Assembly (NCBI GenBank): GCA_021813585.1
Contig: JAKAJV010000047.1
Coordinates: forward strand, 1-43,202
DNA from: Bacteroidota bacterium
GTDB lineage: Bacteria > Bacteroidota > Ignavibacteria > Ignavibacteriales > Ignavibacteriaceae
Direction: 5' to 3'
DNA length: 43,202 nt
Below the pieces are notes generated by a model, which saw nothing but the letters and a program-made list of their open reading frames with translations, searched no databases and was not told the origin of the DNA. Shown piece by piece: positions 1 to 43,202 of the stretch (positions are counted from its first letter, which is position 1; each line of letters starts with the position of its first letter). The position numbers and the translations under genes are program-made.

Positions 1-1
1 G

Positions 2-118
2 GAATTATTTAGAGTTATGAAAAATATTGACACTATCTATAAAGTTCGTACTGTATTATTTGATTGCGTTGTTCCTAAAAATCTAAATTGGAAATTAAAT
101 GTTATTCCTTTTGCGTAA
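2..118 (+). CDS. 3' end of an unidentified gene (partial)
   Basis: An open frame enters from the left edge and stops at TAA 116-118. About 38 C-terminal residues are visible, starting ELFRVMKNIDTIYKV and ending LNVIPFA. The amphipathic V/I-rich pattern could be the end of an alpha/beta regulatory domain, but I do not recognise the family. It converges tail to tail with the lipoprotein gene, with only 2 bp between the stop codons. Frame and stop are seen directly; function is unknown. Confidence 0.5.
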   Translation, partial: ELFRVMKNIDTIYKVRTVLFDCVVPKNLNWKLNVIPFA

Positions 119-120
119 CT

Positions 121-441
121 TCAGTTATTAATTATTAATTCTTTATTTAAAAATTCCGAAGCCTCTAATATTTGTTCGTCATATTTTGACTCTTTTATAT
201 TAGCTTCCAAAAACTCTCTAATATTTTCTTGATTTAATATCAAAGCTAAATCTTTTGCTAGAATCTTTAACTCTGTATCTGATATTTTATCTAGCTTTTG
301 TATACCCTCAGAGTTTTTTACAATAGCGGAATTTTGTTTTAATTCAACGGACGGTTGAGTGACTTGTTCCCGACAAGATTGAAAAATAATAGCTGCCAAG
401 AAAAGGTATGCAACTAATGACAAAAACGATTTTGAAAACAT
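121..441 (-). CDS. Small predicted lipoprotein, hypothetical
   Basis: A 106-residue protein with a hydrophobic leader (residues 5-20) ending in a lipobox-like FQSC with Cys23, so it is probably lipidated and exported. The mature part is hydrophilic, rich in K, E, N and I, and looks helical. I recognise no family. The ATG at 441 has a strong SD (AGGAGG, minus strand, about 446-451). The gene sits alone in an AT-rich stretch, converging with the partial gene at the left edge. Base composition is lower in GC than the genes to the right, which might mean a more recent arrival, but one small gene is weak evidence. Confidence 0.7.
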   Translation of the reverse strand: MFSKSFLSLVAYLFLAAIIFQSCREQVTQPSVELKQNSAIVKNSEGIQKLDKISDTELKILAKDLALILNQENIREFLEANIKESKYDEQILEASEFLNKELIINN

Positions 442-570
442 ATTACCTCCTATTATTAAAACTTACTTTAAGAAAGAAGTTTTATATGTATTTGCTTTAG
501 ACCCTTCTTAAATATTACAATTATAAATTGTAACCTTAACAAGTTAAATTTTAATATTCTTCATGTCAAT

Positions 571-590
571 CAGGGATTCCCTGTTTTTTT
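571..590 (+). terminator. Short hairpin plus T7, oriented + strand
   Basis: CAGGG-ATT-CCCTG (571-583) is followed by seven T (584-590), the form of a small intrinsic terminator reading rightward. No + strand gene lies directly upstream, because the lipoprotein at 121-441 is on the minus strand. It lies just beyond the stop of the minus-strand HTH gene, where the same hairpin could act without a U tract. The stem is only 5 bp, so function is uncertain. Confidence 0.35.
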
Positions 591-598
591 AGTTAGTG

Positions 599-862
599 TT
601 AAATTATCCCGTCAGGCAGCAATGTTAAGATTACGATCATCATATTAAAAAAATATGTTACAGAAAATACTAGTAACTCCCTTGTGCTATTCAGGTTCAG
701 CTTTTTTACCAGGTTAAACTTGCGTGCCTCTACAGTTTTTACCGCTATGTTTAACTGTTCTGCAATCTGTTTATTGCTTAAGCCGTTTTTAATACAGAAT
801 AGAAATGCTCTTTCTGCCTGGCTGAATGCCGGACGGGAAGGTATAAGACTTTCTTTAGACAT
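599..862 (-). CDS. LuxR-type helix-turn-helix protein with hydrophobic C-terminal tail
   Basis: An 87-residue protein from ATG 862, chosen because GGGAG lies 8 nt upstream (about 871-875). The frame stays open to a TTG at 982 that overlaps the rluE stop (TTGA) but has no clear SD; that start would give 127 residues. Residues about 13-62 match a LuxR/FixJ HTH: FSQAERAFLFCIKNGLSNKQIAEQLNIAVKTVE in two halves, with recognition helix KTVEARKFNLVKKLNL. DNA binding is therefore likely. The last 25 residues (LLVFSVTYFFNMMIVILTLL) form one hydrophobic segment, unusual for this family, where the HTH normally ends the protein. Last gene of the minus-strand GT2-rluE-HTH cluster. The regulated genes cannot be told from sequence. 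Confidence 0.7.
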   Translation of the reverse strand: MSKESLIPSRPAFSQAERAFLFCIKNGLSNKQIAEQLNIAVKTVEARKFNLVKKLNLNSTRELLVFSVTYFFNMMIVILTLLPDGII

Positions 863-978
863 AAAACAACTCCCATATTTTTTTGCTTTATATGCGGGAT
901 GCGTCAGCACGGGTATTTTTTCCCTTAACAGGTAATCCCTAAACTTTCTTTTCAACGTAAACAAATAGTCAGAAAATT

Positions 979-1557
979 TCAAGTCTTTAAGCCCAGTATC
1001 TCTGCCGGCTCAAGCTCTTTAACTTCACCCGGCTGCAAGCCTGCAAGCAGAACATTTTTTATTCTAACTCTAACAAGCCTTAATGTAGGAAATCCGATTG
1101 CGGCGGTCATGTGCCTTACCTGCCGGTTTTTCCCTTCTATTAAGGTAAGGCTTACCCAGGTGGCGGGTACGGTTTTTCTAGTTCTAATTGGTGGTGTTCT
1201 TTTGGGCAGCGGAGGTTCATCAATTATTACTGCCTTTGCCGGCAGAGTACTTCTGCCCCGTATTAGTATGCCGTTTGTAAATTTATCAAGGTCTGCCTGG
1301 CCGGGTGCGCCTTCTACCTGTGAGTAGTATTCTCTTTCGTGCATGTTAACCGGGTTAAGCAGAAAATCCGTAAACCGCTTATCGTCTGTTAAAAGTAGAA
1401 GTCCCTCGCTGTCAAAGTCGAGTCTGCCCACAGGGTAAACGCCGGGCGGGAATTTGAAAATGTCTTTCAAGGTCTTTCTTCCGGCTTTGTCTGTAAACTG
1501 GCTAAGTACGCCGTACGGCTTATAAATTTTGTAATAAAGAAATTTTTTATGGGACAT
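979..1557 (-). CDS. rluE: RluE-like 23S rRNA pseudouridine synthase
   Basis: A 192-residue RsuA/RluB/RluE/RluF-family pseudouridine synthase. These enzymes isomerise a specific uridine in rRNA in the cytoplasm. The family signature GRLDFDSEGLLLLTDD is at residues 44-59, with catalytic Asp47. The N-terminal YKIYKPYGVLSQF and the C-terminal GKNRQVRHM motif are also present. There is no S4 RNA-binding domain, and the length matches RluE (modifies U2457 in E. coli) rather than RluB/RsuA. The exact target uridine is inferred. The ATG at 1557 lies inside the end of the upstream glycosyltransferase gene (11-bp overlap), suggesting translational coupling. Confidence 0.88.
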   Translation of the reverse strand: MSHKKFLYYKIYKPYGVLSQFTDKAGRKTLKDIFKFPPGVYPVGRLDFDSEGLLLLTDDKRFTDFLLNPVNMHEREYYSQVEGAPGQADLDKFTNGILIRGRSTLPAKAVIIDEPPLPKRTPPIRTRKTVPATWVSLTLIEGKNRQVRHMTAAIGFPTLRLVRVRIKNVLLAGLQPGEVKELEPAEILGLKT

Positions 1558-2188
1558 AGTTATTCGTTATGCTGTCCGGCGCATCCCGGTGGTAAATGTA
1601 AGTGTTAAAATTAATTTTGCTTACGTTAAAAACTTTTTCGGCTCTTTCAAGGAATTCGGAGTCCTCGCTGTAGCTTATATTCTTAAATCCGTTTAGCAAG
1701 GTAAAGATATTTTTCTTTCCGAAGAATGTAGCGCCTATGGTACACATCGAAAGATGGATAAACTTATCCGGCTGGTTTTTGTCTCTTACGTATTCATGTC
1801 CTACAACGTCTACGCCGCCGTGTATTAAATCCACGTCCGGGTGCCCGTTCATATAATTTACGCGCAGCAAAAGGTGGTCTTTTTCATACTCGTCGTCACT
1901 GTCCAGAAAGGTTATGTATTTACCGGATGACAAGCTTATTCCCCTGTTGCGGCTTAAGGGCAGCTTAATGTTTTTGTGCCTGGCTACCTTTATATTTTTG
2001 TACTTCGATTCATAAGCCTTTAAGACCTCGTGGGAATTATCGGAGCTGCCGTCGTCGATTGAAATCAGCTCCCAGTTTTTAAATGACTGATTAATCAGAG
2101 AGCCAATGCTTCTATCCAGGTAGCCTGCGCGGTTGTACACGGTTAGAATAACCGAAACCTCCGGCATTGTTTTATTTGTTGTCGGCAA
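1547..2188 (-). CDS. Family 2 glycosyltransferase
   Basis: A 213-residue GT-A fold glycosyltransferase. N-terminal PEVSVILTVYNRAGYLDRS (about residues 9-27) and SIDDGSSDNS are the nucleotide-sugar binding elements, and FLDSDDEYE carries the metal-binding DxD-type motif. It is short for GT2 and has no membrane segment, so it is probably cytoplasmic and acts on a membrane-bound or protein acceptor; donor and acceptor are unknown. The TTG start at 2188 has AAGGA about 8 nt upstream. The first ATG (7 codons later) has no SD, so TTG is preferred. First gene of the three-gene minus-strand cluster. Confidence 0.85.
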   Translation of the reverse strand: MPTTNKTMPEVSVILTVYNRAGYLDRSIGSLINQSFKNWELISIDDGSSDNSHEVLKAYESKYKNIKVARHKNIKLPLSRNRGISLSSGKYITFLDSDDEYEKDHLLLRVNYMNGHPDVDLIHGGVDVVGHEYVRDKNQPDKFIHLSMCTIGATFFGKKNIFTLLNGFKNISYSEDSEFLERAEKVFNVSKINFNTYIYHRDAPDSITNNYVP

Positions 2189-2387
2189 AAGTCTTTTCCT
2201 TTCGTTTGCTTAGCCCGGCAAGTAAAGCTTAAAAACAATTAAAGTCAGCACAATGGTTTTTCAAATTTAAACAAGTTTGGTTATTTTAGCACCGTTATTT
2301 GAATGGTTCTTTTTAATTTTTTTTTCAACTTGAAGCTTAAACCGGTTTTAGGTTTTCATAAATGTAAACTTAATTACGGAGTTTAAA

Positions 2388-2612
2388 ATGTCTTACAGAG
2401 ATCAACAAAAATATCTGGAAACGTTACGAAAACATGAAATGAAGCTTACCAGGCAGGAACTTGAGGAATATAAAATGTTTTTGAAAAGACACAAAGACGA
2501 AGAGGACTTCGATTCGGTCTCTCTTAAGCGCTTAAAGGAGTTGTACGATAAATACAACCTGCCGGTTGACAGAAGCAAGTATGATGCATTCTTTAAAAAG
2601 AAAGAAGAGTAA
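2388..2612 (+). CDS. Small charged hypothetical protein
   Basis: A 74-residue protein, about 45% charged (K, E, D, R), with no signal peptide or membrane segment. Helical heptad-like stretches (KYLETLRKHEMKLTRQELEE, LKRLKELYDKY) suggest a small helical or coiled-coil protein. The ATG at 2388 follows an ACGGAG SD. It stands alone between a divergent minus-strand cluster and the DUF2723 gene, 160 bp upstream of the latter. I do not recognise a family, and nothing visible gives a function. It is accepted as real because of its SD, its composition and the absence of a better ORF here. Confidence 0.65.
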   Translation: MSYRDQQKYLETLRKHEMKLTRQELEEYKMFLKRHKDEEDFDSVSLKRLKELYDKYNLPVDRSKYDAFFKKKEE

Positions 2613-2712
2613 CCCTTAGGGGTATCTTGCAATTTACCGTTAAAAACATAACCCGGTTCCCCGCAGCCCGCATTAAATAATTAATTGCGGCAATTAGTTT
2701 ATTACCGGAATA

Positions 2713-2753
2713 CTGACTGCAAACCCCGCATTAAATTTTAACTTTGCAGTCAG
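2713..2753 (+). promoter_or_regulatory. 11-bp inverted repeat in the leader of the DUF2723 gene
   Basis: CTGACTGCAAA (2713-2723) and TTTGCAGTCAG (2743-2753) are perfect inverted repeats with a 19-nt spacer. The right arm ends about 9 nt before the GAGGAG SD of the gene starting at 2773. It could be an RNA stem-loop close to the ribosome site or a DNA operator. There is no U tract, so it is not a standard terminator. The role is inference. Confidence 0.5.
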
Positions 2754-2772
2754 CCCTATAAAGAGGAGTATA

Positions 2773-5751
2773 ATGAATTATAAATTATTCAATAGAATAA
2801 CCGCTTTAGCAGTATTTTTAATTTCGGCTTATGTCTTGTTCTCTACGGTTCAGCCGTCGGTTTCCTTTTGGGACTGCGGGGAGTTTACTGCCGCAGCTTA
2901 TTATCTGCAGGTACCGCATCCGCCGGGAACTCCTCTGTTCACAATGCTGGGTAGGGTCTTCTCAATAATTCCGTTAGCGGCTAATGCTGCGTTCCGCGTC
3001 AACACAATTTCGGTACTTGCCAGCGCACTTTCGGTGCTGTTCCTTTATCTTATAGCGGTAAAGCTTATTGAAAATTATAAAGATAAATCTCCGGCCCGCA
3101 TAACAGATGCGCTGTTTACTTATATAGCTGCGGCTATAGGCGCGTTGTCTTTTTCCTTCAGCGATACCTTTTGGTTTAACGGTGTTGAAGCGGAAGTATA
3201 TGCTCTAAGCACTTTTTTATTTGCCTCTATTACATACCTGATGGTTTTATGGAATGAAAAAGCAGAAGCAAAAGATAATGAGAAATACATCCTGCTTATT
3301 GCATACCTGGTAGGACTTTCCACAGGCGTGCATTTAATGAGCGTGCTCTCAATTGTTTCGGTAGTGATGATGGTGTTGTTTAAAAAGTATGTTAACGACG
3401 ACGCGGCGCTGAAAAAATCGGCATATTTATTCCTCGGCCACGCTGTAGTAATTTCGGTTGCTGCCCTGGCGCTTTGGAACGCCCAGACGTCACCCATGCC
3501 GCCTTCGCAGGAAGAATACCGCGCCTTTGATGAGAAGTTTATTCTTATAATGGCAGGCATCTCGTTGCTTATTATATTCGTCTTCCGCAAAATAGTTTTC
3601 AGCAGGAACTCAATATACCTGCCTATTGCAATAGGAGGAGCGGCTCTATTCATTACATACCCGGGAGTAGTAAAGCTTCTTCCGGGCATGATGACCGGGA
3701 TTTCCGGCGGCAGTGTTGTTACTGCTGTAATATTATTGCTCGTGTTATTTGCGGTGCTCGGGTATCTGGTGCATTATTCAAATAAGACGAAGAAGCCGGA
3801 ACTCCATCTTGTATTTATGTCGCTTATTTTTATCCTGCTCGGCTTTACAACTTATACAATGATCATTATCAGGTCCAACCTTAATCCCCCGATGAACGAG
3901 AACAGGCCGAATGATTTTTCCGAACTGGTCTCTTACTTAAACAGAGAGCAGTACGGTGACTTCCCGGTATTTAAGAGAAGGTTTGCACCGGATCAGCAGC
4001 ACGGCGTAGTCTTTTCGGGCTACACAAGCGATCTGGATTTTTTCTGGCGCTACCAGATGAACCACATGATGACCCGCTACCTGCTGTGGAACTATGCCGG
4101 CAGAGAAAGCTGGGTGCAGGACTGCGGTGTTGATATCAGTCCTTTTAACGATGTTGGGAATTTGATAGGCAAGCCGCTCGGAATAAACTTTAGCGGCTCG
4201 GGTAAGAACTCTCTTTACGCGGTGCCGTTCTTAATCGGTCTAATCGGGATATTCTTCCATTTCGGGAAGGACTGGAAGATGGCTGCTGTATTTATGGTGC
4301 TGTTTTTGTTCATGGGATACCTTACGACATTTTACCAGAACCAGCAGCAGCCGCAGCCGAGGGAAAGAGAATATTTTTATGTCGGCGCCTTCTTCATCTA
4401 CTCAATCTGGATTGCTTTAGGCATTAGGGGAATTATTGATTTTGTCTTTAAGAAGCTAAGTAATGCTGCTATAAAAAACTCTGCTGCGTTTGTAATAATA
4501 GTTCTGGGAATTGTCTTTATTCCTTTCAGAATGGCTGAAGCTAATTACTTTACGCACGACAGATCGAGGAATTGGTTCCCGTGGGATTATGCCTACAACA
4601 TGCTTCAGAGCTGCGCGCCCAACGCAATATTATTTACCAACGGCGATAACGATACCTTCCCTTTGTGGTACTTGCAGGACGTTGAAGGTGTTCGCCGGGA
4701 TGTAAAAGTTGCCAACCTCAGCCTTCTTAATACACCATGGTATATTTATGAACTAAAGCATAACGACCCTTATAATGCCGGAACGGTAAATATAAGTCTG
4801 ACCGATGAGCAGATTAAGAACATACTTCCCATTCAATGGGAGCCGCAGGATGTTACAATCGACCTACCGCAAAACGCAACCGCGCCGGAAATAAAAGATA
4901 TGTACCGGAGATTCGGAATAAGCGATTCCGGTATAATAAATCAGGGAGGATTTTCGTTCAGGCTGAATAATACGATAAATTATGAAGGCGTGCACGGCCT
5001 GCGGGTGCAGGATATTATGGTTAAGGATATTGTCGAATCCAACTTTTGGAAAAGACCTATCTACTTTGCCGTTACATGCAACGACGACAGCAAGATCGGC
5101 TTAAACTATTACCTTCGGATGGAAGGGATGGCCTTTAGGCTTGTGCCGGAAAAAGGAACAGGCACACTGCAGTTTGTTAATCCGCAAGTTCTGCACGAAG
5201 AATTGTTTGTTGAAAACCCCGGCTTTAGCAAAGCCTATAATCCTAATTTTAAATTCAGAGGTATTAACGACTCGACTTTGTTCTTTGACGACAACCATAC
5301 CCGGATGATTCAAAATTACAGGAACGCGTTCCTGAGCCTGGCTATATATTATCTTAATTCAAACCGGGATTCCCTTGCGGTTAGAACCTTGGATTTAATG
5401 GAAGAGAAAATTCCATCCGACTTTAGGGAGATAAGGGATGTCGCTTTGTATGAAACGGGGAATATCTATTTTAGGGCGGCAAGCCTGGAAAAATATAAAC
5501 GTGTGGCTGCCAAGATTGAAAAAATCGCTTTAAAAAAACTTGAAGAGAATCCGTCCGATTTAAAGTCATATTACAATCCATACAGGCTGCTGCTTTCCGT
5601 TTATGATAACTTGAGCGAGTACGGCAAATCAGCAGAAGTTTGGGAGAAGATAAAGGCGTTTTACCCGGACGATCCCGGCGTTAAGGCAAATATCGAAAAG
5701 TATAAAAGGCTCGCAGCGCAGAAGGACAGCGCTTCGAAGAATAGTAAATAA
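2773..5751 (+). CDS. DUF2723 / TMEM260-like multi-pass membrane protein (probable protein glycosyltransferase)
   Basis: A 992-residue protein. The N-terminus carries the DUF2723 hallmark: after TM1, QPSVSFWDCGEFTAAAYYLQ (about residues 28-47) and VPHPPGTPLF. Asp/Glu in such a loop after TM1 is typical of GT-C fold membrane glycosyltransferases. About ten hydrophobic segments follow up to about residue 590, with a REREYFYVG segment, then a large soluble region. The last 130 residues look like TPR-type helices (LSLAIYYLNSNRDSLAVRTL). The eukaryotic relative TMEM260 is a protein O-mannosyltransferase; a comparable envelope O-glycosylation role here is inference. The start has SD GAGGAG 5-8 nt upstream. 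The next gene (GT9) fits a surface-glycan context. Confidence 0.88.
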   Translation: MNYKLFNRITALAVFLISAYVLFSTVQPSVSFWDCGEFTAAAYYLQVPHPPGTPLFTMLGRVFSIIPLAANAAFRVNTISVLASALSVLFLYLIAVKLIENYKDKSPARITDALFTYIAAAIGALSFSFSDTFWFNGVEAEVYALSTFLFASITYLMVLWNEKAEAKDNEKYILLIAYLVGLSTGVHLMSVLSIVSVVMMVLFKKYVNDDAALKKSAYLFLGHAVVISVAALALWNAQTSPMPPSQEEYRAFDEKFILIMAGISLLIIFVFRKIVFSRNSIYLPIAIGGAALFITYPGVVKLLPGMMTGISGGSVVTAVILLLVLFAVLGYLVHYSNKTKKPELHLVFMSLIFILLGFTTYTMIIIRSNLNPPMNENRPNDFSELVSYLNREQYGDFPVFKRRFAPDQQHGVVFSGYTSDLDFFWRYQMNHMMTRYLLWNYAGRESWVQDCGVDISPFNDVGNLIGKPLGINFSGSGKNSLYAVPFLIGLIGIFFHFGKDWKMAAVFMVLFLFMGYLTTFYQNQQQPQPREREYFYVGAFFIYSIWIALGIRGIIDFVFKKLSNAAIKNSAAFVIIVLGIVFIPFRMAEANYFTHDRSRNWFPWDYAYNMLQSCAPNAILFTNGDNDTFPLWYLQDVEGVRRDVKVANLSLLNTPWYIYELKHNDPYNAGTVNISLTDEQIKNILPIQWEPQDVTIDLPQNATAPEIKDMYRRFGISDSGIINQGGFSFRLNNTINYEGVHGLRVQDIMVKDIVESNFWKRPIYFAVTCNDDSKIGLNYYLRMEGMAFRLVPEKGTGTLQFVNPQVLHEELFVENPGFSKAYNPNFKFRGINDSTLFFDDNHTRMIQNYRNAFLSLAIYYLNSNRDSLAVRTLDLMEEKIPSDFREIRDVALYETGNIYFRAASLEKYKRVAAKIEKIALKKLEENPSDLKSYYNPYRLLLSVYDNLSEYGKSAEVWEKIKAFYPDDPGVKANIEKYKRLAAQKDSASKNSK

Positions 5752-5776
5752 TACGGCAGCTATTGTGTAGTACGGT

Positions 5777-5811
5777 ATATGAAGCAACGCATGTGCCGTT
5801 GTACAGCATAT
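5777..5811 (+). terminator. Possible hairpin after the DUF2723 gene
   Basis: Two nested stems, ATATG/CATAT (5777-5781/5807-5811) and CAACG/CGTTG (5785-5789/5797-5801), lie 26 bp after the stop and are followed by a T-rich stretch with CTATTTTTAAT. This is a weak terminator candidate. Confidence 0.3.
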
Positions 5812-5905
5812 TCTATTCATCATTCTATTTTTAATAATTCCGGCAAATAATTATTATTGGCTGGTAAATAACTTTTTTCCTGAATATCGTTAAGACAGTT
5901 ATATA

Positions 5906-6961
5906 ATGAAGGTTTTAATTCTAGCCTTATCCGGAATAGGCGACGCCCTTATGTTTACACCGGCATTAACTCTGCTTCGTCAAGCTCATCCCGAAGCCCA
6001 GATAGACGCACTCGTAATGTTCAAGGGTGTAAAGGGTATGTATGAAAGGAACCCGAAAATAGATAATGTCTATTATTTCGATTTTATGAGTGAAGGTCAG
6101 TTCCGTTCTTTCAGATACTTGCTGGGCTTAAGAAACAAATACGACGCTTCTATCAATGTCTATCCGTCGAACAGGAAAGAATACAATATCATAAATTTCT
6201 TGATCGGTGCAAAGAAGCGGGCCGGCGTTCGGTATTTAAGAGTAAACGGCAAGGAGCTTGGTTTTTTAAATAACGTTACCGTTACCGAGAACGATTCCCT
6301 TCATAATGTTGTTGAGAATATAAGGCTCGTTGAAAAATTACTCGATATAAAATTTGAAGACGAGCCCGCATTGGAATTTGCCTTAAACGGGGATGATATA
6401 AAATCGGCGGAAGAATTTTTTAACAGGATAAAATTAACCGGCGGCGATATTGTTGTGGGATTCCATCCCGGCTCGGCTACATTAAAGAACCACATCAACC
6501 GGAGGTGGGAGCCAGAAAAATTTATTGCGTTGGGACGGAAATTAATAAGCGAGCTGAATGCAAGAGTTTTTGTTTTCGGCGGGCCCGAAGAGGACGAATT
6601 AAAACAAAGGATTGCAGGCGGCATAAATTTGCCCGGCGCAGTTAAAATCGAAACAAAAAATCTTTCCGAAAGCGCGGCTATAATTAAGAGGTGCAATGTA
6701 TTCGTTTCGAACGACAGCAGCCTGATGCACGTTGCCGCAGCGATGCAGAGAAAGGTTGTTGCGATTATCGGTCCCACGAACACCAACTACATTCATCCCT
6801 GGAAGACCGAGCATAAAATTGTTTCTTTGAATCTGGATTGTTCGCCTTGCTTTATTTATTCTCCCTGCCCGTTAATTTGCTTTAGAGACGATGTGAAGTT
6901 CAAATGCATTAAGGAACTGGATGTTGATATGGTCTATAATGCAGTAAACTCGTTTATTTAA
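5906..6961 (+). CDS. Family 9 glycosyltransferase (ADP-heptose:LPS heptosyltransferase-like)
   Basis: A 351-residue GT-B fold enzyme of the heptosyltransferase family, which transfers heptose from ADP-heptose to lipopolysaccharide inner core on the cytoplasmic face. Seen: the N-terminal MKVLILALSGIGDALMFTPA with the GDAL loop, VVGFHPGS near residue 186 at the start of the second Rossmann domain, and NDSSLMHVAAAM near residues 269-280, the nucleotide-sugar binding motif. A Cys-containing tail (CSPCFIYSPCPLICF) near the end is common in GT9 proteins. The precise sugar and acceptor are not deducible. It follows the DUF2723 gene by 154 bp on the same strand. Confidence 0.87.
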   Translation: MKVLILALSGIGDALMFTPALTLLRQAHPEAQIDALVMFKGVKGMYERNPKIDNVYYFDFMSEGQFRSFRYLLGLRNKYDASINVYPSNRKEYNIINFLIGAKKRAGVRYLRVNGKELGFLNNVTVTENDSLHNVVENIRLVEKLLDIKFEDEPALEFALNGDDIKSAEEFFNRIKLTGGDIVVGFHPGSATLKNHINRRWEPEKFIALGRKLISELNARVFVFGGPEEDELKQRIAGGINLPGAVKIETKNLSESAAIIKRCNVFVSNDSSLMHVAAAMQRKVVAIIGPTNTNYIHPWKTEHKIVSLNLDCSPCFIYSPCPLICFRDDVKFKCIKELDVDMVYNAVNSFI

Positions 6962-7026
6962 AATCCGCTCAAGTAAAAAAGCCTGAGAAAAAGATGCAGA
7001 TACTTAGTGTGCGGCAGTAATTAAAA

Positions 7027-7176
7027 TTACTCAAGTTGACCGCCTAAAATGCGAAACATCCTTCAGCCACTAATTAACACGAATTACACTAATTAATTTC
7101 ATAGTTATTTTCGTGATAATTAGTGCTAATTCGTGGCTAAAAATAACTTTTCCTTGAAAGCGGACAACTTGAGTAA
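7027..7176. repeat. Nested palindromic intergenic element (about 150 bp)
   Basis: Outer arms TTACTCAAGTTG-A-CCGC (7027-7043) and GCGG-A-CAACTTGAGTAA (7160-7176) are 17-bp inverted repeats with one mismatch. Inside, AGCCAC (7065-7070) pairs with GTGGCT (7133-7138), and a 17-bp stem with one bulge pairs 7079-7095 with 7117-7134. No ORF is inside. The CTAATTAACACGAATTACACTAATT core resembles a palindromic sequence seen between genes in several bacterial phyla; that recollection needs a search. It fills the gap between the convergent GT9 and LOG genes. Confidence 0.7.
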
Positions 7177-7198
7177 AAATAATTTTGCACGCGAAAGT

Positions 7199-7735
7199 TC
7201 ACGAATCAATTTTCAGCTTGTCATTTAAATAAAAAGAAATCATTTCAACTGTATCGAAGCACTGCACTAATTTAGTCCTTCTGCCTTCTAGCTCAATCTG
7301 TCTTTCCATTATCTCTATAACTTCCTTCCACATCCTCGAGTGACAGGCAGCCGGTTTAATTCCAATCAAATTTTTATTCATAAATTCCCACACTGCTGCA
7401 AGTTCCAGCAGGGTGCCTGTTCCGCCGGGCAAAATAACGTAACCGTCTCCCAGGTCAACAAGCTTTAAAATTCTCTCAAACAAAGTCTCGCATTTTATTT
7501 CCTTTGTAAGATATTTGCTGCGTGCCGCGCCCCATTTATCTACGGTAACGCCTATCGCTTCCCCGCCGCCTTCTGAAGCGCCTCTCGATACTGCATCCAT
7601 AACTCCCTGATAGCCGCCCGTGCATACGCCGAATCCGCATTCGGCCAGAAGCCTGCCCAGCTTGTATGCCTCTTCATAATCCTTATCACCGTATCGGGGA
7701 AGAGAGCTGCCGAAAACGGTTATAAATTTTTTCAT
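7199..7735 (-). CDS. LOG-family Rossmann-fold protein (nucleotide 5'-monophosphate phosphoribohydrolase-like)
   Basis: A 178-residue protein of the LOG / 'lysine decarboxylase-like' family (TIGR00725/TIGR00730 type). Characterised relatives hydrolyse nucleoside 5'-monophosphates, including cytokinin riboside monophosphates, to base and ribose 5-phosphate. Motifs: TGGYQGVMDAVSRGA at residues 39-53 and PGGTGTLLE at 103-111 (the PGGxGTxxE signature). No lysine decarboxylase PLP motif is present, so the old name is misleading. The true substrate is unknown. The gene begins 7 bp after the aldo/keto reductase stop, so the two are likely co-transcribed. Confidence 0.85.
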   Translation of the reverse strand: MKKFITVFGSSLPRYGDKDYEEAYKLGRLLAECGFGVCTGGYQGVMDAVSRGASEGGGEAIGVTVDKWGAARSKYLTKEIKCETLFERILKLVDLGDGYVILPGGTGTLLELAAVWEFMNKNLIGIKPAACHSRMWKEVIEIMERQIELEGRRTKLVQCFDTVEMISFYLNDKLKIDS

Positions 7736-7742
7736 TTAAAAA

Positions 7743-8711
7743 CTATTCGTAAAAATTTTTCTCCCATTTATGGACTTTTAGTTTCTCAATCAGTCTGGGT
7801 GAAAGGCCGCCTTTGTTTACGCTGGCAATATTCGCCTTAAGATTTTTTTCTTTCCTCATACCGGGTATAACGGATGTTACCGCATCGAAGCTGATAATGA
7901 AGCGGAGCGCAGCCTCGGACATGGAGGCGGTTTCCGATTTGACGTCGTTCCATATTTCATCTACTCTCAGCTTTACGTCTATCTTCCTTTTCCCTTTAAA
8001 GTAGTCGTTCCTGAAATCGCCCACCGGGAATTCGGTAGAGGGGTTAACATTGCCTGTAAGCGCTCCTTCATCGAAGGGCACCCGTGCAATTATTGATATG
8101 CTGTTCTCTTTGCAGAAGGGGAAAAGCTTTTCAACCGGCTTCTGATCGAATATATTAAATATAACCTGGTAGCTGTCTATCAGTCCGGTTTTACCGGCTT
8201 CAATACCGTTGTGCGGCTGGTGGTCGTTAATTGAAATTCCCCAGTACCTTACCTTGCCTTCTTCCTTCAGCTTCATTACGGCTTCTTTCCACTCGTCGTA
8301 CTTTGTCCATTTGTCGTTCCAAACGTGGAACTGCATCAAATCAATGTAATCTCTATTCAGGTTGCGCAGGCTTTCTTCGGTGCATTTTATAATATGGCTT
8401 TTAGGAAAGGATGCTTCGAAGCGCGATTTATCCGAGGCCGGCCATTCGTATTTTTTCGACGGTATCTTAGAGGCGATAAAAAGTTTTTTGCGGGAATCCT
8501 TTTCAACCTCGCCCACAAGCTTTTCGCTGTGGCCGTTGCCGTAAACAAGTGCGGTATCAAAAAAATTTATCCCGTTATCAATTGCAAGGCGGAGCGCCCT
8601 TTTAGACTCGCTGTCGTCGGCGCCTATCCACATAGCTTTACCAATGCCCCAGCAGCCGAACCCCAGCAAAGAAATTTCCAGGCCGGAGCTGCCGAATTTT
8701 TTCATCATCAT
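7743..8711 (-). CDS. Aldo/keto reductase
   Basis: A 322-residue cytoplasmic NAD(P)H-dependent oxidoreductase with the full aldo/keto reductase tetrad: Asp52 (FFDTA), Tyr57 (ALVYGNG), Lys82 (IASKIP) and His129 (MQFHVW). The N-terminal FGSSGLEISLLGFGCWGIG is typical of the AKR branch that includes the YajO/Tas-type proteins. The C-terminal VTSVIPGMRKEKNLKANI is the cofactor-binding end. The substrate cannot be assigned. Three ATGs occur in a row at the start; a GGGAGA upstream fits the first or second. Probably in one operon with the LOG gene. Confidence 0.9.
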   Translation of the reverse strand: MMMKKFGSSGLEISLLGFGCWGIGKAMWIGADDSESKRALRLAIDNGINFFDTALVYGNGHSEKLVGEVEKDSRKKLFIASKIPSKKYEWPASDKSRFEASFPKSHIIKCTEESLRNLNRDYIDLMQFHVWNDKWTKYDEWKEAVMKLKEEGKVRYWGISINDHQPHNGIEAGKTGLIDSYQVIFNIFDQKPVEKLFPFCKENSISIIARVPFDEGALTGNVNPSTEFPVGDFRNDYFKGKRKIDVKLRVDEIWNDVKSETASMSEAALRFIISFDAVTSVIPGMRKEKNLKANIASVNKGGLSPRLIEKLKVHKWEKNFYE

Positions 8712-8770
8712 ATAAAAATAATCTCCCGAAATCTGTAAATAGAATAAAACTTTGCAGCAAAAAAATTTTC

Positions 8771-8797
8771 TTGCAGAGGCTATTTACAAAGTATAAT
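8771..8797 (+). promoter_or_regulatory. Candidate sigma-70-like promoter for the ECF operon
   Basis: TTGCAG (8771-8776) and TATAAT (8792-8797) are separated by 15 bp in the divergent region upstream of the ECF sigma gene. The -10 is perfect, but the -35 and spacer are suboptimal. A palindrome GGTATA-T-TATACC (8851-8863) lies further downstream and could be an operator. Both are motif matches only. Confidence 0.3.
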
Positions 8798-8913
8798 CAA
8801 ATAAATCAAATTTCCCGGGGCGGAAAATTAATCCTGTGAAAATAAATTATGGTATATTATACCCAACCTTTTATAATTAAACAGGTCTAACTAACCGGAA
8901 GAAGCAAAAGCAA

Positions 8914-9498
8914 ATGACTAAAGAAGAGAATAATTTGATACTGGCCGCTCAAAAAGGAGACCGGGCGGCTTTCGAAGAGCTGATTTATCGGTACGATAAA
9001 AATGTTCTCGGCATCGCTTATTCCTTTATTAAAAATAATGAAGACGCAAAGGACATTTACCAGGAAGTCTTTCTGCGGGTATTTAAGGGCATAAATAATT
9101 TCGAATTCAGAAGCGAGTTTTCTACATGGCTGTTTAGGATAACGACCAATGTTTGCCTTACGTACCGGTCCCAGAAAAAGAAATTTGCGTACACTTCTTT
9201 GGATGATGAACCGGATGCAGACGAGAGCGAGCAAAGATCGTTATCCGAATTATTATCTGACGGGGCGGCAACAGACTCAAAGGCTTTAAACTCTGAGGTC
9301 TCGGCTAAAATAGAAAACGGCATTGAGAAGCTGTCTCCCCAGCAGAAGCTCGTATTCACCTTAAAGCATTACCAGGGCTATAAGATTAAAGAAATCGCAT
9401 CAATTATGAACTGCAGCGAGGGCACGGTAAAAAACTATTTGTTCATCGCAACTCAAAAGATGCGCGATCATCTAAAAGTTTTTATGGATATGGACTAG
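8914..9498 (+). CDS. ECF-type RNA polymerase sigma factor
   Basis: A 194-residue sigma-70 family protein of the extracytoplasmic function type, directing RNA polymerase to a stress regulon. Region 2 spans about residues 20-90: FEELIYRYDKNVLGIAYSFI, EDAKDIYQEVFLRVFKG and EFSTWLFRITTN. Region 4 spans about 130-185: LSPQQKLVFTLKHYQGYKIK then IASIMNCSEGTVKNYLFIA, the -35-binding HTH. The length is normal and no extra C-terminal domain is present. The next gene, 8 bp downstream, encodes a zinc-finger membrane anti-sigma, so activity is probably held in check at the membrane. The regulated promoters are not identified here. Confidence 0.93.
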   Translation: MTKEENNLILAAQKGDRAAFEELIYRYDKNVLGIAYSFIKNNEDAKDIYQEVFLRVFKGINNFEFRSEFSTWLFRITTNVCLTYRSQKKKFAYTSLDDEPDADESEQRSLSELLSDGAATDSKALNSEVSAKIENGIEKLSPQQKLVFTLKHYQGYKIKEIASIMNCSEGTVKNYLFIATQKMRDHLKVFMDMD

Positions 9499-9506
9499 GA
9501 GCTATT

Positions 9507-10463
9507 ATGGAACATCAAAGTTTTAAAGAATTAATTCAGCTTGCATTGTTAAACGAGCTGAGCGACGACCAGATGAAAGAGCTGCACAAGCACATGATTG
9601 ACTGCAGCCGGTGCCAGGCGGAATACGACAGCCTTACCCAGTATTTTGCAGTAATCGATAAGAACAAACCGGATTCGGTAGATGAGCAGTTCCTCCATGA
9701 TGCACGCAGGCAGTTTCGCACTAAGCTTGATTATGAATTATCCAGGCAAACCGTAATCGAAAAAATCTTCCATTCGATCCAAAAATATTTCTGGCTGAAC
9801 AAAGGGGCGGTATTTACAGGTGCGTTTTCACTTGCAGCCGGACTTGTAATAGGATATTTCGTTTTTTCATCCGGGGCTACAGGAATGAATTTTTTTACCG
9901 GTGAGAACGGCGGCAGAGCCGGCAAACAAATAATAACCAACGTCCGGTTCCTAAGTTCGGATGCGGCTTCCGACGAAGTGAATTTCGTTTTCGATGCGGT
10001 AAGGCAGGTAAAGATGAAGGGCAAGCTGAGCGACCCGGAAATACAGAAGATATTAGCCGACGCACTGGTGAACGAAAAAAATCCCGGTGCCAGAATTACA
10101 ACTGTAAGCGCGCTTGCAAACCAAGTCTCGGAAAACAAGGCCCCGAACCCGAAGGTTAAGGATGCATTAATATCGGCTTTAAAGTACGATAACAATCCGG
10201 GCGTTCGAAGAGAAGCATTAAAGGCGCTGCTGGAGATGCCGTACGACAACAGGATTAACGACTGCCTGCTGTTCGTACTACAGCACGATAAAAATTCCGG
10301 GTTAAGGATTGCGGCTATTAACGGTCTTACTCTGGCCAAGATGAACGGCCAGGCAATAAATCAAGAAACCTTAAATGTATTAAATCAAAAAGTTAAAAAT
10401 GATGACAACGAATATGTACGCATTCGTGCAGCATCTCTTTTAAAGGAGGAAAATATCCAATGA
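9507..10463 (+). CDS. Membrane anti-sigma factor with periplasmic HEAT repeats
   Basis: A 318-residue protein. The N-terminus has the zf-HC2/ZAS-like HxxxCxxC motif (His29, Cys33, Cys36) that binds ECF sigma factors. A single transmembrane segment follows at about residues 101-120 (AVFTGAFSLAAGLVIGYFVF). Residues about 175-318 are helical HEAT-like repeats with regularly spaced PGxRxxALxAL units (ALKYDNNPGVRREALKAL, VLQHDKNSGLRIAAINGL), predicted to be periplasmic. It would sequester the sigma factor and release it on an envelope signal; HEAT repeats as the sensor domain are unusual. It starts 8 bp after the sigma stop with SD GGAGC and overlaps the next gene by 4 bp (ATGA). Confidence 0.87.
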   Translation: MEHQSFKELIQLALLNELSDDQMKELHKHMIDCSRCQAEYDSLTQYFAVIDKNKPDSVDEQFLHDARRQFRTKLDYELSRQTVIEKIFHSIQKYFWLNKGAVFTGAFSLAAGLVIGYFVFSSGATGMNFFTGENGGRAGKQIITNVRFLSSDAASDEVNFVFDAVRQVKMKGKLSDPEIQKILADALVNEKNPGARITTVSALANQVSENKAPNPKVKDALISALKYDNNPGVRREALKALLEMPYDNRINDCLLFVLQHDKNSGLRIAAINGLTLAKMNGQAINQETLNVLNQKVKNDDNEYVRIRAASLLKEENIQ

Positions 10464-11596
10464 AGTACTTTAGGCTAATCTTAACGGTATTTCTTTCTGC
10501 TGCGGCACTATACGTATATGCAAATGAAAGAAGCGACGGCTCAAAGACATTCAACGTAAATAAGGGAGGTACATTAAAGCTCTCTATATTAACCGGCGAT
10601 ATAACTATATACACATGGGATAAAAGCCAGCTTAGCGTTACTCTGGAAGGTGCCGATGAAAGCGACTATAACCGGCTGAAGATGGAACAATCCGGCAATA
10701 CCGTTACTGTGCAAACCAACTACACCGGCGGGTGGTCTAGTAACGATGTTAAAATAAATCTGCCGTCAGAATTCAATATAGAATTGAAAACGAACCAGGG
10801 CGATATTTATTTGAACTCCAGCATAAAAGGCTACGTAAGCATTTATACCGGCGGCGGCGATATAACCATTAAGAATGTTACGGGCAAAACCGATTTGAAA
10901 ACCAACGGCGGAGATGTAAGAACGGGCAATATCTTCGGCAGCCTCGATCTATCGACTAACGGCGGGGATGTTAACACAGGCGACATAAACGGCAAAGCAA
11001 ATCTACACACAATGGGCGGGGCTATTAAAGCCGGGAATGTAAGCAGCGATCTTACTGCCAAAACATTCGGCGGCGATATAAATATAGGCGACGTTGGCGG
11101 AAGTACCGACGTTACTACTATGGGCGGAAGCATATATATTAAAAAAGTCTCGGGCAGCGCATCAATTAAAACCAACGGCGGCAATATAAAGCTTTTGGGC
11201 GCAACAGGCTTTGTAAAATCCAAAACTATGGGCGGCGATATTTATCTATATAATATTACCGGAAGCGTGGATGCCAATACTTCCAGCGGGAATATTTATT
11301 GCGAGTTAAAGCCTTCCGGCAAAGGCGGCAGTAATTTATATACTCTAAACGGCGGCATTAAACTGATGGTTGACCCGAACGCAAAGGCAACAATTGAAGC
11401 AGAAGTAAGGTTAAAAGGCTGGGACGGCGGAGATGAAAACGAGAAGATGATTGAGTCTGATTTCCCCGCAAAAAGCTATCAGAGCGGCAGCCGCAGCGGA
11501 AATGTAGAAGCCGCTTACCTGCTTAACGGCGGCGGAGAATTAATAAAGCTTACCACGATGAATGAAAAAATTCAGATAAGGAAGATGAAAAGATAA
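10460..11596 (+). CDS. Exported DUF4097-type beta-repeat protein
   Basis: A 378-residue protein with a Sec signal peptide (residues 1-21, ending ALYVYA). The mature protein is a right-handed beta-helix-like array: from about residue 130 to 290 a unit of about 20 residues recurs with TxGGDIxxGxIxG turns (TNGGDVRTGNIFG, TNGGDVNTGDING, TMGGAIKAGNVSS, TFGGDINIGDVGG). This is typical of DUF4097/DUF4098 proteins, which often sit beside ECF sigma/anti-sigma pairs; their biochemical role is unknown. The start overlaps the anti-sigma stop (ATGA) with SD AAAGGAGG, so it is translationally coupled. It may be a target or a modulator of the sensing system; that is inference. Confidence 0.85.
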   Translation: MKYFRLILTVFLSAAALYVYANERSDGSKTFNVNKGGTLKLSILTGDITIYTWDKSQLSVTLEGADESDYNRLKMEQSGNTVTVQTNYTGGWSSNDVKINLPSEFNIELKTNQGDIYLNSSIKGYVSIYTGGGDITIKNVTGKTDLKTNGGDVRTGNIFGSLDLSTNGGDVNTGDINGKANLHTMGGAIKAGNVSSDLTAKTFGGDINIGDVGGSTDVTTMGGSIYIKKVSGSASIKTNGGNIKLLGATGFVKSKTMGGDIYLYNITGSVDANTSSGNIYCELKPSGKGGSNLYTLNGGIKLMVDPNAKATIEAEVRLKGWDGGDENEKMIESDFPAKSYQSGSRSGNVEAAYLLNGGGELIKLTTMNEKIQIRKMKR

Positions 11597-11651
11597 TCTT
11601 GCCGTATTTTAGATAATTAAACCTACATTCCCAAGAAAAGTCCTCTCCGGT

Positions 11652-11679
11652 ATTCCGGTGCTATAGCAGGCGCCGGAAT
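11652..11679 (+). terminator. GC-rich stem-loop after the ECF operon
   Basis: ATTCCGGTGC (11652-11661) pairs with GCGCCGGAAT (11670-11679), 10 bp with one G-U and an 8-nt loop. Flanking CCTC/GAGG can extend it. An A6T6 tract follows 15-20 nt later rather than directly, so termination is possible but not typical. Confidence 0.4.
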
Positions 11680-11815
11680 GCTTTGAGGCAAAAAATTTTT
11701 TAACCCGGAAGTTAAATTCGATTTGCCTCTTGCCGCATAAGCTTCCTCATCGTAAATTAAAGCGCGAATAAATTACTTAACTCTGTAAATCTTAAAAAAT
11801 TTTTATGGAAGAAAA

Positions 11816-12508
11816 ATGAGAACACTACCCGCGCTTGAAAACTTTCCGCTAAAGACCGTAGCTTTTCTAAAGAATCTCTCGAAGCATAACAACAAAGAAT
11901 GGTTTGAAGAACACAGGGACGACTACAACGAGCAATTCTTAGAGCCCGCATTCCAGTTTATTGTTGAGATGGGAGAAAGGCTTAATGTAATCGTACCGGG
12001 CATCAATGCAATTCCGAAGATAGATAAATCGGTCTTCAGGCTGCACAGGGACGTCAGGTTCAGCAAAGATAAATCACCTTACAAGACCAACCTCGGCATA
12101 TATTTCTGGGAAGGAAACAAGAAGCTGGCAGGCTCCGGCTTTTATTTTCATGCGGATGCAAACGGCCTTTTTATCGGCACCGGTATTTACATGCCGTCTA
12201 GTGAGCAGCTAAAGGTTTACCGTAATGCGGTTGCAGACCCGGCATCGGGGAAGGAACTGCATAATGCGATAAAGAAAGTGATTGGTAAAGGAAAATATTC
12301 CCTGGGCGGCAAAAGCTTTAAGAAAGTGCCTAGAGGATACGATGCGGACTCTCCCTATTCGGAATACCTTCTGCACGGCAGCTTGTATGTTTATTATGAG
12401 AAGCCCGACTTTGCCGAATTGACAAATAATGACCCGGTAGAATATGCTTTTAAGATATTTAAAGACATGCTGCCGGTGCATCAATGGCTTGTTAAATATT
12501 TAAAATGA
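11816..12508 (+). CDS. DUF2461 (TIGR02453) family protein
   Basis: A 230-residue cytoplasmic protein of the DUF2461 family, function unknown. Family marks: FPLKTVAFLKNLSKHNNKEW near the N-terminus, FRLHRDVRFSKDKSPYKTNL in the middle, GFYFHADANGLFIGTGIYMP and a C-terminal FKIFKDMLPVHQWL. Length is normal for the family. The start ATG follows GGAAGAAAA. There is no signal peptide. It is followed by the RRM gene on the same strand, with a hairpin-U tract between them. Confidence 0.88.
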   Translation: MRTLPALENFPLKTVAFLKNLSKHNNKEWFEEHRDDYNEQFLEPAFQFIVEMGERLNVIVPGINAIPKIDKSVFRLHRDVRFSKDKSPYKTNLGIYFWEGNKKLAGSGFYFHADANGLFIGTGIYMPSSEQLKVYRNAVADPASGKELHNAIKKVIGKGKYSLGGKSFKKVPRGYDADSPYSEYLLHGSLYVYYEKPDFAELTNNDPVEYAFKIFKDMLPVHQWLVKYLK

Positions 12509-12589
12509 CCGGCTAGCTAATCCCTGTGTTTTGAATCCGGTTAAGAAAGTACAATTAGGTTATTCGGTCATTTATACGTATGTTTACCC

Positions 12590-12612
12590 ATCCGCAATAA
12601 GTCGGATTTTTT
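12590..12612 (+). promoter_or_regulatory. Hairpin with U tract in the RRM gene leader (terminator or attenuator)
   Basis: ATCCG (12590-12594) pairs with CGGAT (12603-12607), followed by TTTTTT. It ends 27 nt before the GTG start of the RRM gene. It may end the DUF2461 transcript or attenuate the RRM transcript. The RRM gene at 38785-39036 has a comparable hairpin and U-rich run in its leader. Confidence 0.5.
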
Positions 12613-12638
12613 ATTTATTATTTTTTTGGAGTTCTTTA

Positions 12639-12890
12639 GTGAGTACTAAATTATTTGTGGGTTCTCTACCCTGGTCAGTTGATGATAGGCAATTACAAAA
12701 AACTTTTGAAGAGCACGGCACAGTTGTTTCTGCAAAAATAATCAAGGACAGGGATACCGGAAGATCAAGAGGTTTCGGCTTCGTAGAAATGGAGAACCAC
12801 TCCGACGCTAAAAATGCTATTAAGGCATTGAATGATTCGTCGATTAATGGAAGGAATATCGTAGTTAACGAAGCAAAAGCACGTAACTAA
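12639..12890 (+). CDS. RRM-type RNA-binding protein
   Basis: An 83-residue single RNA recognition motif protein, like the small bacterial/cyanobacterial Rbp proteins that bind RNA in the cytoplasm. RNP2 is KLFVGSLPW near the N-terminus and RNP1 is RGFGFVEM; the SAKIIKDRDTGRSRGFGF stretch is classic RRM. The frame is open further upstream, but the GTG at 12639 is chosen: GGAG ends 7 nt before it, and the paralogue at 38785-39036 has exactly the same GTG AGT ACT AAA start and length. A strong terminator follows. Regulation in the leader (cold or autoregulation) is plausible but unproven. Confidence 0.92.
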   Translation: MSTKLFVGSLPWSVDDRQLQKTFEEHGTVVSAKIIKDRDTGRSRGFGFVEMENHSDAKNAIKALNDSSINGRNIVVNEAKARN

Positions 12891-12936
12891 TTAGATATTT
12901 AATCCGGTTCATCCGGATAGGCTTCTATTTCCAGCG

Positions 12937-12960
12937 GGCGTCTTTTAGGACGCCTTTTTT
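12937..12960 (+). terminator. Intrinsic terminator of the RRM gene
   Basis: GGCGTC-TTTTAG-GACGCC is followed by T6, 46 bp after the RRM stop: a perfect 6-bp GC-rich stem and U tract. Confidence 0.88.
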
Positions 12961-12963
12961 ATT

Positions 12964-13101
12964 GGCCCCTCCTAAATCCTCCCCAAAAGGGAGGACTTTA
13001 AATACCCCGACCCTTGGGTCATGGGTGTCTTTCAACGCAGGTCGAAATCAATACTCCGACCGAGTATTTTTCTCTCCCCCTTTGGGGGAGATGGAGGGGG
13101 C
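12964..13101. repeat. C-rich/G-rich multi-hairpin intergenic repeat
   Basis: The element starts GGCCCCTCC and ends GGAGGGGGC, near-complementary ends. Inside are four perfect short hairpins: TCCTCCC/GGGAGGA (12977-12995), GACCC/GGGTC (13009-13020), ATACTC/GAGTAT (13051-13067) and CTCCCCC/GGGGGAG (13074-13090). This layout matches a palindromic repeat type often seen between genes in Bacteroidota (from memory, not searched). An ORF running through it (12962-13153) is an artefact. It lies between the convergent RRM and M29 genes. Confidence 0.7.
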
Positions 13102-13142
13102 ATTTATTCCGCGCGGATGTTCGGTTAAAAGCATGATAGCAT

Positions 13143-14147
13143 TCAATACATGAATAAAAACTTACCTGAATTAATTATTAACCGGGATGACTTATCGGCG
13201 TAATTTACTTTGATGGTGGGATTATAAAATAAAAAGTCGCGGTGAATCCTGGAATTATTCTTGCCGCCGCCCGGAAAATCGGCATTATTGCCGAACGCTA
13301 TATGAGCGGTTCCCCTTACCTTCTCATCCTCCAGCATGTTGCCCGTTATCTTTGCCCCGGGATTAATCCCGATTCCAAGCTCTCCTATAATTTTTGCATC
13401 GGCATCTACATCCGTAAGCTTGGTTATTTTTCTTACAAGCCCATTATCCTCGCTTTCAAACTTTATTATCTTCCCTCCGTGTACTTTAACTTTCAAAGGC
13501 TTATTTAGCAGGCCTACATCGCTAATGCACGCATTAAACACAACGGTGCCTTCAGCTCTATTCTCAAGCGGCGCGCAGTATACTTCTCCGCACGGAAGAT
13601 TGCACATTTGGCCGGCATCAATATTTACATCATCAATAAAGGCTCTGTCTTTAACTCCCAAAAGAATGTCCGTCCCCTCCCCTGTTGTAATTTTAATTGA
13701 CTCGGCATTCCTCAGCAAATGCTTCAATGCTTCGGCGGATGCTTTCATCTCATCGTAGTCAACATCCATCGATCCGTCCAGCATGACCGATTCCGTAATG
13801 CCCGGCATATGAGCGCACTTTATATTCTTATTTTCTTCAACCGCAAATATCCATTTAATGCGGAACGGTATTTCCTCGGGGAGCGCTTTTAAAATATTCA
13901 TTACAACAGTTTGATCTTTCAGCATGGGGAATAATTCTTCCGGAATTTCTTTAAGAGGCCGGCTTGACTCTACAATGCGGTATACTTTTACTTTGCACCC
14001 CTTGTCGTAGGCTGCAAGTTTAAATGAATCTGCAATATTTATACTGTAATTATCGGATAAAATAAGCAGTCTATCATTCGAATTAATCTTCAGAACATTG
14101 TTTAAAGCGTTAAGAGCTGCGGCATATATTTTATCCCTTTTATCCAT
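13143..14147 (-). CDS. M29-like metallo-aminopeptidase
   Basis: A 334-residue cytoplasmic protein resembling the thermophilic M29 aminopeptidase / NicX-like superfamily. Candidate metal ligands are in the expected order: Glu188 (CGEVYCAP), Glu256 (IGELGIGINPGAKITG), His282 (AHIAFGNN), and His302 with Asp304 (IHRDFL). It would remove N-terminal residues from peptides using two metal ions; substrate preference is unknown, and related dioxygenases share the fold, so peptidase activity is an inference. The ATG at 14147 has AGGAAG upstream. It is shorter than typical M29 enzymes (about 410), mainly in the N-terminal domain. Confidence 0.8.
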   Translation of the reverse strand: MDKRDKIYAAALNALNNVLKINSNDRLLILSDNYSINIADSFKLAAYDKGCKVKVYRIVESSRPLKEIPEELFPMLKDQTVVMNILKALPEEIPFRIKWIFAVEENKNIKCAHMPGITESVMLDGSMDVDYDEMKASAEALKHLLRNAESIKITTGEGTDILLGVKDRAFIDDVNIDAGQMCNLPCGEVYCAPLENRAEGTVVFNACISDVGLLNKPLKVKVHGGKIIKFESEDNGLVRKITKLTDVDADAKIIGELGIGINPGAKITGNMLEDEKVRGTAHIAFGNNADFPGGGKNNSRIHRDFLFYNPTIKVNYADKSSRLIINSGKFLFMY

Positions 14148-14445
14148 AGTAGCTTCCTATGAATTATTTTTCCAAGTAAAAGTTAAATCTTATTTAAGGA
14201 ATAATCAAATGGATTGATTATGCCGCCGGCTGCTGCAATGAATGAGGCTTAAGAAAGTTGTGATTTTGGAAAAAATATTTATTCTATCATTGATTATTTT
14301 GTTAAACACATATATCTTGCGCCAAAAATTTGCGGAAGTGGTCTAATTGGTAATCGTGCATCTTTAAATGTCGTAAATTTTTTATAAGTACGAGTTCAGT
14401 GCCAGTCTGCAGTTATCTTTTTATAACAAAAAAAACGGAGATATT

Positions 14446-15210
14446 ATGAAGAAAGTTCTCTATATATTTTTCAGCTTGCTGTTTGTTCTTGCAATTACCG
14501 GCGTAGCCGCTGCTCAAACAATGAAGAAGGAAGCAGTACAGCCCTTTAACGACGGCTTGGAAAAAGCTAAGAAAGGCGATTATAAAGATGCACTCGCCGA
14601 TTTTGAAAAAGCCTTGCAGTTTGATCAGGACTATAGGATTTACTACCAGATCGGTTTTGCGCAAATGAAACTTAATAACCTGGATGAAGCAATAAAGAAT
14701 TATAAGAGCGCTATAAAAGCCGATCCGAAGTTTGACGGCGCTTATAACGATCTTGGCAATGTTTATTACAGCCAGGGAAAATACCAGGATGCAATAGATA
14801 ATTTTGAGAAAGTTCTGGAAACATCCAAGAACGATACCGTTAAGTCGACAGTTAAATTTAACCTGTCTCTTTCCTATACTGCGCTGGCCACCGCCGCTGA
14901 AAAAGATAAAGCTTACAAAAAGGCTATCGGTTATTTAAGCAAGGCAGTCTCCTACAACGATTACGATTTTGCTTATCTTGCTTTGGCAAGGATTTACGTT
15001 CAGACCAGCCAGTACGACCGCGCTATCCAGGCGGCTGAGAAAGCATTGAAATATAAAAAGAACATAAAAGACGGCGGACCTAATTATTATATAGGCGTAG
15101 CTTACAGCCAGAAAGGCGATTTGAAAAAAGCAAAGGAATATTTAACCAAGGCAAAGGACGACCCGGTTTATAAATCTGCCGCAGAGACGGTTCTGAAAGC
15201 GATCAAATAA
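14446..15210 (+). CDS. Exported TPR-repeat protein
   Basis: A 254-residue protein with a Sec signal peptide (residues 1-24, cleaved near AAAQT), so periplasmic or outer-membrane associated. About five tetratricopeptide units fill the rest: AKKGDYKDALADFEKALQFD, QMKLNNLDEAIKNYKSAIKA, YYSQGKYQDAIDNFEKVLET, a diverged unit, YVQTSQYDRAIQAAEKALKY and SQKGDLKKAKEYLTKAKDD. TPRs bind partner proteins; the partner is unknown. The start follows an ACGGAG SD. A strong bidirectional terminator lies downstream. The 298-bp gap upstream holds no convincing gene. Confidence 0.88.
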   Translation: MKKVLYIFFSLLFVLAITGVAAAQTMKKEAVQPFNDGLEKAKKGDYKDALADFEKALQFDQDYRIYYQIGFAQMKLNNLDEAIKNYKSAIKADPKFDGAYNDLGNVYYSQGKYQDAIDNFEKVLETSKNDTVKSTVKFNLSLSYTALATAAEKDKAYKKAIGYLSKAVSYNDYDFAYLALARIYVQTSQYDRAIQAAEKALKYKKNIKDGGPNYYIGVAYSQKGDLKKAKEYLTKAKDDPVYKSAAETVLKAIK

Positions 15211-15258
15211 TATTCCCGCAGGGATATTGTTAACCGTTTTTCTGTAAAAACAAAAATG

Positions 15259-15299
15259 AAAAATTTAAAGCCCCCGTTACGCGGGGGTTTTAAATTTTT
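15259..15299 (+). terminator. Strong, symmetrical intrinsic terminator after the TPR gene
   Basis: An 18-bp stem: left arm 15259-15276 and right arm 15282-15299, with core CCCCCG-TTACG-CGGGGG. It is flanked by an A-rich left side and T-rich right side (TTTTAAATTTTT), so it could work on both strands. Confidence 0.88.
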
Positions 15300-15438
15300 G
15301 AGATTTCCTACCCCAAATATATCCGTGCATAAATGTTTCCTGCCTAACATTAAAAAAATAATTCTTTTATAAAACAATTTTCAGTTGTATTTTCAATCCA
15401 ATATTTTTCCTGAATATTAACAAACAAATAAAGCGGCT

Positions 15439-16356
15439 ATGATTGAGATAAAAAGCATAACCAAAAGATTCCCTTCAATTACCGCTCTAGATAACGTAAG
15501 TCTTCATATAAAAGAAAAAGAATTTTTCGGATTGCTGGGCCCGAACGGAGCCGGCAAATCAACCTTAATGAATCTGCTTATAGGTTATTTGGATGCAGAC
15601 GAGGGCGAGATATTTGTGGATAAAGAAAAGGTTACCCGCAGCAGCCTGAACGTTAGGAAAAAGATAGGGCTTGTACCACAATCGATTGCACTGTACGACG
15701 ACGTTTCCGCTTATGAAAATCTTCAAATTTTCGGCTCGCTTTACGGGATTAAAAAAAATCTTCTCCGCGCAGTAATTGCGGAAAATTTAAACCGGGTTCA
15801 GCTGTACGAGAGAAGGAAGGAGATAGTAAAGAATTTTTCCGGGGGAATGAAGAGGAGGCTGAATATCGCCGCAAGTCTACTGCACAACCCCAAGGTGCTT
15901 TTATGCGATGAACCGACAGTAGGAGTCGATCCCCAGTCGCGCAACGCAATTTTCGATTACCTGCTTAAGCTTAACGAGGAAGGCAAGACGATTATCTACA
16001 CAACTCATTATATGGAAGAGGCCGAAAGGCTTTGCAGCCGGCTTGCAATTATCGACTTCGGGAAGATAATATCTGCCGGAAGCGTTAGCGAGCTGCTTAA
16101 ACTGCTTCCGTACGAGCAGACAATACTGATAAGCAAGAACAAAGCTACGGCCGGAAAGCTCGATCTTTTTAAGCTGTTCGGCACCCTTATAAACGAGCAG
16201 GAAAATTATGAGCTTAAACCGGACAGCGGCATTAAGCTTTCGGGTTTCTTTAAGGCTCTTGAAGATAATAATATCGATTACGGCTCAATCGATATCAACA
16301 GACCTACGCTTGAAGCGCTGTTCCTTCATTTAACCGGAAGGAGGCTGAGAGATTGA
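15439..16356 (+). CDS. ABC transporter ATP-binding subunit (ABC-2 exporter type)
   Basis: A 305-residue cytoplasmic ATPase that powers the permease encoded next. Walker A GPNGAGKS (34-41), Q-loop Gln81, signature FSGGM (133-137), Walker B KVLLCDEP (152-159) and switch His190 are all present. The C-terminal 90 residues are the extension typical of DrrA/CcmA-like exporters. The substrate is not deducible; related systems export lipids, drugs or polysaccharides. Its stop overlaps the permease TTG start (TTGA). The ATG at 15439 has no strong SD nearby but begins exactly at the conserved N-terminus MIEIKSITKRF. Confidence 0.93.
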   Translation: MIEIKSITKRFPSITALDNVSLHIKEKEFFGLLGPNGAGKSTLMNLLIGYLDADEGEIFVDKEKVTRSSLNVRKKIGLVPQSIALYDDVSAYENLQIFGSLYGIKKNLLRAVIAENLNRVQLYERRKEIVKNFSGGMKRRLNIAASLLHNPKVLLCDEPTVGVDPQSRNAIFDYLLKLNEEGKTIIYTTHYMEEAERLCSRLAIIDFGKIISAGSVSELLKLLPYEQTILISKNKATAGKLDLFKLFGTLINEQENYELKPDSGIKLSGFFKALEDNNIDYGSIDINRPTLEALFLHLTGRRLRD

Positions 16357-17666
16357 AAACAGTACTAAGCTTAATAAAGCGGGACTATATACTTTACTGG
16401 CACGATAAGCCGGCTGTAAGCTTAACCTTTCTTGTACCCATCGTCTTAATCTATCTCTTCGGCTCTATTTTCGGCGGATCGAATAATACGCCCACAGGAA
16501 TTAAGCTTGCCTTTATAAACAACAGCGATTCTAAAATTGCAAAAAAGCTTGAATCGGTTCTGGATACAACAAAAGCTTTCAGACTTGTAAAAAATTACAC
16601 CGATGATAAAGGCAACACAGTTGCCTTCGATACGAATTCGGTTAAGGACTACGTAAAAAAGGGGAATGCCATAGCCGCACTCGTTCTGCCCAAGGATGCA
16701 TTCACCGATACTTCAACTTCCTTTAGAATTAAGTTTTATTACGATCCTAAGAACGAGATGGAAATGCAGGTCGTTGAAGGGCTGCTACAGCAGACCATCA
16801 TGTCCCAGATGCCGAATGTTTTTATGGCAAGCATGCAGCATAAAGCCGAAACTTATCTGGGAATGGATAAGGGCATGAGCTTCAATAGGAAAATTGCTTC
16901 CCTGGTAAGCGAATATTACGGAATTGATACCGCAAAGATATTGAAGTGGACTACATACAATTTTTCCGACTCGGCGATGAGTGACACCTCTAAAAGCAAA
17001 GCGAATTTTTTTAGCGACCTTCTGCAACTGGACAAAGAGCAGGTTGTGGGCAAGGAGATAAACAACCCCAACGCAACCCGTAGCGTAGGCGGCTGGGCTA
17101 TGATGTTTCTTTTGTTTGCTCTTACCGGCTCGTCGACTTCTCTTTTTGACGACAACAAGAGCGGCGTTATTTTAAGGATACTTTCAGCGCCTGTATCCAG
17201 GGTACATATACTTTGGAGTAAATATCTGTACAACATTTCTCTCGGATGCATACAACTGGCGGTGCTTTTTTTAGCCGGCTCTGTCTTCTTCGGTGTAGAT
17301 ATATTTTCAAACGTCTTCAATTTGATTTTAATAATTATTGCCGCAGCAGCAGCAAGCACGGCATTCGGAATGCTTCTGGCATCTATTAGCAAAACCGCAG
17401 CGCAGGCAAACGGTTTGGGTACTTTTTTAATTTTAACAATGAGCGCGGTTGGCGGGGCCTGGTTCCCCACGTTCATCCTTCCCCCGTTTGTGCAGGTTTT
17501 TAGTAAATTCACAATTGTTTATTGGTCTATGGAAGGCTTTCTAGATGTACTCTGGCGCGGCGCAAATACAGCCGAGATCCTTCCATACGTGGGAATATTA
17601 TTGGGGATTGCTGCGGTTGTAAACGTATTTAGTGTTTGGCGCTTTAAGAAAGGAAATTTATTCTGA
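16353..17666 (+). CDS. ABC-2 type transporter permease
   Basis: A 437-residue membrane protein. One TM segment near residues 20-38 (VSLTFLVPIVLIYLFGSIFG) is followed by a large extracytoplasmic domain (about 40-245), then a cluster of five TM helices from about 245 to the end, the usual ABC-2 (YhgE/YadH-like) layout. The motif RILSAPVSRVHILWSKYL in the cytoplasmic loop before the third helix is typical. It starts with TTG, has AGGAGG about 7 nt upstream, and overlaps the ATPase gene by 4 bp, so the two are translationally coupled. Together they form a half-transporter dimer. Substrate unknown. Confidence 0.92.
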   Translation: MKTVLSLIKRDYILYWHDKPAVSLTFLVPIVLIYLFGSIFGGSNNTPTGIKLAFINNSDSKIAKKLESVLDTTKAFRLVKNYTDDKGNTVAFDTNSVKDYVKKGNAIAALVLPKDAFTDTSTSFRIKFYYDPKNEMEMQVVEGLLQQTIMSQMPNVFMASMQHKAETYLGMDKGMSFNRKIASLVSEYYGIDTAKILKWTTYNFSDSAMSDTSKSKANFFSDLLQLDKEQVVGKEINNPNATRSVGGWAMMFLLFALTGSSTSLFDDNKSGVILRILSAPVSRVHILWSKYLYNISLGCIQLAVLFLAGSVFFGVDIFSNVFNLILIIIAAAAASTAFGMLLASISKTAAQANGLGTFLILTMSAVGGAWFPTFILPPFVQVFSKFTIVYWSMEGFLDVLWRGANTAEILPYVGILLGIAAVVNVFSVWRFKKGNLF

Positions 17667-17675
17667 GTAAAAACC

Positions 17676-17773
17676 TAGCGCGGCAAGCCGCAATTAAAAA
17701 TGAAAAATTAAAAATTGAGGACACTTAAAATATCTTGACACAAAAAACAAAAATTTAACTGGCAATACTATAG
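17676..17773 (+). repeat. Dispersed repeat, copy A (98 bp)
   Basis: Nearly identical to 39254-39358 (copy B, 105 bp), same orientation: two substitutions plus 7 extra bases in copy B. It begins TAGC-CGGCAAGCCGCAATT, contains an A-rich core with TATCTTGACA, and ends GGCAATACTATAG. It starts 10 bp after the permease stop. No ORF and no target-site duplication. It holds the first part of a 360-bp gene-free gap (17667-18026). Confidence 0.9.
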
Positions 17774-17782
17774 TGATCAAGC

Positions 17783-17926
17783 TTTGCGCAAAATGGAAAG
17801 AATTTTTTGCAAAGCGAATAGAGCATAGCGCCGGATACTTTTTTCGCTTTGCTCTATGCTTAGTTATTTACTTTTTGGTTCGGCCTGCCTGCAGTAGCCG
17901 AAAGGCTACTTTCGGCAAAGGCAGGC
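17783..17926 (+). other. Dense palindrome/hairpin cluster in gene-free gap (possible structured RNA)
   Basis: Perfect palindrome TTTGCGCAAA (17783-17792). Stem GCAAAGCGAA/TTCGCTTTGC (17809-17818/17843-17852). Stem AGCATAG/CTATGCT (17822-17828/17854-17860) crosses the previous one, so the two are pseudoknot-like or alternative. Two overlapping, mutually exclusive 7-bp stems follow: AGTAGCC-GAAA-GGCTACT (17893-17910) and GCCGAAA/TTTCGGC (17897-17903/17910-17916). Both are enclosed by GCCTGCC/GGCAGGC (17883-17889/17920-17926). No ORF. It lies between the ABC permease and the histidine kinase. Confidence 0.55.
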
Positions 17927-18026
17927 TTTGCTGGGTTATGAAGTAAAAAGATGCTTCTAATTATTTACTGATAATTTACTCAATCGGTTTTTAGCAATAT
18001 ATTCATTTATTAGCGGGAGTGATTAA

Positions 18027-21000
18027 ATGGATTCTGAAGAAGGAAAAGATTTTTCAGCAAGGAATATTATTTTCTCGTTCATCTTTGTTTCCATACTTTT
18101 TGCAGCAGGCGCCTACCTTTACTACAATTATCAGAAGAGCGTTATAAAGAAACGGATTTACAGCGAGCTTTTGGGCATATCCAAGCTAAAGATAAGGGAT
18201 ATTGATCTGTGGCTAAAAGAAAGAGGCAGCGATGCCGACATGCTTTTTTCGAATTCGCGCTTCACATCCGACGTTGAAAGATATATCTCCAATCCCAATA
18301 GCAACAATGCAAAGATTCTGTTTGACTGGCTTAATCCGGTGCGCAGCAACCATGATTACCGGAATATCTTTATTCTGAATCCGGGTGGTAATCTGATTTT
18401 TTCCTTGCGGAAGCCTGAGATAAAGATTAACAGAAGTACGGTTGAAGAAGCCAAGGAAGTACTGAAAAAAAACGACTACAAGCTCGGCGATCTGAAAATT
18501 GATCCGGCGACGAATTCAATTTATATGAACATTTACGTCCCAGTCTCTATTATTTCAGACGGCCGCGCAAAGCCGCTGGGCACTGTGGTATTAAGAATAA
18601 ATCCTTACGATTCATTTTACCCGGTTATTGAGCAATGGCCGCTGCCCAGCAGGTCTGCCGAAACATTCATCGTAAGAAAAGAAGGGAACGATATTCTCTT
18701 TCTGTCTCAATTAAGATTTAAGAAAGATGCTGCCCTTAAGTTTAAGCTGCCTGCCGATAAAGTAAATTTACCGGCCGGAGTAGCCGTAAGCGGATACAAG
18801 GGAATTTATGAAGGCCTGGACTATAGGGATATTCCCGTCTTGACTGATATAAGGGAAATTCCCGGCACCGGGTGGTTTATGATAGCGAAGATAGACCGTT
18901 CCGAAGCATTCTCTTCCATTTACCATGAGGCTTGGATTGCCGCTATCCTCGCCGCCTTCTTTATCGCGGCTTCTGCAATTATATTTTATTTTTTCTGGAG
19001 GACGCAGAAGGATAAGTTCTATAAGCAGCATTATAACGAGCTGCTGGAACGTCAGAAGGTTCAGAAGCGGCTGGATATTGTTATACGGAATGCCAACGAT
19101 ATTTTTATCCTTCTTGACGAAAGCAGAAATATAATAGATGTGAATGAAACAGCGGTTAGAAACTACGGCTATTCTAGAGAAGAGTTTTTGAAACTTAAAG
19201 CCGACGACTTAAGAGCGCCGGCTTATAAAGATTCGCTTCCGGAATTTTTTAACCGGCTGGAAAAAGAGAAAAAAATTTTATTCGAGACATATCATATCCG
19301 TAAGAACGGTGAGATATTTCCCGTGGAGATAGGCGTTGCAGTAGCGGAATATAATTCCGGCAAGGTAATACAGTCGATAATACGCGACATTACCGAAAGG
19401 AAAAATTTTGAAAACCGGCTGGTGAAGTTTGCACAAATTTATGCCGTGCTTAGCAACATAAACCAGCTTATTGTCAGGACGAAAGATAAATCCAAAATAC
19501 TCAAAGAAGCCTGCGAAATTGCAGTAAGAGACGGCGGCCTAAGAATGGCGTGGATAGGAATTATAGACGGCGAAGGCAATCTAGTTGTTCAATCAAGCTC
19601 CGGCTTCGTTGCGGATTATCTTGATAATGTGAATATCAATCTTAAAGATTCTGTAAGCAGCAGCGGGCCCTGCGGCAGGTGTGCCTTAACCGGCGTTCAT
19701 CAAATTGCCAACGATATTGAGAACGATGCATCTATGAAAATCTGGAGAGAGAATGCGCTGAAAAATAAATATCTTTCTTCAGCCTCGTTCCCTATATTCG
19801 AAGATTCCGGAATCATCGCCACATTTAATCTTTATTCCGATCAAAAAAATTATTTCAATACGGAAAACCTTAGACTGATAGATGAAATGGCTTCGGATAT
19901 TTCCTTTGCGATGAGCTTTATCTGCAACGAACAAAAAAGGGAGAAAGCGGAACAAGAGACAGAATACACAATGCAGCTTTTCAAAGCACTCTTCGAAGTA
20001 AGCCCGGTACCAACTGTTCTTGTAAGGCTAAACGGTTTTAACTTCATGGAAGTTAGCGATGCCTTTACGGAATTATTTGGATACTCAAAGGAAGAGCTGG
20101 GCAAATTTAATTTTATAGAGAATCCCATATGGGAAAATTCAAAAGAAATTAAATTGAGGATAGATGAGCTGGCCAGGCATAAAACGATCCGCAATTATGA
20201 GTTTAACTTTCGAACTAAAGCAGGCGGTAAAGGCGTAGGCTTACTTTACGCGGAAATAATCGAATTACATGAAGATAAGTTTATCTTATCGAAATCAATA
20301 GACATAACAGACAGGAAGAAAGCCGAGGAAGCTCTAAGCCAGAGCCAGAAGCGTTATAAGGAGTTGTTTGAGAGCAACCCTAACCCGATGTGGGTTTATG
20401 AAACCGAGAGCCTGAAATTTGTTGATGTAAATAAGGTGGCAACCTTACACTATGGATATAGTAAGGAAGAATTTCTATCCATGACTCTAAGGGATATTCG
20501 ACCCAAGGAAGATATAAGGGATTTAGAAGAAAATATCAGATCGTCCACTGATGAAGTTCAGGATTCCGGAATTTGGCGGCACAAAAAAAAGAACGGCGAA
20601 ATAATCTTCGTGGAAATAAAATCGAATGCGCTTTATTTAAAAGAATACGGCGGCTGCCGCATTGTGCTGGCAAACGATGTTACGGAAAGAGTAAAGGCTA
20701 GGGAAGCTGTCCAGAATGCGGAAAAAAGATTTAGGAACACACTGGACAATATGATGGAAGGCTGTCAGATAATAGGCTTTGACTGGCGCTACCTTTATCT
20801 TAACGATGTTGCAGCAAATCAGGGGCACTTTCCAAAGGAACATCTGTTGGGTAAAACAATGACAGAAATGTATCCCGGTATTGAAAATACTTCTATGTTC
20901 GAATCGCTCAGCCGGTGCATGAAAGGAAGAATTCCCATTAATATGGAAAACGAATTTGCCTACCCGGAGGGAACCAAGAACTGGTTCAACCTGCGGATGG

Positions 21001-21803
21001 AGCCTGTGCCAGAAGGAGTTTTTATTCTTTCCGAAGACATTACCCGTAATAAATTAAATGAAGAGGAACTGAAGAAGTACAGGGAACAGCTTGAACAGAT
21101 GGTTGCTACGCGGACAGAACAGCTTGAGGCTGCCAACAAGGAGCTTGAATCTTTTTCATATTCGGTCTCGCACGACCTTCGTGCACCTCTCCGGGCAATC
21201 GACGGGTTCTCAAAGATGATCCTTGAATCCTATAAGGATAAGCTGGATTCCACCGGCGTGCGCTGGCTGGATATTGTCCGCAAGAACTCGCAGCAAATGG
21301 GTCAGCTTATCGACGATCTTCTTCAATTCTCAAGGACGGGGCGCAAGGAAGTTTCCCCTGTCTCAATAGATATGAATGAGCTGTTCGCCTGGTCTTATAA
21401 CGAGCTGACAGTTGATCTTCAAGACAGGAAGATAAATTTTTCAATTGATGAATTGCCGAAAATTAAGGCGGACTATCCTTTGATAAAGCAGGTGGTAATA
21501 AATCTGCTTTCTAATGCAATTAAATTTACCAGGAATAAAGAAACTGCGGAAATTAAGGTAGGCAGCTTTAATAATGGTGTTGATGTTGTCTTTTATGTTC
21601 AAGACAACGGTGCGGGCTTCGATATGGCATATAAAGATAAGCTGTTCGGTGTGTTCCAAAGGCTGCATCGCACAGATGAGTTTGAAGGCACGGGAGTGGG
21701 GCTGGCCTTAGTGAACAGGATAGTAGCTAAACATTACGGCAAAGTTTGGGCAGATTCGAAAATTGGCGAAGGCGCAGCTTTTTATTTTTCATTACCGGCT
21801 TAA
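18027..21803 (+). CDS. Membrane sensor histidine kinase with four PAS and one GAF domain
   Basis: A 1258-residue protein. TM1 about 13-31, an extracytoplasmic sensor region about 35-300, and TM2 about 302-323. Then PAS (about 347-460), GAF (about 468-630), PAS (about 650-765), PAS (about 776-890), PAS (about 900-1010), a short coiled coil (EQLEQMVATRTEQLEAANKE), HisKA with phospho-acceptor His1049 (SVSHDLRAPLRAIDG), and HATPase_c with N box Asn1159/Asn1163, DNGAGFD at 1193 and GTGVGLALV. It should autophosphorylate in response to several inputs and pass phosphate on. It has no fused receiver; the single-domain receiver 54 bp downstream is the likely partner. SD GGGAG precedes the ATG. Ligands are unknown. 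Confidence 0.93.
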   Translation: MDSEEGKDFSARNIIFSFIFVSILFAAGAYLYYNYQKSVIKKRIYSELLGISKLKIRDIDLWLKERGSDADMLFSNSRFTSDVERYISNPNSNNAKILFDWLNPVRSNHDYRNIFILNPGGNLIFSLRKPEIKINRSTVEEAKEVLKKNDYKLGDLKIDPATNSIYMNIYVPVSIISDGRAKPLGTVVLRINPYDSFYPVIEQWPLPSRSAETFIVRKEGNDILFLSQLRFKKDAALKFKLPADKVNLPAGVAVSGYKGIYEGLDYRDIPVLTDIREIPGTGWFMIAKIDRSEAFSSIYHEAWIAAILAAFFIAASAIIFYFFWRTQKDKFYKQHYNELLERQKVQKRLDIVIRNANDIFILLDESRNIIDVNETAVRNYGYSREEFLKLKADDLRAPAYKDSLPEFFNRLEKEKKILFETYHIRKNGEIFPVEIGVAVAEYNSGKVIQSIIRDITERKNFENRLVKFAQIYAVLSNINQLIVRTKDKSKILKEACEIAVRDGGLRMAWIGIIDGEGNLVVQSSSGFVADYLDNVNINLKDSVSSSGPCGRCALTGVHQIANDIENDASMKIWRENALKNKYLSSASFPIFEDSGIIATFNLYSDQKNYFNTENLRLIDEMASDISFAMSFICNEQKREKAEQETEYTMQLFKALFEVSPVPTVLVRLNGFNFMEVSDAFTELFGYSKEELGKFNFIENPIWENSKEIKLRIDELARHKTIRNYEFNFRTKAGGKGVGLLYAEIIELHEDKFILSKSIDITDRKKAEEALSQSQKRYKELFESNPNPMWVYETESLKFVDVNKVATLHYGYSKEEFLSMTLRDIRPKEDIRDLEENIRSSTDEVQDSGIWRHKKKNGEIIFVEIKSNALYLKEYGGCRIVLANDVTERVKAREAVQNAEKRFRNTLDNMMEGCQIIGFDWRYLYLNDVAANQGHFPKEHLLGKTMTEMYPGIENTSMFESLSRCMKGRIPINMENEFAYPEGTKNWFNLRMEPVPEGVFILSEDITRNKLNEEELKKYREQLEQMVATRTEQLEAANKELESFSYSVSHDLRAPLRAIDGFSKMILESYKDKLDSTGVRWLDIVRKNSQQMGQLIDDLLQFSRTGRKEVSPVSIDMNELFAWSYNELTVDLQDRKINFSIDELPKIKADYPLIKQVVINLLSNAIKFTRNKETAEIKVGSFNNGVDVVFYVQDNGAGFDMAYKDKLFGVFQRLHRTDEFEGTGVGLALVNRIVAKHYGKVWADSKIGEGAAFYFSLPA

Positions 21804-21857
21804 CTTTATTGCGGAGATTTATAATAAAAAAAATTACAAAATAAGATGGAGGGACAA

Positions 21858-22298
21858 ATGGACTACAGCGAAGTGGAAATACTGCTGGTTGAAGATAATC
21901 CTTACGATGTGGAGATGACTATAAATTCATTGCAGCAGCATAAAATATCCAATAAGATATTTGTTACAAGAGACGGCGCTGAGGCGCTGGACTTTATTTT
22001 TGCAAGAGGAGAATACTCCGGCAGGGATGTTTCCGCGAAGCCCAGGGTAATACTACTTGATTTGAAGCTGCCCAAGAAAAACGGATTGGAAGTTCTGCGG
22101 GAAATTAGAAGCGACGAATCCACAAAACAAATTCCTGTTGTCATTCTTACCTCTTCGCAGGAGGAATCGGATATTGTTGAAAGCTACAAGCTGGGCGTTA
22201 ACAGCTACATAGTAAAGCCGGTGGATTTTGAAAATTTTACTAAGGCAATCTCTAATATCGGTCTTTACTGGCTTATACTTAATAAGCCGCCGCTGTAG
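21858..22298 (+). CDS. Stand-alone response regulator receiver (Rcp1-like)
   Basis: A 146-residue CheY-fold receiver with no output domain, resembling the Rcp1-type regulators found next to PAS/phytochrome kinases. Acidic pocket in VEDNPYDVEM, phospho-acceptor Asp68 (VILLDLKLPKKNG), Thr in VVILTSS, and Lys in YIVKPVDF. An in-frame ATG at 21846 exists, but it overlaps GGAGGG (21848-21853), which is the SD of the ATG at 21858, so the later start is chosen. It is the likely phosphate acceptor of the preceding kinase; it must act by protein-protein contact or phosphotransfer. The downstream target is not visible. Confidence 0.9.
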   Translation: MDYSEVEILLVEDNPYDVEMTINSLQQHKISNKIFVTRDGAEALDFIFARGEYSGRDVSAKPRVILLDLKLPKKNGLEVLREIRSDESTKQIPVVILTSSQEESDIVESYKLGVNSYIVKPVDFENFTKAISNIGLYWLILNKPPL

Positions 22299-22322
22299 CC
22301 TTCAGGCTCTTAAAAAAGAAAA

Positions 22323-22351
22323 AGCGTTGAAGTTTTATCTTTGACGCTAAG
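22323..22351 (+). terminator. Weak hairpin after the response regulator
   Basis: GCGTTGAAG pairs with CTTTGACGC (9 bp with two wobbles, short loop), then a T-rich stretch follows after about 10 nt. A weak terminator candidate within the 113-bp gap before the nucleotidase. Confidence 0.3.
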
Positions 22352-22411
22352 GCTTCATTTAATATTTTTGGCTTGTTTTAATTATTCTAAAAATCTTTCT
22401 CCGGAATTAAA

Positions 22412-24223
22412 ATGACTTACTCCATACTCAGGCGTTCTTTTACACTTTCCTTGATGATTTGCACTCTCGTAATTTTTGCAATTCATGCGCAGACGGTTAA
22501 GCTGAAGATTATTGAAACCAGCGATGTACACGGCTCGTTGTTCCCGTTTGATTTTATTAATAATAAGGAAATAAATACTTCGCTTGCGCAGATTTATACA
22601 TACGTAAAAGAGCAGCGTGCAGAAAAGGATCAGAAAGTTGTTCTGCTTGACGACGGCGATATACTGCAGGGCCAGCCCGTGGTTTATTATTATAATTTCG
22701 ACTTGCCTGTCCGGCAGGCAGGAAAGACAAACGTCCCCCACATCTGCTCGCTGGTTATGAACTATATGAAATACGATGCCGGAACCGTAGGCAACCACGA
22801 TATCGAGCCCGGCCATCCGGTTTACGATAAGATAAGAAAGGAATTTAACTTTCCCTGGCTTGCGGCTAATGCGGTAATTGCCCGCTCAGAAAAGAATAAA
22901 ACCGGAGGTGAGCCTTACTTTAAGCCTTATACAATTATTAAGAGAGACAAAATAAAAATTGCTGTTCTAGGCATGGTTACTCCCGCCATTCCCAATTGGC
23001 TGCCTAAAGATATCTGGAAAGGAATTATTTTTAAGGATATGGTTGAAACTGCCGAGCGGTGGATAAAAATTATTAAAGCTAAAGAAAAGCCCGACCTGAT
23101 TGTGGGACTATTCCATTCCGGTGCGGAGGATGAAGGCAAGGCGTACGATGAAGGCAGGCGCGAAATTGAAAATGCCAGCAGGCTTGTAGCCGAACATGTA
23201 GCAGGCTTTGATATAGTTTTTGCCGGACACGACCACAAAGTCTGGAATATTTCTGTTAAGAACAGCAAAGGTAAAGATGTCCTTATCTTAGATCCTGCAA
23301 ATGCCGCAAGGCATGCGGCCGTTGCAGAAGTTGTAATGAACTACAATAAGACTACGCATTCCTGGGATAAAGAAATAAAAGGTTCTATAGTAGACAGCAA
23401 GAACTACAAGCCGGACGAAGATTATATGAAAAGGTTCGAGCCCGTAATTGAGGAAGTTAAAAATTACGTCTCCAAACCGATAGGAACCTTTACAAAAACA
23501 ATTTCTTCACGCCAGTCTATCTTCGGCAATTCCGCCTTTGTCGATCTTATACAAAGAGTCCAGCTCGATGTTACTCATGCCGACGTTTCATTCGCATCTC
23601 CTCTGTCGTTCAATGCGGAAATTAAAAAGGGAACGGTTTACGTCAGGGACATGTTTAATCTATATAAATATGAAAATCTTCTTTACACAATGGAATTGAC
23701 CGGCAAGGAAATTAAAGATTACCTGGAATACTCATACGGCAACTGGTTTAATACGATGAAGGATGCAAATGATCATCTCTTAAAATTTACCACAGACGGC
23801 AATGGCAATATTTTAGAGGTTAACGGCAGGCCTGCTCTTGCGGCTTCGTATTATAATTTCTCTTCTGCTGCAGGGATTAATTACACTGTGGATGTATCCA
23901 AACCTGCGGGGAGCCGGATAACGATAACCTCATTTTCAAACGGCAAGCCGTTTGAGTTAAACAAAAGATATACTGTTGCGGTAAATTCCTATCAGGGCAA
24001 CGGCGGCGGCGGCCACTTAACCGAAGGTGCAAAAATCCCGCAGAAAGACCTAGCCGGCAGGGTTATCCGTTCTACACAAAAAGACGTACGCTTTTATTTG
24101 ATGAAATGGATAGAGCAGAAAAAAACCGTAACACCGGAGGCTTTGAGTAACTGGAAAGTAGTGCCGCATGACTGGTGGGAAAAAGGGAGAATTAAAGACA
24201 GTAAGATTTTATTCGAACAATAA
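22412..24223 (+). CDS. Exported 5'-nucleotidase / 2',3'-cyclic phosphodiesterase (UshA family)
   Basis: A 603-residue protein with a signal peptide (1-26, ending FAIHA). The N-terminal metallophosphoesterase domain shows IETSDVHGS (Asp38, His40), LLDDGDILQG (Asp83), VGNHDIE (Asn128, His129), LFHSGAEDEG and FAGHDHK, a full dimetal site. The C-terminal 5'-nucleotidase domain starts near residue 360 (SAFVDLIQRVQ, YKYENLLYTMELTG, NSYQGNGGGGHL). It dephosphorylates nucleotides outside the cytoplasm for scavenging. Residues 98-104 (LPVRQAG) are encoded by a palindromic repeat that appears inserted in frame between two metal motifs. It is followed by hemL on the same strand. Confidence 0.9.
   Translation: MTYSILRRSFTLSLMICTLVIFAIHAQTVKLKIIETSDVHGSLFPFDFINNKEINTSLAQIYTYVKEQRAEKDQKVVLLDDGDILQGQPVVYYYNFDLPVRQAGKTNVPHICSLVMNYMKYDAGTVGNHDIEPGHPVYDKIRKEFNFPWLAANAVIARSEKNKTGGEPYFKPYTIIKRDKIKIAVLGMVTPAIPNWLPKDIWKGIIFKDMVETAERWIKIIKAKEKPDLIVGLFHSGAEDEGKAYDEGRREIENASRLVAEHVAGFDIVFAGHDHKVWNISVKNSKGKDVLILDPANAARHAAVAEVVMNYNKTTHSWDKEIKGSIVDSKNYKPDEDYMKRFEPVIEEVKNYVSKPIGTFTKTISSRQSIFGNSAFVDLIQRVQLDVTHADVSFASPLSFNAEIKKGTVYVRDMFNLYKYENLLYTMELTGKEIKDYLEYSYGNWFNTMKDANDHLLKFTTDGNGNILEVNGRPALAASYYNFSSAAGINYTVDVSKPAGSRITITSFSNGKPFELNKRYTVAVNSYQGNGGGGHLTEGAKIPQKDLAGRVIRSTQKDVRFYLMKWIEQKKTVTPEALSNWKVVPHDWWEKGRIKDSKILFEQ
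22703..22723 (+). repeat. Palindromic repeat translated inside the 5'-nucleotidase gene
   Basis: TGCCTG-TCCGG-CAGGCA (22704-22720) is a near-perfect palindrome in the coding frame giving LPVRQAG. The neighbouring protein sequence (VVYYYNF ... TNVPHICSLVMNYM) reads smoothly without it. Related GCCTGCC/GGCAGGC arms flank the intergenic hairpin at 17883-17926. Confidence 0.65.
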
Positions 24224-24301
24224 TGCTTGCATAAAATATCTCACATAATTTTTTTTATTCGTAAATTTGCTGCGCAGTTTTAATTAAGGCAGGAAAGTAT
24301 A

Positions 24302-25594
24302 ATGAATACCGTAAAGAGCGAGAGCTTATTCAATGAGGCGAAAAAATATATTCCCGGCGGTGTTAACTCACCGGTTAGGGCTTTCAAAGCAGTGGGCGGG
24401 AATCCGCTGTTCATTCAAAAAGGCGAAGGCTCAAAAATTTACGATGTTGACGGCAACGAATTTATTGAATACATAGGCAGCTGGGGCCCGCATTTATTCG
24501 GGCACAATCCGCCGTTCATTAAAGAGGCTCTTTTAAATGCAATTGAAAACGGAACCAGCTTTGGTGCACCTACCCGGCTTGAGGTAAAAACCGCAAAGCT
24601 GATAAGCGAGATGGTGCCTTCTGTGGAGATGGTTAGAATGGTAAACAGCGGCACCGAGGCTACGATGAGCGCAGTACGTGCGGCTAGAGGCTATACCGGC
24701 AGGGAAAAGTTCATAAAGTTCGAAGGCTGTTACCACGGGCATGCGGATTATTTTTTAATTAAGGCAGGCTCCGGCGCTTTAACCCTGGGAATACCTACCA
24801 GCCCAGGTGTTACCAAAGGTAACGCCGCAGATACGCTAATGGCAAGTTATAACAATCTGGAATCGGTCAAGCAGATCATAAAGAAAAACAAAAATGAAAT
24901 TGCCGCAATTATAGTTGAGCCGATTGCCGGTAACATGGGCGTAGTACAGGCCACGGAAGAATTTCTTAACGGACTAAGAGCTATCTGCACCGAGGAAAGA
25001 ATCGTTTTGATTTTTGATGAAGTTATGACCGGCTTTAGAGTGGCAAAAGGCGGGGCGCAGCAACTGTATAACATTCGCCCTGATTTAACAACGTTCGGAA
25101 AGATTATAGGCGGCGGGCTGCCGGTCGGGGCTTTCGGCGGGAGGAAAGAAATTATGGAAATGATAGCACCCAGCGGTCCGATTTACCAGGCAGGCACTCT
25201 AAGCGGAAATCCTCTGGCAATGGCTGCCGGTTATGCTGCATTAAATCATATTAAGAGTAATCCGGATATTTATAATCAGCTGGAAGAAAAATCCGCGTAT
25301 TTGGAAAAAGGTATTAAGTCAGCGCTCCATTCAATCAATAGAGACTTTGCATTAAACCGTGCCGGTTCTATGATGACTTTATTCTTTGTTGAGGAACAGG
25401 TGAATAATTACGATGCGGCTATAAAGTCAAATACGGTTTTATACGGCAAATTTTTTAGTGAAATGCTTAACAGAGGAATCTACCTGGCCCCGGCTCAGTT
25501 TGAAGCCGCATTTGTTTCTACTGCACATACAAAAGAGGATTTGGACAAAACGATAAATGCGGTTGAGGAGTCTTTAAGAATAATAGTTAAATAA
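24302..25594 (+). CDS. hemL: Glutamate-1-semialdehyde 2,1-aminomutase
   Basis: A 430-residue PLP enzyme converting glutamate-1-semialdehyde to 5-aminolevulinate in the C5 pathway of tetrapyrrole synthesis, cytoplasmic. Typical opening [20 protein letters not shown], the [20 protein letters not shown] phosphate-binding segment, [21 protein letters not shown], and PLP lysine Lys267 ([18 protein letters not shown]). Length is exactly normal. SD AGGAAAG precedes the ATG. No other haem gene is adjacent, so the pathway must be completed elsewhere. Confidence 0.97.
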
Positions 25595-25721
25595 GCTCGT
25601 TTTGCTTATCAATTCAATTTTTTTTATGAATTTTAGCAAAAGTTGTTTGCACTTTATTTGATTTTTTACATATTTGCTTCGGCAATATAATTTGTATCAT
25701 TTAATTATTGTTGGAGCAATT

Positions 25722-26417
25722 ATGAAAAAAAACTTACTAATTTCAACAACTACTCTTCTGCTCGCTTTAGCTTTTGCAAATCCAGTCTTCCCGCAATTCC
25801 GTTTGAATCTGGGCCCATCTGTAGGAACAAACTTTAATATACATACCGGTTCAGATTTACCGCAGAGTGGAAACGGGTTCGGCTTTGTAATCGGTGCGCA
25901 GGCAGATATGTCCTTTACTCCCACGGTAGGTTTAATTGCCAATATGCAGTTCTACGATAACCGGAGCGGCTCATATTCTCAAACGGGCTCTAACCAATAT
26001 GTAGATCAGCAGGGCAATCCTGTTACATCAACAGTTACTACAGACAATAGTGCCAGCCTTGCATACTTTGATTTTGAAGCGCTATTTAAACTGGGATTAA
26101 AGAACAACAATTTGTTCTTCTTCGCCGGGCCTTCAGTAGGGTTCAACATTGAAGGCTCTTACGAGCAAACGGTAACCGAAACTTTTCCGGCTCCGTATGA
26201 AAACAACAATACTAAAAATACATCAAAAGGTTCTATACAAAATTTGAATGCGCGTTTTGAACTTAAATTCGGCAGCGGCTACGATATACCGGCAGGCAAT
26301 ATGTTTATTACTCCTCAAGTATCTTTCGGTTACGGCTTAACTCAAGTTGAACAAGACGTGAACTGGAGGATTTTAACCGTTCAAGCTTTGGTTACGGTAA
26401 AGTTTAATTTAATATAG
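25722..26417 (+). CDS. Outer-membrane beta-barrel protein
   Basis: A 231-residue protein with a signal peptide (MKKNLLISTTTLLLALAFAN, cleaved near VFPQ). The mature part alternates hydrophobic/polar residues in strands with Gly/aromatic turns (NLGPSVGTNFNIH, GNGFGFVIGAQADMSF, LFFFAGPSVGFNIEGS, FITPQVSFGYGLTQV, VQALVTVKFNLI), an eight-stranded OmpA/PorT-like barrel pattern. Function unknown. An upstream in-frame start at 25674 is rejected because TTGGAG lies just before the ATG at 25722 and the signal peptide begins there. A strong terminator follows. Confidence 0.85.
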   Translation: MKKNLLISTTTLLLALAFANPVFPQFRLNLGPSVGTNFNIHTGSDLPQSGNGFGFVIGAQADMSFTPTVGLIANMQFYDNRSGSYSQTGSNQYVDQQGNPVTSTVTTDNSASLAYFDFEALFKLGLKNNNLFFFAGPSVGFNIEGSYEQTVTETFPAPYENNNTKNTSKGSIQNLNARFELKFGSGYDIPAGNMFITPQVSFGYGLTQVEQDVNWRILTVQALVTVKFNLI

Positions 26418-26464
26418 CGCAAGATTTTTTTTGACTCAAAACTCTTTTGAAATAAAAAAGACTA

Positions 26465-26522
26465 ACCGGGTACATTGATCGGACTTAAAATTTCTTCGAT
26501 TAAGTACCCGGTAATTTTTTTT
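26465..26522 (+). terminator. Intrinsic terminator of the barrel gene
   Basis: ACCGGGTAC (26465-26473) and GTACCCGGT (26504-26512) form a perfect 9-bp stem, extended by TTGATCG/CGATTAA inside, then AATTTTTTTT. It ends the transcript before the 140-bp leader of the subtilase gene. Confidence 0.87.
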
Positions 26523-26664
26523 CGCTCCGAATTTTTAAAATCTTATTTGATTGTCCCGGTTAAATAGAATTATAAATCACGTGTATTGTCAATCCATTGT
26601 ATAATTTTATTAATTTGATAATATTGATCCCCAAATAATTTTAATTTAGTTTGTAAAGGTTTAT

Positions 26665-29511
26665 ATGAGATCAATAAAAAGGGATTATTTATTAATAATT
26701 ACAATTTTATTTACTATATCTTCAGTCAGTTCGGCAATTAATAATCAGCCGTCTGCAGGCAGAGTAATTCATAAAGGGAACTTATATTATCTTGCCAATA
26801 CCGTTGTAATCCAATTAAAAAGCTCTTCTTCAAACGGAATGATGAAAGCTCAAAGCATTACTGCTAAGCTTAATCAGGCATTCGGAAAATTTAATTTCCA
26901 AAATGCGAGGACAATATTCGGGAACACTCCTGCGGAAGTTAAGTACGGTCTTGATAGAATTATGATTGTGAATTATAAAAGCGGGAGCGATCCTCTTTAC
27001 GTCGCCTCAAAAATAAAGAAGCTTGGAGATATCCAATGGGCTGAACCAAAATATGTAAGACTCGAGGCTTTCATTCCAAACGATTCCAATTACATTTACC
27101 AGTATTACCTTGGAATTATAAATGCCCAGCAGGCGTGGGACCTATCTAAAGGCGACACTTCGGTAATAATCGGAATTGTTGATACCGGGGTTGATTGGCC
27201 GCATCCGGATTTGTATGCAAACATCTGGCATAATCCTCACTGGCAAACCGATACAAAATTTCCCGGAGACTCGATAGGCTGGGACTTTGGCGGCAACGGT
27301 GACGGTAACGGAAATCCTACTCCGGATAATAATCCCATTGAAGATAAGCCTGCCCACGGTACCTGGCTTGCAGGCATTGCTTCCGCAGTTACAAATAATA
27401 AGATAGGCATAGCAGGCATCGGGTATAAATGTAAGATTATGGCGGTAAAGGCTGCCGAAGCAGATCAACTAGATCCGACATCGGGCGAGCCGTATATTGT
27501 ATACGGCTTTGAAGGAATTAAGTACGCGGCAGACAACGGCGCCAAAATTATTAATTGCAGCTGGGGCGGCGGCGGATATTCTCAGATGGAACAGGACGTT
27601 ATAAACTACGCCTTATCCAAGGGAGCCCTTGTAGTGGCTGCCGCAGGCAACGACGGCTCGCTTGAAGATTTTTATCCCGCTTCATACAGCGGAGTCCTTT
27701 CCGTAGCCGCTACCGATGCTAACGACATGAAGTCTTATTATTCAAACTACGGGCAGAATGTAGATGTTGCCGCTCCGGGCGATAATATTTATTCTACCTT
27801 TCAGCCCAACACATATTCTTCTGCAAGCGGCACTTCGCTTGCAACTCCAATTGTATCCGGAATAGCTGCGCTGGTCTGCTCAAAGTTCCCTTCATATTCG
27901 CCGCTGCAGGTTGCAGAGCAAATAAGAGTTAACACCGACGATATTTATTCCAAGAATTCAGCGTATCAATATTTTTTGGGAAAAGGAAGAGTGGATGCAT
28001 ACAGAGCACTGGCAGATACTAACTCCGAATCCGTGAGGGCTGTAGATGCACAATTCTCCGATGCACCACCGGGAGGCAACGGCAATAATGCCTTCGAGCC
28101 CGGCGAGACTATTACACTCGGTTTAAAATTTATGAACTATCTAAGACCGGTTAAAAGCCTGACCATTTCTCTGCAAAGCTTAAACTCGTATTCTACAGTT
28201 AACAACGGTACGTTTACAGTTAATAATATTGCAACGCTAGATTCGTTCAGCAATTCAACTTCTTTGTTTACAATTACTCTTGCCAAATCAATTCCGCTGG
28301 ATTCAAAATTATATTATCTGCTTAATTACAGCGACGGCAGTTATTCAGACTTCCAGGTGTTAAGTATTTCTGCTAATCCGTCATATTCAACTCAAGCCGG
28401 TAATAATATAGCGTTAACCATAACCAGCAAAGGCTCTCTTGGCTTTAATGATTATCCTACCAACCTGCAGGGCGAAGGCTTTAAGTTCCAGGGCGGTCCT
28501 AATTTTTTGTTCGAAGGCTCGCTTATGCTGGGTACGTCTGCAACAAAATTGTCGGACGAGTCCCGCGATCCCACACAGCAAAGCCAGGATACCGCTTTTA
28601 AAATGATTCAGCCGTTTTTAGTTAGTGCCGGGCCGGAAACCGGCGAGCAGATCGGCACCACTATTTTCAACGATGAAGGTGCCGGTGCAAACATGCTGGG
28701 CGTTACCGTTAAGCTTTCTTCGTATTCGTTTAATCAGGATCCGGATAAAAATTTTATAATTTTAAGATACAGTATCACCAACAATTCCGGTGCGGCAATA
28801 AATAATTTGTACGCCGGTGATTTTTTCGATTGGGATATGATTGAGGGAGACGGCTCCGGAGATTATACCGCATACGACACTACCGGAAATTTGGGTTACG
28901 TTTATCATGTTAACGGTAATCCCAATACATGGATAGGCACGGCGCTCATCTCTTCAACTGAATACGGTTACTGGGCAATATTGAACAACGGCAGCTTCGG
29001 GTTTACACCGGCTGAAAAATGGAAAGCGCTTTCCAGCGGTATAGGCAGTGCTCAAGCTGGGCCTGGCGACATTTGCGAAGTTACTTCCGGCGGGCCTTTT
29101 AATATTCAAGCCGGGCAGACTCTAGACGTAGCTTTTGCATTGACTGCGGGAAATAATTTAAGCGATCTGCGAACCGGCATTGCAAATGCCCGTGCTAAGT
29201 ACAGCAGTATTATTACCGGGATAAACGATAACAATAACCAGACTATCTATACTTATGAATTGTCCCAGAACTATCCCAACCCATTTAATCCTGCAACAGC
29301 TATCAGCTATCAGCTTTCGGCAGACAGCTATGTTACGCTTAAGGCTTACGATATTCTCGGCAACCTGGTAAAGACTTTGGTAAACGGATACAATACTGCG
29401 GGAGAGCATTCTGTAATATTCGACGGTAGCAAGCTTTCAAGCGGAATTTATTTTTACAGAATTGAAGCCGGGAATTTTATACAAACCAGGAAGATGATCT
29501 TGATGAAATAA
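26665..29511 (+). CDS. Secreted subtilisin-like serine protease with T9SS sorting domain
   Basis: A 948-residue protein: signal peptide (1-23), an N-terminal propeptide-like domain to about 150, and an S8 peptidase domain with catalytic Asp173 (IVDTGVDWPHPDL), His231 (PAHGTWLAGIAS), oxyanion Asn329 (AAAGND) and Ser391 (SASGTSLATPIVSG). A large beta-rich region spans about 460-850. The last 85 residues form a type A C-terminal sorting domain: QNYPNPFNPATAISYQL, LKAYDILGNLVKTLV, SSGIYFYRIEAGN and KMILMK. It should cross the outer membrane by the type IX system and be surface-attached or released. No T9SS component genes are in the window. Substrate unknown. Confidence 0.94.
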   Translation: MRSIKRDYLLIITILFTISSVSSAINNQPSAGRVIHKGNLYYLANTVVIQLKSSSSNGMMKAQSITAKLNQAFGKFNFQNARTIFGNTPAEVKYGLDRIMIVNYKSGSDPLYVASKIKKLGDIQWAEPKYVRLEAFIPNDSNYIYQYYLGIINAQQAWDLSKGDTSVIIGIVDTGVDWPHPDLYANIWHNPHWQTDTKFPGDSIGWDFGGNGDGNGNPTPDNNPIEDKPAHGTWLAGIASAVTNNKIGIAGIGYKCKIMAVKAAEADQLDPTSGEPYIVYGFEGIKYAADNGAKIINCSWGGGGYSQMEQDVINYALSKGALVVAAAGNDGSLEDFYPASYSGVLSVAATDANDMKSYYSNYGQNVDVAAPGDNIYSTFQPNTYSSASGTSLATPIVSGIAALVCSKFPSYSPLQVAEQIRVNTDDIYSKNSAYQYFLGKGRVDAYRALADTNSESVRAVDAQFSDAPPGGNGNNAFEPGETITLGLKFMNYLRPVKSLTISLQSLNSYSTVNNGTFTVNNIATLDSFSNSTSLFTITLAKSIPLDSKLYYLLNYSDGSYSDFQVLSISANPSYSTQAGNNIALTITSKGSLGFNDYPTNLQGEGFKFQGGPNFLFEGSLMLGTSATKLSDESRDPTQQSQDTAFKMIQPFLVSAGPETGEQIGTTIFNDEGAGANMLGVTVKLSSYSFNQDPDKNFIILRYSITNNSGAAINNLYAGDFFDWDMIEGDGSGDYTAYDTTGNLGYVYHVNGNPNTWIGTALISSTEYGYWAILNNGSFGFTPAEKWKALSSGIGSAQAGPGDICEVTSGGPFNIQAGQTLDVAFALTAGNNLSDLRTGIANARAKYSSIITGINDNNNQTIYTYELSQNYPNPFNPATAISYQLSADSYVTLKAYDILGNLVKTLVNGYNTAGEHSVIFDGSKLSSGIYFYRIEAGNFIQTRKMILMK

Positions 29512-29569
29512 GTATCCGTCCGTGCTTATAACGCAGGGGATTAAATTTGAAAGCAAAGATTATTACTTG

Positions 29570-29605
29570 GGCAGCCGGAAAAATAATTCGGCTGCCTTTA
29601 TTATT
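29570..29605 (+). terminator. Intrinsic terminator of the subtilase gene
   Basis: GGCAGCCG (29570-29577) pairs with CGGCTGCC (29589-29596), followed by TTTATTATT. Confidence 0.82.
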
Positions 29606-29680
29606 AGAAGACTTCGATTCGGATTTTAATATTAACCGCTCCCCAGGTAGAAAACAAATTTCATCCGGGTAACAAATGCT

Positions 29681-30568
29681 TCAATCTCCGGCGGGCCGCT
29701 TCATGTTATTCAATCCTACCCCGGAAATAAGATCGGAATAATTTATCAGCTTGATGTTATTCTCTTTAATTACTTCCGTCAATTTGGGAGATATAAGCGC
29801 GTTTAACTCCGCGCTGCGGTTCCTGCTCATTTCCTTAGGACCGAATGGATTTAAATCGGTCATCGCTCTAAGCTCGGGATTATCAACACCGATATGGCAG
29901 ACAAGCAAGTTTACCTGGTCTTGTTTCAGATCCGAAAGAGTTTTATACAGGCTGTCTGCTTTGCTGTCTATAGGATCGGAATACATATTCTTAATATCCT
30001 TCTCGCCAAAGTACCGGGATATTCCCAGGTGATATTCATTTGCCAGCTTTTCCAGAATGGCTCTGTACTCCGGCCTATCAACCGCAGTGCTCATGTGGTA
30101 ATCAACGTACTTAATTTTCAGTCCGCTGTTAATTGCTCTTTCAATCTGCGCGCGCAGCTCGGTTTCAATATCTTCAAGCTTTGGATGGTTGGCTTCGAAC
30201 GCAGCCCTCGAAGGAAAGAAGTACCCAAGGCTGTCCACCAGGCTGGGCACCGCGCTTCTGCCGGCAACCGGCCCCCACCTGTAATTCTTCCACTCGGCAT
30301 TTAAAGTAAGATGAACACCCACCGTTACCTGGGGGTGGTTCTTTAATATTTCAACCGCTTCCTGGTACCAGGGGCAAGGGAACATAACCGAAGCCGAAAA
30401 AGGGATGCCTGTTTCAATTAATTTTTCGGCGGCAAGGTTTACAGAATGGCTCATACCAATATCGTCGCACCGTATTAGTAATACCTTCACTTCCTTCTTT
30501 TCCTGCGGCAGAAGAATTGATGCTGAGAAGAAGAACACGAGCAGAACTTTTATAAAAATATTTTTCAT
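29681..30568 (-). CDS. Exported YdjC/ChbG-type carbohydrate deacetylase
   Basis: A 295-residue protein of the YdjC/ChbG (HpnK) family, which removes acetyl groups from N-acetylated sugars such as chito-oligosaccharides. Metal-site motifs: LIRCDDIGMSHSVN (Asp35/Asp36) and VGVHLTLNAEW (His86), then KYVDYHMS. A signal peptide (1-20) shows it is exported, unlike the cytoplasmic E. coli ChbG. SD GGAG is 5 nt before the ATG. It is downstream of an M14 carboxypeptidase lipoprotein and an exported amidohydrolase on the same strand, suggesting a shared extracytoplasmic substrate, possibly peptidoglycan or N-acetylated glycan debris (inference). Confidence 0.85.
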   Translation of the reverse strand: MKNIFIKVLLVFFFSASILLPQEKKEVKVLLIRCDDIGMSHSVNLAAEKLIETGIPFSASVMFPCPWYQEAVEILKNHPQVTVGVHLTLNAEWKNYRWGPVAGRSAVPSLVDSLGYFFPSRAAFEANHPKLEDIETELRAQIERAINSGLKIKYVDYHMSTAVDRPEYRAILEKLANEYHLGISRYFGEKDIKNMYSDPIDSKADSLYKTLSDLKQDQVNLLVCHIGVDNPELRAMTDLNPFGPKEMSRNRSAELNALISPKLTEVIKENNIKLINYSDLISGVGLNNMKRPAGD

Positions 30569-30607
30569 ACCGGCTCCATAAAATTGGATAGTTAAGAATA
30601 TTATGAG

Positions 30608-31897
30608 TTAGTTTTCTTTCAATAATAATTTCATCAGCTCTAGGGCTGCGCCGGAGGCAATTTCTTTTATCTGTTGCCTGTCGTCCTCGTCGCCCATTTC
30701 GTAAGTTAAAGCCGGGCAGTCGAATTGATTATACGTCCACGCATCCGATGTCGGCGAGTTCGGGTTATTAAGCGATTCATCTACGTTAACGTAATAACCG
30801 GGAAAATCATTCCCGATATTTGCAAACCATTCTCTAAGAAGGCTGTAGGCTTTGTCGTGCATCTGTCTTTTTTCGTCTGTAATATTATTTCCGCCGGCGC
30901 TGTCTTTTTTGGAAATATAAAAAACATCCTTTTGGGTCGAGTGGAAATCTATAAACCATTTTAGCTTCCCGGCGGAAGAATTTTTCAATCTCATCATTTC
31001 GTCTTTAACTGCACGCGTCTCCGGCTGGTTGAAGTAATACCAGTCCCTGTTAAGGTCTACGCCGTGGATGTTATGCCGCCAGTTGCCTGCATCCACGCCG
31101 TCCGGATTCATCAGCGGAACAACATATGCCCTAAACTTTTTCCTAAACTCCTTTGCCGTTTCGGAGTCGCCGGCAATCGTTTCAACAAACGCCTGCAGCG
31201 CCACTGCGCCGGTTACTTCCGGAGGGTGCTGACGGCCTGTTATTATAATATAATCGGGGCTTCCCCCGGCCTCGGATATTTCAAGCTCGTTTACCGGCTT
31301 GCCCAGTGCCGTGCGACCGATAATATTTTTCTTAGCAAAACTTTTAATGAGCAGCTTATTTATCCACTGCTTGTAATCCTCCGATGTCATTAATTCCTGG
31401 CCTGATATCCACACCGTATCTTTGTTTAATCTTAGCTTAAGCAGAGCGCTGCCTGTTGAGGTATCGTTTATATATAAAGAAGAGTCCAGCCTGGTCCAGC
31501 TTTTACCGCCGCGGCTTATCTTAGGGTAATACCGGTGGGTACCGTCTTTATATTTTAATTTTACCCAGACAGTCTGCGCCTTATCCGACCAAATTTTAAA
31601 AGAGTACCATGCAGAATTATTTACCGGCGCGTTTTCCGGCTGAAACACCGCCGTATATGTCGAATCGTTCTCGCGGTAAAAATCGTTAAGCCTGGCTCCT
31701 GCAAACTCGTTGCTTGCAGAAACTCCGGTCTCTCCGATTGTAATTATCCTTTTGTACTGCGGTGTAATTGCTTTATCCGTTGTTATTGTAGAGCCCGGAG
31801 GATCGTAGTACAGGCCGACTAGGCTATGCTTGGTTGATGAACAACCGGCTAAAAGGATAATTAAAGCAGGCGCAGAAAAAATTAATTTCCTTATCAA
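30608..31897 (-). CDS. M14 zinc carboxypeptidase lipoprotein
   Basis: A 429-residue protein with a lipoprotein signal (LLAGC, Cys19). An N-terminal beta-rich domain (about 25-165) precedes an M14 peptidase domain: zinc ligands His224 and Glu227 (GRQHPPE), HGVDLNRDW (Asn283-Arg284, substrate binding) and third ligand His319 (FIDFHSTQ). The catalytic Glu is probably in LTYEMGDE near the C-terminus. The layout resembles the AGBL/CCP-type carboxypeptidases with an N-domain. The start is TTG at 31897 with AGGAG 5 nt upstream. It cleaves C-terminal residues outside the cytoplasm; substrate unknown. Confidence 0.88.
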   Translation of the reverse strand: MIRKLIFSAPALIILLAGCSSTKHSLVGLYYDPPGSTITTDKAITPQYKRIITIGETGVSASNEFAGARLNDFYRENDSTYTAVFQPENAPVNNSAWYSFKIWSDKAQTVWVKLKYKDGTHRYYPKISRGGKSWTRLDSSLYINDTSTGSALLKLRLNKDTVWISGQELMTSEDYKQWINKLLIKSFAKKNIIGRTALGKPVNELEISEAGGSPDYIIITGRQHPPEVTGAVALQAFVETIAGDSETAKEFRKKFRAYVVPLMNPDGVDAGNWRHNIHGVDLNRDWYYFNQPETRAVKDEMMRLKNSSAGKLKWFIDFHSTQKDVFYISKKDSAGGNNITDEKRQMHDKAYSLLREWFANIGNDFPGYYVNVDESLNNPNSPTSDAWTYNQFDCPALTYEMGDEDDRQQIKEIASGAALELMKLLLKEN

Positions 31898-31936
31898 TTT
31901 CGCTCCTTCAAAAAAAGAATAAATGACGAATAGGAT

Positions 31937-33628
31937 TCAGCTTCTTAAAACTTTACCAGGGAAAGCTCCGGTATGCTCTCCTTCTTTAATTACAACTTCT
32001 CCGTTGACGATAACATAAGGTATTCCTTCCGGGTATTGGTGTGGCTCCACATATGTAGCCTTATCCCGAATTTTTTTAAAATCGAAAAGGACGACATCGG
32101 CGGCTTTGCCTTTTTCCAGCCGGCTGCGGTCCTTTATCCCCAGCTTGTCTGCGGGCATAGAAGTCATCTTCTTTATCATCTCCTCGAGTGAACAGATATT
32201 TCTTTCTCTTACATACTTGGCAATAGCCCTCGGAAAAGTTCCGTATGCGCGCGGGTGAGCAATGTTTTTATTCATAGGAGGGTAAGGTGCATGGGAACCG
32301 TAATCGCTGGAGATCATTACCCGCGGATGGGCAAGAATTTTCTCGGTGGAATTTTCCTCCATCCCGAATCCCGACATGTCAACGTTGTTTTCGCTTTCAA
32401 TAATTAATTTCACCGCCGTATCGAAACAATCATTCCCGCTCTCCTCGGCAATTTGCTTTATTGTTTTGCCTTGATAGATTTTCATTTCATCCTTTTTAAT
32501 GCTCGATATAAGCACACCGTTCCATTCGCCGTCTAGATTACTTACTTTCTTCTCGGCATACTCTTTCATTCTTTCCTTTAACGCTTGGTCTTTTAACCGT
32601 TCCAAAAACTTGCCGGTACCGCCGTCCCGCGACCAAAGCGGAAACAGGTTAGCCAGCCCGGTATAATAAGCTACATAAGTGTAGCGGTCTGCATGTATTT
32701 CAATCCCTTCCTCTGCTGCTTTATCTATTTTTGCAAGTGCCTCGTCTGCCTTATGCCAGTTGGACTTTCCGGATACTTTAAGGTGCGAGATTTCCAGCCG
32801 GGAGCCGGATTCTCTTGCAATCCTTACCGCCTCGTCAATTGCCTCAAGAACCGTATCGTCTTCATTCCGCATGTGTGTTGCATGCAGGCGGTATTTTTGC
32901 GGAGCCGCTTTACACAGTTCAATCAACTCCTCTGTAGATGCAAAGCTACCCGGAGTGTATTCAAGTCCTGTTGAAATTCCGATAGCTCCGCCCTCTATAG
33001 CTTTAACAACTTCCAATCTCATTTTATCAAGCTCAGCGTCCGATGCAGGCCTGTCGTCCAGGCCGATTACATATTCTCTTATGGATCCTAAGCCGGCCAT
33101 AGTAGCAAGGTTGGGTGAAAATTTTCTTGAAGAAAAATTATCCAGGAACTCGCGCAAGGTTCTCCAGCTTATATCTTCGTTGTACTCATCTTTAAAATCG
33201 CTCAAAGTTTTTTCAAGCTCTGGTCCGCCCAGCGGCCCCCACGAAAATCCGTCCTGCCCGGTTATTTCGGTAGTAACTCCCTGGCGGATTTTACTTTCGG
33301 CCTTGGGGTTCAATATCAAATCCACATCCGTATGCGAATGGATGTCGATAAATCCGGGAACAACTTTTAGCCCGCGCCCGTCAATCTTTACTGCGGCGTC
33401 GGAACCATTTAAATTTCCGATAGCGGCAATGGTTCCGTTTTTAATCCCTATATCCGCAATAAAGCCTTTCCGCCCGGTGCCGTCTATAATTTCTCCGCCG
33501 CTTATTAAAATATCAAAGCCGTTGGAGCGTAAAGATATTTGGCCGAGCGACGATGTCCCGAAGACTAAAGATGAAATGCCTAGAAGCGAGGTGCTTTCCA
33601 AAAACTTTCTTCGATTAATTTTTTTCAT
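31937..33628 (-). CDS. Tat-exported N-acyl-D-amino-acid deacylase-like amidohydrolase
   Basis: A 563-residue amidohydrolase-superfamily protein of the D-aminoacylase branch. An N-terminal twin-arginine motif (NRRKFLE, Arg6-Arg7) followed by a hydrophobic stretch suggests folded export. A beta-sandwich portion surrounds the TIM barrel: ISGGEIIDGTGRKGF, VVPGFIDIHSHTDVDL with the HxH metal site (His97, His99), LHATHMRNED and LEISHLKVSG supplying further ligands, and ISSDYGSHAPYP near the C-terminus with the catalytic Asp. It hydrolyses N-acyl-D-amino acids or related dipeptides in relatives. SD GGGAGG precedes the ATG. First gene of the minus-strand hydrolase set. Confidence 0.88.
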   Translation of the reverse strand: MKKINRRKFLESTSLLGISSLVFGTSSLGQISLRSNGFDILISGGEIIDGTGRKGFIADIGIKNGTIAAIGNLNGSDAAVKIDGRGLKVVPGFIDIHSHTDVDLILNPKAESKIRQGVTTEITGQDGFSWGPLGGPELEKTLSDFKDEYNEDISWRTLREFLDNFSSRKFSPNLATMAGLGSIREYVIGLDDRPASDAELDKMRLEVVKAIEGGAIGISTGLEYTPGSFASTEELIELCKAAPQKYRLHATHMRNEDDTVLEAIDEAVRIARESGSRLEISHLKVSGKSNWHKADEALAKIDKAAEEGIEIHADRYTYVAYYTGLANLFPLWSRDGGTGKFLERLKDQALKERMKEYAEKKVSNLDGEWNGVLISSIKKDEMKIYQGKTIKQIAEESGNDCFDTAVKLIIESENNVDMSGFGMEENSTEKILAHPRVMISSDYGSHAPYPPMNKNIAHPRAYGTFPRAIAKYVRERNICSLEEMIKKMTSMPADKLGIKDRSRLEKGKAADVVLFDFKKIRDKATYVEPHQYPEGIPYVIVNGEVVIKEGEHTGAFPGKVLRS

Positions 33629-33833
33629 AAAGCCTCCCTTTTAATAAAGTTTTTACTCTTTGCCGGTGTTAATATAGAATAAAACGAATTTATAGTCGAA
33701 TTGTTTTTGCAGTAGTAGCAATAAGATCCTAATTATTGAAATATCATTTTGCTTCAGTATATTCCGGTAGACGAAAAACTTGTTTCTGTCTGCATTCAAA
33801 TTAATTCGGGTCAAAAAAAAACAGGGTATAAAA

Positions 33834-34532
33834 ATGAAGAAGATTACTGTCTTAATATCTATTGCGGCGGCTTTACTGTATATAGGCTGCAGCCATACAA
33901 ACGAGCTGGCTAAATATAACTTGAATAGCAAGAGAGTTATATTTCAGAACAATGTTTCGGCAGATGCAGCAAGAATACAATTTGTAGATGAAACGCCCGC
34001 GCCTAAAGAAAAGGAGAAGAAGGATCTTGTTTCGGTCCTGGCTTCGGTAGGCTCGGATATTCTATCCGAAACAAGTAAAATAAAAATAGCCGATGCGGTA
34101 AGCACGGACTCGGTGGCCAATTATGTTTCCGAAGGCCTTGCAAATGCACTGGTTACTTTCCTTAATGTAACGCCCGTTGCTTCAATAAATGATAATCCGG
34201 ACTTTGTAGTTGAAACAACAATTGAAGCATGCCAGCTAGTTACGGGAACTCACGGAGTTAAAATAAGAGTTCATGCTTCTTCAAGGATTATAGACAGGAA
34301 CTCCGGGAATATTGTTTGGGACGACAGCGAGACTCAAACCGTTCCGGTACAAAGGAACGACGGCTATGACTCGAACAACTCAAGTACAATGAACAAGGTC
34401 TTTACCGCAGTACAGCTTTCGAGCTTATCTGAAAAAGAAATTCAAAAAATTGTGGATGATGCGGCAAAGAACGCAGGCAGACTTATGGGCGAAACGCTTC
34501 GCGAAGATGCCGCCGATGCGAATAAAAAATAA
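33834..34532 (+). CDS. Predicted lipoprotein, unknown function
   Basis: A 232-residue protein with a lipobox (LYIGC, Cys19). The ATG at 33834 is chosen over an upstream in-frame start (33780) because AGGG lies 7 nt before it and the signal peptide begins there. The mature part has alternating strands and helices: VSEGLANALVTFLN, DFVVETTIEACQLV, HASSRIIDRNSGNIVWDDSE. This resembles the DUF4136/DUF4410-like lipoproteins that carry a 'residue from gene export' fold, but I cannot place it firmly. It is followed by AMP nucleosidase 77 bp downstream, with no obvious functional link. Confidence 0.78.
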   Translation: MKKITVLISIAAALLYIGCSHTNELAKYNLNSKRVIFQNNVSADAARIQFVDETPAPKEKEKKDLVSVLASVGSDILSETSKIKIADAVSTDSVANYVSEGLANALVTFLNVTPVASINDNPDFVVETTIEACQLVTGTHGVKIRVHASSRIIDRNSGNIVWDDSETQTVPVQRNDGYDSNNSSTMNKVFTAVQLSSLSEKEIQKIVDDAAKNAGRLMGETLREDAADANKK

Positions 34533-34542
34533 TCGAGATAAA

Positions 34543-34564
34543 ATCTTAAGCCTGTCTTTAAGAT
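34543..34564 (+). terminator. Possible hairpin after the lipoprotein gene
   Basis: ATCTTAA (34543-34549) pairs perfectly with TTAAGAT (34558-34564), 8-nt loop, followed by a T-rich stretch (GGTTTTTCTATTTT) about 12 nt later. AT-only stem, so weak. Confidence 0.35.
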
Positions 34565-34609
34565 AAATTAATTGGTTTTTCTATTTTATAATTCGTAAAA
34601 AGTAATTGC

Positions 34610-35383
34610 ATGAAAACAAAACTAGAAATAGCCAAGAACTGGCTTCCGCGCTACACCGGCACTCAACTTAATGAGTTCGGCGACTATCTCCTTTTAACAA
34701 ACTTCCATAACTACGTTACCAAATTTGCCGACGAATTTAGCTGCGATGTTAAAGGAATAGGGCGGCCAATGCAAACCGCAACGAATTCAAGGGGATTGAC
34801 TATAATTAATTTCGGCATCGGCTCTGCAAATGCCGCAACGGTTATGGATCTTTTGGTTGCAATAAAGCCGAAGGGAGTTTTATTCCTAGGTAAATGCGGC
34901 GGGTTAAAATCGTCAACAGAGATAGGGCATTTCATCCTTCCGATAGCGGCTATTAGAGGCGAAGGTACAAGCGACGATTACATGCCTAAGGAAGTGCCGG
35001 CCCTGCCTTCCTTTAAGCTGCACAAGTTTGTATCGGACAAAATAATTGCTCACAACCACGAGTACAGGACCGGAGTTATTTATACTACTAACCGCAGGGT
35101 TTGGGAATGGGATGAGGACTTCAAAAAGTATCTGAAAAAATTATATACAATCGGAATAGATATGGAGACCGCCACCCTTTTTATCGTAGGGCTTGTCAAT
35201 CAAATACCACGCGGGGCTTTGCTGCTTGTCTCGGACCTGCCGATGGTTCCCGAGGGCGTTAAGACCGAGGAATCGGATAAAAAAGTTACCGAGAAGTTTT
35301 CCGATCTTCATCTTAAAATAGGGATTGAAGCGATGACTGAAATAGGAAAAGAGGGGGAACAGATTAAACATTTCAAATATTAA
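34610..35383 (+). CDS. amn: AMP nucleosidase (Bacteroidota-type short form)
   Basis: A 257-residue enzyme of the short AMP nucleosidase group in the PNP/UDP phosphorylase fold, hydrolysing AMP to adenine and ribose 5-phosphate in the cytoplasm. Motifs: INFGIGSANAATVMDLL, GVLFLGKCGGL, HFILPIAAIRGEGTSDDYMP, and GIDMETATLF, where the Glu-containing MET motif binds ribose. The C-terminal LLLVSDLPMVPEGVKTEESD is typical. It lacks the extra N-terminal domain of E. coli Amn. Likely role in purine-nucleotide balance. Convergent with the rhomboid gene; a 7-bp stem (35387-35393/35409-35415) lies between. Confidence 0.9.
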   Translation: MKTKLEIAKNWLPRYTGTQLNEFGDYLLLTNFHNYVTKFADEFSCDVKGIGRPMQTATNSRGLTIINFGIGSANAATVMDLLVAIKPKGVLFLGKCGGLKSSTEIGHFILPIAAIRGEGTSDDYMPKEVPALPSFKLHKFVSDKIIAHNHEYRTGVIYTTNRRVWEWDEDFKKYLKKLYTIGIDMETATLFIVGLVNQIPRGALLLVSDLPMVPEGVKTEESDKKVTEKFSDLHLKIGIEAMTEIGKEGEQIKHFKY

Positions 35384-35386
35384 AAT

Positions 35387-35415
35387 AGATTCCGCTATTT
35401 ATGCAAGGGGAATCT
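35387..35415. terminator. Stem-loop between convergent amn and rhomboid genes
   Basis: AGATTCC (35387-35393) and GGAATCT (35409-35415) are perfect 7-bp inverted repeats with a 15-nt loop; no U tract on either side. It could stop transcription weakly in both directions. Confidence 0.35.
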
Positions 35416-35447
35416 GCAGCTTGAAATATAATGCGATATTTTCCCTG

Positions 35448-36095
35448 CTAGGGTTCGTAAGGCCAATTTCTATCGTGAGAAATTTCCAGCTTGCCGTTCT
35501 CTTCTTCCTCTTCTTCCTCCCACTCATATTTTTTATAAGGGTCCGACCTTTTAAAGATGAATGCGCATGTAATTCCAGTTAATGAGCCGAACAAATGATA
35601 TTCCCACGAAATACCTTTGTCCAGTGGAAAAATTCCCCAGATTATTCCTCCGTAAAGGAAGGTAACAATCAGCGCCAGTGCAATTGAGCGGGTATCTCTT
35701 CTTATAATACCGCTGAAAAAGAGGAACGATACGAAACCGTATACCATGCCGCTGGCGCCGATGTGAAATGCCGGCCTGGCAAACAGCCACACGAATATTC
35801 CGGGAACAACATAGACAAGGACAAAAATTTTTCTTGCTGCGGAAGGATAAAAATAAAGTATACCCACGCCTAAAAATAAAAGCGGGATTGTATTGGAAAT
35901 TAAGTGGCCGAACCCCGCATGGATAAGCGGCGCGGCAATTATTCCCGCCAGGCCGGAAAATTTTCTGGGGTAAAGTCCGAGCTGAATAAAACTTATTCCA
36001 GACACGGATTGAAAAATCTGAATAATCCAGAGAAGGAAGATGAATCCGGCCGGAATTAACAGACTGGAGAATAATTTTCTTTTTTCATCGTTCAT
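35448..36095 (-). CDS. Rhomboid-family intramembrane serine protease
   Basis: A 215-residue membrane protein, six TM segments. Catalytic Ser115 (HIGASGMVYG, the GxSG motif) and His167 (SWEYHLFG) form the dyad; HAGFGHLISN (59-68) carries the conserved His and Asn of TM2. It cleaves transmembrane helices of substrate proteins within the bilayer. The C-terminus is an acidic cytoplasmic tail with seven Glu in a row broken once (EWEEEEEEENGK), unusual for a rhomboid. The ATG overlaps the PAP2 stop (ATGA), so the two are translationally coupled. Confidence 0.88.
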   Translation of the reverse strand: MNDEKRKLFSSLLIPAGFIFLLWIIQIFQSVSGISFIQLGLYPRKFSGLAGIIAAPLIHAGFGHLISNTIPLLFLGVGILYFYPSAARKIFVLVYVVPGIFVWLFARPAFHIGASGMVYGFVSFLFFSGIIRRDTRSIALALIVTFLYGGIIWGIFPLDKGISWEYHLFGSLTGITCAFIFKRSDPYKKYEWEEEEEEENGKLEISHDRNWPYEP

Positions 36096-36760
36096 TTAAA
36101 GTAAAAGCCATTTTTGTTTTTAATAAAGCTGTTAAATTTTATTTCGAAAACCAAAGTCCATGCAGCCCCCAGCAGCCAGCCAGCAAGAACATCACTCGGG
36201 TAATGTACACCCAGATATACCCTTGTTAATCCGATTACTATAATTAATAACACGGCGGAAGTAAGGATATATTTATTCAGCGATTTATTTTTAATACCAT
36301 GTGTAATAATGTACGCTAATGTAAAATAAACCACAACAGCCATAACTGCGTGGCCGCTGGGAAAGCTTAACGAATCGACATAAACAAGATGCGGTACAAC
36401 CGATGGACGCTGCCTGGCAAAAGCTTCTTTTAAAATGATATCGCTTATGCCGCCGCCGGCAACGGCCAATAAGTACAGCCCAGCAATAACATTCTGTTTT
36501 TCTATTAACAGAAAGGCCAGAGTAAAAACCGATATGATAATTACAACGACTTCGCTTCCAAGTGATGTAATGTCCCTAGCGTTATCCAGCAGCCAGTAAG
36601 GTCCGGCAGGTATTTCCTTATTCACATGGTTCCTCAGCGCAAGCAGAAGCCTTACGTCAAAATTAAACGTCATTCCTTCCGCAACTAGAACAGCAACAAG
36701 AATAAATGCAGCTATACTTATTCCAAGACAGCAATATTTTATTAAATGCCTTTTATCCAA
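36092..36760 (-). CDS. PAP2-family membrane phosphatase
   Basis: A 222-residue six-TM protein with the three PAP2 motifs: KEAFARQRP (Lys111-Arg118-Pro119), FPSGHAVM (134-137 PSGH) and TRVYLGVHYPSD (Arg180, His186, Asp190). It removes phosphate from lipid pyrophosphates or phosphatidic/phosphatidylglycerol phosphates; undecaprenyl pyrophosphate recycling is one possibility, but the exact lipid is unknown. The start is TTG at 36760, with AAAGAG about 8 nt upstream and no in-frame ATG before the first TM. First gene of a two-gene operon with the rhomboid protease. Confidence 0.9.
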   Translation of the reverse strand: MDKRHLIKYCCLGISIAAFILVAVLVAEGMTFNFDVRLLLALRNHVNKEIPAGPYWLLDNARDITSLGSEVVVIIISVFTLAFLLIEKQNVIAGLYLLAVAGGGISDIILKEAFARQRPSVVPHLVYVDSLSFPSGHAVMAVVVYFTLAYIITHGIKNKSLNKYILTSAVLLIIVIGLTRVYLGVHYPSDVLAGWLLGAAWTLVFEIKFNSFIKNKNGFYFK

Positions 36761-36940
36761 CCGGTTTGCTCTTTAATCTTTCTTGAAAAAACAATAAGCT
36801 TAAAATTTTTACTAATTACCATTATAAAATTAAGCTAAATAAAACCATTTATCTTTGAAATGAAAAGGAATTTATTTAGTTTATGTTTGTGTAAACTACA
36901 ACAATTAACAATAACCAATTAACAGGCAGAAGGAGATAAC

Positions 36941-37288
36941 ATGGCAGTTTATATAAAGAATAGGAACATGCTAGCTCAGGTTTTCCTTGTAATTATTACT
37001 TTAGGAATTTATACTATTTATTGGTTTTACCAGATATCCTGGGAGATGAAGAATGTAGCTAACGATAACGAGGCATCGCCGGCTCTATGGACGGTCCTGA
37101 TATTTATTCCTTTCGGAGCTTTTTATTCCTATTATAAATTCTCGGAGCTGTATGAAAAAATTTCTGTGGAAAAATTTAATAAATGGCTGCTGTTTGTACT
37201 CTATTTAGTTTTTTCACCGGCGGTTTGGTTTATTGTTCAAACAGACATGAACAAAAGGGCTGATGCACTTAGAGGGGTAATAGCTTAA
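36941..37288 (+). CDS. DUF4234-family small membrane protein
   Basis: A 115-residue protein with three hydrophobic segments (VFLVIITLGIYTIYWFYQIS, WTVLIFIPFGAFYSYY, WLLFVLYLVFSPAVWFIV). The GIYTIYWFYQISWEMK stretch is the DUF4234 mark. Function unknown. SD AAGGAG is 6 nt before the ATG. A direct repeat CAATTAACA occurs twice (36902-36910 and 36916-36924) just upstream, in the 180-bp region shared with the divergent PAP2 gene; it may be an operator, but there is no further support. Confidence 0.85.
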   Translation: MAVYIKNRNMLAQVFLVIITLGIYTIYWFYQISWEMKNVANDNEASPALWTVLIFIPFGAFYSYYKFSELYEKISVEKFNKWLLFVLYLVFSPAVWFIVQTDMNKRADALRGVIA

Positions 37289-37295
37289 TAAAAAA

Positions 37296-38588
37296 TTAAG
37301 GTATACTTTTTTGCCGCGGGTCATCGACTTTTTTATAAAGCCAGAATGCAGCTGCAGCAGCAAGCAGTGCGTTTATTAAGAAGACAGCCTCAAACCCGAG
37401 TACGGGTATCAGCGCGCCGCTAATTATTCCGAATAATAGAGCCGGTGCTGTAACGGTATTTAGAAGCGATATATAAAATGATCTTTCGGACTCATTACAT
37501 ACTTCAACTACAAATGCAAGCCGCGATATACCCTGTATTGCAGTTGAGCATCCCATAAATACGAATACAAAGCCGTATGTTAAAATATTGGAGGATGTAA
37601 TTGCCGTTAAACTTGCCGCCGCAGATGAAAGCGACAGGATTATCAAGTTGTTCTTGTGTCCGAATGTATCCCCGATATATCCGAAAATTATATTGCCCAG
37701 TACCATACTGCCCATAACTACAATTGTAAAATGGCCGACATAATAAGTAGGAAGATTGAACTTCCTGATACCGTACACAGCAAAGAATGCGAAGACGGTT
37801 AGCGATATTAGATAAAGCGCATCGCTTATAACGAACATCTTAAAATTTTTATTTTCCCGGAATGTTTTTTTAACTCTCGACAGTCTCTTAATTCGCTTTA
37901 ATTCTATTTTCTCAGCTAATAACGAGTCAGGCTCTTTCACCTGCCAAAGGAAGTTAAAAGATATCATCATAAGTACATAACAGGTTAAAAATAAAACCGC
38001 GAAGTTTTCCGGGAATTTTATTGACGATAAGATTACGGCTATTAAATATCCGGCCACAATTCCAAGTGAAGAACTAAAGAATTGGCGTACTGCCTGAAGG
38101 CGGCCCCTAAGCTTAACAGGTGTAGTCTTCGAGAATAAAGTATACCACGAAGGTATGCCGATGCTTCCCGTAAGTGCGGTAATAAAAATTAAAGATAAAA
38201 GTGCATATACCGATAAATTCCCCGGAAGCCGCGGCAGCAGGAAGAACGAGAAAAGCGATATAATTAAAAACATACTCCTATTTAATAGTCCGTACCTAAG
38301 AGCTACAGGCTTTATCTTCTCGTCGTTTTTAAATAGATGCGTAAAAAGCAATTGAGGCAAATTCAATCCGATAGCCCAGAGCACCGGTATGCTTCCTATC
38401 TCCACTGCACTGCCTCCGATTTTTTCCACGAACACAGTCATTATCATATTAACCGATGCAAAGTGCATGGCGAATCCGAAAATTCCTCCGTCGGCTATAT
38501 GCATTAGAATATTATGCCGGAGAGTTATCCTATAGTCTTCGTCAAATTTGCCTAGCTGAAAATATCTGTTAAAAATTTTAAACTGCAT
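37296..38588 (-). CDS. Major facilitator superfamily transporter
   Basis: A 430-residue protein with about 12 TM segments in two halves separated by a charged loop (near residues 220-245, LKRIKRLSRVKKTFRENKNF). RLAFVVEVCNESERSFYISL and the TTPVKLRGRLQAVRQFFSS segment correspond to MFS cytoplasmic-loop motifs (the latter an A-like RGR). It belongs to the YbfB/BcrA-like MFS_1 group, but substrate and direction are not deducible. Convergent with the DUF4234 gene, 7 bp apart. Confidence 0.88.
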   Translation of the reverse strand: MQFKIFNRYFQLGKFDEDYRITLRHNILMHIADGGIFGFAMHFASVNMIMTVFVEKIGGSAVEIGSIPVLWAIGLNLPQLLFTHLFKNDEKIKPVALRYGLLNRSMFLIISLFSFFLLPRLPGNLSVYALLSLIFITALTGSIGIPSWYTLFSKTTPVKLRGRLQAVRQFFSSSLGIVAGYLIAVILSSIKFPENFAVLFLTCYVLMMISFNFLWQVKEPDSLLAEKIELKRIKRLSRVKKTFRENKNFKMFVISDALYLISLTVFAFFAVYGIRKFNLPTYYVGHFTIVVMGSMVLGNIIFGYIGDTFGHKNNLIILSLSSAAASLTAITSSNILTYGFVFVFMGCSTAIQGISRLAFVVEVCNESERSFYISLLNTVTAPALLFGIISGALIPVLGFEAVFLINALLAAAAAFWLYKKVDDPRQKSIP

Positions 38589-38733
38589 TTTTTAATTGGG
38601 AAAAAATTGCGGCTAAAATTTACTAAAAAAATCATATGACCTTCATCTGTGCAAAAAGTATGGTGTTACCGGGCTCAAAGATTTGAAGAGCCGGAAGAAA
38701 AAGTAAAAATGACTGTACGCCGTTTTAAAATAC

Positions 38734-38757
38734 GAAAGCGCTCGGATGAGCGCTTCG
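38734..38757 (-). terminator. Intrinsic terminator of the second RRM gene
   Basis: AAGCGCTC-GGAT-GAGCGCTT (38736-38755), an 8-bp perfect GC-rich stem, 30 bp after the RRM stop on the minus strand, followed by TTCGTATTTT on that strand. Confidence 0.7.
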
Positions 38758-38784
38758 AGAGATGCAAGTCTACCAAATAAAATT

Positions 38785-39036
38785 TTAATTCTTCGGTTTT
38801 GCTTCGCTAACAATAATGTTGCGTCCTTTTAACTCCGCACCATTGAGAGCCTGAATCGCGCTACTTGCTTGGGTTTCATTTTCCATTTCAACAAACCCAA
38901 AACCTCTGGATCTACCGGTCTGACGATCGGTAATAACTTTGGCAGAAACAACTGTGCCGTGTGCTTCGAAAGCTGCTCTCAAAGCTTCGTCGTTAACTGC
39001 CCATGGGAGAGAACCCACAAAAAGTTTAGTACTCAC
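38785..39036 (-). CDS. RRM-type RNA-binding protein (paralogue of 12639-12890)
   Basis: An 83-residue single RRM protein, same length as its paralogue and about 65% identical by eye. RNP2 KLFVGSLPW, RNP1 RGFGFVEM, with SAKVITDRQTGRSRGFGF between. GTG start (minus strand, 39034-39036) inside TTAGTGAGTACTAAA, identical to the other copy; GAGG lies 7 nt upstream. It differs mostly in helix 1 (NDEALRAAFEAHG versus DDRQLQKTFEEHG) and the last helix. Small RRM proteins in bacteria bind U- or A-rich RNA; targets here are unknown. Its leader has the same hairpin/U-run design. Confidence 0.92.
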   Translation of the reverse strand: MSTKLFVGSLPWAVNDEALRAAFEAHGTVVSAKVITDRQTGRSRGFGFVEMENETQASSAIQALNGAELKGRNIIVSEAKPKN

Positions 39037-39088
39037 TAACTTACCTCAAAAAAATAATTAATAAAAACAATGCGGCATTTTAAACCGC
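39037..39088 (-). promoter_or_regulatory. Conserved RRM leader: hairpin, U-rich run and SD
   Basis: On the minus strand: GCGG-TTTAAAATG-CCGC (39088-39072), then a U-rich run ATTGTTTTTATTAATTA, then TTTTTTTGAGG and GTG. The paralogue's leader reads hairpin, TTTTTTATTTATTA, TTTTTTTGGAG, GTG. Shared layout and near-identical U-rich sequence suggest post-transcriptional control. Confidence 0.5.
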
Positions 39089-39253
39089 CTTGTAAAATAG
39101 TATTATTATTTAATAAAACAAAATTATTTTTAATTAAAAATCCTCATTTCAGCTTCTTTTAGCGGTTTCGCAGATAAGGGTGGATTACCTCTTCGATGAA
39201 TTTGCAGGGAGACTTTTATTCAATTTTACCAGAATATGACGCAATTAAAATCA

Positions 39254-39358
39254 TAGCACGGCAAGCCGCAATTCAAAATTAAAAATGAAAAATTAAAAAT
39301 TGAAGACACTTAAAATATCTTGACACAAAAAACAAAAATTTAACTGGCAATACTATAG
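39254..39358 (+). repeat. Dispersed repeat, copy B (105 bp)
   Basis: Direct-orientation copy of 17676-17773, differing by two substitutions (CGCGG/CACGG and GAGG/GAAG) and 7 extra bases (CAAAATT after CGCAATT). It ends GGCAATACTATAG one base before the radA stop codon. It fills part of the 323-bp gene-free gap 39037-39359; the rest is the RRM leader plus AT-rich sequence with no ORF I can support. Confidence 0.9.
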
Positions 39359-39359
39359 A

Positions 39360-40709
39360 TTATTTAATTACCAGCTCAATTGTCTCGGTTAAACTTTCAA
39401 CCGGACGAACTTTAATTCCAGCGTTATTTTTCACTCCTTTAAAATTATTCCTGGGAATAATAATCCGGTCAAACCCCAGCCGTTCCGCTTCTTGAATCCG
39501 TTTGTCAATATTACCAACGCTTCTAACTTCGCCTCCTAATCCTACTTCGCCTACTACTACTGAATTATTATCGACAACTCTATCCAGAAGACTTGAAGCA
39601 ATACTGCAGCAAACTGCAAGGTCTACTGCCGGCTCAACAATCCTAACTCCGCCCGCAATATTTAAGAATACGTTGTTTGCAGAAAGCCTGTAGCCGCCCC
39701 GCTTTTCAAGTACCGCTAGAAGAATGGAAAGACGCCGGTAGTCAAATCCCGTAGCTACTCTTTGAGGGTTGCCGTAATTTGAAGGAGTGACAAGTGCTTG
39801 AACTTCAATTAGGATGGGGCGCGTGCCTTCCATGCTGGAAGTTACAACGGAGCCTGATTTCTCTTTATCACGCTCGCTTAAGAACAATTCGCTTGGGTTC
39901 TTCACTTCCGCTAGTCCATCTTCATGCATTTCGAACACACCGATTTCATTTGTGCTGCCGAACCTGTTTTTCTGAGAACGCAAAATTCTAAACGAGTGGT
40001 TGGTTTCGCCTTCAAACTGAATTACCGTGTCCACTATATGCTCAAGCAGCTTAGGCCCGGCAATAATTCCTTCCTTGGTTACATGCCCTACAATTAAAAC
40101 GCTGTAATGCTTCCTCTTGGCTTCCTCCATCAATTGGGCGGTGCATTCTCTTATTTGGGTTACGGTGCCAGGCGAATTATCAAGCTCGCTTCTGTACATG
40201 GTTTGAATTGAATCTACAACTACTAGAGAGGGATTTAGGCTGTTAATTGCCGAGATGATAATATTTAAATCTGTTTCCGCCAGAACGTATAATTTGTCGG
40301 AGTCAATCTTTAGCCTAGATGCGCGGATCTTAATTTGCTTTTCCGATTCCTCGCCGGAAACATATAAGACTTTTTCATTTATACTAGCCGCCGCCTGCAT
40401 TGCCAGTGTGGACTTTCCAATGCCGGGATCGCCGCCAAGCAAAACTACAGAGCCCGGCATAATGCCTCCGCCTAGAACCCGGTCGAATTCCGAAATGTTG
40501 GTCTTAAGCCTCTCGTCCTCTTTTGCAGAAATATCTCCTATTTTGCTGATTGAGACTTTTCCCGAATATTGTGCAGTCTGGTGTTTCGGGCTTTCAATTA
40601 TTTCTTCGGTAAAGGTATTCCAGCTTTCGCACCCGGGGCATTTACCAATCCAGCGAAGCGATTCATAACCGCAGCTGGAACAAACGTATTTTATTTTTGT
40701 CTTGCCCAT
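39360..40709 (-). CDS. radA: DNA repair protein RadA
   Basis: A 449-residue RadA/Sms: a zinc finger Cys10-Cys13...Cys24-Cys27 (CSSCGYESLRWIGKCPGC), a RecA-like ATPase with Walker A GGDPGIGKS (92-100) and Walker B SLVVVDS, the RadA-specific KNRFG motif (247-251), and a C-terminal Lon-protease-like domain (DYRRLSILLAVLEKRGG, NVFLNIAGGVRIVEPAVDLA, GEVGLGGEVRSV). It drives branch migration in recombinational repair. Full length with an ATG start. It sits 85 bp after the alaS stop on the same strand; its stop codon abuts dispersed repeat copy B. Confidence 0.96.
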   Translation of the reverse strand: MGKTKIKYVCSSCGYESLRWIGKCPGCESWNTFTEEIIESPKHQTAQYSGKVSISKIGDISAKEDERLKTNISEFDRVLGGGIMPGSVVLLGGDPGIGKSTLAMQAAASINEKVLYVSGEESEKQIKIRASRLKIDSDKLYVLAETDLNIIISAINSLNPSLVVVDSIQTMYRSELDNSPGTVTQIRECTAQLMEEAKRKHYSVLIVGHVTKEGIIAGPKLLEHIVDTVIQFEGETNHSFRILRSQKNRFGSTNEIGVFEMHEDGLAEVKNPSELFLSERDKEKSGSVVTSSMEGTRPILIEVQALVTPSNYGNPQRVATGFDYRRLSILLAVLEKRGGYRLSANNVFLNIAGGVRIVEPAVDLAVCCSIASSLLDRVVDNNSVVVGEVGLGGEVRSVGNIDKRIQEAERLGFDRIIIPRNNFKGVKNNAGIKVRPVESLTETIELVIK

Positions 40710-40794
40710 TTTTAATGCCGCATAAATTAATAATCAACTCTCCTACACCGATATAAATTCTTTGCATGCCTAGAGAGAAACACTTTGCAAAAAA

Positions 40795-43202
40795 TTAAAG
40801 GAACTTTTTAACGGTCTCTTCAACTTTGCCTAGAGCGAACGCAATTTGATTTACATCTTTACCGCCGGCGGTAGCAAGGTGCGGTCTTCCGCCTCCGCCT
40901 CCGCCTACCATCTTTGCAAGATCGCCTACAATTTGTCCCGCGCTTAGTTTTTTCTCTTTAATCAAATCATCGGAAACAACGCACACAATGCCTACCTTGC
41001 CGTCAAGCTCGGTGAACAGAACTCCCACTCCGTGCTTAATTTTATTCCTAAGCTCGTCGCCGAATGATTTAAGCTCATCCATACTGCCGGCATTTATTTT
41101 CGCTTTAAATACCTTTATGCTCTGTACCACGATAGGATTAGCAATAACTTTGTCAAGCTGTCCTAAATTTTCTTTTAATTTAAACTCGGCAATTTCTTTT
41201 TCCAGTTTTTTCTTTTCGTCAATAAGCGCGTTTATTTTTTCATCCGACTGTTTCAAATGGATTAACTGGCTGTTAATAAACCGCTCAACGCCGGCGCCGG
41301 TAATGGCTTCAATCCTTCTAACGCCGCTGGAAATGGAGGACTCGCTGATGATCTTAAATAAGCCTATCTGTGAAGAATTTTTCACGTGCGTCCCTCCGCA
41401 GAACTCCATACTGAAGTCCCCGAACTGAACGACGTTAACAAAGTCGCCGTACTTATCTCCGAAGAACATAAGGGCGCCCATTTTCTTTGCTTCATCAAAG
41501 GGCATGTTGCGGTGATGCTGAAGCGGGATGTTAAGCCTTAACTGCTCGTTAACCAGCGCCTCGATGTCGTTCAGTTCGCTTTCGCTTGCTTTTGCAAAAT
41601 GCGTAAAGTCGAAGCGCAGCCTGTCCGGCCCAACGTAAGAGCCTGCCTGGTGCACATGAGTTCCCAAAATTTTCCTAAGCGCAGCATCTAGAAAATGAGT
41701 AGCCGAATGATTCCTCATAATATCCCACCTGCGGTTCATGTCTACTTCGGCAGTAACTTCCATACCGGGTATAAGACGGTACTCGTTTTCGTTCTCAACT
41801 ACATGGATAGTTTTGTTTTCAATCTTTGTAACATCCACAACATTCAGAGGTATTCCGCCTGCAATCAGCTGCCCCAGGTCGTCTATCTGTCCGCCTGCTT
41901 CAACATAAAACGGGGTTCTATCCAAAATGATCAAATCGTTTGCGCCCGTTTTCCCGTTCGCTGTTGTATCTTTCTTAAGTCCTATAATTTTTGATTTTGA
42001 AGTAAGCTCGTCGTAACCGGTAAATTCAGAATTATGAGTTTCGCTGAAATCGAACGAGCTTAAATCTCCTATTGAAATATTGACCGAGGCAAATTTTTCC
42101 TTCGAAGCTTCGCGGGCTCTCTGCCTTTGAGCTTCCATTAGCTCATTAAAGCCTGCATCGTCTATCGAAAATCCTTTCTCCCTTGCCATAATATTGGTTA
42201 AGTCCACAGGGAAGCCGTAGGTATCGTAAAGCATAAAGACATCTTCGCCGGGAATTACATTACCCTCGGATTCCGACAGACCCTTAATTAACTCCTCGAA
42301 CAGTTCAATCCCGCGGTCCAATGTAGCATTAAAGCTCTCCTCTTCCACTTTTATTACCCGTTCAATATAACCCTGCTTCTCCTTTATTTCCGGGAATATG
42401 TCGCTCATAGTATCGACTAAAATTTTTACAAGCTTATAAAGGAAGGGCTTGTTAAGGTTCAGCTTCCTGCCGTAGCGTGCAGCCCTTCTTAAAATTCTTC
42501 TAAGTACGTAGCCGCGCCCGTCGTTGCCCGGCAAGGCTCCGTCTCCAATAGCAAACGTAAGGGTTCGTATATGGTCCGATATTACCCGCATCGGAATTTT
42601 CTGTTCTTCGATATCATATTTTACACCCGACATTTCAGAGACTGCATTTATAAGCGGTGTAAAAACGTCGGTATCGTAATTGGAGCTTTTCTTCTGAAGA
42701 ACCGCGCAGACTCTCTCGAAGCCCATGCCCGTATCAACATGCTTTGCGGGCAGCTCGTGAAGATTTCCTTCCTCATCTCTGTTGTATTGTATAAAAACCA
42801 GGTTCCATATTTCGATGCATTCGGGCACGCCGGCATTTACAAATTTGGGGTTATCATAATCATCGCTCAGGTTTATGTGAATTTCCGAGCAGGGACCGCA
42901 GGGACCGGTCTCGCCCATTTCCCAGAAGTTATCTTTCTCGTCGAACTTTAAGATATGGCCCGGGTTTATATCCGTCCGGGTTTTCCACAGGTTAAAAGCT
43001 TCCTCGTCTGTTCTATAGACAGTAGCCCATAACCTTTCCTTAGGCAGCTTCCATACCGAAGTAAGAAGTTCCCATGCCCACTCGATAGCTTCGGCCTTGT
43101 AATAATCTCCGAACGACCAGTTGCCCAGCATTTCAAAAAAGGTATGATGATAGGTATCGCGGCCGACTTCTTCAAGATCGTTATGTTTACCGCTAACGCG
43201 AA
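40795..43202 (-). CDS. alaS: Alanyl-tRNA synthetase (N-terminus beyond window)
   Basis: About 802 of an expected 870-880 residues are visible; the frame is open to the right edge (upstream residues RVSGKHNDLEEVGRDTYHHT precede FFEMLGNWSFGDYYK), so the true start is outside. It attaches alanine to tRNA-Ala and edits misacylated tRNA. Catalytic core motifs at the right end, the editing domain with HSATH (NHSATHFLDAALR) and MEFCGGTHVK zinc ligands, an oligomerisation helix region, and the C-Ala domain ending MVGGGGGGRPHLATAGG. An ATG at 43131 is internal, not the start. It lies upstream of radA on the same strand. Confidence 0.97.
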   Translation of the reverse strand, partial: RVSGKHNDLEEVGRDTYHHTFFEMLGNWSFGDYYKAEAIEWAWELLTSVWKLPKERLWATVYRTDEEAFNLWKTRTDINPGHILKFDEKDNFWEMGETGPCGPCSEIHINLSDDYDNPKFVNAGVPECIEIWNLVFIQYNRDEEGNLHELPAKHVDTGMGFERVCAVLQKKSSNYDTDVFTPLINAVSEMSGVKYDIEEQKIPMRVISDHIRTLTFAIGDGALPGNDGRGYVLRRILRRAARYGRKLNLNKPFLYKLVKILVDTMSDIFPEIKEKQGYIERVIKVEEESFNATLDRGIELFEELIKGLSESEGNVIPGEDVFMLYDTYGFPVDLTNIMAREKGFSIDDAGFNELMEAQRQRAREASKEKFASVNISIGDLSSFDFSETHNSEFTGYDELTSKSKIIGLKKDTTANGKTGANDLIILDRTPFYVEAGGQIDDLGQLIAGGIPLNVVDVTKIENKTIHVVENENEYRLIPGMEVTAEVDMNRRWDIMRNHSATHFLDAALRKILGTHVHQAGSYVGPDRLRFDFTHFAKASESELNDIEALVNEQLRLNIPLQHHRNMPFDEAKKMGALMFFGDKYGDFVNVVQFGDFSMEFCGGTHVKNSSQIGLFKIISESSISSGVRRIEAITGAGVERFINSQLIHLKQSDEKINALIDEKKKLEKEIAEFKLKENLGQLDKVIANPIVVQSIKVFKAKINAGSMDELKSFGDELRNKIKHGVGVLFTELDGKVGIVCVVSDDLIKEKKLSAGQIVGDLAKMVGGGGGGRPHLATAGGKDVNQIAFALGKVEETVKKFL

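Follow-up and report, generated by a model that had tools for sequence, protein, structure and literature searches.

A candidate cis-acting leader RNA with a hairpin and a U-rich linker at RRM genes of Ignavibacteriaceae

Two RRM genes in a 43,202-nucleotide stretch of Ignavibacteriaceae DNA (GenBank assembly GCA_021813585.1, contig JAKAJV010000047.1; hereafter the window) are each preceded by a small hairpin and a U-rich linker, and leaders of this kind stand before most related RRM genes. As judged from aligned leaders, the stem of the hairpin is kept by compensatory changes. We propose that hairpin and linker form a cis-acting leader RNA, for which autogenous control by the RRM protein is the most likely role, at about an even chance.

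The two RRM genes of the window and their relatives

The genes, referred to as gene A and gene B, each encode an 83-residue single-RRM protein, and at E 0.001 the genome contains no RRM_1 match besides these two. Gene A is flanked by a DUF2461 gene and an M29-peptidase-like gene. Gene B lies between an MFS gene and a probable radA, which matches KaiC, zinc-ribbon and Lon_C. Since a terminator-like hairpin lies 3' of each RRM gene (Table 1), each is probably transcribed as a short single-gene mRNA. The first-pass annotation had reported the same unusual start in both genes, and the start context TTA-GTG-AGT-ACT-AAA is indeed identical. It had also described a common layout of hairpin, U-rich sequence and Shine-Dalgarno sequence (SD); this layout is present in both genes, but the SDs differ, GGAG in gene A and GAGG in gene B. 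Likewise, a U-rich stretch follows the hairpin in both, but in gene B ATTG intervenes, so that the U run lies 4 bases past the stem.

Table 1. Positions of the two RRM genes and their leader and 3' elements in the window
Feature	Position	Strand	Basis
RRM gene A, 83 aa, GTG start	12639-12890	+	Pfam RRM_1, E 7.4e-24
-33-like element of gene A, TTAGGTTA	12555-12562	+	Fixed distance 5' of the -7 element in aligned A-like leaders
-7-like element of gene A, TATGTTTA, TAnnTTTG type	12579-12586	+	Leader alignment; consensus quoted by PMC7366714
Leader hairpin of gene A, 5-bp stem, 8-nt loop, ATCCG CAATAAGT CGGAT	12590-12607	+	R1 match, 59.4 bits (leader part of model)
U-rich linker of gene A	12608-12627	+	Sequence; U bias against controls
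Shine-Dalgarno sequence of gene A, GGAG	12628-12631	+	Sequence
Terminator-like hairpin 3' of gene A, 8 pairs then T run	12936-12955	+	Terminator scan
RRM gene B, 83 aa, GTG start	38785-39036	-	Pfam RRM_1, E 3.7e-24
-33-like element of gene B, TTTTG	39119-39123	-	G in 26/27 aligned B-like leaders at that place
-7-like element of gene B, TATTTTAC	39092-39099	-	Leader alignment
Leader hairpin of gene B, GCGG/CCGC stem	39072-39088	-	R1 match, 69.1 bits (leader part of model)
U-rich linker of gene B	39048-39071	-	Sequence; U bias against controls
Shine-Dalgarno sequence of gene B, GAGG	39044-39047	-	Sequence
Terminator-like hairpin 3' of gene B, 9 pairs	38735-38756	-	Terminator scan

Relatives were pooled from 13 genomes of the genus, 80 genomes of the family, named public contigs and further fetched regions. 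This gave 134 extracted RRM genes, 105 of which carry the motif KLFVGSLP, and the start was taken as the nearest start codon before the motif. None of the KLFVGSLP-type genes begins with ATG: 94 have GTG and 11 have TTG (non-ATG, 105/105). The 29 genes lacking the motif comprise 18 with ATG, 10 with GTG and one with TTG, the GTG and TTG genes being variants such as MSTKLFIG. As controls, 49 other genes were taken from the loci of the RRM genes as rough open-frame calls, with an SD-based start rule that differs from that of the RRM set; their starts were 41 ATG, 4 GTG and 4 TTG (non-ATG, 8/49). The second-type RRM genes (MN-FVGNL) have ATG in 16/16. Loci L052-L111 were left out of the main set as distant, except L053, L054 and L059, and were treated apart; 53 of these 60 loci could be parsed, L053, L054 and L059 included. 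Among these distant RRM genes, which are mostly from other phyla or classes, 51/53 have ATG, and one of the two GTG genes (L054) comes from an Ignavibacteriaceae record. The number of RRM matches per family genome reaches seven (G035), with some close together (two in L045), and four genomes of one genus (G073-G076) had no RRM match at E 0.001.

Codon 2 is AGT or AGC in 99/99 cases of Ser, and codon 3 is ACT in 72/84 cases of Thr. This bias would fit an element that reaches into the coding region; inertia between Ser codon boxes or a general preference at start sites would fit it equally.

Conservation of the leader and the predicted message start

The frequency of the hairpin was assessed by folding the sequence before the SD. 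A hairpin of -3 kcal/mol or lower was found in 97 of the 103 related distinct leaders, compared with 22% (sd 4%) in dinucleotide shuffles, and the best hairpin averaged -5.9 kcal/mol over these leaders and -1.4 in the shuffles. The presence of a hairpin at a like place in both genes, as had been noted beforehand, is thus more than chance. With a tighter place before the SD, the hairpin was present in 94 of 101 distinct KLFVGSLP-type leaders of the window's family and named relatives and in 2/49 of the control leaders, which belong to other genes of these loci, in line with the expectation of the first-pass annotation that orthologues would keep the leader. The corresponding count was 7/53 for the distant RRM leaders and 1/15 for the ATG-type (second-type) RRM genes of the clade; among the 29 genes without KLFVGSLP, the hairpin test covered the ATG type alone. 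Seven of the 101 KLFVGSLP-type leaders (for example L049, L207 and L209) lack the hairpin. The stem is short (mean -6.1 kcal/mol, 95 leaders), and its spacing to the SD is 20.4 nt (sd 2.3, n=91). In 45 A-type leaders, a set chosen by its stem, the loop contains AATAG in 21/45 and AATA or ATTA in 38/45.

The second-type RRM genes of the genus (MNIFVGNL, ATG) share another upstream sequence, approximately AACATCCCTTCTGTT with an AACA/TGTT inverted repeat, and AAGATTTGTTTCTCCTTTTT further down. It was seen at loci L014, L015, L022, L024 and L027-L031, where a hairpin is mostly absent at the tested place.

Compensatory changes in the hairpins of related leaders had been set beforehand as a test of the proposal, and they were found. 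For the alignment, L122 was left out (its leader reads N) and identical or near-identical leaders were merged (104 to 96); the 96 leaders were aligned with MAFFT blind to structure, and a six-pair stem was compared with shuffles. Cells changed on both sides numbered 94, compared with 36.5 (sd 5.8) in the shuffles, and the covariation score was 0.419, compared with 0.203 (sd 0.018). Paired cells made up 77.5%, and this fell to 46.7% or less when the partner was slid by one to three columns. Two of the five covariation measures were not above the shuffles, namely pairs with two-sided change (6 vs 5.3) and further pair types (20 vs 19.0), and unconstrained RNAalifold recovered three inner pairs only, at -0.45 kcal/mol, the stems and loop lengths being very diverse. 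Within the 45 A-type leaders, which were picked by a CCGG-like stem expression so that the conservation of their stem is partly by choice, covariation was weaker but present (0.252 vs 0.153, sd 0.021). Parsimony on the gene tree gave about 35 two-sided and 43 one-sided stem changes, an estimate from a poor tree of about 80 codons. Between paralogues and genera, the stems range over CCGG, GCGG, GCGTC, CTCAGT, GGGCAT and GTGC.

An independent set was provided by a second family of the order (G337 and G461-G463), which lay outside the alignment and the models. It comprises nine KLFVG-type genes from four genomes, some pairs of which are nearly identical. All eight GTG genes have a hairpin of -3 kcal/mol or lower at the like place, three of them just reaching -3.0, and the stems include GGAC/GTCC, GTGC/GCAC and CCGG/CCGG. 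The ninth gene (L353, KLFVGNLPW) has an ATG start and no hairpin, a single case which suggests that GTG start and hairpin go together.

The linker (-29 to -16) is rich in U (U 0.65, A 0.27, G+C 0.08) relative to the 49 controls (U 0.35, A 0.43, G+C 0.22); further upstream, U is also raised in the RRM set (0.47 vs 0.35). On the other side of the hairpin, promoter-like elements were found. For their count, leaders without a hairpin of -2.5 kcal/mol were left out (103 to 97, 96 of them distinct). Of the 96 hairpin leaders, 90 have a TAnnTT whose end lies 3-9 nt 5' of the stem, compared with 19.6 (sd 4.2, highest 29) in 200 shuffles of the upstream letters, and the full TAnnTTTG is present in 28/96. 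A -33-like box stands at a fixed upstream distance; it is TTTTG in B-like leaders and resembles TTAGGTTA in most A-like ones, where the key columns have T in 48 and G in 39 and 38 of 49 aligned sequences. The TTAGGTTA box, which for gene A lies in the promoter stretch at window 12554-12585, is unusual and in most A-like genes is kept across genera, B-like genes having the usual TTTTG. At the stringency of the longer exact A-type promoter pattern, no promoter regulon was found in the genome, the sole occurrence being that of gene A. Both elements agree with the Bacteroidota -33/-7 promoter, for which PMC7366714 quotes TTTG and TAnnTTTG, so that the mRNA is predicted to start at the stem or a few bases from it, and the hairpin should form the 5' end of the message. 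A transcription start 3' of the hairpins, which had been named as counting against the proposal, is thus not predicted: the predicted promoters place it near the hairpin base (90/96 leaders).

Pairing of the SD and start codon was assessed by leader swaps and by synonymous redraws of the coding region. A hairpin at the start codon (UUAGU-GAGU-ACUAA), though striking in individual sequences, was rejected as a coupled element, since leader swaps among 102 genes gave equal or slightly better values (-0.31, sd 0.06) than the real leaders (-0.24). Sequestration of the SD by codons +19 to +40 was likewise rejected, the pairing being 0.10 for real sequences, 0.12 for leader swaps and 0.16 for synonymous redraws. 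Total SD pairing was 0.667 in the real sequences, in effect equal to the leader swaps (0.664, sd 0.008) and below the synonymous redraws (0.704). Pairing of the SD with the leader alone was in slight excess (0.374 vs 0.335, sd 0.024, in leader swaps), and some masking of the SD is possible. Predicted accessibility was nearly flat from 37 to 10 °C, changing from 0.35 to 0.28 for the SD and from 0.36 to 0.33 for the start. With these values and a total SD pairing close to that of leader swaps, a clear RNA thermometer is not supported, and in the folding predictions nothing speaks for a role in the cold.

Occurrence at other genes and comparison with known systems

To what extent the element is confined to RRM genes was assessed with two models. 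R1 covers the whole leader, the SD and three codons; it was built from RRM leaders, so that its bias towards such genes is in part a product of its construction. R2 covers hairpin and linker without SD or codons, and at about 40 bits it could miss divergent copies. R1 at E <= 1e-3 gave 51 matches in 41 family genomes, every one of them on an RRM gene (assigned by position, with one of them read). R2 at E <= 0.01 gave 14 matches in 39 genomes, 13 of which are RRM leaders; the sole other match (L304, G051:C159) is a stem-loop with neither a U-rich linker nor a nearby open-frame start in the stretch read. The weaker R2 matches L307 and L311 were read and not kept. Twelve weaker R1 places, from matches at E 0.003 to 1, were also read, and one of these is an RRM gene (L293). 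Among the eleven others, L283, L284, L286 and L289 were rejected as members; they have stronger hairpins with U- or AU-rich sequence and are terminator-like. The remaining seven showed no clear hairpin at the right place by eye. L283 (G047:C1:2917600-2919200; R1 E 0.02) combines hairpin, U-rich linker and SD with the ATG of an unrelated gene of 318 aa; this look-alike is perhaps the terminator of the preceding gene. As far as the R1 and R2 searches reach, the element appears to belong to RRM genes. Rfam 15 gave no match over threshold in the window or in 20 related loci, and the sub-threshold matches, far under the gathering scores and to unrelated families, were rejected.

The closest known arrangement is the Chlorobi-RRM motif (RF01697), a structured RNA directly 5' of small RRM genes (Weinberg 2010, PMC2864571), which in the available text of that report (Table 1) is rated as probably RNA, probably cis-regulatory and probably not a riboswitch. 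It resembles the present leader in being the 5' leader of an RRM gene in the same phylum. However, Chlorobi-RRM has two hairpins with well-kept loop sequence and no constant U-rich linker, whereas the leader described here has one hairpin and a U-rich linker; moreover, ATG starts the Chlorobi-RRM genes in 29 of 30 fetched loci (29 being those in which the RRM motif was found), unlike the GTG or TTG here. With strict filters, the RF01697 model exceeded its gathering score (45 bits) in 0/80 family genomes, the genome of the window included, and none of its 22 weak matches in these genomes lies on an RRM gene among those listed. Across 395 sampled genomes of the phylum it exceeded the cut-off in 84, all of one other family (f26); as Chlorobi is the group for which the motif is listed, this family is presumably Chlorobia. 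Identity of the leader with Chlorobi-RRM was therefore rejected, given both the absence of matches over the cut-off and the different architecture. Conserved blocks were also seen by eye before RRM genes of other clades (L052-L111), for example YTCCCGA...GAGGTT in Planctomycetes, ATACGTTTT before a GT-rich end in Desulfovibrio, and GTAGCGACTA...CCATTAC in Chitinophagaceae. These blocks are unlike the hairpin and U-rich element.

Among RRM proteins, RbpB of Bacteroides thetaiotaomicron is likewise a single-RRM protein of the Bacteroidota, and a CLIP site on rbpB mRNA led its authors to point to a potential for autoregulation; the available portion of that paper describes neither a leader hairpin nor a GTG start, and the function studied concerns sRNAs and polysaccharide loci (PMC11697453). 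The cold-induced cyanobacterial RRM proteins Rbp1 and RbpA, in the available parts of PMC9333190 and PMC12475003, are alike as small bacterial RRM proteins only. Among the open-literature papers listed on Ignavibacteria RRM, Chlorobi-RRM and bacterial or cyanobacterial RRM autoregulation, no description of this leader was found, subscription papers lying outside the scope of the search.

Autogenous leaders are known for proteins of translation, such as E. coli rpsT with a UUG start and infC with an AUU start. The likeness lies in an RNA-binding protein, its own message, initiation and a non-AUG start, autogenous control being a proposal for the RRM genes; protein family, RNA and mechanism are unrelated, and it is a resemblance only. 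By sequence, the nearest solved RRMs include Sex-lethal, Hu proteins, TIA-1, PUF60 and hnRNP A1. The first four are known as U-rich binders, so that loop and U-rich strand would both be possible binding sites.

Possible roles of the leader

In the proposed mechanism, each gene would yield a short mRNA with a small hairpin at its 5' end; about 20 nt of U-rich linker would then lead to the ribosome binding site and the GTG start. RRM protein in excess would bind the loop, the U-rich strand or both, beside the ribosome binding site, and thereby make its own message less translated or shorter-lived, while the weak GTG or TTG start would keep initiation limiting. Autogenous control is preferred because the element stands at the genes of one RRM family, at the predicted start of the message and adjacent to the ribosome site, and because linker and spacing are kept, loops are often shared and the start is weak. 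That the confident model matches precede RRM genes, together with the reported CLIP site of RbpB on its own mRNA (PMC11697453, as far as the available text goes), makes autoregulation plausible. Chlorobi-RRM leaders are a further precedent. Against it stands the fact that a stabilising hairpin at the 5' end would yield much of the same pattern. Such a hairpin, protecting the message from 5'-dependent decay while the linker keeps the ribosome site open, without any binding of the RRM protein, is the main rival, and we consider it rather unlikely. A predicted start near the hairpin base, a stem free to change in sequence while pairing holds, and a linker nearly free of G and C (0.08) all agree with it. 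However, the arrangement is rare both at other genes of the same loci (2/49) and at ATG-type RRM genes (1/15), and loop letters, the bias of U over A and the stem-to-SD spacing are kept too, none of which a mere clamp needs.

The other explanations have less in their favour. The first-pass annotation had suggested that hairpin and U run might be an attenuator, for instance in the cold; they would then form an intrinsic terminator that transcription passes when needed. Both window leaders pass a simple terminator scan, but TTTT starts within 3 nt of the stem in 47/95 leaders only; the other 48 lack a close U run, and the mean stem is -6.1 kcal/mol. Moreover, the stems of the A and B leaders have 5 pairs, compared with the 8 and 9 of the terminator-like hairpins 3' of the genes, and a hairpin that begins at the predicted start would leave no RNA before it to serve as antiterminator. 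This idea is thus weakened and appears improbable. We doubt to a similar degree that the inverted repeat, lying just 3' of the promoter at the predicted start site, is a repressor site in DNA. TCCGG-N7-CCGGA is common to many A-type leaders across genera, as an operator would be, but this repeat is not shared across leader types, and stems differ widely between paralogues and genera, which speaks against a fixed site. G-U cells exceed A-C cells both over the alignment (53 to 19) and inside Watson-Crick cores (23 to 2), and the linker favours U over A in a strand-biased manner, as would be the case if the signal acted in RNA and not in DNA; just outside the cores, G-U and A-C are nearly balanced (23 to 19), which agrees with an operator. 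Finally, that the hairpin is the terminator of the upstream gene and unrelated to the RRM gene is scarcely credible. In the window the upstream genes share the strand of the RRM genes, as they do in 73 of the 96 leaders with an identified nearest open frame, and terminator-like look-alikes exist before other genes (L283 and L289); nevertheless, the hairpin is kept in 19/23 leaders with an open frame on the opposite strand upstream, and a promoter-like element lies in between.

If autogenous control by the RRM protein applies, the leaders might, tentatively, represent an RNA family not described before, whose hairpin loop at the 5' end and U-rich tether would let bacterial RRM proteins read the message that encodes them. 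Leader-based self-control may even have evolved repeatedly at bacterial RRM genes, since a related group has a different structured leader, Chlorobi-RRM, before genes of this family, and further clades show distinct conserved blocks. Little is known about RNA recognition by bacterial RRM proteins or about the control of their amounts. The compact leader, about 50 nt long and without an Rfam 15 match, is present in several paralogues per genome with different loops and so offers natural candidate targets for binding tests, and the leaders of the paralogues could reveal the sequence preferred by each RRM protein.
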